Positions 1 to 64,000 of a DNA stretch of 64,000 nt are shown here, in pieces; position 1 is the first letter of the stretch; each line of letters opens with the position of its first letter. The translations under genes and the position numbers were made by a program. This DNA is from Bacteroidales bacterium (lineage in GTDB: Bacteria; Bacteroidota; Bacteroidia; Bacteroidales; UBA932): the NCBI GenBank assembly GCA_017549505.1, contig JAFYUS010000056.1, forward strand, positions 17,657 to 81,656. The letters run 5' to 3'. A model generated the notes under the pieces. That model had not been told where the DNA came from. It ran no database searches and saw only the letters and a list, made by a program, of their open reading frames with translations.

Positions 1-1011
1 ACCTTCATGGGACTTGACCTCGCACACGGCGGTCACCTCACCCACGGTTCGCCTGTAAACATGTCCGGAATCCTTTACAATGCAGTAGCATACGGACTTA
101 AGGAATCTACCGGAATGATCGACTATGAACAGATGGAGCAGAGAGCTCTTGAGTTCAAGCCGAAGCTCATAATCGGAGGTGCATCAGCATATTCAAGAGA
201 GTGGGACTACGCACGCATGCGTGAGATCGCAGACAAGGTAGGTGCTATCCTTTGGATAGACATGGCACATACAGCAGGACTTATCGCAGCCGGACTTCTC
301 AGCAACCCTGTGAAGTATGCGCATATCGTGACTTCGACAACCCACAAGACTCTTCGCGGACCACGCGGCGGTATCATCCTGATGGGCAAGGACTTCGACA
401 ACCCATGGGGTCTTACCACACCTAAGGGAGTCGTTAAGAAGATGTCACAGATCCTCAACTCAAGCGTATTCCCTGGAGTTCAGGGCGGTCCGCTCGAGCA
501 CTGCATCGCAGCCAAGGCTGTCTCTTTCTACGAGGCTCTCCAGCCTGAGTACAAGGAGTACCAGAAGCAGGTGGTTGCAAATGCACAGGCAATGGCAGAA
601 GCCTTTGCGTCAAGAGGTTACAAGATCGTATCAGGCGGTACTGACAACCACCTCATGCTCATCGACCTCCGCAGCAAGTTCCCTGAACTTACCGGTAAGG
701 TTGCCGAGAAGGAACTCGGAAAGGCAGACATCACAATCAACAAGAACATGGTGCCGTTCGACTCACGTACTCCGTTCCAGACCTCAGGTATCCGTGTAGG
801 AACTCCAGCCATCACATCACGAGGCTTTGTCGAGAAGGATATGGAGTTCATCGTGAACCTCATCGACCAGGTGCTTGCAAATGCTGCAGCAAACCTTGAC
901 CTCATCGCAGGCAAGACAGAGGAAGGACGCGAGGCATACGAGGAAGTTCTTGCTTCAGTACGCAAGCAGGTGCGCATGAAGACAAACGGAATGCCGCTTA
1001 ACAGATATTAA
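1..1011 (+). CDS. glyA: Serine hydroxymethyltransferase, 5' truncated by window edge
   Basis: PLP enzyme that interconverts serine + tetrahydrofolate and glycine + 5,10-methylene-THF in the cytosol. The frame is open to base 1, so the N-terminal part (about 90 residues by family length) lies outside the window; the first in-frame ATG at 7 is internal. Visible family signatures are the [10 protein letters not shown] substrate/PLP loop, [10 protein letters not shown], and the Schiff-base lysine in [12 protein letters not shown] (codon near base 346), followed by the C-terminal [10 protein letters not shown] and SGIRVGTPA motifs. The end, MNRY-like 'MPLNRY', is typical. It stands alone here; the next gene starts 254 bases downstream after a repeat region. 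Family assignment is secure. Confidence 0.97.
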
Positions 1012-1021
1012 TCATTTCTGA

Positions 1022-1120
1022 ATACATTTATCCCCATCGGTCGGAAAGCAGGAAACAAGGGGGAATCATACATTTATCCCCATCGGTCGGAAAGCAGGAA
1101 ATAAGGGGGATAAATGTATG
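1022..1120. repeat. Two tandem copies of a 43-bp unit; second copy forms a long hairpin
   Basis: Unit 1 is 1022-1064 and unit 2 is 1068-1110 (offset 46), differing at one base. Each begins ATACATTTATCCCC and ends AAGGGGGA. In the second copy the sequence continues so that CATACATTTATCCCC (1067-1081) pairs with its exact complement ending at 1120, a 15-bp stem with a loop of about 24 nt. It may end glyA transcription or be an interspersed palindromic repeat; no other copy was seen in this window. Confidence 0.75.
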
Positions 1121-1172
1121 GGATCGGCTCAGGGGCGGGCCAGGCTGTTATAGAACATATATCCGGTCCACA

Positions 1173-1222
1173 TTTAACTTCATATCTATTTTTAACTTCA
1201 GATCAGTATTTAACTTCAGATC
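1173..1222. repeat. Three tandem 18-bp repeats (TTTAACTTCA...) upstream of the nitroreductase gene
   Basis: TTTAACTTCA starts at 1173, 1191 and 1209, an exact 18-bp period; a partial fourth copy (ATTTAACTGA) sits at 1246. The array lies 40-90 bases before the start codon at 1266. It could be a regulator binding array or a simple tandem duplication; the sequence does not decide. The rest of the 1012-1265 spacer shows no gene. Confidence 0.65.
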
Positions 1223-1265
1223 TTTTTTTAAAACCGAACAGTCAATATTTAACTGAAAATTCATT

Positions 1266-1865
1266 ATGAAAAACCTCATCAGAATTATCGCCCTGGGGGC
1301 AATTACACTTTTTACCATGAGTTCATGTTGCAATTCCGGCAGCAATGCCGATGCTGTGCTTGAGAATATCCACAGCAGAAAAAGCGTACGCCAGTACACT
1401 TCAGAGCCAGTTTCCGAGTCTGATATCCAGACTATCCTGAAGGCAGCTATGGCTGCTCCATCTGCAGTAAATTTCCAGCCATGGAGATTTGTAGTCGTCA
1501 CTGAAAGGGAACAGCTGGATGCAATGGCTGAAATACTTCCATACGCAAAGATGCTTCGTCAGGCTCCTGCAGCAATCGTAGTCTGCGGTGAAACCCTGTG
1601 GATGGGAGGAAACGAGAATCCTTACTGGCAGCAGGATTGCGCTGCAGCGACACAGAACCTTCTTCTGGCTGTCGAAGCGCTCGGTCTTGGAGCTGTCTGG
1701 ACCGGAGTCTATCCTAACCAGGATCTTTATCCGAAGCTCCACAATTATCTCAATCTTCCGTCTACAGTCCAGCCGTTCTGCTGCATTCCTGTCGGACACC
1801 CTGCAGGAAACGAACAGCCTAAGGACAAATGGAAACCTGAGAATATCCATTACGGAAAATGGTAA
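1266..1865 (+). CDS. Nitroreductase-family lipoprotein
   Basis: 199-residue FMN-dependent nitroreductase-like protein. Residues 1-21 are a lipoprotein signal (MKNLIRI..., hydrophobic stretch, lipobox MSSC with Cys about 21), so the product is predicted to be exported and lipid-anchored, which is uncommon for this normally cytosolic family. The family fold is shown by SRKSVRQYTSEPVSE near the N-terminus (FMN phosphate binding), MAAPSAVNFQPWRF, and GLGAVWTGVYP in the C-terminal half. Length fits the small NADPH/FMN nitroreductases. The ATG at 1266 is chosen because it begins a full signal peptide. The next gene begins 5 bases after the stop, so the two are probably co-transcribed. Natural substrate unknown. 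Confidence 0.88.
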   Translation: MKNLIRIIALGAITLFTMSSCCNSGSNADAVLENIHSRKSVRQYTSEPVSESDIQTILKAAMAAPSAVNFQPWRFVVVTEREQLDAMAEILPYAKMLRQAPAAIVVCGETLWMGGNENPYWQQDCAAATQNLLLAVEALGLGAVWTGVYPNQDLYPKLHNYLNLPSTVQPFCCIPVGHPAGNEQPKDKWKPENIHYGKW

Positions 1866-1870
1866 TCCAT

Positions 1871-2539
1871 ATGACAGAATTGGAACAATATATCTATAAC
1901 GACATAACCTCCCGATATGCCGGTTTTGATCCGGCACATCGGGAGGATCATGTATTGACCGTCATCTCTCAGGCGCTCGAACTTCTGGAAAAGATGCCGG
2001 CATGGCTTTCCTCTCAGAAAGCCATGGGCCGGGATGTATCCGATTGGGACCAGCCTGTCAGAAGAGACATCCTTCTGGCTGCGGCAGCATGCCATGACCT
2101 CGGCCTTGTGAACGGCCGAGATAACCACCACATGGACTCAGGAAAGATTATCAGGGCTGACGAGAGACTGAAAGAGTGGTTTACCGATGAGGAAATCGAA
2201 ATCATAGCCCAGGCTGCAGAGGACCATCGTGCTTCAGGAAAATCTGCCCCACGCAGCATCTACGGCATGCTGGTGGCTGAGGCCGACAGGGTCATAGAGG
2301 GCGATACGATAATCCGTCGCACGATACAGTTCGGATTCAAGCACTACCCTGACCTTGACCGGGACGGGCATATCGGACGCGCCGTTTCACATCTTCGTGA
2401 AAAATACGGACGTGGGGGCTATCTGAAGCTCTGGATTCCATGGAGCGACAATGCAGCCCGCCTCGCCGAACTTCAGGACATCATCGCTGACGACGAAGCT
2501 GTACACCTCAAAGTCAGTGCAATCTACAACACATTATAG
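1871..2539 (+). CDS. HD-domain phosphohydrolase
   Basis: 222-residue soluble protein of the HD superfamily of metal-dependent phosphohydrolases. The metal-binding pattern is present in order: HREDH near the N-terminus, ACHDLGL (the HD doublet), EDHRASG, and EADRVIE. The overall form resembles the small YedJ/uncharacterised HD proteins; the substrate cannot be read from sequence. An in-frame ATG at 1859 overlaps the upstream stop and adds only MVIH, so 1871 (MTELEQ) is taken as the start. It follows the nitroreductase gene by 5 bases and is closed by the hairpin at 2555-2588. Confidence 0.85.
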   Translation: MTELEQYIYNDITSRYAGFDPAHREDHVLTVISQALELLEKMPAWLSSQKAMGRDVSDWDQPVRRDILLAAAACHDLGLVNGRDNHHMDSGKIIRADERLKEWFTDEEIEIIAQAAEDHRASGKSAPRSIYGMLVAEADRVIEGDTIIRRTIQFGFKHYPDLDRDGHIGRAVSHLREKYGRGGYLKLWIPWSDNAARLAELQDIIADDEAVHLKVSAIYNTL

Positions 2540-2554
2540 ATCAACATCTTACAC

Positions 2555-2588
2555 AAAATGCGTGCTGCCAAAAGGGAGCACGCATTTT
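2555..2588. terminator. Bidirectional intrinsic terminator
   Basis: Perfect 12-bp inverted repeat AAAATGCGTGCT / AGCACGCATTTT (arms 2555-2566 and 2577-2588) with a 10-nt loop. A-tract on one side and T-tract on the other let it serve the HD gene from the left and, less likely, the M23 gene from the right. Confidence 0.85.
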
Positions 2589-2625
2589 ACGTAAATCACT
2601 GTATATCAGAAGCTTGCATGACATC

Positions 2626-2704
2626 ATGACAATCCGCCGACTGTGGCTCGCTTCGCAGAAGCATAGGTAAATGCTTCGCTCGTCCACAGTCGGCGGATTG
2701 TCAT
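2626..2704. repeat. 79-bp extended palindrome (REP-like)
   Basis: 21-bp perfect arms, ATGACAATCCGCCGACTGTGG (2626-2646; first 20 bases ATGACAATCCGCCGACTGTG) and its complement at 2684-2704, with an inner loop that itself contains GAAGCAT/ATGCTTC. It lies in the convergent spacer between the HD gene and the M23 gene. The CTTCGCTCG loop resembles widespread Bacteroidales intergenic palindromes. Confidence 0.75.
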
Positions 2705-2716
2705 ATTACAGAGGTG

Positions 2717-4042
2717 CTACAGCAGGTCGAAAAGCTGTGAGGCGATGGAGCGGGCCTGGATGGAGTCAACCTGGGTCTGGTACATCTTGTGGGTAGCCTT
2801 GAAATCCTGGCGGTTTGATTCCTTGATCGGCTCGGCTGGAGGGGACTCCATCTTCAATGGGTTGATAGGGGTTCCGTTCTTCCATACTCGGAAATCAAGA
2901 TGAGGGCCAGTAGAGCGGCCGGTCGAACCGACGTAACCGATGACCTGTCCCTGACGCACTCTCTGTCCGGTCTTGAGGCCGGGACCAAACTTAGAAAGAT
3001 GCAGATACGCTGTAGAATAGACTGAATTATGTCTGATTCTCACAGTGTTACCTCCTGCTCCTTCGTATTTCATGCTTGTCACGACTCCGTCGCCGATACT
3101 CATGACAGGGGTACCTTTAGGCGCTGCATAGTCTACACCTGTATGCGGCTGAACCCTACGCGTCACAGGATGCTTACGGGCATAAGAGAATCCGGAACTG
3201 ATACGTGAATAGTTAAGCGGAGCCTTCAGGAAAGCCTTTCTCATGCTTTCTCCCTTTTCGTTCCACCACATATTTCCTCCATCCTTCTGGTTGTACATGA
3301 CCATCGGGAAATCTTCCCCGCCATGACTGAAGATGGCATAACGGACAGTATCGACTGCTATCACTTCCCCATCACATACCTTTTCTTCATACAGGACCCT
3401 GAACCTGTCACCTTTCTGCAAGGCAAAGAAGTCCACTGTCCATGCATATATATCCGAAAGTCCTACGATAAGAAGCGGCGACACGTCAGCCGCGCGCATG
3501 TCGTTCCAGAGAGAACTGCTGATGGTCACATCCGCATATCTTTTCTCGATCGTCACAGGCTTCTCGTACACCCAGGCCTCGTATGGAGACTGGCAGGAGA
3601 AGACTATGCTGCTGGAGCGGTCACGATCGTAGACCAGGTAGATGAGATTCCCACGTCGGGCTTCGCCCTCCTCGGAATGACGTGAAGTGGCTTCGCCTTC
3701 CACGGAATGACGTGGAGAGTAGTAGGCCCGGTAGGCCTGGCCTACGCGGAGGGTCTTCACATCAAAGACATCACCGCATGCCTGAGTAAGGTTATAGGCT
3801 TCCTGTGCTGACATTCCAAGAGAACCCAGAAGAGTCGAAAAGAACTGCCCGTTCTTTACTACGCCTTCTGTAACTATCAGTGAATCAGGACAAAAGCCAA
3901 GAGGATGTTCGACAGACAATGTATCTTCACACACCTCACATTCCCCGTCTGCCGAGGCAGGACGGCTGCCGCCGCATGACGACATGAAAGGCAGGAAAGA
4001 TACTGCCGCAAGTATCGATAGAATTTTAACAGGAGTTTTCAT
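2717..4042 (-). CDS. M23-family murein peptidase lipoprotein
   Basis: 441-residue envelope protein predicted to cut peptidoglycan peptides. The start at 4042 (MKTPVKILSI) gives a lipoprotein signal with lipobox MSSC (Cys23); upstream in-frame codons add 31 unlikely residues. The C-terminal M23/LytM domain (about residues 285-395) has the zinc motif HTGVD (about 299), YLHLSKF, and GPHLDF (about 380). The usual HxH is HxD here, so one expected zinc histidine is an aspartate; this variant may still bind metal. Residues 109-133 are encoded by two tandem CGTCATT-type repeats lying in frame. Divergent from mraZ; promoter candidate at 4048-4055. Close relatives act in cell-wall turnover; exact role unknown. 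Confidence 0.9.
   Translation of the reverse strand: MKTPVKILSILAAVSFLPFMSSCGGSRPASADGECEVCEDTLSVEHPLGFCPDSLIVTEGVVKNGQFFSTLLGSLGMSAQEAYNLTQACGDVFDVKTLRVGQAYRAYYSPRHSVEGEATSRHSEEGEARRGNLIYLVYDRDRSSSIVFSCQSPYEAWVYEKPVTIEKRYADVTISSSLWNDMRAADVSPLLIVGLSDIYAWTVDFFALQKGDRFRVLYEEKVCDGEVIAVDTVRYAIFSHGGEDFPMVMYNQKDGGNMWWNEKGESMRKAFLKAPLNYSRISSGFSYARKHPVTRRVQPHTGVDYAAPKGTPVMSIGDGVVTSMKYEGAGGNTVRIRHNSVYSTAYLHLSKFGPGLKTGQRVRQGQVIGYVGSTGRSTGPHLDFRVWKNGTPINPLKMESPPAEPIKESNRQDFKATHKMYQTQVDSIQARSIASQLFDLL
3643..3715 (-). repeat. Two CGTCATT-type interspersed repeats inside the M23 coding sequence
   Basis: On the minus strand the coding sequence holds CGTCATTCCGTGGAAGGCGA and then CGTCATTCCGAGGAGGGCGA, two roughly 31-base units. 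They match the normally intergenic repeat family also found at 45174-45206 and 32718-32749. They are translated as RHSVEGEA and RHSEEGEA, keeping the frame, between AYYSP and LIYLVYDRD of the peptidase. Confidence 0.8.
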
Positions 4043-4047
4043 GCGGG

Positions 4048-4055
4048 CAAAGATA
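4048..4055 (-). promoter_or_regulatory. Bacteroidetes -7 box for the M23 gene
   Basis: Minus-strand TATCTTTG matches the TAnnTTTG consensus exactly. It ends only 5 bases before the ATG at 4042, so the transcript would have almost no leader. No clear -33 TTTG was found. Confidence 0.5.
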
Positions 4056-4106
4056 AGAATAAAAACATAGCCTGAAAGTGCTTCAGGGAGGGTTGTTGAA
4101 AGAATT

Positions 4107-4159
4107 GTGGAAAAAAATGTAAAAAAGTGGAACAAAGTGGAAATTTATTTATAATTTTG
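4107..4159 (+). promoter_or_regulatory. dcw promoter with MraZ-box-like repeats
   Basis: GTGG occurs at 4107, 4127 and 4137, each followed by A-rich sequence (AAAGTGGAAC, AAAGTGGAAA), on a 10-base phase with one missing position at 4117. MraZ is known to bind direct repeats with a 10-bp period in front of its own gene in other bacteria. The -7 box TAATTTTG is at 4152-4159, 24 bases before the mraZ start. Autoregulation by MraZ is inferred. Confidence 0.6.
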
Positions 4160-4182
4160 CCACACTTATGACTCCATAGAAG

Positions 4183-4635
4183 ATGACTGGATTTTTCGGA
4201 AAACATAGCGCAAAGGTTGATGACAAGGGAAGACTCGTGATTCCTTCTGGCATCAAGAGCGTCGTGCCTGCCGATCAGATGGAATTCGTCATCCGCAAGG
4301 ACATGTACTCGAACTGCCTCGAGATGTATACAAAGCAGGAATGGGCAAACATGTCACAAGCCGTAAGGTCGAAGCTCGATCTCGCATTTGACGAAGACCA
4401 TATGCGATATTGGAGAACATACATGAGCGACACCGTGACAGTCGTCCCGGATGCCAAACTCGGAAGAATCACAATCCCGAAAGAGATACTTGACAAGGCC
4501 GGAATCGAAAAGGAAGTAGTCTTCCTCGGCGTTGACTACAAGGTCGAAATCTGGGCTAAAGAAGAACTGGAAGGAGGTAGCCTTTCACCTGAGGAATTCA
4601 GGATGATGGGTAAGAAGATAGCGGGTCGCATTTAA
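4183..4635 (+). CDS. mraZ: Transcriptional regulator MraZ
   Basis: 150-residue protein with two SpoVT/AbrB-like halves; the family binds DNA as a ring-shaped oligomer and represses the dcw cluster. The N-terminal signature FFGKHSAKVDDKGRLVIPSG and the second half DAKLGRITIPKEILDKAGI are both present, and length matches the family. First gene of the division/cell-wall operon, 17 bases before rsmH. Direct GTGG repeats in its promoter (4107-4140) are candidate targets. Start at 4183 gives the conserved MTGFFG beginning. Confidence 0.96.
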   Translation: MTGFFGKHSAKVDDKGRLVIPSGIKSVVPADQMEFVIRKDMYSNCLEMYTKQEWANMSQAVRSKLDLAFDEDHMRYWRTYMSDTVTVVPDAKLGRITIPKEILDKAGIEKEVVFLGVDYKVEIWAKEELEGGSLSPEEFRMMGKKIAGRI

Positions 4636-4652
4636 TCAAAGGAGGCCTGAAC

Positions 4653-5561
4653 ATGTCCGAATACCACACTCCAGTCTTGCTTGATGAAAGCGTTTCCGCT
4701 TTGATCGGCTCCCCTTCAGGAATATATGCAGACGCCACATTCGGCGGAGGAGGACACACCTCCGAAATCCTCAGGAGACTTTCTCCCGAGGGTCGTATGA
4801 TTTCATTCGACCGCGACAGCGATGCAATCGCCAACAAGCCTGATGATGAAAGACTTACGCTGATAAGAAGCGACTTCAGATGGATCCACAACCATATAAT
4901 CCACCAGGGATACCCTGAAGGCATCGACGGAGTTCTTGCAGACCTGGGAGTATCTTCCCACCAATTCGACACCGCGGAGCGAGGATTCTCCTTCAGGTAC
5001 GAAGCGCCTCTGGACATGAGGATGAATCAGGAGGCGCAGCTGACCGCAGCCGACATCGTCAACGACAGGGAACAGGAGGAACTGGAAAAGATCTTCCGGC
5101 TCTATGGAGAAGTCGACAACAGCCGGAGGATAGCGCAACTGATCTGCAAGGCCAGGGAAAGTACCAGGATCGAGACGACTACTGACCTCGGAAAGGCGAT
5201 AGAGAGCGCGTTGCCTAAATTCGCCGAGCACAAGTTCCTCGCAAAGATATACCAGGCACTGAGGATCGAGGTCAACCAGGAGATGAAGTCTCTGGAGAAG
5301 TTCCTTTCAGGAGCGGCAAAATCCCTGAAGCCGGGAGGAAAGCTGGTGGTGATAACATACCACTCCCTCGAAGACAGGATGGTGAAGAACTTCATCAAGG
5401 CAGGAAACATTGAGGGAAAGGTAGAGAAGGATTTCTATGGTAACTCGAAGGCGCCTCTTAAAGCGGTAAACAGAAAGCCGATATTGCCGCAGGAAAGCGA
5501 GATCGCATCAAACACGAGAGCAAGAAGCGCAAAACTAAGAATAGCGGAAAAGGAAGAATAG
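4653..5561 (+). CDS. rsmH: 16S rRNA (cytosine1402-N4)-methyltransferase
   Basis: 302-residue SAM-dependent methyltransferase that modifies C1402 of 16S rRNA with RsmI's partner mark. N-terminal HTPVLLDESV and the SAM loop DATFGGGGHT (about residues 26-36) are diagnostic; FDRDSDA and LADLGVSSHQFD follow, and the C-terminal half has NTRARSAKLR. A purine-rich AAAGGAGG precedes the ATG by a normal distance, unusual in a phylum that rarely relies on such sites. One base separates its stop from the ftsL-like gene. Confidence 0.97.
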   Translation: MSEYHTPVLLDESVSALIGSPSGIYADATFGGGGHTSEILRRLSPEGRMISFDRDSDAIANKPDDERLTLIRSDFRWIHNHIIHQGYPEGIDGVLADLGVSSHQFDTAERGFSFRYEAPLDMRMNQEAQLTAADIVNDREQEELEKIFRLYGEVDNSRRIAQLICKARESTRIETTTDLGKAIESALPKFAEHKFLAKIYQALRIEVNQEMKSLEKFLSGAAKSLKPGGKLVVITYHSLEDRMVKNFIKAGNIEGKVEKDFYGNSKAPLKAVNRKPILPQESEIASNTRARSAKLRIAEKEE

Positions 5562-5562
5562 A

Positions 5563-5916
5563 ATGGGCAACAGGTTCAACATAAGCTGGAAGAAGATAGG
5601 TCTTGCGATAAAGGAATTCTTTATCGCCCTTGGACGAGGTGACCTTCTTACCAGACTCAGGGTAGACAGGGCTCTTCCATACATCCTGTACCTCTTCCTT
5701 CTCGGATGCATAAGCATCTGGCTCAGCTACCACGCCGAGCAGACAATGCTCACCGTCCAGAAGAACAACGACAGGATAAAGACGCTCAAGGTCTACCACG
5801 CCCAGAAGACATATGAACTTGTCAGACTCGACAGGATAGCGACAGTGGAAAAGATGCTTGAAGAAGCAGGATCACAGGTAAAGGCGCCGGAGAAGCCGGC
5901 AGATATTTTAAGATAA
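5563..5916 (+). CDS. ftsL: FtsL-like cell division protein
   Basis: 117-residue bitopic membrane protein. A single hydrophobic segment (about residues 38-57, ALPYILYLFLLGCISIWLSY) follows a basic cytoplasmic N-terminus and precedes a short periplasmic region with coiled-coil character. In other bacteria FtsL forms a trimer with FtsB and FtsQ that activates the septal synthase FtsWI. Sequence conservation in this family is weak; the call rests on size, topology and its slot between rsmH and the transpeptidase gene. No Zn or catalytic motif is expected. Confidence 0.85.
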   Translation: MGNRFNISWKKIGLAIKEFFIALGRGDLLTRLRVDRALPYILYLFLLGCISIWLSYHAEQTMLTVQKNNDRIKTLKVYHAQKTYELVRLDRIATVEKMLEEAGSQVKAPEKPADILR

Positions 5917-5926
5917 GGAAAGGACT

Positions 5927-8080
5927 ATGGCCCGTTTGACCAGAAGACAGCAGCAGGAAGAAGACAAGCACAGGATCAGCAAGATCCTGTGGTACCTGTA
6001 TTGTACCTTCCTTGTACTTGCGCTGGTGATCATCATCAAGATCGTCAAGATCCAGTATTTCTGGGAGCCGGATCCTGAAACAGTAGAATATTTCCAGCCT
6101 AAGAGATACGAGAGTACGACAAAGCCGGAAAGAGGTGCTATCATGGATATGAACGGACGGCTTCTGGCAATCTCTACTCCCATGTACAACATTAAGATGG
6201 ACTGCGAAGTTCTGGAAGAGGAATTCAAGACAGCAAAGACCGCAAGAGAGGCAGATTCTCTTGAGACAGACTGGAGGAAGAAGGCCAGACTCATGTGTGA
6301 CAGACTCCCAGAAGTGCTTGCAAAGGACGGAAAGACATCCGACTACTATTATAATCTGATCATGAAGCATCGTGATTCAGATTCTCTTCCAGGAAGAAGG
6401 GACGTCCTCATCACAAAGAACATAGACCACCGTACATACCTGAAGCTGTGTGAACTCCCCCTCTTCAACGAAGGACAGTACAAGAGCGGAATGAAGAAGA
6501 CCGAGATAGAGACAAGGCAGTACCCGTACGGTACACTTGCCGCTCGAGTGATCGGTGACATAAGGATCAGCAAGGAGAACCCGGAGCAGAACAGGTTTGT
6601 CGGAATTGAGGGAGAGTACGACTACATCCTTCATGGAACTGAAGGAAAACAGTGGATGAAACGCACCGACAAGGGCAGCATCGCCGACCCGGACAGCACC
6701 GCTGTGGAAGTCGTGAACGGAAATGACATAAGGACAACACTTGACATAGATATCCAGGATATAGCTGACAGAGCTCTCAGGAAGAACATCGGAGATGATG
6801 CTGAGATCGAAGGAGGATGTGTGGTGGTGCTGGACGTCAAGACCGGAGCTGTAAGGGCGATGGTGAATCTCCAGAGAAACAGGGAGGGAGAACTCGGAGA
6901 GAACTTCAACATGGCCATAGGACGCCCGGGAGAGCCGGGATCGATATTCAAGGCCGTGACCCTGGCAGCCCTCCTGGAAGACGGTAAGGTAAAGCTCAGC
7001 AACAGGATCCCTACCAACCACGGAAGGATTGCAGAGATGCCCGAAATCACTGCAGACCACTACATTACTGATTGGGAAAGGAACAAGAAGACAAGCAGCA
7101 TAAGCATACAGGACGGATTCAAGATATCCTCGAACTATGTATTCAGAAGGCTGGTACTTGACCATTATGGTGACAAGCCGGAAAAGTTCATCGACAAGCT
7201 CTACGAATACAAGCTGAACGATGCCTATGCCTTTGACCTTGAAGAGAAAGGAGGTACAAAGTCACGCGTACCGGATCCGAAGTCCAGCGGATGGAGCCGT
7301 TCGACACTTCCTTCTACAGCCATCGGTTACTCGGTGATGGAGACTCCGCTGAACATCGCGGCATTCTACAATGCGATCGCGAACAAGGGCAAGATGATGA
7401 AGCCATATCTCATCGAATCTCACGAGAAGGACGGCAGGGTCGTACAGAAATTCGGTCCTCAGATACTGAATGCAACAACCTTCTCGAAAGCGACTGCTGA
7501 TTCTTTGACAAAGGCACTGACGATGGTGACATTGGAAGGAACAGGAGCCACAAGACTCAAGAATGCCAAATGTACCGTAGCAGGTAAGACAGGTACAGCA
7601 CGTATGGTACTCGATCCTGGCGAAAGAAAAGGAAGCAGGGACCCGTACAAGGATATAGACGGACGAAGAAAATATCAGGCGACATTCGTCGGATTCTTCC
7701 CAGCAGAGGACCCGCAGTATACAGCTATCGTGACAGTATACACCAAGCCGACGACAAAAAGCGTATACGGAGGTGTGATTCCGGCAATGACATTCCGTGA
7801 GCTTGTCGATCAGGTATGGTCGCTCGACAGCAGATGGGGAGAAGAACTGAATGAAAGGGCTGACGTCCCGGACATGACGCCCAAATACATAGCGACCAGA
7901 AGCGGTTCGGTCATTCCGGTGCCGGACGTGAAGGGGATGGGACTCAAGGACGCGTTGTACGCAATAGAAAACAACGGTTACGTATGTCAATACGAAGGTA
8001 TAGGACACGTAGTGAGCCAGGTGCCCGAAGCAGGCACCGAGTGCCGGAAAGGTGAAACAATAAAAGTCATACTCAGATGA
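5927..8080 (+). CDS. ftsI: Division-specific penicillin-binding protein (transpeptidase) with PASTA domain
   Basis: 717-residue class B PBP that crosslinks septal peptidoglycan. A TM helix lies at about residues 24-43; a dimerisation region with RGAIMDMNGRLLA follows. Transpeptidase motifs are in order: PGSIFK (catalytic Ser about 338), SSN (about 400), and KTG in AGKTGTARM (about 555). The C-terminus (about 660-717) is a PASTA domain (VPDVKGMGLKDALYAIE). Its TGA overlaps the murE ATG (ATGA), indicating translational coupling. Partner of FtsW encoded downstream. Confidence 0.96.
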   Translation: MARLTRRQQQEEDKHRISKILWYLYCTFLVLALVIIIKIVKIQYFWEPDPETVEYFQPKRYESTTKPERGAIMDMNGRLLAISTPMYNIKMDCEVLEEEFKTAKTAREADSLETDWRKKARLMCDRLPEVLAKDGKTSDYYYNLIMKHRDSDSLPGRRDVLITKNIDHRTYLKLCELPLFNEGQYKSGMKKTEIETRQYPYGTLAARVIGDIRISKENPEQNRFVGIEGEYDYILHGTEGKQWMKRTDKGSIADPDSTAVEVVNGNDIRTTLDIDIQDIADRALRKNIGDDAEIEGGCVVVLDVKTGAVRAMVNLQRNREGELGENFNMAIGRPGEPGSIFKAVTLAALLEDGKVKLSNRIPTNHGRIAEMPEITADHYITDWERNKKTSSISIQDGFKISSNYVFRRLVLDHYGDKPEKFIDKLYEYKLNDAYAFDLEEKGGTKSRVPDPKSSGWSRSTLPSTAIGYSVMETPLNIAAFYNAIANKGKMMKPYLIESHEKDGRVVQKFGPQILNATTFSKATADSLTKALTMVTLEGTGATRLKNAKCTVAGKTGTARMVLDPGERKGSRDPYKDIDGRRKYQATFVGFFPAEDPQYTAIVTVYTKPTTKSVYGGVIPAMTFRELVDQVWSLDSRWGEELNERADVPDMTPKYIATRSGSVIPVPDVKGMGLKDALYAIENNGYVCQYEGIGHVVSQVPEAGTECRKGETIKVILR

Positions 8081-9552
8081 GACTCGAGAAAGTCATAAGA
8101 GACAGCGGCTGCACTGTCATCAAAGGCTGTAGGCATGTAGATGTCTGCAGCGTTTGTGCTGATTCGAGGAAGGTGTCACATGGGGCGCTCTTCATCGCAG
8201 TCAAAGGCTTTGCCGTGGACGGACATGAATACATATCCAGAGCCATCGGAAAAGGAGCAAGAGTAATTGTCTATGAAGACCAGAAGGTTCTTGAACAGCA
8301 GATCGCTGCTACAGACACTGACGGGATCGTATTGGTCAAGGCAGAGTCATCGAGACATGCTCTCGCTGTCATCGCAGCCAATTTCTACGACAACCCGTCT
8401 GAGAAACTGACTCTCGTCGGCATCACCGGCACCAATGGAAAGACGACCACAGTCACTCTCCTCCATAGGATGTTCACCGCAATGGGATACAGCTGCGGTC
8501 TCCTTTCAACCATAGCGAACTATGTCGGCACAAAGGGAACGGAGGCAGTCAACACTACTTCAGATCCGCTTACCATCAACTCGCTTCTGGCCGAGATGGT
8601 GGATGCAGGATGCGAATACTGCTTCATGGAAGTAAGTTCCATCGGAGTCGAGCAGGAAAGGGTGACAGGCCTTAAGTTCAAGGCAGGTATATTCTCGAAC
8701 CTTACCCACGACCATCTGGACTACCACAAGACATTTGCAGAATACCTCAGATGCAAGAAACTGTTCTTCGACACATTGCCGTCCGACGCATACGCGATCA
8801 CGAACATCGACGACCGCAACGGTATGGTGATGGTCCAGAACACAAAGGCTGAGGTTGTGACATATTCTGTGAGAAGCATAGCTGACCACACCTGCCGTGT
8901 GATGGAACAGAGTTTCGAAGGAATGCTTCTGAAGATCGACGGAATCGAGGCATGGAGCGCCCTCATAGGCCTCCACAACGCATATAACCTGCTTGCCATC
9001 TACACTACGGCTGTAGTGCTTGGCGCAGAACCGGAAGAGGTACTTGTAGCCATGAGCTCATTGAAGCCGGCTCCGGGACGACTCGAAAACATACGCGGGC
9101 CAAAGGATATTTCCGTGATCATCGATTACGCACATACACCTGATGCACTCGAAAACGTGCTGAAGACCTTGCGTGAAATCGCTCCGGACCGCGAACTCAT
9201 ATGCCTGTTCGGCTGCGGAGGCGACCGCGACAGGACCAAACGTCCTGAAATGGCTGCTATAGCACAGAAGCTGGCGGACAGGATAATAGTCACTTCAGAC
9301 AACAGCCGTACAGAAAAGACTTCCGACATCATGGCTGACATCAAGGAAGGAATGGACATCAGCGGAAGGTCACGTTCGCTCTTCATCGAAGACAGGGAGG
9401 AGGCGATCCGCACGGCGATCATGATCGCCGGCCAGGGCGCGACGATCCTGCTTGCAGGAAAAGGTCATGAGACCTACCAGATCATAGGAACAGAGAAAAG
9501 ACATTTTGACGAAAAGGAGATCGTAGAAGGGATCTTCGCAACAATGAGATAA
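8077..9552 (+). CDS. murE: UDP-MurNAc-L-Ala-D-Glu:third-residue ligase (MurE)
   Basis: 491-residue Mur ligase that adds the third stem-peptide residue in the cytosol using ATP. The P-loop GITGTNGKTTT is at about residues 113-123, with SSIGVEQERV and the C-terminal domain following. The substrate-recognition site reads TSDNSRTE (about 406); meso-DAP enzymes usually have DNPR and lysine enzymes lack the Arg. Retention of Arg favours meso-DAP, in keeping with Bacteroidales walls, but the Pro-to-Ser change is odd. Overlaps ftsI by 4 bases and is 9 bases before mraY. Confidence 0.95.
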   Translation: MRLEKVIRDSGCTVIKGCRHVDVCSVCADSRKVSHGALFIAVKGFAVDGHEYISRAIGKGARVIVYEDQKVLEQQIAATDTDGIVLVKAESSRHALAVIAANFYDNPSEKLTLVGITGTNGKTTTVTLLHRMFTAMGYSCGLLSTIANYVGTKGTEAVNTTSDPLTINSLLAEMVDAGCEYCFMEVSSIGVEQERVTGLKFKAGIFSNLTHDHLDYHKTFAEYLRCKKLFFDTLPSDAYAITNIDDRNGMVMVQNTKAEVVTYSVRSIADHTCRVMEQSFEGMLLKIDGIEAWSALIGLHNAYNLLAIYTTAVVLGAEPEEVLVAMSSLKPAPGRLENIRGPKDISVIIDYAHTPDALENVLKTLREIAPDRELICLFGCGGDRDRTKRPEMAAIAQKLADRIIVTSDNSRTEKTSDIMADIKEGMDISGRSRSLFIEDREEAIRTAIMIAGQGATILLAGKGHETYQIIGTEKRHFDEKEIVEGIFATMR

Positions 9553-9561
9553 GAATAAGAT

Positions 9562-10812
9562 ATGATATACCACCTTGTAGAATATTTCAAGCAGATAGGG
9601 ATAGACATCCCGGGACAGGGCCTTTTCGGCTATCTGTCATTCAGAGCCATTGCTGCATTCACCACAGCACTTCTCATTTCCATCTTCGCCGGAAGGAGAA
9701 TCATAGAATGGCTCCAGAAGAAACAGATAGGAGAGACTATCCGTGACCTGGGTCTTGAAGGACAGATGCAGAAGAAGGGTACTCCTACCATGGGAGGCAT
9801 CATCATCTTCATCTCCCTCATAATCCCTGTACTCATCTTCGGAGACCTGACGAACATATACACCATACTGCTTCTGATAAGCACAGCATGGTTCTTCTTC
9901 CTCGGATTCACCGACGATTACATCAAGGTGTTCAAGAAGAACAAGGACGGCCTCAGCGAGAAGAAGAAGCTTCTCGGCCAGGGAGCCATGGCTCTCGCCA
10001 TCGGCCTGGCAGTATGTTTCAGCGACCAGATCGTCGTAAGAGAAGATGTATCGGCAGACAGCCGGATCGAGACATCGGTCGAGCAGGTGGATATGGTAAA
10101 GAGCACAAAGACCACCATCCCTTTCGTGAAGGATCATGAATTCGACTACAAGTGGCTTTCCCCATTCAAGGGTGCCATGGGCTGGTACTGCAAGTGGGCG
10201 ATATATGTACTCATGATCATCATCGTGATCACCGCCTGCTCGAACGGAGTGAACCTGACAGACGGAATGGACGGCCTGGCGGCCGGAACGTCTGCGATAG
10301 TGGGCGTCGTCCTTGGAGTGTTCGCATGGCTGGGAGGCAATATCGTCAATGCCGACTACCTCAACATCATGTACATCCCGGGAAGCGGAGAACTCGCAGT
10401 ATTCATGTCGGCTCTCGTGGGAGCATTGATCGGATTCCTGTGGTACAACACATATCCTGCACAGGTATTCATGGGTGACACCGGAAGCCTTATGCTCGGA
10501 GGTATCATCGGAGTAAGTGCGGTACTTATCAGAAAGGAGCTGCTTATCCCTGTCCTCTGCGGAGTATTCTTCGCTGAGAGCGTATCAGTGATAATGCAGA
10601 GAACATACTTCAAATATACAAAGAAGAAATACGGAGCGGGAAGAAGAATCTTCAGGATGGCTCCCCTCCACCACCATTACCAGAAGGAAGGCATTCCTGC
10701 CCTTATCCAGAGACCGGCAAAGGCGCTTCCTGAAGCAAAGATCGTATCAAGGTTCTGGATTGTGGGAATAATCCTCGCAGTCATAACCGTAGCATTGTTG
10801 AAAGTCAGATAG
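9562..10812 (+). CDS. mraY: Phospho-N-acetylmuramoyl-pentapeptide-transferase
   Basis: 416-residue polytopic inner-membrane enzyme that makes lipid I by moving phospho-MurNAc-pentapeptide to undecaprenyl phosphate. Key cytoplasmic motifs are KKGTPTMGG, FTDDYIKVFKKNKDG (catalytic Asp pair, about 117), NLTDGMDGLAAG (about 230), and PLHHHYQKEG (about 370). It is longer than the E. coli enzyme because of an insertion of about 45 residues after the DDY motif (VREDVSADSRIETS...), a feature seen in Bacteroidetes homologues. Followed 17 bases later by murD. Confidence 0.97.
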   Translation: MIYHLVEYFKQIGIDIPGQGLFGYLSFRAIAAFTTALLISIFAGRRIIEWLQKKQIGETIRDLGLEGQMQKKGTPTMGGIIIFISLIIPVLIFGDLTNIYTILLLISTAWFFFLGFTDDYIKVFKKNKDGLSEKKKLLGQGAMALAIGLAVCFSDQIVVREDVSADSRIETSVEQVDMVKSTKTTIPFVKDHEFDYKWLSPFKGAMGWYCKWAIYVLMIIIVITACSNGVNLTDGMDGLAAGTSAIVGVVLGVFAWLGGNIVNADYLNIMYIPGSGELAVFMSALVGALIGFLWYNTYPAQVFMGDTGSLMLGGIIGVSAVLIRKELLIPVLCGVFFAESVSVIMQRTYFKYTKKKYGAGRRIFRMAPLHHHYQKEGIPALIQRPAKALPEAKIVSRFWIVGIILAVITVALLKVR

Positions 10813-10829
10813 AAAGTCATTATAAAGAT

Positions 10830-12164
10830 ATGTCCAGAATTGTAGTGTTAGGAGGAGGAGAAAGCGGCGTGGGTTCCGCTGTCCTCGCAAAGGTAAAAGG
10901 TCATGAAGTATTCCTCTCGGATATGGGTAACATAACCGAGGAGTATGCTGCAATGCTCAACAAATGGGAAATCCCGTTCGAGCAGGGACATCATACGGAA
11001 GACCTTATACTCAATGCCGATGAGGTCATCAAGAGTCCCGGCATCCCTTCGACAGCCCCTATGGTCAGAAAGATCACGGAAAAGGGCATTGGAGTCATCT
11101 CGGAAATCGAATTCGCCGGCAGATACGACTCGGCGAAGAAGGTCTGCATAACCGGAAGCAACGGTAAGACCACTACGACCTCCCTCGTCTACCACCTGCT
11201 CAAGCAGGCTGGTCTTAACGTCGGACTGGGCGGAAATATCGGAAAGAGCTACGCTTTCCAGGTGGCTACGGAAAACTACGACATCTATGTACTGGAGCTG
11301 AGCAGCTTCCAGCTGGACAACGTATATGACTTCAAGGCGGACATAGCGATCATCACCAACATAACTCCGGACCATCTGGACAGGTACGGACACAACATGG
11401 AGAACTATGTCAAGGCAAAGTTCCGCATAACACGCAACATGTCAAGCGACGACTGCTTCATCTTCTGTTCTGACGACGAGATTACAGTAAGGCATCTTGA
11501 CCAGATCGTGATGAAGGCGCAGAAACTTCCGTTCACACAGAAGGAGGAAGTTCCGCAGGGAGCATTCGTCAAGGAAGACAGAATGATCGTCAGGTACAAG
11601 GAGGAAGAGTGCGACATGTACCTTCAGGAGCTTGCACTTGGCGGAAGACATAACGTATACAATTCCATGGCTGCGGCTCTCGCCGCCAAGGCCATGGACA
11701 TCGACAACGAAGCGATCCGCAGCGGTCTGGCGACCTTCCAGGCTGTCGAGCACCGTCTTGAAAATGTATTGAGCATCAAGGATGTACTCTATATAAATGA
11801 CTCGAAGGCTACAAACGTCGATGCCGCATGGTATGCGTTGGAGTGTCAGACAAGACCGGTAGTATGGATCGTAGGAGGTACAGACAAGGGTAATGACTAT
11901 GCAAGCCTTATCCCGCTTGCAAAGGAAAAGGTGAAGGCAATGATCTGCATGGGACTCGACAACAGGAAGTTCCACGAATCATTCGAAGGCATCGTTCCTG
12001 AAATCCACGACGTGACTTCGGCAAAGGATGCCGTACAGCTCGCCCACAGCCTCGCTGTGTCAGGAGACGTCGTGCTTCTGTCACCATGCTGCGCAAGCTT
12101 CGACCTTTTCAAGAATTACGAGGACAGAGGAAGACAGTTCAAGGAAGCGGTAAGGAATCTTTAG
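10830..12164 (+). CDS. murD: UDP-MurNAc-L-alanine:D-glutamate ligase
   Basis: 444-residue cytosolic Mur ligase adding D-glutamate. The N-terminal Rossmann-like UDP-binding domain has GGGESGVGSAVLA; the ATPase P-loop is CITGSNGKTTTT (about 106-116); ELSSFQLD and NITPDHLDRY are central-domain motifs; the C-terminal domain has NDSKATN and SPCCASFD. Length agrees with the family. Three bases separate its stop from ftsW. Confidence 0.97.
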   Translation: MSRIVVLGGGESGVGSAVLAKVKGHEVFLSDMGNITEEYAAMLNKWEIPFEQGHHTEDLILNADEVIKSPGIPSTAPMVRKITEKGIGVISEIEFAGRYDSAKKVCITGSNGKTTTTSLVYHLLKQAGLNVGLGGNIGKSYAFQVATENYDIYVLELSSFQLDNVYDFKADIAIITNITPDHLDRYGHNMENYVKAKFRITRNMSSDDCFIFCSDDEITVRHLDQIVMKAQKLPFTQKEEVPQGAFVKEDRMIVRYKEEECDMYLQELALGGRHNVYNSMAAALAAKAMDIDNEAIRSGLATFQAVEHRLENVLSIKDVLYINDSKATNVDAAWYALECQTRPVVWIVGGTDKGNDYASLIPLAKEKVKAMICMGLDNRKFHESFEGIVPEIHDVTSAKDAVQLAHSLAVSGDVVLLSPCCASFDLFKNYEDRGRQFKEAVRNL

Positions 12165-12167
12165 GAT

Positions 12168-13526
12168 ATGGGAACAACCGGTAGAAAAAGGACCGGAACC
12201 CAAAAGAAAGGGTTCTGGGGTTTCATCGACAACATAGAAGGAGACAAGGTCGTATGGATAATAGTATTCCTGCTGATCATGATCTCCATTCTTGCCATAT
12301 TCTCTTCGACCTCGCTTCTGAGACAGGGCGACAAGGACAGGATGGACTTCATCAGCGAGCACCTTGTGGTAGTAGGTATCGGACTTGGACTCATATTCGG
12401 TCTATACAACATCAAGAAGATCGGTCTGTTCAGGGTACTTTCACAACTCGGATTCGGACTGTCAGCCGTATTGCTTTCCCTGCTTGCCTTGCATGTAAGG
12501 ATACCCGGAGTGATTGAGGCTGAAAGAATCAACGGAGCATGGAGAACGCTGAACATAGCGGGATTCCAGATGCATGTCTTCGAGGTTGTCAAGGTGGCCA
12601 TGGTGCTTTACCTGGCATGGGCCATCCACGGATATAAGGAGAAGAGGCTCAGATATGGAAATACCGACCTCCAGAAGAGACTCATATATATGTATGCACC
12701 GATCCTCATAGTCTGTGTGCTCACCCTCATGGGCAGCGGCTCGAGCGCTGTGTTCATCGGAGCGATACTGATTGCGACTCTTCTTATCGGAGGCATGCCT
12801 TTCAAGGAGATCGCTCTTGCAGGAGTTGCCGGCATCGCCGCCCTCCTGCTGATTGTAGGCGTGTACAACGCCACTGACGGAAAGGTCTTCAAGAAGTTCG
12901 AAAGAATCGCCACGATGAACAGCCGTCTGGGAGCGAATTACGATGCAGCCGTCAGACTGAAGGACGTACCCGAAAGATCGAGGGAATTCTATAGGATTCT
13001 TGGAGAGATCAAACAGCCTTACAGCGCAAAGATTGCGGTACACGAAGGCAAGATTTTGGGAAAGAACAGCGGCAACAGCACACAGAAATACGTGGTGTCG
13101 AACATCTACGGAGACTATATGTTCAGTTTCCTTGTGGAAGAATACGGACTGATAGGAGGAATAATAGTGATCTTCCTCTATGTCAGCCTTCTGGCAAGAG
13201 GCTCGACGATTGCCAGGCTCTGCAACAACGAATACGCGAAAATCGCCGTAGGCGGTTTGAGCGTACTGATTACAGGACAGGCTTTCATGCACATGTTCGT
13301 AAATGTCGACATAGGTCCGATGACAGGACAGACTCTTCCTCTGATAAGTCACGGAAGTTTTGCGTTTCTCGTGTTCTGCATTGCATTCGGAGTTATCCTT
13401 TCGATAAGCAGGATGGCACGAAAGAGGATAAAGGCGGAAGAAGAAGCTGCATTGCCTATTTATGACAGCAGCATCGACGACATACAGGCTAGTCTGGGCA
13501 TAGTCGAACAGATAGACAATGATTAG
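12168..13526 (+). CDS. ftsW: Septal peptidoglycan glycosyltransferase FtsW
   Basis: 452-residue SEDS-family polymerase with about ten membrane segments that joins lipid II into glycan strands at the septum, working with the FtsI-type PBP encoded upstream. SEDS features include GAWRTLNIAGFQMHVFEVVKVA and, near the C-terminus, GPMTGQTLPLISHGSFAFLVF. The N-terminal 24 residues are basic and rich in Gly/Thr/Lys; the C-terminus carries an acidic cytoplasmic tail of about 45 residues. Confidence 0.95.
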   Translation: MGTTGRKRTGTQKKGFWGFIDNIEGDKVVWIIVFLLIMISILAIFSSTSLLRQGDKDRMDFISEHLVVVGIGLGLIFGLYNIKKIGLFRVLSQLGFGLSAVLLSLLALHVRIPGVIEAERINGAWRTLNIAGFQMHVFEVVKVAMVLYLAWAIHGYKEKRLRYGNTDLQKRLIYMYAPILIVCVLTLMGSGSSAVFIGAILIATLLIGGMPFKEIALAGVAGIAALLLIVGVYNATDGKVFKKFERIATMNSRLGANYDAAVRLKDVPERSREFYRILGEIKQPYSAKIAVHEGKILGKNSGNSTQKYVVSNIYGDYMFSFLVEEYGLIGGIIVIFLYVSLLARGSTIARLCNNEYAKIAVGGLSVLITGQAFMHMFVNVDIGPMTGQTLPLISHGSFAFLVFCIAFGVILSISRMARKRIKAEEEAALPIYDSSIDDIQASLGIVEQIDND

Positions 13527-13535
13527 TGATTGATT

Positions 13536-14666
13536 ATGGAATATAAGAAGATCAGGGCAATAATCAGCGGTGGGGGTACGGGAGGACATATCTTCCCGGC
13601 CCTTTCAATCGCTAATAAGCTGAAGGAACTTAATCCCGAGACCGAGATCCTTTTCGTCGGAGCGGACGGAAGGATGGAGATGGAGAAGGTTCCTGCTGCC
13701 GGCTATAAGATAGTGGGGCTTCCGATATCGGGACTCCAGAGAAGTCTGAGCATGTCGAACCTGGCGCTACCATTCAAGGTGGTAAAGAGCGTAAGCATGG
13801 CCAGGAAGCTCATAAAGGAATTCAAGCCTGATATCGCAATCGGCGTGGGAGGTTACGCAAGCGCTCCCCTTCTCTGGGCGGCAACGCGCATGGGGGTTCC
13901 TACACTTATCCAGGAACAGAACGGATATGCGGGACTGACCAACAAGATACTCGGCAAGAAGGCAAAGAGCATATGTGTGGCATATGAAGGTATGGAGAGG
14001 TTCTTCCCGGCTGACAGAATAGTATTGTCCGGCAACCCTATCAGGAAGGAAATAGTTCCGGCAACGTCTGAAATGAAGGCTCAGGCTTATGAGTTCTACG
14101 GACTTGACCCGCAGAAGAAGCATATATTCGTAGTTGGAGGAAGTCTTGGCAGCCGTACTCTCAACGAGGCAATGAAGAAATGGATCGAGGACGGATGTCC
14201 CGGCGGAAAGGACATCGAGGTCATCTGGCAGTGCGGCAAATATTACAAGAAATCCATTGACGCTTTCATGCAGGAGGCAAAGGATGCTGGAAAACCTGTG
14301 GAAGGCATACAGCATTCGGATTTCATCATGAGGATGGACCTTGCCTACGCGGCGGCAGATATCGTGATCTCCCGTTCAGGTGCAAGTTCCGTATCGGAAC
14401 TCTGCGCGGCCCATAAGGCAGTGATCTTCGTTCCGTCACCGAATGTGGCCGAAGACCACCAGACCCATAACGCAATGGCTCTCGTCAGGAAGGAAGCCGC
14501 AATCATGGTAAAGGATGTCGAAGCATCTGAAAAACTCATGTCGACAGCCTGCGACCTGATAGAAAACAAGGAAAAGATCACTCTAATGGAAAGGAACATC
14601 TCCGCTCTCGCACTACGTGAGGCGGCGATGACAATTGCAGAAGAAGTATATCGCATAGTAAAATAA
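13536..14666 (+). CDS. murG: UDP-GlcNAc:MurNAc-pentapeptide-PP-undecaprenol transferase
   Basis: 376-residue GT-B glycosyltransferase that turns lipid I into lipid II at the inner face of the membrane. The N-terminal GGGTGGHIFPALSIA loop, GVGGYASAPLLWAA, and the C-terminal VISRSGASSVSEL and AEDHQTHNA motifs are diagnostic. An in-frame TTG at 13530 would add only two residues, so the ATG at 13536 (MEYKKIRA) is preferred. The stop TAA shares its last base with the murC ATG. Confidence 0.96.
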   Translation: MEYKKIRAIISGGGTGGHIFPALSIANKLKELNPETEILFVGADGRMEMEKVPAAGYKIVGLPISGLQRSLSMSNLALPFKVVKSVSMARKLIKEFKPDIAIGVGGYASAPLLWAATRMGVPTLIQEQNGYAGLTNKILGKKAKSICVAYEGMERFFPADRIVLSGNPIRKEIVPATSEMKAQAYEFYGLDPQKKHIFVVGGSLGSRTLNEAMKKWIEDGCPGGKDIEVIWQCGKYYKKSIDAFMQEAKDAGKPVEGIQHSDFIMRMDLAYAAADIVISRSGASSVSELCAAHKAVIFVPSPNVAEDHQTHNAMALVRKEAAIMVKDVEASEKLMSTACDLIENKEKITLMERNISALALREAAMTIAEEVYRIVK

Positions 14667-16030
14667 TGGAACACGTCTATTTCATAGGAATCGGTGGTAT
14701 CGGAATGAGCGCCATCGCACGCTACTACAATGCAAAGGGATACAAGGTCAGCGGTTACGACAAGACCCCTTCCCCACTCACCCACGCCCTCGAAGCTGAG
14801 GGCATCGATGTGCACTATGAGGACAACACATCCTTCGTGCCGAAGGATGTGGACAACACTCTCGTCGTGTACACCCCGGCCATTCCTAAGGACATGGGCG
14901 AGCTTATGTATGTACAGGAAAAAGGATACCGCGTCATCAAGCGCTCGAGGATGCTCGGCGAGATCTCTGACGGACAGAGATGCATGGCGGTAGCAGGAAC
15001 CCATGGAAAGACTACAACCAGCACTTTGGTAAGCCATATCTTCACCGCCTGCGGTGAAGGATGTTCCGCATTCCTTGGAGGAATCTCCAAGAATTACGGA
15101 ACGAATCTCCTGATTCATGAAAATGACGTCGTGGTGGCGGAAGCCGATGAGTTCGACCGTTCGTTCCTCCAGCTTTTCCCTGAAATCGCGGTCATCACTT
15201 CGATGGATCCGGACCACCTCGACATCTACGGGGACGAGGCGCATATCCGCGAAGCCTTCAAGGCCTTCGCGGCCCAGGTCAGCGGAACCGTCATAGCAAA
15301 ACATGGACTGGACATCACACCGGCTGACACAAAGGCGAAGATAATGACATATTCATATGATGACCCTGCGGCTGACTTCCATGCAGTCCTCACTGACGGA
15401 GACGGAACAGGTTTCACCCACTTCGACCTCCACTACCCGGGAGGCGTCATCAGAGACTGCGTGGTAGGAATACCGGGATGGGTCAATATCGAGAATGCTG
15501 TAGGAGCTGCAGCCATCGGACTCACTTACGGACTGGACCCTGAGAAGATACGTGCAGCCCTTGCTTCGTTCGCAGGAGTGAAGAGAAGATTCGACATACA
15601 GCTCAAGTCTGAAAGATGCATGTACATCGACGACTATGCCCACCATCCGAGGGAGATTTCTGCATCGCTCACATCCATAAGGGGAAATTTCCCTGACTAT
15701 AAGCTGACAGCCATCTTCCAGCCGCACCTCTACACAAGGACCCGTGATTTTGCCGAGGGATTCGCTGAATCCTTGAGCAACGTGGACAGACTGATTCTCC
15801 TGGATATCTATCCGGCACGCGAGGAACCTATTCCGGGAGTCACATCCGAAATCATATTCAAGGGAGTCACTGCTCCGGAGAAGATACTTCTGAAGAAGGA
15901 GGAACTGATGGATTACATGAGGAGCCTGGAGATCGGGGGAAAGGAAGTGTTCGTGACTGTCGGTGCGGGAGATATTGACAGATTTGTGGAACCTATACGT
16001 GAACTGCTGGAAGCAGAGATTCTTCGATAA
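14666..16030 (+). CDS. murC: UDP-MurNAc:L-alanine ligase
   Basis: 454-residue Mur ligase adding L-alanine to UDP-MurNAc. N-terminal FIGIGGIGMSAIARYY, P-loop AVAGTHGKTTTS (about 108-118), EADEFDRSFLQL, MDPDHLDIYG, and the C-terminal DDYAHHPREI and FQPHLYTRT motifs are all present. Starts by a one-base overlap with murG. Together with murE, murD, mraY and murG it supplies most of the lipid II pathway; murF and ddl are not in this window. Confidence 0.97.
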   Translation: MEHVYFIGIGGIGMSAIARYYNAKGYKVSGYDKTPSPLTHALEAEGIDVHYEDNTSFVPKDVDNTLVVYTPAIPKDMGELMYVQEKGYRVIKRSRMLGEISDGQRCMAVAGTHGKTTTSTLVSHIFTACGEGCSAFLGGISKNYGTNLLIHENDVVVAEADEFDRSFLQLFPEIAVITSMDPDHLDIYGDEAHIREAFKAFAAQVSGTVIAKHGLDITPADTKAKIMTYSYDDPAADFHAVLTDGDGTGFTHFDLHYPGGVIRDCVVGIPGWVNIENAVGAAAIGLTYGLDPEKIRAALASFAGVKRRFDIQLKSERCMYIDDYAHHPREISASLTSIRGNFPDYKLTAIFQPHLYTRTRDFAEGFAESLSNVDRLILLDIYPAREEPIPGVTSEIIFKGVTAPEKILLKKEELMDYMRSLEIGGKEVFVTVGAGDIDRFVEPIRELLEAEILR

Positions 16031-16034
16031 GATC

Positions 16035-16820
16035 ATGAAGAAGATATTGAAATACATATTTGTCGGTATCTGCGGAGCAGCTCTTGCAGCATGCATCGTC
16101 ATTGCATTCACTGCCGGCGTCTCTTCCAGGAAAAGCCTCAGATGCACAGGCCTTCAGGTAACCATCCTCGACAGTTCGCGGAACACCTTCGTATCGAGAA
16201 AGGATGTGAAGGGTTATCTGGACAAGGAATATGGGGAATACATCGGTAATGTGATTGACAGCATAGACCTGGTCAAGGTGGAGAAGATCGTGGACGGAAA
16301 GAGCGCTGTACTCAAGAGCGAGGCATATGTGACCAAGGACGGCATACTGCATGTGGATGTGACCCAGAGAAAGCCGGTAGTGAGATTCCAGAAGAGCAGC
16401 GGAGGCTTCTATGCCGATGCTGAAGGATACATCTTCCCGCTTCAGAGGACATATGCTTCACATGTACAGATCATCGACGGCAACATCCCGCTGGCAGCGG
16501 ACAGCGGCTACAAGGGAGCCATAGAGGACCCGAAGGAGAAGGCATGGTTCGACAGCATGATGGCTGTCGTGAACCATATCGAGCGAAGCAGGATATGGAA
16601 GGACAAGATAGTTCAGATTTCTGTCGACGAAGGAAGGAATCTTATCCTGATTCCGCGCGAAGGAAACGAAAGGTTCCTGTTCGGCCAGCCTACCGACATC
16701 GAAGACAAGTTCTCCAAGATGGAGAAATACTACACCCACATCCTTCCGGCAAAGGGAAAAGACTTCTATGCAATAGTTGACCTTAAATACAAAGGACAGA
16801 TCGTCTGCAGGGAAAAATAA
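16035..16820 (+). CDS. ftsQ: Cell division protein FtsQ
   Basis: 262-residue bitopic membrane protein linking early and late divisome parts. A short basic N-terminus is followed by one TM helix (about residues 6-28) and a periplasmic POTRA-like region with SRKDVKGYL, then the FtsQ/DivIB domain. An upstream in-frame ATG at 15963 lies inside murC and would put 24 unlikely residues before the TM segment, so 16035 (MKKILKYIF) is taken. Placed between murC and ftsA as usual; 13 bases before ftsA. Confidence 0.9.
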   Translation: MKKILKYIFVGICGAALAACIVIAFTAGVSSRKSLRCTGLQVTILDSSRNTFVSRKDVKGYLDKEYGEYIGNVIDSIDLVKVEKIVDGKSAVLKSEAYVTKDGILHVDVTQRKPVVRFQKSSGGFYADAEGYIFPLQRTYASHVQIIDGNIPLAADSGYKGAIEDPKEKAWFDSMMAVVNHIERSRIWKDKIVQISVDEGRNLILIPREGNERFLFGQPTDIEDKFSKMEKYYTHILPAKGKDFYAIVDLKYKGQIVCREK

Positions 16821-16833
16821 AAAAACACAATAT

Positions 16834-18276
16834 ATGGATATAAAGGACAGATACATCGTAGCGGTCGATCTCGGTACATCCACGATCGCCCTCACGGTAG
16901 CCAAGATCGAGGGATCCAACACCCAGATCGTCTACTACAAGGAAACTCCGTCTGAAGGCATCAGGAACAGCGGAGTGTTCAATGCGTCAAAGGTAAGCGA
17001 ACCTCTGGCAGAAGCGATCAGCCAGGCCGAGAACGCTCTCGGCATAAAGATCACCCAGGCTGTAGTAGGAATGCCTAAATACCCTGTGAGACAGGAATCG
17101 AATACAGGAAAGATCGAAGGAAGAGGCTACGACACCGACATTACCGCAGACGACATTGCGGAGCTGAAGAGATCTGCTCAGGACATGTACCCTCTTGAAA
17201 ATCCAAACATGGAGGCCATCTACGGAGCTGTGGCTCAGTCATTCTCCGACGGCGAGAACTTCCAGATAATCGAGAATGAGATCATCGGCATGACCAGCGA
17301 TATCCTCGAGGGCAACTTCAAGATCTTCGTCGGCAAGAAAAGCTCGCTTGCAAAGATAGATACAGTCCTCAAGAAGGCAGGTATCGTCACTGCACGTAAA
17401 TATTTCACTGCTGACACAACTGCAAAGGCTGTCCTTCTCGATTCGGAGATGGAGAACGGCGTTGCCCTCATCGACTTCGGTGGCGGCTGCGTATCAGTAT
17501 CCGTATACCATGGCAGCATCATGAGGCATTATGCATCCATACCTTTCGGAGGCAAGAACATAACCTCGGATATCCAGATCGAGTCTGAAGGAAGCATAGG
17601 CCGCGAACTTGCAGAGAACATCAAGATAGCATTCGGAGCATGCATGCCTGAGAAGCTCCAGAACCTCAGCGAGAAGATAATCCACATAAAGAGCGACAAC
17701 GGCGAAGCCGAGAAGAAGCTTCCTGTGAAGTATCTTTCGGAAATCATCACTGCAAGATGCGAGGAGATCCTTATGGCTATCCTTTATGAAATCCAGGAAA
17801 GCGGATTTGCAGACAGGCTGATGAGCGGTATCGTGGTGACCGGAGGATGCGCACAGACAGCGAATCTCGGAAACCTCATATATGACATTTCAGGCTACAG
17901 GGTAAGGACAGGATATCCTAAGCATCTCTTCTCATTCGAAGGTTGCGAAGGCATAACCGACACATCGGCTGCGACATCCCTCGGTCTTGTCATGGCAGCA
18001 AAGGACGACCATACCATCAACTGCGCGGTAGCGAAGGACGGATATGTACCGGAAATGACTGTTCCTGAGCCGGAACCGGCAAAGGACCCGGAGACACTGC
18101 TGCAGTTCGAGACAGTCGAGGTTCCTGAAAAGCAGACATCAGGCAGCAACAAGAAACCCGAAAAACCTAAGAAGGACAGGGTAAAGTGGAATCCGATAGC
18201 GTCGTGCGGAAAATTCTTCGGAAGTCTCTACGACAGCGTACACCAGGAAATGGAAGAAATTGAAAACGAGGAGGCA
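16834..18276 (+). CDS. ftsA: Cell division protein FtsA (actin-like membrane tether of FtsZ)
   Basis: Actin-like ATPase of about 480 residues that anchors FtsZ filaments to the membrane. Phosphate-1 motif AVDLGTSTIALTVA is at the N-terminus; ALIDFGGGCVSVSVYHG (phosphate 2) and VVTGGCAQ (adenosine motif) follow. The last 80 residues form a Pro/Lys-rich linker and an amphipathic stretch (KWNPIASCGKFFGSLYDSVH) matching a membrane-targeting helix. The upstream ATG at 16777 overlaps ftsQ and adds 19 charged residues with no homology, so 16834 is used. The stop TAA is at 18277-18279. Confidence 0.94.
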
Positions 18277-18281
18277 TAATC

Positions 18282-19553
18282 ATGGGAATTGACAACATAG
18301 AAATCGTTCCGGACACATGGATTCCGGAAGAGTCCATAATCAAGGTCATCGGAGTAGGAGGCGGTGGCTGCAACGCCGTGAACTACATGTACATGCAGAG
18401 GATAGAGGGATGTACCTTCATCGTCTGCAACACTGATGCCCAGGCACTTGAGAAATGTGAAGTCCCTGTGAAGATACAGCTGGGCGAAGACGGTCTTGGA
18501 GCCGGCACCAACCCTACTGAAGGCCGCAACGCAGCTCTCAATTCGCAGGACGAGATCGAGAAGATTCTCGACAACAATACAAAGATGCTCTTCATCACAG
18601 CCGGAATGGGCGGAGGAACAGGTACAGGTGCGGCACCTGTGATTGCATCTATGGCCAGAAAGAAGGGAATCCTCACAGTAGGAGTGGTCACCATCCCGTT
18701 CAGATATCAGGGAGCGGAGACTCTTTCAAAGGCTATCGACGGCATCTCCGAACTGGAGAACAACGTGGACAGCCTTCTGATCATAGACAATGAGAAGCTG
18801 TTCGATGTATACGGCGACCTTCTCGTCCAGGAAGCCTTCCCGAAGGCGGACGAAGTGCTCGCCACAGCAGTAAGAGGCATCACTGAAATCATCAAGAAGA
18901 GAGGACACATCAACGTCGACTTCAAGGATGTCAGCGCCATGATGAGGAACGATAACCGCGGCGGAAGCCGCTACGCACTCATGGGATGCGGAACAGGTAC
19001 CGGAAAGAACAGGATCGAGGATGCTGTAAAGAGTGCCCTGGAGTCACCTCTTCTCAACGACTTCGACCTGAACACCGCACAGAAGGTGCTCATCAACGTG
19101 ACCACCGGCGACAACAAGGAAGGACTTACCATGAGCCAGTATCGCGAGGTCAGCGACATGATCCAGAAATATACCGGCAATGCACATAACTTCAAGAGCG
19201 GACTCGTCTTCGACGAAAGTCCGGATTTCGGAGACAGGGTGAACATAACCGTCATCGTGACCGGCATCAACATGACCATGGCGCTTCCGCAGACTGAAAT
19301 AGGAAACATCATCATGATCGACAGCAACTTCCGATACGAAAGATACAGAGCGGCATCTGAAGAGGGCATAGAGCTTCCGCAGGTGAAGGTCCACAAGATC
19401 GGATACAACAGCGCACCGGTAAGAAAGAAGCTTGTCTTCGACAAGAACAACAAGCCGGCACTTCTGGTTTCGGAGGAACACGACAGAAGCGAGCTTGAGA
19501 ATGTTTCGGCATTAAGAAGAAAGGCAAGACAGGGACAGAATAGGGATGAATAA
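18282..19553 (+). CDS. ftsZ: Cell division GTPase FtsZ
   Basis: 423-residue tubulin homologue forming the Z ring. GVGGGGCNAVNYM near the N-terminus and the GTP-binding signature GGGTGTGAAP (about 108-117) are intact, as is the T7-loop region NVDFKDV. The C-terminal linker is short and ends in a basic peptide (SALRRKARQ) that likely serves as the FtsA-binding tail. Last gene of the dcw run, two bases after ftsA; gltX follows with its own promoter. Confidence 0.97.
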   Translation: MGIDNIEIVPDTWIPEESIIKVIGVGGGGCNAVNYMYMQRIEGCTFIVCNTDAQALEKCEVPVKIQLGEDGLGAGTNPTEGRNAALNSQDEIEKILDNNTKMLFITAGMGGGTGTGAAPVIASMARKKGILTVGVVTIPFRYQGAETLSKAIDGISELENNVDSLLIIDNEKLFDVYGDLLVQEAFPKADEVLATAVRGITEIIKKRGHINVDFKDVSAMMRNDNRGGSRYALMGCGTGTGKNRIEDAVKSALESPLLNDFDLNTAQKVLINVTTGDNKEGLTMSQYREVSDMIQKYTGNAHNFKSGLVFDESPDFGDRVNITVIVTGINMTMALPQTEIGNIIMIDSNFRYERYRAASEEGIELPQVKVHKIGYNSAPVRKKLVFDKNNKPALLVSEEHDRSELENVSALRRKARQGQNRDE

Positions 19554-19563
19554 TAATTTTTAT

Positions 19564-19571
19564 TATTTTTG
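19564..19571 (+). promoter_or_regulatory. -7 promoter box for gltX
   Basis: TATTTTTG fits the Bacteroidetes TAnnTTTG consensus and lies 24 bases before the gltX ATG, in the short gap after ftsZ. No convincing -33 element is visible. Confidence 0.5.
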
Positions 19572-19594
19572 CGCCCTGATAAACAATTGAGACA

Positions 19595-21151
19595 ATGGAA
19601 CGTAAGACAAGGGTAAGATTCGCCCCATCTCCAACAGGACCTCTCCACATGGGAGGCGTGCGTACAGCACTTTACAATTACCTCTTCGCAAAGCAGCGCG
19701 GAGGAGATTTCATCATAAGGATCGAGGATACCGACTCGCAGAGATTCGTTCCCGGAGCCGAGAAATACATAATCGAAGCGCTTAACTGGTGCGGCATCGT
19801 TCCTGACGAAGGAGTAGATGCTTCAGGAAATGTCGTAGAGACTGCATCTGAGCGCCATCCGCATGCCCCTTACAGACAGAGCCAGAGGAAGCCTATCTAC
19901 CGTCAGTATGCAGAGCAGCTGGTGGAGGGCGGCTTCGCCTACTATGCATTCGACACTGCCGAGGAACTCGGCGCGAAGCGTGCCGAGATGGAGGCAGCCG
20001 GCGAGACATTCATCTACGGCCAGACCACCCGTATGGGACTCCGCAACTCACTTTCTATGCCGGAGGCTGAGTGGAAGGAACTCCTTGAGACACGTACTGA
20101 CTGGACCATCAGATTCAAGATGCCGGAAAACCGTGTTGTGGAAATGGATGACCTTATCCGCGGACATGTCGAAGTGAACACATCTACCCTCGACGACAAG
20201 GTACTCTGGAAGAGAGCTGACGAACTCCCTACATACCACCTTGCAAACATCGTTGATGACCACCTTATGGAGATCACAGAGGTGATCCGCGGCGAGGAGT
20301 GGCTTCCGTCGCTTCCTCTCCACTACCTCCTCTACGAGGCATTCGGATGGACAGAGACACAGCCAAGATTCGCCCACCTTTCTCTCCTTCTCAAGCCGGA
20401 CGGAAAGGGCAAGCTCAGCAAGCGCGACGGAGACCGCCTCGGTTTCCCTGTATTCCCGCTCAAGTGGGTAAATGCAGAAGGTGAGGTTTCACGCGGATAC
20501 CGTGAAGACGGATATTTCCCTGAAGCATTCGTGAATCTTCTTGCGATGCTCGGTTGGAACCCTGGCAACGATCAGGAACTCTTCACTCTTGACGAACTCG
20601 TGCAGGCATTCTCGCTTGAAAGAGTAGTCAAGTCAGGTGCAAGATTCAATGCAGACAAGGCAAAGTGGTTCAACAAGGAGTATCTCCGCAAGAAGAGCGT
20701 GGCAGAACTTACAGACCTCTACATGCCTGTACTTGAAAGCAAGGGCGTGACCGGATTCTCACGCGAGTATGTTGAGAAAGTGGTTACCCTGATTCAGGAA
20801 AGAGCTACATTCGTAGCAGATTTCTGGGACATAGCTTCTTACCTGTTCGTAGCTCCGAAGACATTCGTAGAGAAGGATGCAGCTAAATTCTGGAAGGAAG
20901 AGAACTATACACTCGCTCTGAAGGTAGCAGACTTCATCCTCGCATTCGAAGGAGAATTCACAAAGGAGAATCTCGAAGGCCCGCTCGAAGAATACATCCG
21001 CAGCAATGAGTGGCCTATGGGCAAGGTGATGAACTGCCTCCGTCTTGCACTCGTAGGTGCATCAAGCGGACTAGGAATCGCCGATATCGTGACACTCATC
21101 GGCAAAGATGAGTTCGCAAGAAGAATCGAATACATCAAAGCAACTTTATAA
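19595..21151 (+). CDS. gltX: Glutamate--tRNA ligase
   Basis: 518-residue class I aminoacyl-tRNA synthetase that charges tRNA-Glu. The HIGH-type motif is FAPSPTGPLHMGGVRTAL near the N-terminus and the KMSKS-type loop is KGKLSKRDGD (about residue 270). Rossmann catalytic domain plus the C-terminal anticodon-binding helical region are of normal length. It is the discriminating/non-discriminating status that cannot be read here. rpiB starts 3 bases after its stop. Confidence 0.97.
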   Translation: MERKTRVRFAPSPTGPLHMGGVRTALYNYLFAKQRGGDFIIRIEDTDSQRFVPGAEKYIIEALNWCGIVPDEGVDASGNVVETASERHPHAPYRQSQRKPIYRQYAEQLVEGGFAYYAFDTAEELGAKRAEMEAAGETFIYGQTTRMGLRNSLSMPEAEWKELLETRTDWTIRFKMPENRVVEMDDLIRGHVEVNTSTLDDKVLWKRADELPTYHLANIVDDHLMEITEVIRGEEWLPSLPLHYLLYEAFGWTETQPRFAHLSLLLKPDGKGKLSKRDGDRLGFPVFPLKWVNAEGEVSRGYREDGYFPEAFVNLLAMLGWNPGNDQELFTLDELVQAFSLERVVKSGARFNADKAKWFNKEYLRKKSVAELTDLYMPVLESKGVTGFSREYVEKVVTLIQERATFVADFWDIASYLFVAPKTFVEKDAAKFWKEENYTLALKVADFILAFEGEFTKENLEGPLEEYIRSNEWPMGKVMNCLRLALVGASSGLGIADIVTLIGKDEFARRIEYIKATL

Positions 21152-21153
21152 TT

Positions 21154-21585
21154 ATGAAAATAGGTATCTGCAATGACCATGCTGGTGTAGAGTACAAGAA
21201 CCAGCTGATGGAATACCTTTCAGGAAAGGGGTATGAAATGGTCAACTTCGGTACTGACACTACCGCAAGCATGGACTATCCTGACGTGGCCCACCCTCTC
21301 GCAGAGGCGGTGGAAAGCGGAAAGGTCGACCTCGGAATCGCATTCTGCGGCACAGGAAACGGCATCGGAATAACCCTCAACAAGCATCAGGGCATCCGCG
21401 CCGGACTCTGCTGGACTCCGGAGATAGGTCGTCTCATCAAACAGCACAACAACGCTAACGTGCTTGTGATGCCGGCAAGGTTCATCCCATATGAAACAGT
21501 TGTAGAGATTACTGATGCTTGGCTCGGCGAGACCTTCGAAGGAGGACGTCACCAGACCCGCATCGACAAGATGCCTTGTAAATAA
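21154..21585 (+). CDS. rpiB: Ribose-5-phosphate isomerase B
   Basis: 143-residue cytosolic isomerase of the LacA/RpiB family that interconverts ribose 5-phosphate and ribulose 5-phosphate. GICNDHAGVEYKN at the N-terminus, the catalytic-Cys motif FCGTGNGIGI (about 64-73), and the C-terminal HNNANVLVMPAR are diagnostic. Three bases after gltX and six before truB, so probably co-transcribed with them. Confidence 0.95.
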   Translation: MKIGICNDHAGVEYKNQLMEYLSGKGYEMVNFGTDTTASMDYPDVAHPLAEAVESGKVDLGIAFCGTGNGIGITLNKHQGIRAGLCWTPEIGRLIKQHNNANVLVMPARFIPYETVVEITDAWLGETFEGGRHQTRIDKMPCK

Positions 21586-21591
21586 TACGAT

Positions 21592-22458
21592 TTGGAAGCA
21601 TTGATATTAAGACCGGATTCTTCTCCTCTGAGCAGAAACATAGAGGACTATCCGGAAGGGATAATAATCCCTATCGACAAACCATACAGATGGACATCGG
21701 CGGACGTGATCAGAAAGGTCAAGTTCGCCGCTATCCGTCATTTCGGCAAGAAGAATCTCAAGGTAGGACATGCCGGCACACTTGACCCGCTGGCGACAGG
21801 CGTGCTGCTTGTATGCATCGGCAAGGCTACAAAGCTTGCCGAGACGCTCCAGTCCCATGACAAGGAGTATGTTGCCGGCATCACTTTCGGAGCCACTACC
21901 CCTTCATACGATCTTGAGAAGGAGATAGACAGGTTCTTCCCGCATGAACATATAACTGCCGAGGCTGTTGCCGAGGCGTTGCCGGAATTCATCGGCGAGC
22001 AGGACCAGATCGCTCCGCTCTTCAGCGCTAAATCCGTTGATGGCGTGAGAGCCTATGAATTAGCCCGCAAGCTTTACAGAACTATGGGACGGAGTGATTC
22101 CGATGACGCGGCAGATATTGACGCGGCGGCTAAGGACCTGCTGAGGGTTTCCAGAATCAATATCAGCGAACTGGAGCTGATTGAATTCTGTCATGACAGC
22201 CATGCGGCTGTCGAGACAGAAAATCAAGGTGCATCAAGCAGGATAAATGTTACTGACAATTCGGCGTTGGGACTGCCACGTGCTGTGGTGAGGATGGCAT
22301 GCAGCAAGGGAACTTATGTCCGCGCATTCGCCCGCGACCTGGGCGAAGCCCTCGGTAGCGGCGCTCACCTCGACAGCCTCCAGCGCAGCCGCAGCGGCAT
22401 CTTCCACGTCGAAGACGCATTGACAGTTGAACAGGCGATAGAATGTCTAAAACAGTAG
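21592..22458 (+). CDS. truB: tRNA pseudouridine-55 synthase, TTG start
   Basis: 288-residue enzyme making pseudouridine 55 in the T-loop of tRNAs. GIIIPIDKPYRWTSADVI and the catalytic HAGTLDPLATGVLL (Asp about 65) are diagnostic, with YVRAFARDLGEALG and the tail following. No ATG or GTG fits ahead of the conserved core; TTG codons at 21592 and 21601 are the only sensible starts, so a TTG start is inferred. A Ser/Asp/Ala-rich insert of about 25 residues follows YRTMGR. The 3' end overlaps the MATE gene by 16 bases. Confidence 0.93.
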   Translation: MEALILRPDSSPLSRNIEDYPEGIIIPIDKPYRWTSADVIRKVKFAAIRHFGKKNLKVGHAGTLDPLATGVLLVCIGKATKLAETLQSHDKEYVAGITFGATTPSYDLEKEIDRFFPHEHITAEAVAEALPEFIGEQDQIAPLFSAKSVDGVRAYELARKLYRTMGRSDSDDAADIDAAAKDLLRVSRINISELELIEFCHDSHAAVETENQGASSRINVTDNSALGLPRAVVRMACSKGTYVRAFARDLGEALGSGAHLDSLQRSRSGIFHVEDALTVEQAIECLKQ

Positions 22459-23783
22459 GAACATACTCATACAGGAATATCTGGAAGGTGGCTTATCCGA
22501 TCCTGATAAGCCTGGTGATGGAGCAGATGATCGGTCTGACAGATACGGCCTTTCTCGGAAGGGTCGGGGAAGTCGAACTGGGAGCATCGGCTATAGCCAT
22601 CGTGTACTATATGGTCCTGTTCATGATCGGATTCGGCTTCAGTCTCGGAGCACAGATCATCATAGGAAGACGAAACGGAGAAGGAAACTTCAGGGAGACA
22701 GGAAAGATCTTCTGGAACGGTCTTTACTTCGTCCTCGGACTCGCAGGAGCGCTGATAGTCCTTTCCGAATTGTTCTCCCCTGCCTTGATGAAGCTGATGG
22801 TCTCATCCACAGCTATTTACGAAGCCGCTCTCAGTTACGTCAGATGGCGTCTTCCCGGCATGGCATTCGCTTTTGTCACAGCTATGTTCCGCGCCTTCTA
22901 TGTAGGAACGACCCAGACCAAGACTCTGACTCTCAACTCTGTGGTGATGGTAGCATCCAATATAATATTCAATTGGATCCTCATCTTCGGAAAGTTCGGA
23001 CTTCCGGCCCTCGGCATCACAGGAGCAGCGATCGGATCAAGCCTTGCAGAACTCGTTTCCCTGATATTCTTCGTGGTCTATACCGCCAGGAAATGTGACA
23101 AGAAGAAATATGGACTCGACAAAGCTGCAGGATTCGACGCAGCAGAGCTCAAGGGCATGATGCCGGTATGTTCATGGACCATGATCCAGAACACGATATC
23201 GATTTCCACCTGGTTCATCTTCTTCCTCTATATAGAACATCTGGGAGAAAGGGCTCTGGCGATCTCGAACATCACCAGGAGCGTCTCCGGACTGATATGG
23301 GTCGTACTGCAGGCCTTCTCTGCCACATGCAGCACCCTGGTCAGCAACATAATAGGTGAAGGTCATCAGGATAAGGTAATGTCATTGGTAAAACGCATCC
23401 TTAAGCTGTCATATGGCATAGTGAGTGCCATGATCATAGTCTTCTGTCTCTTTCCTGATGCCATAGCAAGGATATACACAGACATTCCTTCCCTTGTGAG
23501 TGCATCCATACCTGCCATCGTGGTGATGTGTTCGTCATATTTCCTCAACGTCGGAGGTCAGGTATTCTTCCAGGCCGTATCCGGAACAGGAAGTACAAAG
23601 ACAGCATTCAAACTGGAGATGGTGGCTCTGGCCGTCTATATGATCTATTGCACCGTCATCATCGGCATCTTGAAACTGGACGTTGCAATCTGCTGGACTG
23701 CCGAACATGTATACGCAGGAATGCTCCTTCTTTGCAGCTGGTGGTATATGCGTTCCGGCCGTTGGAAGAACCGTAGCATCTGA
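22443..23783 (+). CDS. MATE-family multidrug efflux transporter
   Basis: 446-residue inner-membrane protein with about 12 TM helices in two similar halves, of the MATE/NorM/DinF superfamily, which exports drugs or metabolites in exchange for Na+ or H+. Typical features are PILISLVMEQMIGLTDTAFLGRVG in helix 1 (here given in part: MEQMIGLTDTAFLGRVG), IGFGFSLGAQIIIGRRNGEG, and VLQAFSATCSTLVSNIIGEG in the second half. The start lies 16 bases inside truB. It meets the minus-strand YgjP gene tail to tail with 18 bases between. Substrate unknown. Confidence 0.92.
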   Translation: MSKTVGTYSYRNIWKVAYPILISLVMEQMIGLTDTAFLGRVGEVELGASAIAIVYYMVLFMIGFGFSLGAQIIIGRRNGEGNFRETGKIFWNGLYFVLGLAGALIVLSELFSPALMKLMVSSTAIYEAALSYVRWRLPGMAFAFVTAMFRAFYVGTTQTKTLTLNSVVMVASNIIFNWILIFGKFGLPALGITGAAIGSSLAELVSLIFFVVYTARKCDKKKYGLDKAAGFDAAELKGMMPVCSWTMIQNTISISTWFIFFLYIEHLGERALAISNITRSVSGLIWVVLQAFSATCSTLVSNIIGEGHQDKVMSLVKRILKLSYGIVSAMIIVFCLFPDAIARIYTDIPSLVSASIPAIVVMCSSYFLNVGGQVFFQAVSGTGSTKTAFKLEMVALAVYMIYCTVIIGILKLDVAICWTAEHVYAGMLLLCSWWYMRSGRWKNRSI

Positions 23784-23801
23784 CTTCCGCACAAAATATG
23801 A

Positions 23802-24458
23802 TTACACGACACGGTATTGCTTGATGGCACGGGTCATAACGTAGTCGAGAGGATATTTTGCCCGGCTGACCGCTGCCCTTCGGGCAAGGTCGGCCGCGTA
23901 TGTGTCTCCTGCATCCATCAGCCTTATCACGTTGTCAGTCAGGACATGTTCCAGCAGAAGATGGAAAGCATGTCCGTGATCCTGATGCTTCAGGTGGCAG
24001 AGTTCATGAAGGAGCACATAGTCCTGGAGGACTTTCGGGAGACGGACTATGTTCAGGTTGAGATTTATGTTTGACTTTGCAGAGCAGCTACCCCAGTTTG
24101 TAGCATTGTGCTTGATGGCCACACGGTTGTAGCTGAAGCCGTGGCGGGCGGCCAGTTCGGCAAGTCGCGGCGGGAGTTCTGCCTTTGCCTTCCTGCGCCA
24201 TGCCTCGATTTCTTCAGGGGCCGGCATCACGACATCCTTGTATCTTTCCTTCTGCTTTGCCATGGTCTCGATGACCCAGTCACGTCGCGTCAGGAAGAAT
24301 GCCTGTGCGACTCCATACGGCACGACATAAGGAACTGAGACGCTCACCCCTTTGACAGGATGGACCCGGATGCTCATGCTCCGGCTCCTGACACTCTTCC
24401 AGAACGTCACCTCCCCTATCTTAGGATCATTGATTATCTTCTCTGCCTGTTTTGCCAT
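23802..24458 (-). CDS. YgjP-like (WLM/M48-type) zinc metalloprotease
   Basis: 218-residue putative cytosolic metallopeptidase of the YgjP/DUF45 group. The zinc site is HELCH (151-155) with a further His in DHGHAFH (about 161-166), preceded by TNWGSCSAKSNINLNLN, the hallmark of the family. The group is related to SprT/WLM peptidases; E. coli YgjP-type proteins have been linked to UTP hydrolysis as well as peptidase folds, so the substrate is open. The coding strand is alone; upstream lies a 581-bp repeat-rich spacer. Confidence 0.9.
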   Translation of the reverse strand: MAKQAEKIINDPKIGEVTFWKSVRSRSMSIRVHPVKGVSVSVPYVVPYGVAQAFFLTRRDWVIETMAKQKERYKDVVMPAPEEIEAWRRKAKAELPPRLAELAARHGFSYNRVAIKHNATNWGSCSAKSNINLNLNIVRLPKVLQDYVLLHELCHLKHQDHGHAFHLLLEHVLTDNVIRLMDAGDTYAADLARRAAVSRAKYPLDYVMTRAIKQYRVV

Positions 24459-24578
24459 TCCTTTACCTTAACCCGAAACGCACGTCTGTAATCATCGTAC
24501 TGCGCAACGTAAATTTTTCCAAATATAACGAATTTATGCCAGACTTCATTCCTTATCTTGCTCATATGAAGAATTGCG

Positions 24579-24719
24579 CAAGCCGTTGAGCGGGCGATAT
24601 TGCCATTGATATGATTATAGACCACATCCAGCCGCTCAACGGTCGGAAATTTCTGCCGTTGAGCGAAGTGAAGGCCATTGAAAGCACTTCTGAGCCAATG
24701 TTCCCCGCTCAACGGCTTG
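24579..24719. repeat. Nested palindromic element with four CCGTTGAGCGG boxes, copy A
   Basis: Boxes: CCGTTGAGCGG 24583-24593 (+), CCGCTCAACGG 24632-24642 (-), CCGTTGAGCG 24656-24665 (+), CCGCTCAACGG 24705-24715 (-). The outer pair extends to 16 bp (CAAGCCGTTGAGCGGG and its complement); the inner pair forms a 10-bp stem over 13 nt. Gaps between boxes are 38, 13 and 39 nt. Copies B and C keep the 13- and 39-nt gaps but have different loop sequence. Confidence 0.8.
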
Positions 24720-24859
24720 GACAACAATCGTCTGGACAAACACTTAAAGTTCTTCTGTCCGGAGATTCACCTAATATCCCGAAAAAGCACTCTTTCAAAA
24801 CCCTTCTGTCCGGAGATGTGCTATGTGAAGCATGGGAGTCCTGTCAGGTTTACTCTGGT

Positions 24860-24894
24860 CAAAAGCACAAAATACCCCCTATTTTGTGCTTTTG
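24860..24894. terminator. Perfect 14-bp hairpin
   Basis: CAAAAGCACAAAAT (24860-24873) and ATTTTGTGCTTTTG (24881-24894) with a 7-nt C-rich loop. It lies downstream of the minus-strand alpha/beta hydrolase gene and could stop its transcription; no U-run beyond the stem, so the role is uncertain. Confidence 0.5.
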
Positions 24895-25039
24895 AAGGCT
24901 GAAACTATATCCAAAAGAACAAATCAGGTAGGTTTTTGTGCTTTTGACTTCCTGGAAACACCATCACCACCTCCGGCTATCTGGAAGATGGATGGGAGGG
25001 AGTATCCTGAAATCTGCAAAAGGTCTGCAGTCAGAACTG

Positions 25040-25789
25040 TCAATATCCGATTTCTGAGAAGAAGTCCAGAAGGAGAGGAGCGAGTTTCGGGCTGTTGCAG
25101 ATATATGAACCGTGGTCTTCACCGGGGATGACGACAGCCTTGCCGCCCGGGATGTTCTCCCCTATCAGGCGGGTATGTTCAGGAAGAATGAGATCATGTT
25201 CTCCCGACATTATCAGGGCTGGACATCCGATTCCCTGCATATCCTCGACCGTCATGGTCGGCTCATTCTGCATCATTATCACCAATGGCTCGTTGCTCGG
25301 CTGAGCGAGGAAGCCATTTTCGAATTCGGGCACGAGGGAACCGTGCACGAAGATGTTCGCACCACCGGTCGCGATGGCACCCAATGTGCCCGGATACATG
25401 ACCTCGAGCTGGAGGGCGATGTTTCCGCCGTCGCTGAAGCCGAATACGGCCGGTTTCTCCAGACCTTTAGCTTTTATGAATTCATATACATCGGACGCCA
25501 TGTCCTTGTAATGGTATTCGGGCAGGCGGGGGTTCGCGCCTTGGCCGCGGGAATCGAGGGCATAGACCATGTAACCGGCCTGCGCAAGAGCGCGATGGGC
25601 CGTTTCAAGATCGTTATGGCTACCTCCGTTGCCATGGAGAAGGATGACCGGCTTGCCGGCACCTTCCGCAGCATAGAAAAGGCTGACGCCGTTCACTTCG
25701 ATGGTGTCTGTGTAGCTTTCGTATCGTGCTGTATTACAGGATGTCAGAGTAAAGATTATCAGAAGGGTTAAAAAATGATTGATTTTCAT
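25040..25789 (-). CDS. Alpha/beta-hydrolase lipoprotein
   Basis: 249-residue predicted envelope lipoprotein: signal residues 1-17 with lipobox TLTSC (Cys18). The alpha/beta-hydrolase triad is visible as nucleophile Ser119 in GFSDGG, acid Asp199 in SGEHD, and His226 in GEDHGS; the oxyanion motif is LLHGNGG. Ester or similar bond hydrolysis on the periplasmic/surface side is expected; substrate unknown. It is a single gene transcribed leftward, with the divergent rpsO promoter upstream. Confidence 0.9.
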   Translation of the reverse strand: MKINHFLTLLIIFTLTSCNTARYESYTDTIEVNGVSLFYAAEGAGKPVILLHGNGGSHNDLETAHRALAQAGYMVYALDSRGQGANPRLPEYHYKDMASDVYEFIKAKGLEKPAVFGFSDGGNIALQLEVMYPGTLGAIATGGANIFVHGSLVPEFENGFLAQPSNEPLVIMMQNEPTMTVEDMQGIGCPALIMSGEHDLILPEHTRLIGENIPGGKAVVIPGEDHGSYICNSPKLAPLLLDFFSEIGY

Positions 25790-25842
25790 ATGTCAAATTT
25801 TTACAAAGTTAAAAAATAATCCAATGATTTTCTGCAGATAGG

Positions 25843-25872
25843 TTGTTTTCTTGGATATTATGCTTATCTTTG
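25843..25872 (+). promoter_or_regulatory. Full Bacteroidetes promoter for rpsO
   Basis: TTG at 25843-25845, 19 bases, then TATCTTTG at 25865-25872: both the -33 and -7 elements match the phylum consensus with normal spacing. The predicted 5' leader to the ATG at 25944 is about 65 nt and could hold S15 autoregulatory structure; none was modelled. Confidence 0.7.
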
Positions 25873-25943
25873 CGCCCGCTAAAACCCCGTCAACGGGTCG
25901 AAGCATTAAACAATTAATTATTAACCTCTAATTTTTTCAAAAG

Positions 25944-26219
25944 ATGGCTGAATATTTGGCACCAGAGAAAAAACAGGAGCTTTTCGAGAAGTACGGAAAG
26001 TCTAATACTGACACAGGTTCTCCAGAGAGCCAGGTGGCATTATTTTCCTACCGTATCGCTCACCTTACCGAGCATCTTAAGAACAACAAGCACGACTATG
26101 TAACTCGTCGTTCACTTCTTAAGCTTGTAGGTAAGCGTCGTCGTGTACTTGATTATCTCAAGTCAGTTGACATCGAGAGATACAGAGCTATCGTGAAGGA
26201 GCTTGGCCTCCGTCGATAA
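25944..26219 (+). CDS. rpsO: 30S ribosomal protein S15
   Basis: 91-residue primary 16S rRNA-binding protein of the small subunit platform. The S15 signature is intact: [43 protein letters not shown] and [20 protein letters not shown]. It precedes pnp with an intrinsic terminator between them, the common rpsO-pnp arrangement. Confidence 0.98.
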
Positions 26220-26243
26220 GCTACTACATAGTAGGAACCGACG

Positions 26244-26285
26244 AAGGGGGAGCGCTCAAAGAAATTTGGGTAATCCCCCTTTTTT
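26244..26285 (+). terminator. Terminator after rpsO
   Basis: AAGGGGGA (26244-26251) pairs with TCCCCCTT (26274-26281), followed by a T run to 26285. It lies 25 bases after the rpsO stop; pnp starts at 26432, so readthrough or a second promoter must serve pnp. Confidence 0.6.
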
Positions 26286-26431
26286 CGCACAAAGAAGTCT
26301 GATGGCGCAGACAACAACCTGCGGCGCCTGAGGAATGACATACATATATATCGGACCTGATATGATGGTCTTTCAGATGAAACAGAATATTAATCCACTC
26401 CCATAGGGGGAGGCAGGTTGAAGAACTAATA

Positions 26432-28759
26432 ATGAATATCGTAAAAAAGACAATCGAATTATCCGACGGTAGGGTAATTGAAATCGAAACCGGTAAGCTT
26501 GCAAAGCAGGCTGACGGTTCTGTAGTCGTTAAGATGGGTGGCACAATGCTCCTCGCGACTGTTACATGCGCAAAAGACGCAAAGGAGGACGTTGACTTCA
26601 TGCCTCTCCAGGTAGACTACAAGGAGAAATATGCTTCTGCAGGCCGCTTCCCAGGCGGATTCATGAAGCGTGAGGGTAAGGCTTCAGACTATGAGATCCT
26701 TATCGCACGTCTCGTGGATAGAGCGCTTCGTCCGCTTTTCCCAGAAGATTTCCACGCAGAAGTTTTCGTAAACGTAAACCTCATCTCGGCAGAGAAGGAC
26801 ATCCAGCCGGATGCACTCGCTGGTCTCGCAGCTTCATCAGCACTCGCAGTCAGCGACATTCCTTTTGAAGGACCTATCTCTGAGGTACGTGTAGCACGTA
26901 TCGGAGGCGAGCTCAAGATCAACCCTAACTTCAGCGAGATGGCTGATGCAGACATCGACCTGATCGTTGCCGCTACTTATGACAACATCATGATGGTGGA
27001 GGGTGAGATGAACGAGGTAAGCGAGCACGACATGCTCGAGGCAATCAAGTTCGCTCACGAGGAGATCAAGAAGCACTGCAAGGTTCAGATGGAGCTCATG
27101 GAGGCTGTAGGCAAGACCGAGAAGAGAACTTACTGCCACGAGGAGAACGACGAGGAACTCCGCAAGGCTATCCAGGAGTTCTGCTATGACAGATGCTACG
27201 CCATCGCGAAGTCAGGTTCTGCAAAGCACGAGCGTTCAGACGCTTTCGAGGCACTCAAGGAGGAGTTCTACGCAACACTTCCGGAGGAGGAGCAGGAAGA
27301 GAAGCACATGATGATCGAAAGATACTACCATGCAGTAGAGAAGGCTGCCATGAGAAACATGATCCTCGACGAGGGCATCCGTCTCGACGGCCGTAACACT
27401 ACTACAGTGCGTCCTATCTGGTGTGAGACCGACTACCTTCCATGCGCACACGGTTCAGCTATCTTCACCCGTGGTGAGACTCAGTCACTCTCGACTGTAA
27501 CCCTCGGAACAAAGCTCGACATGAAGGAGCGTGACGAGGTGCTCATCCAGGACACAGACCAGTTCGTACTCCACTATAACTTCCCTCCATTCTCAACTGG
27601 CGAGGCTCGTCCGCAGCGTGGTGTAGGCCGTCGTGAGATCGGACACGGAAACCTTGCATACCGTGCTCTCAAGCCGATGATCCCTATGGCTCCGGAGAAT
27701 CCATACGCAGTACGCGTAGTTTCAGATATCCTCGAGTCTAACGGTTCATCATCAATGGCTACCGTATGTGCAGGCTGCCTTGCACTCATGGATGCAGGTG
27801 TGAAGATCAAGAAGCCTGTTGCAGGTGTTGCGATGGGTCTTATCACAGACAAGGACAATCCTAACGAGCGTTACGCTATCCTTACCGACATCCTCGGTGA
27901 CGAGGACCACCTCGGAGACATGGACTTCAAGGTTACAGGTACAAAGGATGGTATCACTGCTACCCAGATGGACATCAAGGTGGACGGTCTTTCATATGAC
28001 GTTCTCGAGAGAGCTCTCGAGCAGGCACGTCAGGGTCGTCTCCACATCATGGGCGAGATGATGAAGACCATCAGCGAGCCACGTGCAGAGTACAAGGAGT
28101 TCGTTCCACGTATGGTTCAGATCCGTGTTGCAGGCGAGTTCATCGGCGCAATCATCGGAAAGGGCGGCGAGACAATCCAGCGTATCCAGCGCGAGACAGG
28201 TACTACAATCACAATCACTGAGGAGCAGAACAACGGCGTATCAGAGGGTGTTGTAGATATCTTCGGTCTTGACAAGGAATCTATGGACAAGGCTCTTAAC
28301 TGGATCAACGGCATCACAGCAGTTCCTGAAGCAGGTACAGTATACCACGGTAAGGTCGTTTCAATCCTCGAGTTCGGTGCATTCGTAGAGATTCTCCCTG
28401 GTAAGGAAGGTCTCCTCCATGTATCGGAGATCGCATGGGAGAAGACCGAGAAGGTTGAAGACGTACTCAAGGTAGGTGACGAGGTTGACGTGAAGCTCCT
28501 CGAGATCGACGAGAAGACAGGCAAGATGAGACTTTCACGCAAGGCTCTTATCGAGAAGCCTGAGGGATACGTTGAGCCTGAGCGCAAGCCGCGCGGAGAC
28601 CGCGGCCCACGTCGTGACGACCGTCAGGGAGGCCCACGCCGTGATGACCGCAGAGGCGACCGCGGCCCACGCCGCGACGACAGAGGTCCAAGAGGCCCAC
28701 GTCGTGAGCGCCCTGCAGACGCTCCTGAGCAGCAGAATAACGAACCAGAGATGTTCTAA
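26432..28759 (+). CDS. pnp: Polyribonucleotide nucleotidyltransferase (PNPase)
   Basis: 775-residue 3'-5' phosphorolytic exoribonuclease of RNA decay. Two RNase PH cores are joined by a helical domain; [20 protein letters not shown] and [18 protein letters not shown] mark the second core. A KH domain ([17 protein letters not shown], about 567) and an S1 domain ([20 protein letters not shown], about 638) follow. The last 60 residues are a low-complexity Arg/Asp/Gly tail with repeats such as RGPRRDD, likely an extra RNA- or partner-binding segment. Downstream hairpin at 28783 closes the gene. Confidence 0.97.
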
Positions 28760-28782
28760 GACATTCTGGAAATAATATGGGA

Positions 28783-28820
28783 AGCAGCCGGCTGACGAAA
28801 AGTCAGTCGGCTGCTTTGTT
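28783..28820 (+). terminator. Terminator after pnp
   Basis: 14-bp stem AGCAGCCGGCTGAC / GTCAGTCGGCTGCT with one G-T wobble, 5-nt loop, then TTGTTT. Positions 28783-28796 and 28802-28815. Confidence 0.8.
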
Positions 28821-28885
28821 TATTCGCTGAAAAGGATTAACTTTAAAGATTGTTTAAGAAATTTATTAAAACTATATAAACCTAT

Positions 28886-30595
28886 ATGGAAAGAATCATC
28901 GAGTGCGTGCCTAATTTCAGCGAAGGCCGCAACATGGAAGTGATAGACGCTATCGTAGCGTCGATTGAGAAATCGGGTGGAGTTAAGGTGCTGGATGTAG
29001 ATCCGGGTGAGGCTACCAACCGCACGGTAGTAACCTTCGTCGGCAGTCCTGAGGCTGTCGTGGAAGCTGCATTCCAGGGTGTGAAGACAGCCGGAGAGCT
29101 TATCGACATGCGACATCATCATGGTGCCCACCCTCGTTCGGGAGCTACAGATGTGCTGCCGCTTATCCCTATTTCCGGTATTACACTCCAAGAATGCGCT
29201 GAACTGGCAAGAAAGCTGGCTGAGCGCATTTTCAATGAACTGGAGATTCCTTGCTACTGCTATGAGTCTGCAGCTCAGAAACCTGAGCGAAAGAACCTTG
29301 CAGTCTGCCGTGCAGGCGAATATGAGGCGCTCCCTGAAAAGATGGGAGACCCAGACCGCATGCCGGACTTCGGTCCCGGATGCTACACGGAGCGTGCAGC
29401 TCAGGCTGGTGCAACCAACGTCGGCGCCCGCGACTTCCTTATCGCAGTCAACTACAACCTCAACACGACTTCGACACGTCGTGCGAATGCGATTGCATTC
29501 GACGTGCGTGAGAAGGGACGTCCGAAGAGAGAGGGCAATCCTATCACCGGAAAGATCGTAAAGGACGAGAACGGCAAGACGGTGATGATTCCGGGTACAT
29601 TGAAGGGCTGCAAGGCTATCGGATGGTTCATCGACGAATACGGCATCGCGCAGGTTTCGATGAACATTACCGACATCAATACTACCCCGCTCCACGTTGC
29701 GTTCGACGAGGTCTGCCGCGCAGCAGCCGCTCGCGGGCTGCGCGTCACCGGCACCGAGATCGTAGGTCTCGTGCCGAAGCGTACGCTTATCGAGGCAGGA
29801 CGCCACTTCCTTGAGAAGCAGCAGCGCTCGACAGGTATTTCTGAGGAGGAGATCATGAAGATAGCTGTCAAGTCCATGGGACTTGACGACCTGAAGCCGT
29901 TCGACCCTAAGGAGAAGGTGGTCGAGTTCATGATGGAAGACCCGGCAGAGACTGCAGCACGTGAAAGACTCGTACGCATGACCTGCAAGGGCTTTGCATA
30001 TGAGACTGCATCGGAATCCCCTGCCCCAGGCGGCGGATCGATATCAGCATACATGGGCGCTCTCGGAGCTGCTCTCGGAACTATGGTTGCCAACCTTTCT
30101 TCACACAAGGCAGGTTGGGACGCACGCTGGAAGGAATTCTCTGACTGGGCAGACAAGGGTCAGGACGTGATGCGCAGGCTTCTTGCTCTCGTAGATGAAG
30201 ACACAGCTGCATTCGACAGGATCATGGCAGCCATCGGCATGCCTAAGGGTTCTGACGAAGAAAAGGCAGCGCGCGCTGCAGCGCTTGAGGCTGCCACTCT
30301 TTATGCAACTGAAGTTCCGTTGAAGACCATGAAGACAGCACTTGAGGTCTTCCCTATCGTGAAGGCCATGGCTGCAGAAGGCAATCCTGCATCAGTTTCA
30401 GACGCAGGCGTAGGAGCACTTGCAGCCCGAAGTGCCGTACTCGGAGCCCAGCTCAACGTCCGCATCAACGCTGCCGGCCTCGCTGACCGCTCGGCCGCCG
30501 ACCGTCTCTGCGCGGAAGCCGCAGAAATCGCTGCCAAGGCCATTGCAGAAGAGGCTGAAATCCTCGAAATCGTCAACTCCAAGATTGATGCGTAA
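28886..30595 (+). CDS. ftcD: Bifunctional glutamate formimidoyltransferase / formimino-THF cyclodeaminase
   Basis: 569-residue fusion that ends histidine breakdown: the N-terminal half (about 1-325) moves the formimino group from N-formimino-glutamate to THF (motifs ERIIECVPNFSEGRN, MRHHHGAHPRSGATDVLP with the catalytic His), and the C-terminal half (about 350-569) is the all-helical cyclodeaminase (ESPAPGGGSISAYMGALGAA). Products are glutamate, ammonia and 5,10-methenyl-THF. The fused form resembles the vertebrate enzyme and is common in Bacteroidales. First of four hut genes in the same direction; start ATG at 28886 begins the conserved MERIIECVPN. Confidence 0.95.
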   Translation: MERIIECVPNFSEGRNMEVIDAIVASIEKSGGVKVLDVDPGEATNRTVVTFVGSPEAVVEAAFQGVKTAGELIDMRHHHGAHPRSGATDVLPLIPISGITLQECAELARKLAERIFNELEIPCYCYESAAQKPERKNLAVCRAGEYEALPEKMGDPDRMPDFGPGCYTERAAQAGATNVGARDFLIAVNYNLNTTSTRRANAIAFDVREKGRPKREGNPITGKIVKDENGKTVMIPGTLKGCKAIGWFIDEYGIAQVSMNITDINTTPLHVAFDEVCRAAAARGLRVTGTEIVGLVPKRTLIEAGRHFLEKQQRSTGISEEEIMKIAVKSMGLDDLKPFDPKEKVVEFMMEDPAETAARERLVRMTCKGFAYETASESPAPGGGSISAYMGALGAALGTMVANLSSHKAGWDARWKEFSDWADKGQDVMRRLLALVDEDTAAFDRIMAAIGMPKGSDEEKAARAAALEAATLYATEVPLKTMKTALEVFPIVKAMAAEGNPASVSDAGVGALAARSAVLGAQLNVRINAAGLADRSAADRLCAEAAEIAAKAIAEEAEILEIVNSKIDA

Positions 30596-30698
30596 AACAT
30601 AAAGCGCTATCCATCAACTACTTACCCAAACCACGTGCTCCCCAATGGCGGCACGCAGTTTACATAAGACACTAATACACAAAGACATACAAAATACG

Positions 30699-32717
<2,019 letters not shown>

Positions 32718-32749
32718 AGATTTCTCGACTCCGCTCGAAATGACAAGAT
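32718..32749. repeat. CGTCATT-family interspersed repeat between hutU and hutH
   Basis: AGATTTCTCGACTCCGCTCG... fills nearly all of the gap; its complement reads TGTCATTTCGAGCGGAGTCG. This is one of the common intergenic repeat types of the window, related to those at 3643-3715 and 45174-45206. Confidence 0.7.
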
Positions 32750-34222
32750 ATGACACATACAATTTCAAACAAAAGACTGACCATAGAAAAGGTCAATGAA
32801 ATAATACTCAAGGGCAAGAAGCTCGAACTGAGCAAGGAATCTGAAGAGGCAATCGTAAAGTGCCGTAAGTTCCTGGACAGCAAGATGGGAGACATCGGAA
32901 GACCTGTATACGGAGTGACTACCGGTTTCGGATCTCTCTGCAACATTTCCATCCCTGCAGAGGACCTGTCACAGCTCCAGCATAACCTCGTGATGTCTCA
33001 TGCATGCGGTACAGGAGAGACAGTACGTCCCGAGATTGTCAAGCTTATGCTTCTGCTTAAGATCCAGTCGCTTTCATACGGCTATTCAGGAGTCCAGCTG
33101 GTGACAGTGCAGCGTCTTATCGACATGTTCAACAATGACGTGTTGCCTGTAGTGTACCAGCAGGGCTCGCTCGGTGCCTCCGGCGACCTCGCTCCTCTCG
33201 CCCACCTCTGCCTTCCGCTCATCGGTATGGGAGAAGTCATGTACAAGGGCGAAGTGCGTGCGTCTGCCGACGTATGGGCAGAACTCGGATGGGAGCCTAT
33301 CCGCCTTCAGTCGAAGGAGGGTCTCGCACTTCTTAACGGTACTCAGTTCATGAGTGCGCATGCAGTATGGTCGCTTATCCAGGCTGAAAGACTTTCGGAT
33401 TGGGCCGACAAGATCGGCGCGATGTCCCTCGAGGCATACGACGGCCGTATCGAGCCTTTCTTCCCTCAGGTTCATGAGGTCCGTGCACATCAGGGTCAGA
33501 TCGAGACCGCGGCACGCATCCGCGAGCTCCTCGAAGGCAGCGAGATCATAAAGCAGAAGAAGGTCCATGTACAGGATCCATATTCATTCCGCTGCATGCC
33601 TCAGGTTCACGGTGCATCCAAGGATACCATCCGCTATGTAAAGTCTGTGATAGAGATTGAAATAAACAGTGCGACAGACAACCCTACAGTATTCCCTGAC
33701 GAAGACCTCATCATCTCGGCAGGTAACTTCCACGGACAGCCTATCGCCATTCCTATGGATATGTTGACTCTTGCGCTCTCTGAGCTTTCCAACATTTCTG
33801 AGAGACGTATTTACAAGCTGATTTCAGGTCAGAGAGGACTTCCTAACTTCCTCGTTGCAAAGCCTGGTCTTAACAGCGGTTTCATGATTCCGCAGTACAC
33901 AGCTGCATCAATCGTCAGCCAGAGCAAGGGCCTCTGCATGCCTGCATCTGCTGACTCCATCCCGTCTTCACAGGGTCAGGAGGACCATGTCAGCATGGGA
34001 GCTAACGCAGCTACCAAGCTTGTACGCGTCGTAGAGAACACTGAAAGGGTACTTGCCATCGAACTGTTCAACGCAGCTCAGGCTCTCGAGTTCCGCCGCC
34101 CTCTCCGTTCGTCATGGACTATCGAGAAGATCTTCGCAGGCTACCGCAAGGTCGTTCCGTTCATCGAGGATGACCGTTACATGCATCCGCTCATCGAGAA
34201 ATCTGTGGAATTCATCAGATAA
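32750..34222 (+). CDS. hutH: Histidine ammonia-lyase
   Basis: 490-residue lyase that removes ammonia from L-histidine to give urocanate, the first step of the pathway. The self-forming MIO cofactor triad Ala143-Ser144-Gly145 is in GSLGASGDLAPLAHL; YGVTTGFGSLCN, LALLNGTQFMSA, NSATDNPTVFPDE and SSQGQEDHVSMGANA are further signatures. Start ATG at 32750 is the first in frame after the repeat between hutU and hutH. Followed by a palindromic spacer and hutI. Confidence 0.97.
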   Translation: MTHTISNKRLTIEKVNEIILKGKKLELSKESEEAIVKCRKFLDSKMGDIGRPVYGVTTGFGSLCNISIPAEDLSQLQHNLVMSHACGTGETVRPEIVKLMLLLKIQSLSYGYSGVQLVTVQRLIDMFNNDVLPVVYQQGSLGASGDLAPLAHLCLPLIGMGEVMYKGEVRASADVWAELGWEPIRLQSKEGLALLNGTQFMSAHAVWSLIQAERLSDWADKIGAMSLEAYDGRIEPFFPQVHEVRAHQGQIETAARIRELLEGSEIIKQKKVHVQDPYSFRCMPQVHGASKDTIRYVKSVIEIEINSATDNPTVFPDEDLIISAGNFHGQPIAIPMDMLTLALSELSNISERRIYKLISGQRGLPNFLVAKPGLNSGFMIPQYTAASIVSQSKGLCMPASADSIPSSQGQEDHVSMGANAATKLVRVVENTERVLAIELFNAAQALEFRRPLRSSWTIEKIFAGYRKVVPFIEDDRYMHPLIEKSVEFIR

Positions 34223-34224
34223 TT

Positions 34225-34328
34225 TTTTGTCCGGTAGCGCGATATTCCGGAGACCCCCTGCCCACTTCGTGGGCTGTCCCCCTAGCCGGGGGTGGCATGT
34301 CTCCTGCATATCACACCACCGGACAAAA
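34225..34328. repeat. 104-bp compound palindrome between hutH and hutI
   Basis: Outer arms TTTTGTCCGGT (34225-34235) and ACCGGACAAAA (34318-34328) enclose two GC-rich stems, GCCCACTTCGTGGGC and an ACCCCC/GGGGGT pair. The build is typical of interspersed repeats in Bacteroidales; it could also limit transcript flow into hutI. Confidence 0.7.
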
Positions 34329-34368
34329 CTTCAGATAAATTTCATTTAAGAACGCTGTTGCATAAGTT

Positions 34369-35607
34369 ATGAGGACTATTATATATAATATCGGGACGCT
34401 GGCGGGAATTCTGCCGGGAGATGTGAGGAAGCTTGAAGGTTCGCAGATGAACACTGTCGAGTGCATCGAGAATGCATATCTGGTCATTGAAGACGGGGTC
34501 ATCACTGAGTTTGGCAAACAGATTACCAATCAAGTCGGGAATGACGGTTGCGAATACATTGATGCACATGGTGGATTCGTGATGCCTGCGTTTTGTGACA
34601 GTCATACGCATATCGTTTATGCGGGATGTCGCGACGGTGAGTTCCGAGACAAGATAGCTGGTCTTTCATATGAGGAGATTGCTGCACGAGGAGGCGGGAT
34701 CTTGAATTCTGCGGATCTGCTGCACGAAACTTCCGAGGATGAACTTTACGAACAGTCGATGGTCCGTGTGCGTGAAATCATGGCCATGGGCACCGGAGCC
34801 GTTGAGATCAAGAGTGGATACGGACTTACTGTCGAGGATGAGCTGAAGATGCTTCGTGTCATCAAGCGCATAAAGGAGACAGCTCCTGTTGCCGTTCGTG
34901 CCAACTTCCTGGGGGCACATGCTGTCGGTCGCGCCTATAGAGGACGACAGAGCGAATATGTGGATCTTGTATGTAAGGAGATGCTTCCTCGCGTTGCAGA
35001 AGAAGGACTTGCAGACTTTGTTGACGTATTCTGCGACGAAGGATTCTTTACTGTAGAGGAAACTGACCGGATTCTTACTGAAGCTGCACGTTACGGTATC
35101 ACGCCAAAGATCCATGCAAACGAACTCGAAGTTTCGGGAGGTGTCCAGGTAGGAGTGAAGCATGGAGCGCTTTCTGTGGATCATCTTGAGAAGACTACAG
35201 ACGCAGAGATTGAAGCGTTGCGCGGAAGCTGCACGATGCCAACCATGCTGCCTGGATGCTCTTTCTTCCTGGGAATTCCTTTCGGCAACGCCAAGGGGTA
35301 TATTGAAGCGGGACTTCCTGTAGCGTTGGCTTCAGATTATAATCCGGGATCCAGCCCTAGCGGAAACATGAGGTTCGTGATGGCCCTGGGATGTATCCGC
35401 ATGCGTCTTACCCCGGAACAGTCGTTCAACGCATGTACGATCAACACCGCCTATGCAATGGGAGTCAGTGACCAGCTGGGCTCAATCACCGTAGGCAAAA
35501 AAGCAAACCTTATCATCACCAAACCGGTTCCGTCTCTGGCATTCATCCCTTACAGCCACCAGACCCCGGTCATCGAACAGGTAATCCTTAACGGCACTGC
35601 GATCTAG
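34369..35607 (+). CDS. hutI: Imidazolonepropionase
   Basis: 412-residue amidohydrolase-superfamily enzyme opening imidazolone propionate to N-formimino-L-glutamate, the substrate of FtcD. Metal and substrate motifs are PAFCDSHTHIVYAG, IKSGYGLTVEDELKMLRV, NFLGAHAV, KIHANELEVSGGVQ and ALASDYNPGSSP. Length is normal. A 20-bp hairpin terminator follows at 35652. Its base composition is a little less biased than neighbours, with no other sign of transfer. Confidence 0.96.
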   Translation: MRTIIYNIGTLAGILPGDVRKLEGSQMNTVECIENAYLVIEDGVITEFGKQITNQVGNDGCEYIDAHGGFVMPAFCDSHTHIVYAGCRDGEFRDKIAGLSYEEIAARGGGILNSADLLHETSEDELYEQSMVRVREIMAMGTGAVEIKSGYGLTVEDELKMLRVIKRIKETAPVAVRANFLGAHAVGRAYRGRQSEYVDLVCKEMLPRVAEEGLADFVDVFCDEGFFTVEETDRILTEAARYGITPKIHANELEVSGGVQVGVKHGALSVDHLEKTTDAEIEALRGSCTMPTMLPGCSFFLGIPFGNAKGYIEAGLPVALASDYNPGSSPSGNMRFVMALGCIRMRLTPEQSFNACTINTAYAMGVSDQLGSITVGKKANLIITKPVPSLAFIPYSHQTPVIEQVILNGTAI

Positions 35608-35651
35608 TCGAACTTAGTAGTGGCAGACAACTAGCTGAGCTGCAACGTTTT

Positions 35652-35694
35652 AAATGGTGATGCCTGCTGCATTTTGCAGCAGGCATCACCATTT
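35652..35694 (+). terminator. Strong terminator closing the hut genes
   Basis: 20-bp perfect stem, AAATGGTGATGCCTGCTGCA (35652-35671) with its complement at 35675-35694, 3-nt loop. The A/T flanks make it active in both directions. Confidence 0.85.
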
Positions 35695-35783
35695 AACCAA
35701 TTAAGCATCAGATGATTAGATGCCACACAAAATGGCACTCATATTGCTATCATGGCTGTCAACGGACTTAAAAACAGACAGAC

Positions 35784-36269
35784 ATGATTAAAAGTAAATT
35801 GCAGCAGGCTGTAAACGATCAGATTACAGCTGAATTATGGTCATCGAACCTTTATCTCCAGATGGCCTATTTTCTCATGAGCCAGGGATGGGACGGATTT
35901 GCGCATTGGATGAAGTGCCACTCGGATGAGGAGAGGGAACATGCAACACGAATGGCTGATTTTCTTACTGACAGAGGCGGTCAGGTAAAGCTACAGACGG
36001 TAAACCTCGTACCGGAAGGCTGGGGTTCGGTGCTGGAAATCTTCGAGCATTCGCTCAGTCAGGAGAAGATGGTCTCCAAGATGATTGACAAGATCGTGCT
36101 ACATGCCATCGAAGAGCAGGATTTCGCCACAGAGAACTTCTTCAGAAAGTTTGTGGACGAGCAAGTAGAAGAAGAAGCCCTATTCGGCAGCATCGTCGAC
36201 AAACTGAGAATGGGAGGAGACAGCGCCCTGCCTTTCATGGACGCCCAGCTTGGCAAAAGACGGGAATAA
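35784..36269 (+). CDS. ftn: Ferritin (iron storage)
   Basis: 161-residue non-haem ferritin that oxidises and stores iron in a 24-subunit shell. Ferroxidase ligands are visible: Glu in ITAELWSSNLYLQMAY, Glu/His in DEEREHATRM, Glu in AIEEQDFAT, and the VDEQVEEEALF helix. Bacteroides FtnA-like. Stand-alone gene between the hut terminator and its own terminator at 36273-36302. No clear promoter consensus was found in 35695-35783. Confidence 0.95.
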   Translation: MIKSKLQQAVNDQITAELWSSNLYLQMAYFLMSQGWDGFAHWMKCHSDEEREHATRMADFLTDRGGQVKLQTVNLVPEGWGSVLEIFEHSLSQEKMVSKMIDKIVLHAIEEQDFATENFFRKFVDEQVEEEALFGSIVDKLRMGGDSALPFMDAQLGKRRE

Positions 36270-36272
36270 AAA

Positions 36273-36302
36273 AGAGGGGATAACCTCACGGCTATCCCCT
36301 CT
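36273..36302. terminator. Terminator between ferritin and the collagen-like gene
   Basis: 10-bp arms AGAGGGGATA and TATCCCCTCT with a 10-nt loop. It lies between two convergent genes and may serve both. Confidence 0.75.
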
Positions 36303-36355
36303 AACATATTCTTTCCTGACATCAATCGAAAGAATATGATTGATGATTTACCAAA

Positions 36356-39300
36356 TTAGTTCTGGAAAGTCACTTTAACAGTAGCTGTTCTCTCACCCCA
36401 TACATACTTGAATGTTACAGGAACGCTGATTTCAAGAGCCTTAGCAAGCTGGAGATCTCCAGTATTGTTGAATGTAACAACACCGTCAGCGAATGTAACA
36501 TAAGCAGCCATTTCTGCAGGGATATTTACCTTACCCCACTCGTAGGTGATGCTGTAAACAGTCTGAGGGTCTACAGAGTACTGAACTGAATTCCAGTTAC
36601 CACCCTTGAGGATAGCATTTGCCTTAACGTCTGTCATGACGAGATAGTCGAATGCATCCACTGTGTATTCCTTAGACTCAGATACCTTGACAGCAGGAAC
36701 CTCTGCTACTGTAAGAGCATCGATAGGATCATACTTCTTGACAACATAGTCTGCATAAGTTTCAGCAAAGTTTGTAGGGATCTCGATTGTGTTTCCATTA
36801 GAGTTCACAAGGGCGATCTTAGCATCTACAGAAACTGACTCGTCAGCACCGTTGTAAGTAAGTTTGTTGTTCGCCATCACGATACCCTCGCTTTCTGCCT
36901 CAACAGAGAACTTGACATCGATACCAGCTGCTGCGAGAGCGTCTGCATCCATAAGAGTTCCCTTGTCATCATAGAGATAGAATGCCTGAAGCATATTGAT
37001 CTCGTTAACTGAGAAGCCAGAGATAGGCTCTCCGACGAACTTACCGATTACCTGTGAGTAGTATCCTTCTGCTGAATCGTATACATAGTACTCAGAGTGC
37101 TTGAATGTATACTTAGGAAGCTCGAAGTTGAGAGCCTTGGTGATCACAAACTCCTGACCATACCAAGTAGTCACCTTCATTGTGTACTCGAGACCTGTAG
37201 GGATTACGCCGTCAGTCTGGAAGTCAGTGCGGTAAGTGAAGTCAGTATGGATTTCGTTAGTCGCACCAGGAACAAGCTTGAGACCTGTTGTCCAGCCTGA
37301 ATTCTTGTCTACGATAGGAGCATATACATACTCACCTTCCTCATCCTTCTCAGCTGGCTGGATCGAAGTCTCATAAGTAAATGCGTTAGTTGCAAATACA
37401 TCCTTGAGCCACTCAGCCGCAGTCATCTCAGAAAGATCATAAGAGATAGCCTTGTAGAGGACATCAAGACTGTCGACTACATCACCCTTGAGTACAAGAT
37501 CCTTAGTATAAGTAACAGTAGAAGCAGGAAGCTCGATCTCGATAGACTCATTGCTGCGGCCTACAGTGTTTACAACGAATGTGAATACAACGTCAACATT
37601 CTCGAGAGCATAAGTAAATACAACTTCGTATGGCTCTTCAGACCATTCAGGGAATGAGAGTGCGAGAGTTGCCATCTCACCGTCAACTGTAACAGCTGCT
37701 GCAGCCTCAGGGTAATCCTTAACCATGCATGTGCCTGCCATTGCAAGAACGTCAGCTATTTCAGTATCTGCAGGGAGGTTCTCAGCTGTGAATGAATCCA
37801 CAGAGTAAGAGAATTCGCGTGTATAGAAGCCCTGGTTTGCGTCAACGCCTGCATCACTCTTGTATGACCAAGTAGCTGTCTTCTCAGGAGCAGTAACTGT
37901 TGCCTTCTCACGACCAACAGCAATGTTTGACATAACCTGGAAAGACGCATCGTACTTCTCACAGTAGATTGCATAGGCCTGAGTAGTGAATGCACCGATA
38001 TTCTCAGCCTTCACACCTTCAGCAAGTGAAATGCTTGCAAAGCCATCCTCACCGATTGTCTGAACGAAGTACTTCGCAGCCATAGGAGTTGCGCTCTGAA
38101 GAGGGAGAGCAGTCATGGTTATATCGAAATCATATCCCGCAGCTGCAAGATCTGCTGCTTTTACATAACTAGGTTCTGCACCCCACATAGACACCTTAAG
38201 AGCAGGAGTTATGTCTTTCAATGCGACTACAGATTCGTTGCTGGTATATGGAATTTCAAGGCTCTCGAAAGAGAAAGGAGCTACTTCCTTGCCCTGCTTA
38301 TTCAACACGACTACCTCAGCGATATAAGAACCATAACTCATTTCTAAAGGCAAATACTCGCTTGAACGAACGTTATTACCATCATCAAGTACCAATGCAT
38401 ATACATAGCTCTTGTTGAATTCTTCATTCATTTCCCACGTATCAGCATTCTTAAGTGGATTGAAATCATGTCCAATGACAGTAAGATTGAGCATTCCTGA
38501 AGCGTCAGCAGTTGCTTTTACAACCTCAAGCGTAGGAACTTCTTCGCCCTTAGTCTCTACACAGTCAAATGAAAGAACGCTAGGATCTGCTGCTATTGCA
38601 GCTGCACATTCTGCAGGATAAACCTTGAAACGAATTTCATAAGGAAGAGCTGTAGATCCAAGACAATTATTATTATTCTCCCAATCGTAATCCATGAAAA
38701 GTGCAAACTCCATTACTGGATTGCCATACTTGTTGATAGGAACATTCACCATGCTCTGAACGCGTGATGCAAGATCAGCGATGATAGACCAGTTGAGTAC
38801 AAGAGGCTCCTCTGTTCCCTCTACGTTATAAAGGGTAAGAGAACCATTCTCTGAATCCCAAACTGCTGTAACAACGCCCTCTACATAGATAGACTCGCCT
38901 TCGTAAGTCTCATCCTTGACGCCGTTCACATATTTTACCCAAACACCATTTTCTGGAGCATAGTAAATTGTGTCACCGTCAACGCCGTCCTTGCCGTCTT
39001 TTCCGTCAGCACCGTCCTTGCCGTCAGCGCCATCCTTGCCGTCTTTTCCGTCAACGCCGTCTTTGCCGTCAGCACCGTCTTTGCCGTCAGCACCGTCCTT
39101 GCCGTCTGTACCGTTGATACCATCTTTACCGTCCTTACCATCGGCACCCTTTGAAGGCTTACCGGTATCAACACCGTCAATGAACCAGTTACCGTTGTCA
39201 CCGATAGTAATCACTGAACCCGGCTTACCATCAGCGCCATTCTTACCGTCGGCACCATTAGCACCATCTTTACCATCAGCACCATTAGCACCATCCTTAC

Positions 39301-39547
39301 CGTTTGTAAGCTCGAAAGTCTTTCCGTTGCTGAGAGTAACCTTTACACCTGTAGCTGTAGACTGAACGTCAGTAACGACAGCACCAGCAGAAATCTGAGC
39401 CTTAAGGTCAGCCACAGATGCCTCGACCTTAGACAGACGATCGCTGAGATCCGCCATTTCATTCTGAAGTTCCTCTGTACAACCGGTGTACACGAAAGCT
39501 GCGCATACTAATGCGCCAGCCATCAATCTCTTAAAGATTTGTTTCAT
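36356..39547 (-). CDS. Large collagen-like surface lipoprotein (DUF4988 type)
   Basis: 1063-residue predicted surface lipoprotein. Signal and lipobox end at Cys23 (VYTGC); residues 24-55 form a coiled coil (LSDRLSKVEASVADLKAQI), then a DUF4988/PL29-N-type beta segment (SNGKTFELTNG). Two Gly-X-Y tracts follow (about 83-110 and 134-192, GKDGADGKDG-type), then about 870 residues of beta-rich repeats with no catalytic motif seen. Collagen-like stalks in bacteria lift adhesive or binding domains from the surface. The upstream 50 bases show no promoter; the nearest one lies beyond an inverted repeat, inside an apparently invertible segment, and points away. Expression is therefore predicted to be phase-variable. 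Confidence 0.88.
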   Translation of the reverse strand: MKQIFKRLMAGALVCAAFVYTGCTEELQNEMADLSDRLSKVEASVADLKAQISAGAVVTDVQSTATGVKVTLSNGKTFELTNGKDGANGADGKDGANGADGKNGADGKPGSVITIGDNGNWFIDGVDTGKPSKGADGKDGKDGINGTDGKDGADGKDGADGKDGVDGKDGKDGADGKDGADGKDGKDGVDGDTIYYAPENGVWVKYVNGVKDETYEGESIYVEGVVTAVWDSENGSLTLYNVEGTEEPLVLNWSIIADLASRVQSMVNVPINKYGNPVMEFALFMDYDWENNNNCLGSTALPYEIRFKVYPAECAAAIAADPSVLSFDCVETKGEEVPTLEVVKATADASGMLNLTVIGHDFNPLKNADTWEMNEEFNKSYVYALVLDDGNNVRSSEYLPLEMSYGSYIAEVVVLNKQGKEVAPFSFESLEIPYTSNESVVALKDITPALKVSMWGAEPSYVKAADLAAAGYDFDITMTALPLQSATPMAAKYFVQTIGEDGFASISLAEGVKAENIGAFTTQAYAIYCEKYDASFQVMSNIAVGREKATVTAPEKTATWSYKSDAGVDANQGFYTREFSYSVDSFTAENLPADTEIADVLAMAGTCMVKDYPEAAAAVTVDGEMATLALSFPEWSEEPYEVVFTYALENVDVVFTFVVNTVGRSNESIEIELPASTVTYTKDLVLKGDVVDSLDVLYKAISYDLSEMTAAEWLKDVFATNAFTYETSIQPAEKDEEGEYVYAPIVDKNSGWTTGLKLVPGATNEIHTDFTYRTDFQTDGVIPTGLEYTMKVTTWYGQEFVITKALNFELPKYTFKHSEYYVYDSAEGYYSQVIGKFVGEPISGFSVNEINMLQAFYLYDDKGTLMDADALAAAGIDVKFSVEAESEGIVMANNKLTYNGADESVSVDAKIALVNSNGNTIEIPTNFAETYADYVVKKYDPIDALTVAEVPAVKVSESKEYTVDAFDYLVMTDVKANAILKGGNWNSVQYSVDPQTVYSITYEWGKVNIPAEMAAYVTFADGVVTFNNTGDLQLAKALEISVPVTFKYVWGERTATVKVTFQN
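38972..39301 (-). repeat. Tandem 9/18-bp repeats encoding the Gly-X-Y tracts
   Basis: Codons for G-K-D-G-A-D type triplets repeat as near-identical 9- and 18-base units over 38972-39148 and 39218-39301. All unit lengths are multiples of three, so slippage would change stalk length without breaking the frame. Confidence 0.8.
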
Positions 39548-39597
39548 AAAGGAATAGAATTATTTAATGTTAGTTAAGTTGTTCACAATACAATCTG

Positions 39598-39621
39598 CAT
39601 TTATTCCACAGAATAATAAAT
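39598..39621 (-). repeat. Left inverted repeat of the invertible segment
   Basis: Minus strand reads ATTTATTATTCTGTGGAATA and then AATG; it matches 41127-41150 on the plus strand at 23 of 24 positions. It sits 50 bases before the lipoprotein start codon and 6 bases after the recombinase stop. Confidence 0.85.
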
Positions 39622-39627
39622 GGTTAC

Positions 39628-40845
39628 CTATATATCCAGCAGTTTTCTGGCATTACAGATACGTTCCTCCTTGTCGTAACACCCCAGATATACCTCTGTC
39701 ATATGGATGCTAGAATGTCCTAGACTTTGAGAAATAAATGATATGTTCACTCCACTTTTCATCAGTATCGTTGCATATGAATGGCGAGCGGAATAAGTAG
39801 AAACGTGTCTGATACCTATGTCTTCAGCAATTACTTTCATTGCTGCATTACAGCTACTTATGGCATTCCTTACTATATTTATTATTTCCTGAGGAGTCTC
39901 TGTCCCTTTAGCAAACCTGAACAACATACCATCAGAAGGGCCTGATATGCCATTACCATGTCTTTCAATTATATCTGACATTTCCTGCAACAAAGGAGCT
40001 TTGATGATCTTGGGAAATTTATTCGACGAGGATGTCTTGCTGCGAACAAATGTTATCTCACCATTCACGATACAACTCCTCCTAAGAAACAGCATATCTC
40101 TGAAATTTATTCCATTACACATGTATGAGAATAGCCACAGATCCCGCCAGTATTCACATTCTTCATCTCCCTTCCAATTCCTGATTGACAATATTTCGTC
40201 TCGGGTAAGTGCCATATCTCTTGTACGTGACGCAGGTATCCTGTACTTACCTGGGGCAAAAGGATAATCATCCTTCATCATGTAACCATCATTAATAATT
40301 TCATTGAATACACATTTGAGAACCCTCATATAGATATTTATAGTTGTAGTACTCTTACCTTCCATAATCCAGAAGTCTTCACATCTGGACAGCCATTGAA
40401 CTGTGACTGAATCAAATGATATAGATAACCCTGAAAATCTTTCCAAAGCCCTCAGCGTTGTCCGGTAACGATAAAACGTATTGATTTTACCATTCTTCCT
40501 AGCTGAATCCATCTTTGACTTTATTGCATCATTGACCGTCTTCTTTACATTTCCAAGATGTGCCTCTAATCTCAACAGACTGAATTCACCTCTATCTATC
40601 AATCTGTTAGCTTCATTCCTGATCCGGCTGTATACCTTTTCAACATATGATGCTTTCTCTGACTTCCTGTGTATAGTCCAAATGGCCGACCATTCCTTCT
40701 CCGAAACATCTATACCTGTTGGAAAATATTTTTGTTTACGTCTGAAAATCACTTCAATCTTTATTGGATAAAGACCGTTTTTCTTCTTGTGTCTCGTATC
40801 AAGTACCGTCATTACAGAGACACCTTCTCTTCTGAATCTGTACAT
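39628..40845 (-). CDS. Tyrosine site-specific recombinase
   Basis: 405-residue integrase of the Bacteroidetes type: an arm-binding N-terminal domain (RRKQKYFPTGIDVSEKEW), a SAM-like core-binding domain (about 95-200), and a catalytic domain. Catalytic residues visible are the first Arg in NGINFRDMLFL, TYSARHSYATIL (Box II Arg/His), the SLGHSSIHMTEVYLG segment with His and the nucleophilic Tyr. A TTG at 40890 opens a longer frame; the ATG at 40845 (MYRFRREG) fits the family better. It lies wholly inside the pair of inverted repeats that it probably recombines. No neighbouring phage or conjugation genes are present, which argues against a plain integrative element. Confidence 0.92.
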   Translation of the reverse strand: MYRFRREGVSVMTVLDTRHKKKNGLYPIKIEVIFRRKQKYFPTGIDVSEKEWSAIWTIHRKSEKASYVEKVYSRIRNEANRLIDRGEFSLLRLEAHLGNVKKTVNDAIKSKMDSARKNGKINTFYRYRTTLRALERFSGLSISFDSVTVQWLSRCEDFWIMEGKSTTTINIYMRVLKCVFNEIINDGYMMKDDYPFAPGKYRIPASRTRDMALTRDEILSIRNWKGDEECEYWRDLWLFSYMCNGINFRDMLFLRRSCIVNGEITFVRSKTSSSNKFPKIIKAPLLQEMSDIIERHGNGISGPSDGMLFRFAKGTETPQEIINIVRNAISSCNAAMKVIAEDIGIRHVSTYSARHSYATILMKSGVNISFISQSLGHSSIHMTEVYLGCYDKEERICNARKLLDI

Positions 40846-40890
40846 GGTGTTTAAATTATTGTTTACATGTTTTTTACATACAGTAACCAA

Positions 40891-41126
40891 AAATCAACGT
40901 ATATATTATATATGGTATGTCAGAGCCTTCAGACCCTATCAATTTTAGAGAATCAAACCCTAGAGGATCAGACAGGATATGTATGTACACATATATATGT
41001 AAAATGAATGCAAAGCTTTCCAACGATGTTTTTTGTATGGAATTCTTGCGGATACAAAATTTTTGATTACATTTGCAAATCAATATGCATTCACGGGAAC
41101 ATATAAATTGAGTAAAAGACTATATA
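40891..41126. other. AT-rich leader region inside the invertible segment
   Basis: No gene. It holds the outward promoter (41046-41075), an AT-rich palindrome ACATATATATGT near 40990, and must also supply the recombinase promoter on the minus strand, for which no exact TAnnTTTG was found (closest complement CAAAGCTT near 41011). Confidence 0.6.
41046..41075 (+). promoter_or_regulatory. Consensus promoter at the edge of the invertible segment, pointing outward
   Basis: TTG at 41046-41048, exactly 19 bases, then TACATTTG at 41068-41075: full match to the Bacteroidetes -33/-7 pattern. Transcription would start near 41082 and cross the right inverted repeat. No plus-strand gene follows; a terminator does. 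In the flipped state the leader before the lipoprotein ATG would be about 120 nt. Confidence 0.78.
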
Positions 41127-41150
41127 ATTTATTATTCTGTGGAACAAATG
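41127..41150 (+). repeat. Right inverted repeat of the invertible segment
   Basis: Plus strand ATTTATTATTCTGTGGAACA then AATG; complements 39598-39621 with a single C/T difference. Its last six bases form part of the terminator stem at 41145-41181. Confidence 0.85.
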
Positions 41151-41181
41151 AGAGTGACTGAAATTCAGTCACTCTCATTTG
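41145..41181. terminator. Terminator overlapping the right inverted repeat
   Basis: 17-bp perfect stem, CAAATGAGAGTGACTGA (41145-41161) and its complement at 41165-41181, 3-nt loop AAT. It would stop transcripts from the outward promoter in the present orientation. Confidence 0.8.
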
Positions 41182-41366
41182 TTATATATACATATATATA
41201 ATTACGGGTTGCCAAGACATTTATCACAGTTTCATACGTGACACGATTTGCCTTTTCTATGTCACGGAAGTGTCAAAATGATGGCATAGTGATTTAATCC
41301 GCTCACATATGAAAAAGAGCGACCTCGTATGAGATCGCTCTGAATTAGAGTCCATATTATAATAAA
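41182..41366. other. Gene-free spacer with short inverted repeats and a terminator
   Basis: AT-rich start, then CGTGACA (41237-41243) facing TGTCACG (41260-41266) and a further GTGTCA, and finally the hairpin AGAGCGA/TCGCTCT at 41316-41341, which is the likely terminator of the minus-strand gene ending at 41367. Confidence 0.6.
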
Positions 41367-43616
41367 CTACTCCGCTATGACTTCTACAACAGCTGTAGAA
41401 TCGGTCGCTGCTTCGCAGTCGGTGCAGCATTCTACCACTTCTTCTGCTACTACCTCAGTCTGGTTGTAACGTGGGAGCGGTGAGTTCAGGCCGGCCCATG
41501 AGAGGAGGTTGAAGAGCCAGAGTCCTCCAGCAACTACAACGAGGGCTGCGATAGTGATGAGCCATGCTTTCCATGGAGCCATACCTGCCTTTGCATACGG
41601 ATCCTTAAGCTTCATCTTAGGATACTTTGCAGCATCTGTAAGGGTTTCTCCGAAAGGAATGCTGATCTTTGAAGCGGCATTGACAGCCCATCCGTTTGCA
41701 TTGAGGAGAGGGGCGATGTTGCGGCGACGGAGCTTCATCCATGCCATGATCATTGCAGGTCCTGAGATTACAAGAAGGATGGCAGCTATGACAACGAGGG
41801 TCTTCCACCAAGGCATTGCAAGGATACCTCCGAAGATGCTGGTAAGAGCTGTTCCCAATGCTCCCAATGCCATACCGAAGGCTGCAAAGATACCGGCGAA
41901 CTTACCGATGTCGAAAGGCTGCGCAGGCGCTGCAGGGGCCCCTGCAGCTGTGGCAGCAGGTGCTGCATTGATCTTGGCTGTAGCATCCGCCATCATCTTG
42001 GCATCCTTGTCTGCAGCACTCTTGTTGATGAGGTTCTCGATAGCCTTGGCCATTCTGCGGTAAGGTGACCAGAACGCCTGAGCTACACTGATAGGATTAT
42101 CGATGATCTTTGTGATCACAGCATCCCATTCCTCACCTGCATTGTCATAATAAACAGCATTCTTACCTACGATAAGATCTCCGATCTCTCCTACTGTAAC
42201 TGCTGCAACGATATTGAGAGTACCTGGTTTCGACTTGGTCTTGCAGTCGCAGTATACGAGGAACATTCCGCTGGTCGCAGCTGAAGCATTATGTTTCGCC
42301 ATATCCGCAACCTTCATACAGAAACGGCACTCCCTCTGGTCGATGATGAGTCGTCCTGACTGGAAGATAGCGGCAACATCCTTGTCCTTTGTATAGAAAT
42401 CGTTAAGGGTAACGAAGTTTCTTACGAGTCTGTAGAAATCGCGGAAGATGTGGAGGAACTTGTCCACCATCTGGATATTGGCAGCTTCTTCAGCAAGAGC
42501 TGCATCCTGTGCAACGAGGTCATGAAGCGAAGCCTTTCTGTCCTTTGCGATGAAATCCTTGACCGCATCAAGTCCGAGAGCCTCCACGCATGCTCCTGCC
42601 TTGGCTCCCTTCCATGCTGTATATGCAGCGAACTGAGCACCGACTGCTGCCCAGTCAGCTTCTGTAAGCACCTTCTTGTCAGCAAAGGCAACAGATCTCA
42701 CAAGTTCAAACTTTGCAGCCCATGCAGGGTTCACCGGAGCTGTAAGGTCAAGTTCAGCCTTTCCTGTAATACGTGCGATAGGATAAGATGCTATCTCATC
42801 GGTCTTTGCTGTAAGGTTCTCTGTGCTGATGGCCTGGATGCTTGCTGTCTGCACATCGAGAGATGCTGTACTGTCTGGAGAGAAGGCAGCGAGCTTTGAA
42901 CGCATGAAGAAATCCTTCACTTTTGCATCGAGCGCATTATAGGCGTCGATGACAGCATCAGTCTTGTCTCCGAACGGCGCCTCTACTGCAGCACCATGCC
43001 ATGCAACGTAATCAGCGAGGTTCTTATAGAAAGCCTCGATCAGGTCTGCATTCACACCTGCAGCACCGCTGCGGTCTGCAACGCCGCCTAGCGAAGCTAC
43101 GGCGGCTGCAATCGCAGCCTTGTCATCTGCATCCTCGGCTGTAGCCTCGGTGATGATTCCGTCGCCGTTGAAACGGGTCTTCGCGAAAATAGCCGCTACA
43201 TCAGCTGTGTCTGCCAAAGAGATGACAGTGCCTTCCTTGCCAAGATTTGCAAGAATCTGCCTTGCACAGTTGTAAAGCTTCTTTCCTTCCGGATTTTCCT
43301 GGTCCAGGTTCTCGATATCGATGCTGTCCTTGCCTTCGAGAACGAGGTCTGCGTTCTTCAGGACGCCTGTGATCCACTGCGAAGTGGCGATCACGTCGTT
43401 GACACGGATCTTCTCATCACCGTCGATATCCATATACCTGAGACTCTTGTCATCGATCTCAAGGCCTGTTACAGGACATGAAAGGACTGTCCACATCTTA
43501 GGGTCGAGTTCTGCGAGATGAGCGATATCCTCACCTGAACTGATTCTTACTCGTGAAGAGCCGCCAAGATTCACGAACTCCCACTTGTACTTCTTGCTGT
43601 TGTTAAAGATTGCCAT
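41367..43616 (-). CDS. Large membrane protein of unknown function with EF-hand-like motif
   Basis: 749-residue protein, not recognised as a characterised family. Start at 43616 (MAIFNNSKKYKWEFV) is preferred; the in-frame ATG at 43661 adds 15 residues. The N-terminal part has DIDGDEKIRVNDVI, close to a Ca2+-binding EF-hand loop, and a second weaker one (RFNGDGIITEA). A long Ala-rich helical region follows, then three hydrophobic segments in the last 170 residues (GIFAAFGMALGALGTAL, WWKTLVVIAAILLVISGPA, WLITIAALVVVAGGLWL) and an acidic, Cys-containing tail. It follows the 486-residue gene by 81 bases, so the two may work together. Function not assigned. Confidence 0.75.
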   Translation of the reverse strand: MAIFNNSKKYKWEFVNLGGSSRVRISSGEDIAHLAELDPKMWTVLSCPVTGLEIDDKSLRYMDIDGDEKIRVNDVIATSQWITGVLKNADLVLEGKDSIDIENLDQENPEGKKLYNCARQILANLGKEGTVISLADTADVAAIFAKTRFNGDGIITEATAEDADDKAAIAAAVASLGGVADRSGAAGVNADLIEAFYKNLADYVAWHGAAVEAPFGDKTDAVIDAYNALDAKVKDFFMRSKLAAFSPDSTASLDVQTASIQAISTENLTAKTDEIASYPIARITGKAELDLTAPVNPAWAAKFELVRSVAFADKKVLTEADWAAVGAQFAAYTAWKGAKAGACVEALGLDAVKDFIAKDRKASLHDLVAQDAALAEEAANIQMVDKFLHIFRDFYRLVRNFVTLNDFYTKDKDVAAIFQSGRLIIDQRECRFCMKVADMAKHNASAATSGMFLVYCDCKTKSKPGTLNIVAAVTVGEIGDLIVGKNAVYYDNAGEEWDAVITKIIDNPISVAQAFWSPYRRMAKAIENLINKSAADKDAKMMADATAKINAAPAATAAGAPAAPAQPFDIGKFAGIFAAFGMALGALGTALTSIFGGILAMPWWKTLVVIAAILLVISGPAMIMAWMKLRRRNIAPLLNANGWAVNAASKISIPFGETLTDAAKYPKMKLKDPYAKAGMAPWKAWLITIAALVVVAGGLWLFNLLSWAGLNSPLPRYNQTEVVAEEVVECCTDCEAATDSTAVVEVIAE

Positions 43617-43697
43617 ATATAAAAAAATGATTGATTTTTTCAGAATGCTAAATTCCTCCAAAATTAATCATTTTTTCTTAAAGACTGTCAATCAGCC

Positions 43698-45158
43698 TTA
43701 TATTTCATCAATTGAAAGCACACCGTTACGTGTCATCGTTATACAGAAGTGATGATATTTCACATCTTTGTCATGAATGAGCTGGAAGACGATGTTCACA
43801 TGATATATCTTCTGCACATCCATAGTCCCGATATTTCCCGATTCATCGACAGAATCGACAGGTATTGTCGGATTGTCCATCTTCTGAGTAAAACGATGCA
43901 GATGCAGACGCATGATCTCATTTATTCCGCGCATCGGATAGTCATCATTTTCCGCCAGAGCCACATCATCTATGGTAACATGCTTTCTGTAGAGAAGAAT
44001 CTTCTCCTCGAATATGCGTGCCTCGTCTTCGACGGAGGACGCCTTCTCCCTCATGAGAAGGACTTCAGCTGGAGTCTTCGACTCCGATATGAAGTCAAAT
44101 CCTTCCTTCACGACACCTATCCTGTTCTTTCCGATGGTGACGACGGCTTTCTTATCGTAGTACTTGTTTCCAAGCTTATGCGCAAAGAAATATCGCAGGA
44201 GTTCCTTGATGCGGTCCTTCATCATGTAGCTCACTACCAGAACAACGAAAAGAGGCCAGGTGATGTTTCCGTACTTGACCTGAGTGAACCAGGCCACTGC
44301 AGTGGCAAAAATCATTGCCAGACCAGCCGCCAGGCTATAACAGATCTGCTCGACAGCCACTCCGTCCTTCTTCTTGTCAAGTCTTATGTAGAGTTCGCTC
44401 TCGATGAACTTCTTGAGCATTCCGCGGTGGTATACAAGCTGGCGGTCGTGAGAGTCTTCTCCAGTCAGGACACCATAATCCTGAGACACCTTGTACTCCC
44501 TTTCCCCCATTATAAGTCCCATCAGGTCGGCTTTCAAGGCTTTGCATTTTTCCGAAGTATTGGTCGTATCGATAGTCCTTATAAGACGTATGGTCCTCAT
44601 TTCGACGACATGACTCATGAACTCATCGCACAGGCGGAAGTAACTGCGGGTCCTGGGTGAAGCCGTAGGTACATCTATGATCTGATACATGGCACGGAAA
44701 GCAGCAAGGACGGATTTTGTACTTGAAACAAAATCCTTGACAAGATAGTCTGCCGACTCAAATGAACGGGTTGCCGAAATGTGTGCCACCTGATCTCTGA
44801 GAGCACTCTTGAATATCGCGGCAAACATCTTCAGATGGTACTCATACGCATCGAGGTCTGCATGCTGAGGATTGTTCGCAACCTTTTCCAACGCCTTACG
44901 GAGAGATGTCAGAGGCAGTGAAGTATCATGAGCGATATCTCTCATCAGGTATACAGGAGTGATGAGTCTGATATTTGACTTTATGTCACGGTAAAACTGC
45001 TTCTTGCCGTAATTCTCCGGATTTATATCCAGACTGTTAGGTACGAACATCCATGTATTGACCGAAAAATCATCGACAATACCGTCCTCCTTGCTGTTGA
45101 ATCCGAACTTGAACTCAACAGAGTAATTATCATGTTTCTTTGCCTGTATTGAAATCAT
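43698..45158 (-). CDS. Conserved membrane protein of unknown function
   Basis: 486-residue protein with no family I can name. The N-terminal 270 residues look soluble and helical; two adjacent TM helices lie at about 275-320 (SLAAGLAMIFATAVAWF and WPLFVVLVVSYMM), followed by a cytosolic-looking beta-rich C-terminal region. The pattern resembles Bacteroidetes conserved proteins found next to the gene downstream. An interspersed repeat with 10-bp flanking duplications sits just upstream. Start MISIQAKKHDNYSVEF is the first ATG of the open frame. Confidence 0.75.
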   Translation of the reverse strand: MISIQAKKHDNYSVEFKFGFNSKEDGIVDDFSVNTWMFVPNSLDINPENYGKKQFYRDIKSNIRLITPVYLMRDIAHDTSLPLTSLRKALEKVANNPQHADLDAYEYHLKMFAAIFKSALRDQVAHISATRSFESADYLVKDFVSSTKSVLAAFRAMYQIIDVPTASPRTRSYFRLCDEFMSHVVEMRTIRLIRTIDTTNTSEKCKALKADLMGLIMGEREYKVSQDYGVLTGEDSHDRQLVYHRGMLKKFIESELYIRLDKKKDGVAVEQICYSLAAGLAMIFATAVAWFTQVKYGNITWPLFVVLVVSYMMKDRIKELLRYFFAHKLGNKYYDKKAVVTIGKNRIGVVKEGFDFISESKTPAEVLLMREKASSVEDEARIFEEKILLYRKHVTIDDVALAENDDYPMRGINEIMRLHLHRFTQKMDNPTIPVDSVDESGNIGTMDVQKIYHVNIVFQLIHDKDVKYHHFCITMTRNGVLSIDEI

Positions 45159-45163
45159 ATTTC

Positions 45164-45216
45164 TCTATAAAGGATTGCCACGTCGCTACGCTCCTCGCAA
45201 TGACGTTCTATAAAGG
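45164..45216. repeat. CGTCATT-family repeat flanked by 10-bp direct repeats
   Basis: TCTATAAAGG occurs at 45164-45173 and 45207-45216, exactly bracketing a 33-bp element whose complement is ACGTCATTGCGAGGAGCGTA... This looks like a target duplication around an inserted mini-element. Confidence 0.75.
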
Positions 45217-45232
45217 TATTATGCTCCAGGAC

Positions 45233-46843
45233 TTAAAACAGTCCTGGAGTGTAACCCAGCCAATGCAATACGGTCTCACCCCATACAAGGATCATAAACC
45301 ATGCTATGAGCATCATGGTGATACCGAACTTGAAGGTATCGCTCCAGCTGTAGTGGTTTGTAGTATATAGCAGCGCCGCCGGCTTGCTGTTGAACGGCAG
45401 CACGTAAACATGTTCAATCAAGAGGGATACAGGGAACGAGAGGCTGAGCGGAGGGAATCCGAACTGCTGTTCCACACCTATCGCGATAGGTACGAATACC
45501 AGGGTCCTCATGTTCTTGGACTGGAAGATAAGAGCACTGAAGAGCATGAGTCCGGTAAGAAGAATGTACAGAACGATGAAAGGAGTCTGGGCTGTAATGC
45601 CGAGAGCATCCATTCCTGCACCGACAAGCATGGAAGGAAGGTCTGTGGCATTGAGGCCGGATCCGATCACATATGCACCCGCAGAGAAGATCATAAGATG
45701 CCATGGAATATCGACATCATTCCATTTCACCACGCCGATGCCCGGCATCAGGGCGATGACCGCACCGATGAGGACCACGACTTCCGCAGAGACACCATGG
45801 AGACTTTCGGTCACCCACATCACGAGTACGCCGACGAAGATCGCGATGGACTTGAATTCCTCCATCTTCATGGATCCCATTGATTCGAGCTCATTACGGA
45901 GTCTCTCCATTCCGCCCTGGATCTGCGGCTGTCTTTCCTCCGGCTTGAGAGGGAAGATGACCTTCACGCCGACGAACCATCCGATAAGAAGGAGGATCAT
46001 CGCAAGTGGGAATGCAGCCACCAGCCAGTCTGCGTATATCACTGAAACTGAGCTATATGCTCCCATAAGGAGCGATATGGCGAGAAGATTCGCGCCGGAG
46101 CCTGTCATGAAGGCGCTGGCACCGATATTTATCTGGAAAAGATTCTGGAGCACGAGGTTACGTCCGAAATTATTACGGTTACCCTGACTTGCTCCGAAGA
46201 TTGCAGCCACGACCATGAATATAGGAAGAAGGATTGTCGCCTTGACGGTCGTAGCCGAAATGAACATTGACAGGACGACATTGATGATAAGAAAACTGAA
46301 GAATATGCCGGAAGCGCTCTTGCCGAACTTCAAGACAAACCAGAGGGCGAATCTCTTGGCAACGCGAGTCTTGACCAGCATGCTTGCGAGTACGAATGAA
46401 AGGATGTTAAGCCACATCACCGGATGTCCGAGCTGGGCAAATGCATCCTTCTGGGTTGTAACGCCGCAAAGAATGACTCCAAGAATCACCATCAGGGACG
46501 TCAGGTAACTCTGCACAGCCTCTGTTATCCAAAGCACGATTGACGAGCAGAAGATAGCAAGCATGGCATAGCATGCTCTTATGAATGCAGGTTCTCCGAT
46601 AACCTTGAGTCTGGCCTGCGCCTTGTCTGAAAGTCCTGAGAAGTCCAGATTGTCAAACAAAGGAATATCAATCACCCAATAAATAAGGATGAATACCAGA
46701 GCGGCTATAGGTCCTCCAAGGCGGGCCATCCACTTCTCGAATCCGGACTTCTCCATCTTCGGAAGTTTCTCCACCTTGTAATTATTCATATCCAGCGGGT
46801 CAAATACCTGCTCCTGTTCAAGTTCAGTGTTCTTGTCGGTCAT
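45233..46843 (-). CDS. SLC13/DASS-family anion transporter
   Basis: 536-residue inner-membrane carrier with about 11-12 TM helices and a 50-residue acidic cytosolic N-terminus. Signature stretches include WITEAVQSYLTSLMVILG, ISATTVKATILLPIF, GASAFMTGSGANLLA (Na+/substrate region) and, in the second half, VLPFNSKPAALLYTTNHYSW. Family members move dicarboxylates, citrate, sulfate or phosphate with Na+. Here it follows a phosphate-type porin gene set, so an inorganic anion or tricarboxylate is possible; the sequence alone does not choose. 102 bases after the CYTH gene. Confidence 0.88.
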   Translation of the reverse strand: MTDKNTELEQEQVFDPLDMNNYKVEKLPKMEKSGFEKWMARLGGPIAALVFILIYWVIDIPLFDNLDFSGLSDKAQARLKVIGEPAFIRACYAMLAIFCSSIVLWITEAVQSYLTSLMVILGVILCGVTTQKDAFAQLGHPVMWLNILSFVLASMLVKTRVAKRFALWFVLKFGKSASGIFFSFLIINVVLSMFISATTVKATILLPIFMVVAAIFGASQGNRNNFGRNLVLQNLFQINIGASAFMTGSGANLLAISLLMGAYSSVSVIYADWLVAAFPLAMILLLIGWFVGVKVIFPLKPEERQPQIQGGMERLRNELESMGSMKMEEFKSIAIFVGVLVMWVTESLHGVSAEVVVLIGAVIALMPGIGVVKWNDVDIPWHLMIFSAGAYVIGSGLNATDLPSMLVGAGMDALGITAQTPFIVLYILLTGLMLFSALIFQSKNMRTLVFVPIAIGVEQQFGFPPLSLSFPVSLLIEHVYVLPFNSKPAALLYTTNHYSWSDTFKFGITMMLIAWFMILVWGETVLHWLGYTPGLF

Positions 46844-46908
46844 AGTTGAAAGTGTGGATTAAAAGATTCTCCGCTCCGCCCAGGTGACATTAAATTCAAC
46901 CTAAGACT

Positions 46909-46936
46909 GCCATCCTGAGCGAAGCGAAGGATCTCC
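46909..46936. repeat. Short interspersed repeat (CATCCTGAGCGAAGCGAAGG)
   Basis: Lies in the gap between the CYTH gene and the DASS gene. The sequence is of the common GAGCGAAGCGAAGGATCT type found between bacterial genes. Confidence 0.65.
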
Positions 46937-46945
46937 GATCATGAT

Positions 46946-47419
46946 TTATTCAGCCCAATTCTTATATGGGTTTTTCATTAACATAGAGTTGTAGTACTTC
47001 ACATCTCCGGTAACCTCCTCACCGAGCCACTCAGGCTTTACAAAAGCCTCGTCCTCTGAAGAAAGCTCAACTTCAGCCACTACAAGGCCTTCGTTGTCGC
47101 CGTAGAATTCGTCTACCTCAAATGTATGTTCACCAGCCTCAACGAGGTAACGTGTCTTGTCAATCACGCCTGGCTCGCAGATCTGAAGAAGGTCCATGAC
47201 TTCTGCAGCTGGAATTTCCTTCTCCCACTCGAAACGGCTTGCACCGCTTGCCGAGCCGATACCCTTGATGGTGATGAATCCCTTCTCACCTTTTACGCGC
47301 ACGCGTACTGTGCGCTCAGGAACTGAGCTGAGGTAACCCTGAGTGATGCGGGTAGCCTTCTTTGCAAACGGCTTGAAGTCGCCTGCAACCAAGAATTTTC
47401 TTTCGATTTCCTGTGCCAT
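46946..47419 (-). CDS. CYTH-domain protein, probable inorganic triphosphatase
   Basis: 157-residue cytosolic protein of the CYTH/triphosphate tunnel family. The hallmark ExExK is EIERKFLV at the N-terminus, with RVRVKGEKGFITIKG, FEVDEFYGDNEGLVVAEVEL as further tunnel strands. Small bacterial members usually hydrolyse inorganic triphosphate. An in-frame ATG six residues upstream (47437) lies inside the preceding gene; 47419 (MAQEIERKF) is used. Four bases from the previous gene. Confidence 0.93.
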   Translation of the reverse strand: MAQEIERKFLVAGDFKPFAKKATRITQGYLSSVPERTVRVRVKGEKGFITIKGIGSASGASRFEWEKEIPAAEVMDLLQICEPGVIDKTRYLVEAGEHTFEVDEFYGDNEGLVVAEVELSSEDEAFVKPEWLGEEVTGDVKYYNSMLMKNPYKNWAE

Positions 47420-47423
47420 GATA

Positions 47424-48062
47424 CTACTCGTTTGCAAGTGGTTTGTCCGACATACCGATCACACGCTTGATAGCCTGGAGGTAGTTGATGTTCTCAACTC
47501 CCTCGAGACCGCAGTCAGCGATGGTCTTCTTGATATCCTCGATCTCAGTTGACTCTGAGTTGATTGTAACGATCTTGGCGCCGTTGATAAGTACATTGCC
47601 TACCTCGCAGATGGTGTTGTTCACCATGTAGCCGAAACGCTGCTTGTGCACGCGTACAGCTGCAAGATCAGGATTAGCCTTCACCATGGCGATGAACTCG
47701 TCATAAGTGTACTCATCCTTGTCAAGAGCAGGCATCTCAACCATGAATGCTGGGAACACCTCGTTCTCAAGCACTGCGCGTGAGATAGGGAACTCACCCT
47801 TCATGAGAGGGTTCCACTGCTCGAGACCGTCAACAGTCTGGACATATGTCTTGATGTCCATCTTGCCGTTGCGGATCTTTGTGTTGTTGATGTCGTTCTT
47901 GCTTGAGATGATGTAAATCTCGTCGCTCTCGCGCTCCCATACCTTTTCAGGAACTGGTACTGAAAGACGAGCCATTCTCTTGTGTGCCTCGCAGAAGCAC
48001 TGTCCGAATGAGCGGAACTCGAAGCGTGGCTTCGAAATTTCTCCGATTTTCAATTCTGCCAT
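47424..48062 (-). CDS. CYTH-like protein of unknown function
   Basis: 212-residue soluble protein. FEFRSFG near the N-terminus, EIYIISSKNDINNTKIRNGK and the following MDIKTYV read like degenerate tunnel strands of the CYTH fold, and the C-terminal part carries EVGNVLING and YLQAIKRVIGM. It sits directly before a true CYTH gene (4-base gap), which supports a related role in phosphate or polyphosphate handling. I do not recognise a named family; fold assignment is inference. Confidence 0.7.
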   Translation of the reverse strand: MAELKIGEISKPRFEFRSFGQCFCEAHKRMARLSVPVPEKVWERESDEIYIISSKNDINNTKIRNGKMDIKTYVQTVDGLEQWNPLMKGEFPISRAVLENEVFPAFMVEMPALDKDEYTYDEFIAMVKANPDLAAVRVHKQRFGYMVNNTICEVGNVLINGAKIVTINSESTEIEDIKKTIADCGLEGVENINYLQAIKRVIGMSDKPLANE

Positions 48063-48081
48063 AGCTTACTATTCGCTAGGA

Positions 48082-48711
48082 TTAGAGTTCAGGAGCCTGC
48101 TCGATGTCAGCTACCTTTGTACCGTTTGCCTTACCCTTTGTAGGATCTGCATAAACGAACTCACCTGTTCCGTCCGGTACGCGTGAGAATGTGTGCTTCT
48201 TGTCGTTGTTGAAGCCTGAAACCTGGTTCCAACCTGCACCTTCCTCACCACGCTTGAATGAGCTGAGGACCTCATCCTTAGCGCTGTAAAGCTCGATGAA
48301 TACGTTCTTCTTACCTGAAAGACCGCCCTTGAACACATGGTTTGCGCTCTCATAAGCATAGTTAGGGTCACCATCTTCAGCTGGATCAGCAAGGTCTGAG
48401 CTCTCGAGAACTACGAATCCCTTTGCAGCGATCTTCATACCCTTGGCACCTGTCCAAGTTGTGCTCTTTCCACCATCCTTTGATGAGTCATACTTAACAA
48501 GGTAAACTCCCTCAAGAGAAATCTCCTTGTCAGTTGTGTTGTAAAGCTCGATGAACTTGTCAGCACCTGAAAGCTCATTGAGAGCGATTCCTGTCACCTT
48601 TGCCTCTTCCTTTCCTTCTTCCTTACCGCTACCGTCTACTGTAGGGTTCTCCTTGTTACATGCAACAAGTGCAAATGCAGCTGCAGCTGCGAATACGAAA
48701 AACTTTTTCAT
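48082..48711 (-). CDS. Lamin-tail-domain lipoprotein
   Basis: 209-residue predicted lipoprotein (lipobox LVAC, Cys18) with a charged linker and a single lamin-tail (LTD) domain: IALNELSGADKFIELYNTTD and ISLEGVYLVKYD followed by GFVVLES and HTFSRVPDGTGEF. LTDs are small immunoglobulin-like folds found in secreted bacterial proteins, often beside nucleases or phosphatases. No enzyme domain is attached here. Placed between the porin and CYTH-like genes in one direction. Confidence 0.85.
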   Translation of the reverse strand: MKKFFVFAAAAAFALVACNKENPTVDGSGKEEGKEEAKVTGIALNELSGADKFIELYNTTDKEISLEGVYLVKYDSSKDGGKSTTWTGAKGMKIAAKGFVVLESSDLADPAEDGDPNYAYESANHVFKGGLSGKKNVFIELYSAKDEVLSSFKRGEEGAGWNQVSGFNNDKKHTFSRVPDGTGEFVYADPTKGKANGTKVADIEQAPEL

Positions 48712-48752
48712 GATTGTTTGTGTTTAAAATTGTTAGTTATATGAATGAATGT

Positions 48753-50174
48753 TTAGAATGCAACCTGGAAACGGCATGCGAGCATATGATAGTCGATACC
48801 CTTGCTTGGGCTGTCTGGTGCGATGTCACCCGGATACTTTGTAACATTACCGTTTGCATCATATCCTGTACAATATGGATTCTTGGCAGTCTTGTCAGTA
48901 CCGTCCTGAGCGCCCTTAGCGTTTGCGAAGATATCCTGATCATTATACTGATAGTTGACAACGAACTTCACGTTTCTTGTAACATGGAAGTTGAGACCAA
49001 GAGAGTAAGCATATGCTGAACCACCCATGATATACTTTGAAATATTGAAGTCGCAATACTCTACGCGAGCACAAAGTTCGATATCTCCCCACTCCTTACC
49101 ATTGTTTGTACGAGTGTACTTAGCTCCGCCAGCGTCGTAGTTCTGAGTACCACCGAAGAGAAGATATCCAGCCTGAGCATACCATCCCCATGCCTGCTGC
49201 ATGTTAGGAGCCTCACCGTTCTTGTCAATATACTTCTGCTCGTCAACGAAAGGCTTGCGTGCGATATAAGCGCCCTCCCAACGGAGTCCCTTGTGGTGAC
49301 CTGCAAGCTCGAATGTGTAAGCAAGCTCATGGTCAAGATACTGTATAGCGTCAGTGTCGAGGAACTTCTTGCGGTTTACACCTGTAGTGTTACGGGTGCT
49401 GTAACGTACGGCATTATAACCGTCTGCACCTGAAGAAGTCTTAGGATTTCTGTAAGAAGCCGCTGCACCGATGTGGAGTGAAGTGGTCTTGTTGTTGATC
49501 GGACGATAAACGAGCTTTCCTGTGTATGAAAGTCCACAGTTCAAGCCATAATCCTTGTTACCATCCTGGAAAGCAGTCATTGTCTCAGCATCCTCAAGAG
49601 CAGGACCGAATACGCCGGCACTTGCCCAGATATGAGGAAGGGCATACTTGAAATTGATACCCATGTGACGTGAAGGCGCAAGATAAGTCACCATCGGACG
49701 CTCCATGAACTGGAGATAACGTGAAGTAGTGTTTCTCTGGATAGAGAAATTCTCCTTGAAGTTACCCATCTTGATCTCAAGGTTTTCAACACCTGTGAAA
49801 CCGAGATAAGCATCCTTGATCTCAGGAGTACCGCTGGTCCAGTCAGTATCGAGCTCACCGTACCAGTTCTTGTCGAGCTGAGCCTTTACTGCAAAACGGG
49901 TACGACGCATAAGCATACCGTTACCGATCTGGGTAAGATTCTTGTCATAGCCGAAGAATACGGCTGCATCACCCTGAACGCGTACGTCAAACCACATCTT
50001 GTAGTTAGCTTCCTTGTTCTGGAATACAAGGATACCGTCCTGTACAGTTGCATCAATCGGAACAGAGGTAACCTTCTGACCATACTGGTTCACCTCTTCA
50101 GCAGCATTCTGCTGAGCTGAGGCAGCAAATGACATCGATAATGCCAAAGCTGAAAGTAAAAGTACCTTTTTCAT
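48753..50174 (-). CDS. OprO/OprP-like outer-membrane porin
   Basis: 473-residue outer-membrane beta-barrel with a cleaved signal peptide (MKKVLLLSALALSMSFAASA). Alternating hydrophobic strands, periplasmic turns and the final aromatic residue (ACRFQVAF) fit a porin. RRTRFAVKAQLDKNWYGELD and SGTPEIKDAYLGF match the phosphate-selective porin O/P family. The neighbours (DUF47 and a Pit-like protein just upstream) support phosphate or polyphosphate as cargo. No -33/-7 consensus in the 34-base gap above it, so it is likely read with the upstream genes. Confidence 0.88.
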   Translation of the reverse strand: MKKVLLLSALALSMSFAASAQQNAAEEVNQYGQKVTSVPIDATVQDGILVFQNKEANYKMWFDVRVQGDAAVFFGYDKNLTQIGNGMLMRRTRFAVKAQLDKNWYGELDTDWTSGTPEIKDAYLGFTGVENLEIKMGNFKENFSIQRNTTSRYLQFMERPMVTYLAPSRHMGINFKYALPHIWASAGVFGPALEDAETMTAFQDGNKDYGLNCGLSYTGKLVYRPINNKTTSLHIGAAASYRNPKTSSGADGYNAVRYSTRNTTGVNRKKFLDTDAIQYLDHELAYTFELAGHHKGLRWEGAYIARKPFVDEQKYIDKNGEAPNMQQAWGWYAQAGYLLFGGTQNYDAGGAKYTRTNNGKEWGDIELCARVEYCDFNISKYIMGGSAYAYSLGLNFHVTRNVKFVVNYQYNDQDIFANAKGAQDGTDKTAKNPYCTGYDANGNVTKYPGDIAPDSPSKGIDYHMLACRFQVAF

Positions 50175-50208
50175 TGTCTTAAGGTTTTAATGGTTAATGT
50201 TAATTGGT

Positions 50209-51822
50209 TTATATTGATTTAATGAAATTCACCAGGTTGTCACCTTTGGAAAGGCCAAGCTTCTGTCTTAGTCTGTATCTGCTTATCTCCACGCTCTTGG
50301 GAGTTATGTTCATCAACGTTGCTATATACTTTGACGAGAAGCCTAATCTGAGGAGTGTCGCCAGACGTCTTTCCTGCTGTGTCAGGTCAGGGAAGTTCTC
50401 CGAAAGCTTGGCATTGAAGTCTTCGTGGAGAGATTCTGCCTGGGAGTAGAAATACTGGGAATCGACATCTCTTTCGTAGGAAAGTCTTTGTCTGAGAGAA
50501 GCTCCGAGCTCGGAAATAAGACCGTCGCGTTCCTTCTCATCCTTACTCTTGGCAAGCTTCTTTACTATCGCATTCAAAGACTCAAGATATTCCTTCTGTT
50601 CCACCATGCTCAAGGCAACATTCATCACTTCCTGCTTCTTCATCTCGACTGCATTATGGAGAGCCTGGTTCTCCGATATCACCACCTTGAGTTCCATATC
50701 ATTCAAAGCACGGCTGTTTTCATATATCTGTTGTTGCTGGGAATATACCAGTTTTTCCGTCGCTTCTCTGACAATTCTCTGCCGACGCGCATATCCGGCA
50801 AAAGTCAAAGCCACAAGCACAAGTATCGCAGCTGCCATGACAGTGAAATCCACAAGCTGTTCCTCATTGTTTCCCGACACATGCAGGATCGCATATGCAA
50901 TTACCATGGATCCTAAAGGAGCGGTAAGGAAGGCAAGTGCCTCTTTCGCATAAACTTCCATTTCCACCATACGGGTCTTCTTGACGATATCCGAGCCCGC
51001 CAATGCGGCGAACACAAGGGATCCGGGGGCAAGAGGGACAGCCTTGAGACCTATGAAATCATATGAAAACAGGGACAAGGCAACAGCAGTGGAAAGTCCT
51101 ACTGCAAGTATCGTATATACAGGAAAATCTCCATATATACTTGAGTTCTCATCACTGGTCTTACGCATCAGCGATGAAAGGGAGAGTATTGCACAGACCA
51201 GCACGGCCAAGACCACGAACAGATCTGCGGAAGTACCTGAGATCATATCCGCACCGATTCGAAGGAAACCTCCCCAGTTCAGTCCTAATGCGAATGCCGT
51301 AAGAACTATGGCTGCCATCACGGCGAAACGCATGTAATAAGACAGCGTTATAAGATGCATATGACATCGTTCAAGCGTCTTTTCTGCAAGAAGACGCAGA
51401 ATCGCTGACAAGACGAATGCAATTACCGGTGCTGCTATGAATGAAAGCAGAACATGAACATCCATCTCATAGCCTGAACTGATAAGGCACGCCTGAAATC
51501 CTCCCAGTATAGCATAGACAGAGGAACCGTTGATAGAGAACAGCCTGAGTACCAGCAGGATGATAAGTGACGAAAGCTGGATGATCATCAGAGACTGGCA
51601 GTCAACGATACCGACATACTGATCGGCAGGCATGATGATGCCACTCCCGGATGTATAGGTGAATGCGACAGCAGACAGAAGCGCTACCGACACAACAATC
51701 TTGAATGTAGACCTCCTCAGTGCACATGTAGGCACATATATTCCGAAAAGTACCGGATATTCGTTGGCAAAAAACCAGAAAGCCGATACAGCAAGGAACA
51801 ATATGAGGCAGATTACAGTCAT
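50209..51822 (-). CDS. Pit-like membrane domain fused to coiled coil and LuxR-type DNA-binding domain
   Basis: 537-residue chimera. Residues 1-345 hold about nine TM helices arranged like a Pit (PHO4) phosphate carrier, but signature sites look changed: GND/SND-type motifs appear as ANEYPV and GSDIVK, and the PTST loop as NGSSVY, so transport may be lost. Residues 350-445 are a coiled coil; 478-537 are a GerE/LuxR helix-turn-helix (LTQQERRLATLLRLGFSSKYIA... to LRQKLGLSKG) of the Bacteroidetes membrane-regulator type. Starts one base after the DUF47 gene stop and precedes the porin gene. I infer a membrane-bound phosphate-responsive transcription factor. I know of no described protein with this make-up. 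Confidence 0.82.
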   Translation of the reverse strand: MTVICLILFLAVSAFWFFANEYPVLFGIYVPTCALRRSTFKIVVSVALLSAVAFTYTSGSGIIMPADQYVGIVDCQSLMIIQLSSLIILLVLRLFSINGSSVYAILGGFQACLISSGYEMDVHVLLSFIAAPVIAFVLSAILRLLAEKTLERCHMHLITLSYYMRFAVMAAIVLTAFALGLNWGGFLRIGADMISGTSADLFVVLAVLVCAILSLSSLMRKTSDENSSIYGDFPVYTILAVGLSTAVALSLFSYDFIGLKAVPLAPGSLVFAALAGSDIVKKTRMVEMEVYAKEALAFLTAPLGSMVIAYAILHVSGNNEEQLVDFTVMAAAILVLVALTFAGYARRQRIVREATEKLVYSQQQQIYENSRALNDMELKVVISENQALHNAVEMKKQEVMNVALSMVEQKEYLESLNAIVKKLAKSKDEKERDGLISELGASLRQRLSYERDVDSQYFYSQAESLHEDFNAKLSENFPDLTQQERRLATLLRLGFSSKYIATLMNITPKSVEISRYRLRQKLGLSKGDNLVNFIKSI

Positions 51823-51823
51823 C

Positions 51824-52471
51824 CTACATCGTCCTCCTGATTGCCATCACAGCAAGCTGGTCAGCAACGTTTTCAGCAGCCTTCGAAAGATTCTCGATAT
51901 GAAGGGCAAAATAACGCAGATGGAACTTCTCACTCAACTTGAGATTTGTCATATTGTGGAAAACCCTGCGCTTTATCGTCTGGGAATACTTGACAGCCTC
52001 TTTTTCATAGAAATAAGACCTACTGATCTTGTCAGGAACGGTCTCAGGGGCTTTGAAATAGGCTTTTGCTGCCGGAACTACAGCTTCTACGGCAAGTGTA
52101 GAGAACTCAGTCAACTTCATGAATTCAGGATTCAGTTCCGAAGGGATGAAAGGAGTCTCTATTTCAAACTGAAAAAGGCTGTCATACAGAATGCCGGTAA
52201 TATTCCTTGTCTTCTCAAACAGACGCATGATATCTCCTCTGGAGCGTACCAGTGCAGTCTGGGTATAAAGGGCATTCTCAATTTCTCTTCTCAACACTTC
52301 AGCTTCGCTCTCAAGAGCAGACATCTTCTTGAGATTTTCGTTGAAGTCCATCTTGTTTGAATACAGATAATTCCGGACTCCGTCCTTGAACACCAGAACC
52401 GCCTGATCCATCAGGTCGAAATATCTGTCTATATCCTCGATAAGCTTGTTTGACTTCTTCTTTCCGAACAT
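51824..52471 (-). CDS. DUF47 (PhoU-like) Pit-accessory protein
   Basis: 215-residue all-helical protein of the DUF47/PhoU-like family, which normally pairs with Pit phosphate carriers. FGKKKSNKLIEDIDRYFDLMDQA, EVLRREIENALYTQTALVRSRGDIMRL-type helices and FALHIENLSKAAENVADQL fit the family (quoted in part). Directly upstream of, and one base from, the Pit-like fusion gene, so the pair is translationally linked. In the usual pair DUF47 gates or stabilises the carrier; here it may pass a signal to the DNA-binding fusion protein. Promoter candidate at 52493-52500. Confidence 0.9.
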   Translation of the reverse strand: MFGKKKSNKLIEDIDRYFDLMDQAVLVFKDGVRNYLYSNKMDFNENLKKMSALESEAEVLRREIENALYTQTALVRSRGDIMRLFEKTRNITGILYDSLFQFEIETPFIPSELNPEFMKLTEFSTLAVEAVVPAAKAYFKAPETVPDKISRSYFYEKEAVKYSQTIKRRVFHNMTNLKLSEKFHLRYFALHIENLSKAAENVADQLAVMAIRRTM

Positions 52472-52492
52472 TTCCTTTCACTATATATGAAG

Positions 52493-52500
52493 CAAAGATA
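52493..52500 (-). promoter_or_regulatory. -7 promoter box for the DUF47-Pit/LuxR operon
   Basis: Minus-strand TATCTTTG, exact TAnnTTTG match, 21 bases before the DUF47 start. No perfect -33 TTG at the normal distance, which fits an activator-dependent promoter. Confidence 0.6.
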
Positions 52501-52522
52501 TAATTTTTTACGAACATATAAC

Positions 52523-52658
52523 TTGTAGAGGAAGAACGGCAAGAACCAGCAACAAATGTAGAGGTATATAAATTCAAATATTACTCTCTGAATTTCAATA
52601 TATTAGACCACATATATACACCTCTGCACAACCCCGTTGTAGAGAGGAATTGTAGAGG
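52523..52658. promoter_or_regulatory. Cluster of TTGTAGAGG motifs upstream of the DUF47-Pit/LuxR promoter
   Basis: TTGTAGAGG at 52523-52531, TGTAGAGG at 52557-52564, an inverted CCTCTGCACAA at 52621-52631, TTGTAGAG at 52637-52644 and TTGTAGAGG at 52650-52658. The region 52501-52673 has no gene. The repeats lie just beyond the -7 box, the right place for an activator or repressor array. Confidence 0.55.
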
Positions 52659-52673
52659 TTTTTTAGAGAAAAA

Positions 52674-52709
52674 AACGAGGACCTTTGCGTCACCGCGGAG
52701 GTCCTCGTT
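52674..52709 (-). terminator. Terminator after the toxin-antitoxin pair
   Basis: 11-bp stem AACGAGGACCT (52674-52684) / AGGTCCTCGTT (52699-52709), 14-nt loop, A-run on the exit side of the minus strand (U-run in the transcript). Confidence 0.8.
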
Positions 52710-52777
52710 AAAACTATAACCCTATTATTAACAACTAAACTAACCGATTTAGAGTAATTGCAAAGGGTGTGCCAAAA

Positions 52778-53080
52778 TTAAATAAGAAACGTACCGATTT
52801 CAGAAATTTCGATTTTAACATTAACATCCATGGCTTTGAATAATTTTGACATATTAGCCAAAGTAATGTTATAACCTTTCTCTATTCGTGATATTTGAGA
52901 GCGCTGAACTCCCACACGGGCTCCTAATTCTTCCTGTGTGAGATTCTTCAGTATACGCGCACGTCTTATCGCTTCACCGACATAAAACTGTTCCAATTCA
53001 ACCTCATATTCATCTCTATTCTGATTACCCTTGACTCCTAGAACCAAGTCTTCAACCGTATCAATGCTATATAGTTTCAT
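52778..53080 (-). CDS. higA: HigA-like antitoxin (Xre-type HTH)
   Basis: 100-residue DNA-binding protein with a helix-turn-helix of the Xre/Cro type: LTQEELGARVGVQRSQISRI and EKGYNITLANMSKLFKAM. It overlaps the upstream toxin gene by 14 bases, the usual toxin-first HigBA layout. It is expected to neutralise the toxin and repress the operon. Terminator at 52674-52709. Confidence 0.88.
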   Translation of the reverse strand: MKLYSIDTVEDLVLGVKGNQNRDEYEVELEQFYVGEAIRRARILKNLTQEELGARVGVQRSQISRIEKGYNITLANMSKLFKAMDVNVKIEISEIGTFLI

Positions 53081-53453
53081 AATTCCTTGAATTTTTACTT
53101 CTTAAATACTCATTTCGTATACTGACCGCCTTCTCCAATTCCTTGATAGGAACTTTTGACGTTTTCTTAATAAATCCATGAGTAGCGACAACTACTCTTC
53201 TCTCATCCTTATCCCAGAAAGCCAACAACCTATAACGTTTACCTTTCCATACTGTCCTGAATTCCCATATCTCATCAGTAAGTTTCTTAAAAAGTTCTTG
53301 ATCTATCATGACTTCAGCTTTTCTGATATTGGACAATATCTTCAGTCGAGCCTTAAGATCCTGCTCTTTTAGGAAGTCTATGACATCCTCCGTAAATAAC
53401 GTTGTGAAACGTCTGTCTGACTTAGTCAAACAAATTTCTCCCGGTGTTTCCAT
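53067..53453 (-). CDS. higB: HigB/RelE-type (Gp49-like) toxin
   Basis: 128-residue basic protein of the RelE/HigB Gp49-like family, ribosome-dependent mRNA interferases. DQELFKKLTDEIWEFRTVWKGKRYRLLAFWDKDERRVVVATHGFIKKTSKVP is the characteristic beta-sheet core (cited as positions about 51-102; key segments EIWEFRTVWKGKRYR and ATHGFIKK). Paired with the overlapping Xre antitoxin. A -7 box almost touches the ATG, so the message would be leaderless or the real start lies a little inside. Lower GC than neighbours, in keeping with transfer. Confidence 0.87.
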   Translation of the reverse strand: METPGEICLTKSDRRFTTLFTEDVIDFLKEQDLKARLKILSNIRKAEVMIDQELFKKLTDEIWEFRTVWKGKRYRLLAFWDKDERRVVVATHGFIKKTSKVPIKELEKAVSIRNEYLRSKNSRNYETI

Positions 53454-53455
53454 TG

Positions 53456-53463
53456 CAAATATA
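53456..53463 (-). promoter_or_regulatory. -7 promoter box for the toxin-antitoxin operon
   Basis: Minus-strand TATATTTG, exact consensus, two bases before the toxin ATG. Confidence 0.45.
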
Positions 53464-53528
53464 ATACTTGTTTCTATTTATGTAAACATTCTATAATATA
53501 AAATTACCGGAAGCAAAATTGTGAAGTA

Positions 53529-53645
53529 TTATCCGCATACCGAAAATGTATGCGGATAAATAAAAAAATCGCCTTCTCATAGCTATGAGATGGCGATTTG
53601 CATGCAGAAATTTGTTCGATTTTTATGAAAAATCGAACAAATTTC
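53529..53645. terminator. Three consecutive hairpins between rnr and the toxin-antitoxin operon
   Basis: Stem 1: TTATCCGCATAC / GTATGCGGATAA (53529-53540, 53548-53559). Stem 2: AAATCGCC..CTCAT with its complement (53567-53599). Stem 3: 18 bp, GAAATTTGTTCGATTTTT with its complement (53607-53624, 53628-53645), next to the rnr stop. Stem 3 or 2 is the probable rnr terminator. Confidence 0.75.
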
Positions 53646-53651
53646 ATGTGA

Positions 53652-55976
53652 TTATACCTTCTTTTTTGTTTTTACGGACTTTCTGGCCTTGCGCTTTGAT
53701 TCCTGGATGGCCTTGCGGACCTTTTCCTTGCGGGCGGCTTTGTTTATGCCGACTGTGACGTTGTCGAAGGAACCGTCTTCACCTTTTATAAAGGAGGTGC
53801 CACGGCCATACTCATAGTCGATACGGTCATAGACTCTCTCCTCAAGACCGGTCTCGATAAGCTCATAGTCCAGGAGCTTCTGCTCGAGGTTGGTCTTCTT
53901 GACACGGATACGGACAGGATCACCAAGATTATATACAACCTTCGAACGTCTTCCCACCAGTCTGTAGCGGTCTGCATCGAATTCGAAGAAGTCGCTCTTG
54001 ATGTCACGAAGAGGGACCATTCCCTCGATCTTTGTAGGCTCGACCTCTACATACATACCCCACTCGGTAAGTCCTGAAACATGACCTCCGAATGTGAATC
54101 CCACCTTATCCTCCATGAACTCGACAAGCTTGTACTTGATGCTTGCTCTTTCAGCTTCAGCAGCAACTATCTCGCGTTCAGTGGCATACTTGCACATCTT
54201 GGCATATTTATCCTCGGAAGCAGAAGCTCCGCCGGCAAGATATTGCTCAAGCAGACGATGCACCATCATGTCAGGGTAACGACGGATAGGAGATGTGAAA
54301 TGTGTATAATACTTGAAGGCCAGACCATAGTGTCCGAGGTTTTCGGTATCATAGCGAGCCTTCGCCATGGTCCTCAAGGACAGAAGTTCGATTGCATTGT
54401 ATTCAGGGGTATCCTTAGCGGCTGCAAAGAGAGCGTTGAGTTCCTTGGAGATCTCCTTGCCGTTGTTTGTAGAGCCCATCCTGTAGCCGAAGTTACCGAT
54501 GAAGTTACGGAGATTTTCGATCTTCTCCTGGTTAGGCTCGTCATGGACACGATATACAAAGGTCTTCTTTGCCTTGGCCACGAACTCAGCTACGCTTCTG
54601 TTGGCAAGGAGCATGAACTCCTCGATGAGCCAGTTAGCTTCCTTGCTGATCTTCTGGTATACATTCACCGGCTTGCCCTTTTCGTCCACTTCGACTTTCA
54701 TTTCAGGGCGTTCGAAACTGATCGCACCGCTGGCGAATCTCTTCTTGCGGAGCTTTGAGGCCAGATCGTTCAGGATGAGGACAGCTTCCTTGACATCTTC
54801 CGAAACGCCTTCATGGGACACACCAGGTCCGGCTTCGATTATAGCCTGGGCATCTTCATAAGCAAAACGCTGGTCAGAATATATCACTGTCTTTCCGAAC
54901 CACTGGTCAGCTATTCTTGCACGAGGGGTGATCTCAAATACTGCAGAGAAAGTAAGCTTCTCTTCATGAGGACGAAGAGAGCAGAGCTTGTTGCAGAGCT
55001 TTTCAGGAAGCATAGGAACCGTCCTGTCGACAAGATATACAGAAGTTCCACGGCTGCGCGCCTCCTCATCCACGACAGAGCCGGGACGCACATAATGCGT
55101 CACGTCAGCTATATGGACTCCTACCTCATAGTTTCCGTTTTCAAGTCTGCGGAATGACAAGGCATCATCGAAGTCCTTGGCATCTGCCGGGTCTATGGTA
55201 AATGTAAGGACATTGCGGAAATCACGTCTTCCTGCAATATCTTCAGCAGTAATCTCCTCAGAAATCTGGTCTGCAGCATTGGCTACCGCAGATTCAAAAC
55301 GGTACGGAAGAGCATACTCGGCAAGTATCGCATGCATCTCGGTATCATTGTCTCCAGGCTCTCCGAGCACATCGACGATGTGTCCGCGAGGGCTCATCTC
55401 CCCTCTCGGCCAATCGTCAACCACGGCCGCGACCTTCATGCCCGAACGGGCCTGAAGTTCCCTGCGGCCGTATCCGTCCTCGCCGAGCTCGAATACGCCA
55501 TGGACAGCAAACACATCTTCCTGCGGAAGCGGCTTGAGATATCCGGTCTCATCCTTCTGCTCAGCTACGGACTGATTTCTGACCTTATGTCTGCGATAGC
55601 GCGACTTGTCGCTTTCCGTAAACGGGATCGTTATGTCGTATGGCATGAAACGGCTCTGCATGAGCACCCAGGCCTGTCCTGCGACTACATGGAGCACACC
55701 GATGAACGGCTTCGGCGAACGCACCAGGATTTCAACGACCTCTCCTTCCCTGCGCTGACGGTCAGTCTTCTCACGCGTAACCGCCACACGTACTGTATCT
55801 CCATGGAGGGCGCCACGGGTCTTCGATGCCTTCACGAACACATCATCTTCCTCTCCCTCAACAATAATGAAGGCGTAGCCTTCCCTTGTCATCTGAACTC
55901 TTCCTTCAACTATAGGGAAAACCTTCTTTTCCTTTTTGCCACGGCCCCTGCCGCGATGATTGCTTTTTCTTGCCAT
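53652..55976 (-). CDS. rnr: Ribonuclease R
   Basis: 774-residue processive 3'-5' exoribonuclease. Order: basic N-terminus (RKSNHRGRGRGKKEKK), cold-shock-like OB folds, the RNB catalytic domain with TIDPADAKDFDDALSF (metal-binding aspartates) and YTHFTSPIRRYPDMMVHRLL, a C-terminal S1 domain and a Lys/Arg-rich tail. Length is normal for RNase R. The start at 55976 (MARKSN) is used rather than an ATG two codons upstream. Divergent from the RND efflux operon; -7 box at 55997-56004. Confidence 0.96.
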   Translation of the reverse strand: MARKSNHRGRGRGKKEKKVFPIVEGRVQMTREGYAFIIVEGEEDDVFVKASKTRGALHGDTVRVAVTREKTDRQRREGEVVEILVRSPKPFIGVLHVVAGQAWVLMQSRFMPYDITIPFTESDKSRYRRHKVRNQSVAEQKDETGYLKPLPQEDVFAVHGVFELGEDGYGRRELQARSGMKVAAVVDDWPRGEMSPRGHIVDVLGEPGDNDTEMHAILAEYALPYRFESAVANAADQISEEITAEDIAGRRDFRNVLTFTIDPADAKDFDDALSFRRLENGNYEVGVHIADVTHYVRPGSVVDEEARSRGTSVYLVDRTVPMLPEKLCNKLCSLRPHEEKLTFSAVFEITPRARIADQWFGKTVIYSDQRFAYEDAQAIIEAGPGVSHEGVSEDVKEAVLILNDLASKLRKKRFASGAISFERPEMKVEVDEKGKPVNVYQKISKEANWLIEEFMLLANRSVAEFVAKAKKTFVYRVHDEPNQEKIENLRNFIGNFGYRMGSTNNGKEISKELNALFAAAKDTPEYNAIELLSLRTMAKARYDTENLGHYGLAFKYYTHFTSPIRRYPDMMVHRLLEQYLAGGASASEDKYAKMCKYATEREIVAAEAERASIKYKLVEFMEDKVGFTFGGHVSGLTEWGMYVEVEPTKIEGMVPLRDIKSDFFEFDADRYRLVGRRSKVVYNLGDPVRIRVKKTNLEQKLLDYELIETGLEERVYDRIDYEYGRGTSFIKGEDGSFDNVTVGINKAARKEKVRKAIQESKRKARKSVKTKKKV

Positions 55977-55996
55977 AAACAACGAATTTATCCATA

Positions 55997-56004
55997 CAAA
56001 TTTA
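55997..56004 (-). promoter_or_regulatory. -7 promoter box for rnr
   Basis: Minus-strand TAAATTTG fits TAnnTTTG and lies 20 bases before the ATG. Confidence 0.5.
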
Positions 56005-56037
56005 ATATTTTTATTAAAAACTATGCCCCTTTTGAAG

Positions 56038-56045
56038 TATCTTTG
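56038..56045 (+). promoter_or_regulatory. -7 promoter box for the RND efflux operon
   Basis: TATCTTTG, exact consensus, 36 bases before the adaptor start at 56082. Confidence 0.6.
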
Positions 56046-56081
56046 CGGAAGTTTAACATCATTAATCCCCTAGACCGAATT

Positions 56082-57200
56082 ATGAGAAAAACGGCATTTG
56101 TCCTTATCGGCATCTGCGGTCTTTTCGCGACCGCATGCAAAGAAGGAGCGAGCAATGCTCCCGCAGAAGAAAACCTCTATGAAACCCTCGCAGTAAGTCT
56201 CAGCGACATAACCCTGACTACCGGTTATTCAGCAGCCATCAGCGGCGTACAGACTGTCGAGATCAGACCGCAGGTCAGCGGAATGATCACAGACATCCTT
56301 ATCGAGGAAGGAGAGAGCGTAAGAAAGGACCAGGTACTTTTCATCATAGACCAGACCCCTTACAAGGCAGCATATGAAATAGCTGTCGCAAACGTCAAGA
56401 GTGCAGAAGCCGCCCTTTCGACAGCGCAGCTTATCCTCGAGAGCAACAAGAACCTCTACGAGCAGGATGTAGTGTCGGAATTCGACCTCATGACCGCACA
56501 GAACGACCTGACGGAGGCTGAGGCAAGACTCGCCCTCTGCAAGGCCGAGGAGGTAAACGCCAGCAACAACCTCTCATACACTGAAGTGCGTTCTCCTGTA
56601 AACGGAGTGGCTTCGATGATCCCGTACAGGGTAGGAGCACTGGTAAGCAGCTCGATATCACAGCCTCTGGTCACAGTATCCGACGACAGCAGGGTATATG
56701 CCTATTTCTCGATGGCCGAGAACCAGATGCTGGATATGGTGCAGCAGTACGGTTCGCTTAACAACGCGATAAAGCAGATGCCTCAGGTGGAACTTATCAT
56801 GAGCAACGGTCAGAAGTATGAGCACACAGGCAAGATCAACGCGATCAGCGGTACCATCAGCGAAAGTACAGGAGCAGTAAGCCTCAGAGCGGTTTTCGAC
56901 AACCGCAACCACCTCCTTCGAAACGGAGGCAGCGGAAGCATCATCATCCCGACCACCCTCAAGGACGCCATCGTAATCCCTCAGACAGCTACATACGAGC
57001 TTCAAGACCGTATATTCGTATATAAGGTAGTGGACGGCAAGGCATCGTCAACAGAAATCCATGTCGCTCCTCAGAACAACGGAGTGGAATACATCGTCAC
57101 AGACGGACTTGCCGTAGGTGACGTCATCGTTGCCGAAGGCGCCGGACTCATCAAGGAAGGAACACCTATCAGAAGCAAGAACATGGAGGGTCAGGAATAA
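56082..57200 (+). CDS. RND efflux periplasmic adaptor lipoprotein
   Basis: 372-residue membrane-fusion protein (AcrA/MexA type) joining the pump and channel encoded downstream. Lipobox FATAC (Cys about 19) anchors it in the inner membrane; a lipoyl/barrel-sandwich half (EIRPQVSGMITDILIEEGESVRKDQVLF, cited in part) flanks an alpha-helical hairpin with repeated KSAEAALSTAQ and QNDLTEAEARLAL. An open frame continues far upstream inside the antisense of rnr; the ATG at 56082 after a -7 box is the real start. Its stop overlaps the pump ATG by one base. Confidence 0.93.
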   Translation: MRKTAFVLIGICGLFATACKEGASNAPAEENLYETLAVSLSDITLTTGYSAAISGVQTVEIRPQVSGMITDILIEEGESVRKDQVLFIIDQTPYKAAYEIAVANVKSAEAALSTAQLILESNKNLYEQDVVSEFDLMTAQNDLTEAEARLALCKAEEVNASNNLSYTEVRSPVNGVASMIPYRVGALVSSSISQPLVTVSDDSRVYAYFSMAENQMLDMVQQYGSLNNAIKQMPQVELIMSNGQKYEHTGKINAISGTISESTGAVSLRAVFDNRNHLLRNGGSGSIIIPTTLKDAIVIPQTATYELQDRIFVYKVVDGKASSTEIHVAPQNNGVEYIVTDGLAVGDVIVAEGAGLIKEGTPIRSKNMEGQE

Positions 57201-60200
57201 TGAACGTAAAGACATTCATCGACCGCCCGATTCTGGCGGGTGTCATATCCGTAATCATACTCCTGCTCGGATTCATCGGCCTGACCCAGCTGCCGGTGGA
57301 GCAGTTCCCGGAGATCGCACCTCCGACCGTCAGCGTTTCTGCAGCCTACGCGGGCGCCAATGCCGAGACGGTGCAGAAGAGTGTGCTCGTGCCTCTTGAA
57401 GAGGCTATCAACGGTGTGGAGGACATGATGTACATGGTATCGTCCGCCACAAACAGCGGCTCGGCCAGCATCCAGATCTACTTCCGCCAGGGAACCGACG
57501 GTGACATGGCGATGGTCAATGTACAGAACCGTATCGCATCTGCGCAGAGTCTTCTGCCAGCAGAAGTCACACGAAGCGGCGTGACTGTCCGCAAGCGACA
57601 GACCAGCCGCATCAAGAGCCTCGCTGTATATAGCCCGGACAACTCATTCGACAGAAAGTTCATCGTCAACTATCTGAAGATCAACATAGAGCCTCGCCTC
57701 TCCCGCATCGCGGGAGTCGGCGAAGTCGACGTGCGCGGAGGTGACTACTCCCTCCGAATATGGCTCGACCCGGGCAAGATGGCCAAATACGGCCTCATGC
57801 CTTCCGACATATCGGCCGTGCTCGCGGAGCAGAACCTCGAAGCTCCGACCGGAACCCTCGGCGCCGAATCGGCGAACACATTCCGCTATGTGCTCAAATA
57901 CCGCGGAAGATACGAGAACGTGACCGACTACGAGAACATGGTCATCCGTGCCGAAAGCGACGGTACCGTACTCAGGCTCAAGGACATAGCATCCATCGAG
58001 CTCGGAGAGCGCAGCTACGATTACATCGGTATGGTGAACGGCCATCCGGGCACTACGATCAGCATCTCGCAGACCTCCGGATCGAATGCGAATGAAATCA
58101 TCATCGCAGTAGACGAAGAGATCGAGAAGATCCGCGCCGAGCTGCCTAAGGGTCTGGAAATCGTGGACCTGATGAGTACCAAGGACTTCCTTGACGCTTC
58201 GATCAAGAATGTGATCAAGACCCTCTTCGAGGCAATCCTCCTTGTGATCCTGGTAGTGTTCATCTTCCTTCAGAGTTTCCGTTCGACAATCATCCCTACA
58301 ATCTCGATCATCGTGTCGCTTGTAGGTACGTTCGCCTTCCTGATGGTGGCCGGATTCAGCCTCAACATGATTACGCTCTTCGCCCTTGTGCTCGTCATCG
58401 GTACGGTCGTGGATGACTCGATCGTGGTGGTCGAAGCTGTCCAAGCGAAGTTCGACATAGGTTACAGGTCTGCATACAAGGCGTCTGTAGACGCCATGGA
58501 AGGAATAGCGACGGCACTCGTCGCTACAACCTTCGTCTTCATGGCGGTGTTCATCCCTGTAAGCTTCATGGGCGGTACTACAGGTACATTCTATACCCAG
58601 TTCGGACTTACGATGGCTGTGGCTGTGGGTATATCGCTCATCAACTCGCTCACCCTCTCCCCTGCCCTCTGCGCCCTCATCATGACCCCTCATGAAATCG
58701 TAGAGGAAGGACAGAAGGGAAGCTTCTCAAGCAGGTTCCACAAGGCTTTCGACAGTGCGTTCGGATCATTGGTCGCAAAATACAGCAAGGTCGTCGTCTT
58801 CATGTTCAAGCGCAGATGGCTTACCTTCATACTTCTTGTCGTGGCATGCGGAGGCCTCGTGTACCTCATGAACACGACTAAGACAGGTCTCGTACCTAAG
58901 GAGGACATGGGATCGATCAATGTCGATGTGCGCACTCCTCCGGGAACGAACATCGCCGAGACAGACAAGGTACTTGCGGAGATCGACCGCCGCATCAGCA
59001 CCATCCCGCAGATCAAGGCTTACTCGAGGACTACCGGATGGGCAGGCCAGTTCGGTCAGGGCTCCTCTACAGGTAACTTCGTCATCAGGCTCCATGACTG
59101 GGAAGACAGAAAGGGCAAAGGTGACGACGTGGACTCGGTAATGGAGGAAATCTATGCACGTACCGCGGACATCAATTCAGCCGACATCATGGTATATACC
59201 CGAGGCATGATTCCGGGATACGGATCAAGCAACGGATTCGAAATCTATGTACAGGACCAGAAGGGAGGAAAACTCGATGACCTCGAGAAGATCACCGACG
59301 AGTTCATCATCGAGCTTAACAAGCGTCCTGAGGTTTCCCGTGCGAAGACCGCTTTCGACAGTTCATATCCTATGTATCTCGTAGAGGTAGATGCCGTACA
59401 GTGCAAGAGGAACGGTATCTCTCCGGGAGACGTCCTCAGCGTGCTTTCAGGATATATCGGAGGTAGCTACGCTTCGAACATGAACCGATTCTCGAAACTC
59501 TATCGAGTGATGCTTCAGGCTGCTCCGGAATACCGTCTCGACACAGAATCACTGCAGAATATGTTCGTGCGCAACTCCAAGGGAGAGATGTCTCCTGTCA
59601 ACCAGTACCTTACTCTGACCCGTATATACGGTCCGCAGTCGATTTCACGATTCAACCTCTTCACAGCGATCTCGATCAACGGTCAGTCAGCACCGGGCTA
59701 CAGTTCCGGACAGGCCATCCAGGCCGTGCGTGAAGTTGCAGAAAAGGTACTCCCTGCCGGATACGGATTCGAGTTCGGAGGCATGTCACGAGAGGAAGCG
59801 AACACAGGAAACTCCGTCGCCGTGATATTCGTAATCTGTATCGTATTCATCTACCTGATACTCTGCGCATTGTATGAGAGCATCTTCATCCCTGTCGTGA
59901 TCATCGTATCCATTCCGTTCGGACTTGCAGGAAGCTTCCTGTTTGCACGTATGTTCGGACTGGAGAACAACATCTACCTGCAGATCGGACTCCTCATGCT
60001 CATCGGTCTCCTTGCGAAGACCGCCATCCTCCTGACGGAGTATGCATCGCAGAAGAGAGAAGAGGGCATGAGTATCTGTCAGGCTGCTCTCTCCGCTGCC
60101 AAGGCACGACTCAGACCGATCCTCATGACATCCCTGACAATGATTTTCGGTATGCTTCCGCTCATGTTCGCAAGCGGCGTAGGAGCCAACGGAAATATCT

Positions 60201-60328
60201 CCATCGGAGTGGGAACAGTAGGAGGAATGTTCATAGGAACGCTTGCGCTTCTTATCATAGTACCTCCGCTCTTCATCATCTTCCAGCACATTGAAGAGAA
60301 GGTAATGCCTAAAAGGAAGAGGGAGTAA
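57200..60328 (+). CDS. RND multidrug efflux pump, HAE1 type
   Basis: 1042-residue proton-driven inner-membrane exporter (AcrB family). TM1 with NVKTFIDRPILAGVISVIIL; porter-domain signatures PPTVSVSAAYAGANAETVQ and AEVTRSGVTVRKRQ; TM4 carries the proton-relay VIGTVVDDSIVVVEAVQ (Asp pair) and TM10 the LAKTAILLTEYASQKRE lysine. Twelve TM helices and two large periplasmic loops are in register. Substrates are probably hydrophobic drugs or bile compounds; this is family-level inference. A short repeat separates it from the channel gene. Confidence 0.96.
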   Translation: MNVKTFIDRPILAGVISVIILLLGFIGLTQLPVEQFPEIAPPTVSVSAAYAGANAETVQKSVLVPLEEAINGVEDMMYMVSSATNSGSASIQIYFRQGTDGDMAMVNVQNRIASAQSLLPAEVTRSGVTVRKRQTSRIKSLAVYSPDNSFDRKFIVNYLKINIEPRLSRIAGVGEVDVRGGDYSLRIWLDPGKMAKYGLMPSDISAVLAEQNLEAPTGTLGAESANTFRYVLKYRGRYENVTDYENMVIRAESDGTVLRLKDIASIELGERSYDYIGMVNGHPGTTISISQTSGSNANEIIIAVDEEIEKIRAELPKGLEIVDLMSTKDFLDASIKNVIKTLFEAILLVILVVFIFLQSFRSTIIPTISIIVSLVGTFAFLMVAGFSLNMITLFALVLVIGTVVDDSIVVVEAVQAKFDIGYRSAYKASVDAMEGIATALVATTFVFMAVFIPVSFMGGTTGTFYTQFGLTMAVAVGISLINSLTLSPALCALIMTPHEIVEEGQKGSFSSRFHKAFDSAFGSLVAKYSKVVVFMFKRRWLTFILLVVACGGLVYLMNTTKTGLVPKEDMGSINVDVRTPPGTNIAETDKVLAEIDRRISTIPQIKAYSRTTGWAGQFGQGSSTGNFVIRLHDWEDRKGKGDDVDSVMEEIYARTADINSADIMVYTRGMIPGYGSSNGFEIYVQDQKGGKLDDLEKITDEFIIELNKRPEVSRAKTAFDSSYPMYLVEVDAVQCKRNGISPGDVLSVLSGYIGGSYASNMNRFSKLYRVMLQAAPEYRLDTESLQNMFVRNSKGEMSPVNQYLTLTRIYGPQSISRFNLFTAISINGQSAPGYSSGQAIQAVREVAEKVLPAGYGFEFGGMSREEANTGNSVAVIFVICIVFIYLILCALYESIFIPVVIIVSIPFGLAGSFLFARMFGLENNIYLQIGLLMLIGLLAKTAILLTEYASQKREEGMSICQAALSAAKARLRPILMTSLTMIFGMLPLMFASGVGANGNISIGVGTVGGMFIGTLALLIIVPPLFIIFQHIEEKVMPKRKRE

Positions 60329-60355
60329 CGTCATCCCCGGCCTGACCGGGGATCT
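60329..60355. repeat. Short hairpin repeat between pump and channel genes
   Basis: CGTCATCCCCGGCCTGACCGGGGATCT, with ATCCCCGG pairing to CCGGGGAT over 5 nt (first 20 bases CGTCATCCCCGGCCTGACCG). It is the familiar CGTCATCCCCGG-type interspersed repeat and lies directly after the pump stop codon. Confidence 0.75.
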
Positions 60356-60367
60356 AATACAAATCAG

Positions 60368-61723
60368 ATGAAAAGAACATATATAATATTGTTGGCATTC
60401 GCCACCCTCCTGCTCCCGGGCTGCGGAGTATCCAAGCTGTACACTCAGTATGAAAGAGAAGGCGTAGAGTTTGTCGACAGCCTCTACCGCAGGCTTCCTG
60501 ACCTGAAGCAGGACTCGACTTCCATCGCGTCACTGGCATGGAAAGACTTCTTTGATGACCCTATACTTCAGGAATGGATCCGCCTGGGTATCGAACATAA
60601 TACAGACCTGGCTGTCGCCAGGCTGAGGGTTGAGCAGGCACAGGCCAGCCTCTGGGAGGCTGGGCGTGCCTTCTTCCCCGGTGCATCGGTATCCTTCAGC
60701 ACCAGCGGAGGATTTCCAGGTAACGGTACCCAGACATTCCGGATGGCACCTACCTTCTCATGGGAAGCGGACATATTCGGCAAGGTAGCCAACTCCAAGC
60801 GCAGGGCGGCAGCCGCGCTTGAGCAGAGCGATGCCTACAGACAGGCTGTACAGGCCCAGCTGGTTGCGACCATCGCAGAGTCATACTACCGCCTGCTGAT
60901 GCTTGACGAGCAGCTCGCCATCAGCGAGCGCACGCTCAAGACATGGGAAGAGAACATCAGCACTCTTGAAGCCCTCAAGAGGGCCGGCAAGACCAATGAG
61001 GCAGCCGTTCTTCAGGCCAAGGCCAACAGACTGGACGTACAGAATAACGTATATAACCTTTACCAGAAGATATTCGAGGCAGAGAACTCTTTTGCGGCGC
61101 TTCTGGGAACAGTTCCTTTCAAGATAGAGCGAGGCAAGCTTGGAGAACAGACCTTCCAGCATGACTATTTCTCAGGCGGAGTTCCGGCGGCCATCCTCAG
61201 CAACCGTCCAGACGTAAGGCAGGCTGAGATGGCACTTGCACAGGCCTTCTATGCAACGAATATCTCACGCGCTTCCTTCTATCCCCGCCTTAATCTTACA
61301 GGCGACATGTTCAATCCTGCCGGATTCATACTTCAGCTTACAGCCTCTCTTTCGCAGCAGCTATATGCCAAGGGAGTCAATAAGGCAAATCTCCGCAGAG
61401 CTGAAGCGGAGCAGTCCATCGCGACATACCAGTTCAGGCAGAGTCTCCTTGACGCCGGTGTAGAAGTAAACAACGCCCTGATTGCCGTAAAGACAGCCAG
61501 CAGCCGTATGAAGATCGACCGCAAGCAGATCGTCCATCTCCAGGCTGCAGTCTGGAACACACAGCTCCTGATGAAGCACGGCAACGCCAACTATCTTGAG
61601 GTTCTTTCAGCACAGCAGAAACTTCTCCAGGCAGAACTAGCCGAAGTATCTGACCAATTCGAAGAGATCCGCAACATCATCAACCTCTACCACGCCCTCG
61701 GCGGAGGATATGACATGGAGTAG
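60368..61723 (+). CDS. Outer-membrane efflux channel lipoprotein (TolC/OprM family)
   Basis: 451-residue outer-membrane factor completing the tripartite pump. Lipobox LLPGC (Cys about 18) indicates a lipid-anchored OprM/CusC-like form. The paired coiled-coil repeats are seen in VARLRVEQAQASLWEAGRAF, LEQSDAYRQAVQAQLV and, in the second half, MALAQAFYATNISRASFYPRLNLTGD, with AVQNTQLLMKHGNANYLEVLSAQQKLLQ-type helices near the end. The last 11 codons and the following 9 bases recur exactly at 63390-63431, outside any intact gene. Confidence 0.94.
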   Translation: MKRTYIILLAFATLLLPGCGVSKLYTQYEREGVEFVDSLYRRLPDLKQDSTSIASLAWKDFFDDPILQEWIRLGIEHNTDLAVARLRVEQAQASLWEAGRAFFPGASVSFSTSGGFPGNGTQTFRMAPTFSWEADIFGKVANSKRRAAAALEQSDAYRQAVQAQLVATIAESYYRLLMLDEQLAISERTLKTWEENISTLEALKRAGKTNEAAVLQAKANRLDVQNNVYNLYQKIFEAENSFAALLGTVPFKIERGKLGEQTFQHDYFSGGVPAAILSNRPDVRQAEMALAQAFYATNISRASFYPRLNLTGDMFNPAGFILQLTASLSQQLYAKGVNKANLRRAEAEQSIATYQFRQSLLDAGVEVNNALIAVKTASSRMKIDRKQIVHLQAAVWNTQLLMKHGNANYLEVLSAQQKLLQAELAEVSDQFEEIRNIINLYHALGGGYDME

Positions 61724-61830
61724 GATATCTGTTTACACATCTCCTGCCAGGCTTGTTTGTGGTCTGCCTTGCATTGTTCATCTTCCTGTCCACAAAGAAA
61801 GGTGAGGAATGGATGAAGAAGTTTGACTAG
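61714..61830 (+). pseudogene. Possible remnant of a sodium:solute symporter C-terminus
   Basis: A frame without a start codon reads HGVGYLFTHLLPGLFVVC then a hydrophobic run and ends STKKGEEWMKKFD. The hydrophobic helix followed by TKKxxEE..F(D/E) resembles the last 35 residues of sodium:solute symporters. Its last 24 bases recur at 63198-63219 in front of the second repeat copy. It may instead be a chance frame. Confidence 0.3.
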
Positions 61831-62013
61831 ACAGAATGAAAGCAAAGACGTTGAGCGGAAAAACTGCATCTGAGTACAGAATTTCCGCTCAACGGTCGTT
61901 TTTTCCCGCCGTTGAGCGACACATATAGTCCCACGGTATATCCTGACAAGGCATGCCCCGCTCAACGGCTTTGACACACACATATGAAGTCCCACGCCCT
62001 TGGCGGAGGATAT
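61811..62013. repeat. Nested palindromic element, copy B, with flanks
   Basis: Boxes CGTTGAGCGG 61849-61858, CCGCTCAACGG 61885-61895, CCGTTGAGCG 61909-61918, CCGCTCAACGG 61958-61968; gaps 26, 13 and 39 nt. Left flank GGATGAAGAAGTTTGACTAG and right flank CACATATGAAGTCCCACGCC are shared with copy C. After the right flank comes a decayed copy of the tolC tail (CTTGGCGGAGGATAT). Confidence 0.82.
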
Positions 62014-62044
62014 AACCTGTAGCACCTGTCTGAAATATAACAAG

Positions 62045-62081
62045 CAATCGCCACAACCAGAAAACCTGATAGTGGCGATTG
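62045..62081 (-). terminator. Hairpin downstream of the Rpn gene
   Basis: CAATCGCCAC (62045-62054) pairs with GTGGCGATTG (62072-62081), 17-nt loop. It lies 20 bases past the Rpn stop on the minus strand. Confidence 0.55.
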
Positions 62082-62101
62082 TTGATTTCATGAGACAGGC
62101 A

Positions 62102-62995
62102 CTACTGCTTTGCCACTGCCTCACATTGCTCGAGAGTCATCTCCAAAGCATCAGCTATTACTGACACCGGGATTCCTGCCGCAAGCATCTTACGTATAGT
62201 CTCTGCACGACCCTCTGCACGACCTTCTGCAAGACCTTTTGCACGACCTTCTGCAAGACCTTCTGCAATTGCCTCCTCACGGGCATAAGCCATCTGATTC
62301 CTTAAATCCCTTTCTGTTGTCATCTTGTGTAAAACTTTAGTACGTGTTATATCATCCATATTATAAAGCTCCGTCACCTGAAATATCTTACTAAAGACAT
62401 CATGACTTAAAGCTTCCGGGCGCTTAGTAAGAGTCCCCATATTCTTAAAGCAGAAATACATTCCTTCAAGAATATTGCCATCAAGCTCCTCCAAAGATTT
62501 ATTGAACTTTGGCAATTCTATGAAGATAAAGGTAACCCTATCAGTGAGAAGAATATTTGAATTCTCCTTGTATAGTCTATAGATTGTCTTTATCTCCGTA
62601 CTATCTGAATCGTTGTCCATCTTGAAATTCAGGATATTGACAACATAGACAGGTAGAAAATCATAATACTCAGCTCCACTTTCAACCTGACGTTGTATCT
62701 GAAATGTAGAGTAATATAGAGCCCTCTCGGGATAGAAAGGCTGCTTTCTCCTCTGCACCTCCACAATGATCCTTGATCCATCATCAGTCTTACAGAACAT
62801 ATCGTAGACTGAACCTTTTGCATCTCTTTCGACAGGATGCATTTCCTTGTCGATAAACTCCAGATCAACTATCTTCCTGTCAGGAATGACTTGATTCAGG
62901 AACTCGATCATTACGTCCTTTGTAGACTCTCTTCCAAAAACCAACTTGAAGACCTCGTCATCAAGCAGATCTGCATACTTGAATTGGTACGACAT
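62102..62995 (-). CDS. Rpn-family PD-(D/E)XK nuclease / putative transposase
   Basis: 297-residue protein of the Rpn/YhgA-like (PF12784-type) group, which promotes RecA-independent DNA recombination. The nuclease core is SVYDMFCKTDDGSRIIVEVQR (Asp...Glu-x-Gln) after DLLDDEVFKLVFGRESTKDV; YPERALYYSTFQIQRQ and VYVVNILNF follow. The C-terminus has a 12-base-period repeat coding for EGLAEGRAKGLAEGRAEGRAE-type helices (62196-62270) and a small helical end (AGIPVSVIADAL). It lies between two direct copies of the CCGTTGAGCGG element. Confidence 0.9.
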   Translation of the reverse strand: MSYQFKYADLLDDEVFKLVFGRESTKDVMIEFLNQVIPDRKIVDLEFIDKEMHPVERDAKGSVYDMFCKTDDGSRIIVEVQRRKQPFYPERALYYSTFQIQRQVESGAEYYDFLPVYVVNILNFKMDNDSDSTEIKTIYRLYKENSNILLTDRVTFIFIELPKFNKSLEELDGNILEGMYFCFKNMGTLTKRPEALSHDVFSKIFQVTELYNMDDITRTKVLHKMTTERDLRNQMAYAREEAIAEGLAEGRAKGLAEGRAEGRAETIRKMLAAGIPVSVIADALEMTLEQCEAVAKQ

Positions 62996-63197
62996 AATAA
63001 AACTGTTAAATGTTAAACATAGGGATACTATATCCCCTGAAATATTATGTCGTGCCGTTTCCCCTTACAATGTCCCACAAATGTGCAAAAAAATCCACAT
63101 GAGAACAAGATGCTCATGCAGATTTTTCTTTTTCTTTGTCAAAGTTTTTCTTTTTTTTATTGTCTTCAGCTGTTTATGGGGAGCCATCCGGAAGAAA

Positions 63198-63389
63198 TGG
63201 ATGAAGAAGTTTGACTAGACTGAATGGCTGTTTATTACATCAAAGCCGTTGAGCGGGAAAACTGCATCTGAGTACAGAATTTCCGCTCAACGGTCGTTTT
63301 TTTCCGCCGTTGAGCGACACATATAGTCCCACGGTATATTCTGACAAGTCATGCCCCGCTCAACGGCCTTGACACACACATATGAAGTC
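63198..63389. repeat. Nested palindromic element, copy C
   Basis: Boxes CCGTTGAGCGG 63246-63256, CCGCTCAACGG about 63283-63293, CCGTTGAGCG about 63306-63315 and CCGCTCAACGG about 63355-63365. It is nearly identical to copy B (61811-61990) through loops and flanks, in the same orientation, about 1.4 kb apart. Confidence 0.82.
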
Positions 63390-63431
63390 CCACGCCCTCG
63401 GCGGAGGATATGACATGGAGTAGGATATCTG
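63390..63431 (+). repeat. Duplicate of the tolC 3' end
   Basis: 42 bases identical to 61690-61731, covering the last codons (ALGGGYDME), the stop and nine following bases. It is directly joined to copy C of the palindromic element. Confidence 0.85.
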
Positions 63432-63450
63432 GGAGAGACTGAATGAAAAA

Positions 63451-63483
63451 AGAATCCGCATTGCCTGACGGCTATGCGGATTC
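63451..63483 (-). terminator. Terminator of the lipocalin-like gene
   Basis: AGAATCCGCAT (63451-63461) with ATGCGGATTC (63474-63483); A-run on the left gives a U-run in the minus-strand transcript. Confidence 0.8.
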
Positions 63484-63506
63484 CTTTTATTCAGGGTAGC
63501 TGGATA

Positions 63507-64000
63507 CTACTGCTTGTCGAACATGAAGACATGGTCGCGAGCCCATACATAGTGGCGGGCGAAACCGTTGTCAGTGTTAGAGTAATTTGCAACTCGTGCC
63601 TCAGTATATCCAAGATCGAGGTGGAAACCAAATGCTGCTGCAGTAGGAACAGTAATATCTTTTGTAGAATACTTATATGTTCCTGGTACAAGGAAATCTA
63701 CTACATACTCTCTTCCGTCAGCTGTAAGAGTTACCTTACCCTCTGTTGGATTGAATACATAAGTAGTAGTACCTGATGTAGAGATGATGCAATACATAGC
63801 TGTTCCATCGTACTCCTTGTTACCATTCATGTTGTCGAGGAGCTTATAGTTCCAAGTAGCACCGTCGGCACCCATATCGAATGTAACAGTACCAGTCTCA
63901 TTACCATCAGCATCAGTACCTGTAGCAGTGAATGTAAACTTGTCATCCTTCATAGAGTTGATAGAAGCCTTTACTGGATCCCATGTGCCATACTGCTCAA
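63507..64000 (-). CDS. Secreted beta-barrel (lipocalin-like) protein, 5' end outside window
   Basis: 164 residues are visible; the frame stays open to base 64000, so the N-terminus is missing. It begins EQYGTWDPVKASI, and the GTW motif with a chain of short beta-strands (KFTFTATGTDADG, GTVTFDMGADGATWNY, YVFNPTEGKVTLTADGREY) resembles the lipocalin-like domains of Bacteroidetes secreted lipoproteins. The C-terminus has RHYVWARDHVFMFDKQ. An ATG at 63953 is internal. No catalytic site seen; function unknown. Confidence 0.75.
   Translation of the reverse strand, partial: EQYGTWDPVKASINSMKDDKFTFTATGTDADGNETGTVTFDMGADGATWNYKLLDNMNGNKEYDGTAMYCIISTSGTTTYVFNPTEGKVTLTADGREYVVDFLVPGTYKYSTKDITVPTAAAFGFHLDLGYTEARVANYSNTDNGFARHYVWARDHVFMFDKQ

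Follow-up and report, generated by a model that had tools for sequence, protein, structure and literature searches.

A putative phase-variation switch in Cryptobacteroides with a tyrosine recombinase gene inside its own invertible segment

In a 64-kb stretch of draft-genome DNA from a Cryptobacteroides bacterium (the window, to which coordinates refer unless another locus is named), a tyrosine recombinase gene and an outward-facing promoter lie together between two inverted recombination sites, next to the gene of a predicted surface lipoprotein. The locus is probably a self-contained phase-variation switch, in which the recombinase inverts its own segment together with the promoter and thereby controls the lipoprotein. 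An invertible promoter with an enclosed recombinase switching this lipoprotein had been put forward from the DNA alone (the original prediction), and the recurrence of the same parts in relatives strongly supports it. The arrangement matches that of Bacteroidales invertible promoters generally, a promoter bounded by inverted repeats and placed ahead of a surface gene. The host draft genome comprises 2.13 Mb in 69 contigs and is 78% complete; a contig of Candidatus Cryptobacteroides avicola stands among the same-genus genomes (L004 within L062), and the genus is therefore Cryptobacteroides.

Architecture of the Locus

The features on which the argument turns are as follows.

36356..39547, minus strand: target gene, a collagen-like surface lipoprotein of 1063 aa (lipobox recognised by eye, collagen repeats; surface location predicted)
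39599..39621: left recombination site, 23 bp, ATTTATT-CCACAGAAT-AATAAAT, inside the 24-nt repeat 39598-39621
39628..40845, minus strand: tyrosine recombinase of 405 aa, between both sites, with 6 nt separating its stop codon and the left site
40994..41023, minus strand: possible recombinase promoter, TTG-N19-TACATATA, weak, with two departures in the -7 box, spotted by eye
41046..41075, plus strand: outward promoter, TTG-N19-TACATTTG, aimed away from the lipoprotein as sequenced
41127..41149: right recombination site, inverted, ATTTATT-ATTCTGTGG-AACAAAT
41143-41162/41164-41183: perfect hairpin with 20 complementary bases per arm and one base between, starting within the right site, in its outer half

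The 24-nt inverted repeats (39598-39621 and 41127-41150) are complementary at 23 of 24 positions, matching the single mismatch originally claimed, and are the only pair of at least 23/24 lying within 4 kb of each other across the 64-kb window; none of 20 base-shuffled windows contained such a pair. The two cores are exact reverse complements of each other, and the one mismatch falls in the outer half of the right site. Both sites follow the same dyad plan as the sites in relatives, a 23-bp ATTTRTT-N9-AAYAAAT whose core varies between loci and is the same but inverted within a pair. Exact matches to this plan in the draft genome, of which about a fifth is missing, are confined to the two window sites; the reversed pattern, searched as a control in the same draft, occurs nowhere, and two exact sites were present in none of 100 shuffles of the window. 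When up to one mismatch was allowed, the window's genome contained its repeat pattern twice, and of 198 other genomes of the family, two contained it a single time each.

The complete tyrosine recombinase gene that had been claimed between the repeats is there, both as an open frame (39628-40890, minus strand) and by its domains, with matches to Phage_int_SAM_5, Phage_integrase, and Arm-DNA-bind_5 above the Pfam cut-offs; none of the NCBIfam models exceeded its cut-off for any of the seven recombinases tested. The alignment of relatives prefers the ATG at 40845 (405 aa) to the TTG at 40890 as the start codon. R369, H392, and Y401 are invariant in a six-row alignment, and the usual first catalytic arginine could be placed only without certainty. 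The promoter scan did not pick out the candidate at 40994-41023, and no strong promoter was found for the recombinase. On the far side of the switch lies an adjoining gene of 764 aa (41367-43661), for which no Pfam match was obtained at E 0.001.

The outward promoter is of the Bacteroidetes type and stands between the repeat arms, upstream of the recombinase gene. The claimed TTG, 19-base spacer, and TACATTTG are present, though weak as a lone match: of 400 base-shuffled strands from the 236-nt gap, 36 scored as well, and the strict promoter form utilised in the survey below (TTG-N18..21-TANNTTTG) arises in 1.3% of base shuffles of the window element. Facing it is the hairpin, which folds with 19 pairs at -30.6 kcal/mol (z -7.6) and is a probable transcription terminator or insulator opposing the outward promoter. 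A 17-bp terminator beginning within the right repeat had been described; a hairpin does begin there, but it has 20 bases per arm rather than 17, it lacks a distinct T-run, and it went undetected in the terminator scan.

Proposed Mechanism and the Sequenced State

In the proposed mechanism, the recombinase (39628-40845) would bind the two 23-bp sites and invert the 1.55-kb segment between them. As sequenced, the promoter would fire rightward into the 20-base hairpin, where transcription is expected to end; in the flipped orientation, transcription would begin about 120 nt ahead of the lipoprotein, a computed distance that agrees with the one first claimed, and the hairpin would then follow the recombinase gene. 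The promoter and the recombinase are divergent and would move together, such that the switch promoter would drive the recombinase in neither state. The original prediction had stressed that the recombinase acquires a different downstream neighbourhood on flipping, which is the case, but the gene's own upstream DNA travels along with it unchanged, and its transcription start should therefore be independent of orientation.

The lipoprotein gene starts 50 nt outside the left repeat. The view that it lacks a promoter of its own is in keeping with the scan of the DNA just upstream, in which no site reached at least 8/10 to the Bacteroidetes consensus and a single weak sigma-70-like site appeared (39588-39559, one of five found against 8.6 expected). 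Within the same stretch, positions 39578-39589 read ATTGTGAACAAC on the minus strand and resemble ATTGTGTAACAA, the form seen at lipoprotein-side sites of relatives; the likeness may mark the remnant of an older downstream switch or be due to chance.

The further claim that the sequenced orientation is the OFF state holds in so far as the promoter aims away from the lipoprotein; OFF itself is not established, given that read-through is possible and no terminator was found. The recombinase and the lipoprotein run in the same direction 80 nt apart, and the terminator scan between them detected nothing, so that read-through from the recombinase could give low lipoprotein expression as sequenced. 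It is thus conceivable, if rather unlikely, that the element sets a level, with inversion raising the lipoprotein from a low amount. Two further loci, L047 and L048, lend this some weight: a probable lipoprotein start (MKK) lies 102 nt past the recombinase stop with no strict promoter found between, a gap that would fit shared transcripts. On the other hand, with no strong recombinase promoter found, expression by this route may be very low, and the big hairpin opposite suggests that outward transcription is meant to stop.

Survey of Related Loci

Among 400 genomes of the genus, 24 (including that of the window) gave a recombinase match at E 1e-60 or better; at 1e-70, 27 of 398 family genomes did so, spread over six of 25 genera; the 19 loci numbered from the genus search were already within the set of 80 relative loci surveyed here. 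The lipoprotein has relatives at 1e-20 in 22 of 151 genus genomes, its own again counted, mainly via the N-terminal part. Collections of genome contigs and viral contigs, searched with the single window recombinase, returned no relative, and the 23-bp site was absent from the viral contigs; the second orientation of the window's species was therefore not found in these collections.

The repeat scan covered 58 of the 80 relative loci, and the scan for genes and sites 54, the remainder being more distant. The dyad-site scan took in these 54 and the window (55 loci), allowing four arm mismatches per site and six per pair at most and requiring agreement at seven or more of the nine core positions. 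Pairs with matching inverted cores were detected at 10 of the 55 loci, compared with 0/275 base shuffles and 1/275 dinucleotide-keeping shuffles, the site pattern having been taken partly from scanned loci, for which the scan was not blind. One of these pairs, at L063, lies 2.3 kb past the recombinase and was dropped. When 20 loci lacking a clear pair were searched for repeats under looser conditions, L055, L061, L066, and L069 were added, all four judged with repeats and promoters viewed jointly. The total came to 13 repeat-bounded elements, with the window included and L063 excluded. For the remaining loci of the 55 a site pair was not found, some of them ending at contig edges and some resembling mobile-element integrases.

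Every one of the 13 elements contains exactly one strict promoter, on one strand; the number expected over all 13 is 0.175 from base shuffles and 0.318 from dinucleotide-keeping shuffles. Each of the 13 likewise has a neighbouring gene with a lipoprotein-type start, either immediately adjacent or separated from the element by an OmpA-family gene, the signal being called by a simple pattern and, in L078, by eye. In the usual layout (9/13), a small promoter element is situated downstream of the recombinase and before the lipoprotein, and its promoter aims at the lipoprotein in L049, L069, and L097 and away from it in L056, L061, L066, L068, L072, and L078. The recombinase lies inside the element in the other four, namely the window, L046, L055, and L094.

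Several loci fell outside this count. An OFF-like element was seen by eye in L084 (identical with L039) and was not counted, no clean repeat pair having been found, and L175-L178, from other genera, held no convincing element. In L064, L086-L088, and L096, from cultured Bacteroides species, the repeats were short and unconvincing; at these five loci, a related recombinase is located between a glycosidase and a SusC-like gene, assignments with a Pfam basis in L087 (GH2 and SusC-like) and L064 (SusC-like) only. L040/L090 carry a recombinase copy with a large N-terminal loss, adjoining an OmpA-family gene with no lipoprotein seen beside it, and probably represent a decayed switch. A set of near-identical recombinase relatives (L052-L054, L073-L075, L079, L081, L083, and L093), drawn from records of several Bacteroidales genera, look like mobile-element integrases; small genes come after them, with HTH matches in both of those tested.

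Natural Inversion between Related Species

Direct evidence that elements of the downstream type flip is provided by L056 and L097, which occupy the same genomic place in two related species and have two upstream genes in common. The right flanks, including the lipoprotein start, are 97% identical over 100 nt and the left flanks 88% identical over 42 nt, whereas the element between them aligns only in reverse (84.8% over 125 nt when whole regions are compared). For the interior by itself, the reversed alignment reaches 81.7% over 104 nt, and the direct one yields only short matches at chance level. The L097 recombinase carries internal deletions, and this copy may therefore be locked now. The evidence from this pair covers the downstream type and not the recombinase-inside type.

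That the window locus might itself be a fossil, with recombinase and sites intact yet no longer inverting and the locus locked as seen, is improbable. The base by which one outer half-site differs would be in line with such a loss, but strand exchange in the core need not have matching outer arms, the cores are identical, and the recombinase is full-length with its R369, H392, and Y401 residues conserved as noted above. It is more improbable still that the locus is simply a mobile element that landed next to the lipoprotein, its integrase bounded by terminal repeats, because, despite the related recombinases near-identical between genera in apparent mobile elements of Parabacteroides, Phocaeicola, and Alistipes records, no cargo gene lies between the window repeats, these repeats match the promoter-flanking sites of relatives, and the lipoprotein-type neighbour, alone or behind an OmpA-family gene, recurs at all 13 elements.

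The Recombinase-Inside Group

The self-contained switch proposed for the window has its nearest relative in L046, which belongs to the same genus (G393) and whose recombinase is 66% identical. Its sites (7751 and 9245) enclose the recombinase and a promoter positioned 5' of the recombinase and pointing away from it; the recombinase stop lies 5 nt from the site (6 nt in the window), and TTTGCAAATC at the -7 end of the promoter is common to both loci. Across L046:3653-15165, each side of the element carries an outward-facing pair, an OmpA-family gene and then a coiled-coil-like lipoprotein (of 887 aa on one side and 1486 aa on the other), and the two OmpA-family genes are 76% identical to each other. 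The promoter points left, and a flip would aim it right. A 680-nt stretch of L046 also recurs in the inverted sense (643/680).

L094 is built along comparable lines (4899-12094), with two divergent collagen-like lipoproteins flanking a short recombinase and one promoter between matched sites. The recombinase, of 325 aa, is without the N-terminal part, and the promoter comes after it in the same direction. The lipoproteins are near-identical at their starts (443/447 nt) and 40% identical overall; likeness at the start and difference later are as expected for the exchange of antigens or phage receptors, and L094 is likely an antigen exchange locus. In both L046 and L094, one flip would swap the product of one surface gene or operon for that of the other. 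In the fourth member, L055, the recombinase and promoter lie between perfect 18-nt repeats with different arms, and one flank carries an OmpA-family gene and a lipoprotein.

In a tree of 29 chosen recombinases, the window, L046, L055, and L094 fall on one side of a branch with support of 69/77, and the grouping recurred in 86% of 200 bootstrap trees; the recombinase-inside label requires a single change, a value as low being reached in none of 500 label shuffles. A quick tree of 57 rows needs two changes (31 of 500 shuffles as low) and places L078 and L099 inside the same weak group. L071 and L089, which have split frames, were omitted from the input, and internal stops were entered as X. A single origin of the recombinase-inside layout is thus favoured. 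On balance, we lean towards the view that a Cryptobacteroides recombinase lineage moved inside its own segment and became a portable Hin-like cassette, which would act as an on/off switch in the window and L055 and as an either/or switch in L046 and L094. The more interesting side of the finding lies outside the window, in the either/or cassette of these last two loci.

Comparison with Known Systems

In Bacteroides fragilis, the tyrosine recombinase Tsr19 (BF2766) inverts an adjacent and a distant promoter, the latter controlling a lipoprotein-containing cluster, according to the available part of that report (PMC4747536). Tsr19 and the window have in common the tyrosine recombinase domains and a promoter switch tied to a lipoprotein gene. 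The Tsr19 gene, however, apparently lies outside the inverted DNA (“immediate downstream promoter”) and serves two places, as far as the same portion of the report goes (PMC4747536), whereas the window gene is inside, between 39599-39621 and 41127-41149, with no other exact site in the draft genome. The S-layer lipoprotein BT1927 of B. thetaiotaomicron is phase-variable through an invertible promoter with inverted repeats and protects from phage; the likeness again consists of an invertible promoter with inverted repeats controlling a surface protein, compared here by description, and the sections available describe no recombinase inside the inverted DNA (PMC12548429). Switches of Bacteroidales resistance genes likewise hold a promoter of this type (consensus TTTG/TANNTTTG) between inverted repeats, with an adjacent invertase that, from the accessible text, is apparently outside (PMC8748976). 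In a defined gut community, invertases near invertons were characterised as “generally non-regulatable” by the promoter of the inverton, and one group stood out as a possible exception, in the part of the study available (PMC11892184). A switch promoter that would never drive the recombinase fits this description.

Both the recombinase and the promoter of the window lie inside the segment as in the Hin system, and L046 and L094 resemble Hin's exchange of two products. The Hin segment has an outward promoter inside, and Hin is a serine recombinase that works with an enhancer; the window enzyme, by contrast, belongs to the tyrosine recombinases, and surface lipoproteins are the products. The location of the Salmonella recombinase gene inside the inverting segment is given in the consulted part of PMC5903667. 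At a pneumococcal locus, the tyrosine recombinase gene psrA sits among the inverting genes, between hsdSB and hsdSC, but the system shuffles the coding sequence of a methylase subunit rather than a promoter, in the portion available (PMC4948785). The original prediction had singled out the recombinase travelling inside the switch as the unusual part, which fits the Bacteroidales cases but not recombination systems at large, Hin (PMC5903667) and, in a different sense, psrA (PMC4948785) already being inside according to those partial sources. In the literature searched, mostly without subscription journals, there was no report of a tyrosine recombinase inside a Bacteroidales invertible promoter, and none was found on the genus Cryptobacteroides together with inversion and phase variation.

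Implications

If the proposed reading is true, the layout of Hin, with the enzyme encoded by the very segment it inverts, has arisen among tyrosine recombinases as well, in a genus of gut bacteria known mainly from metagenomes. With the site rule ATTTRTT-N9-AAYAAAT and its locus-specific core, switches and their states would become readable from metagenomes, and pairs of surface proteins that a single clone is likely to exchange would become nameable.
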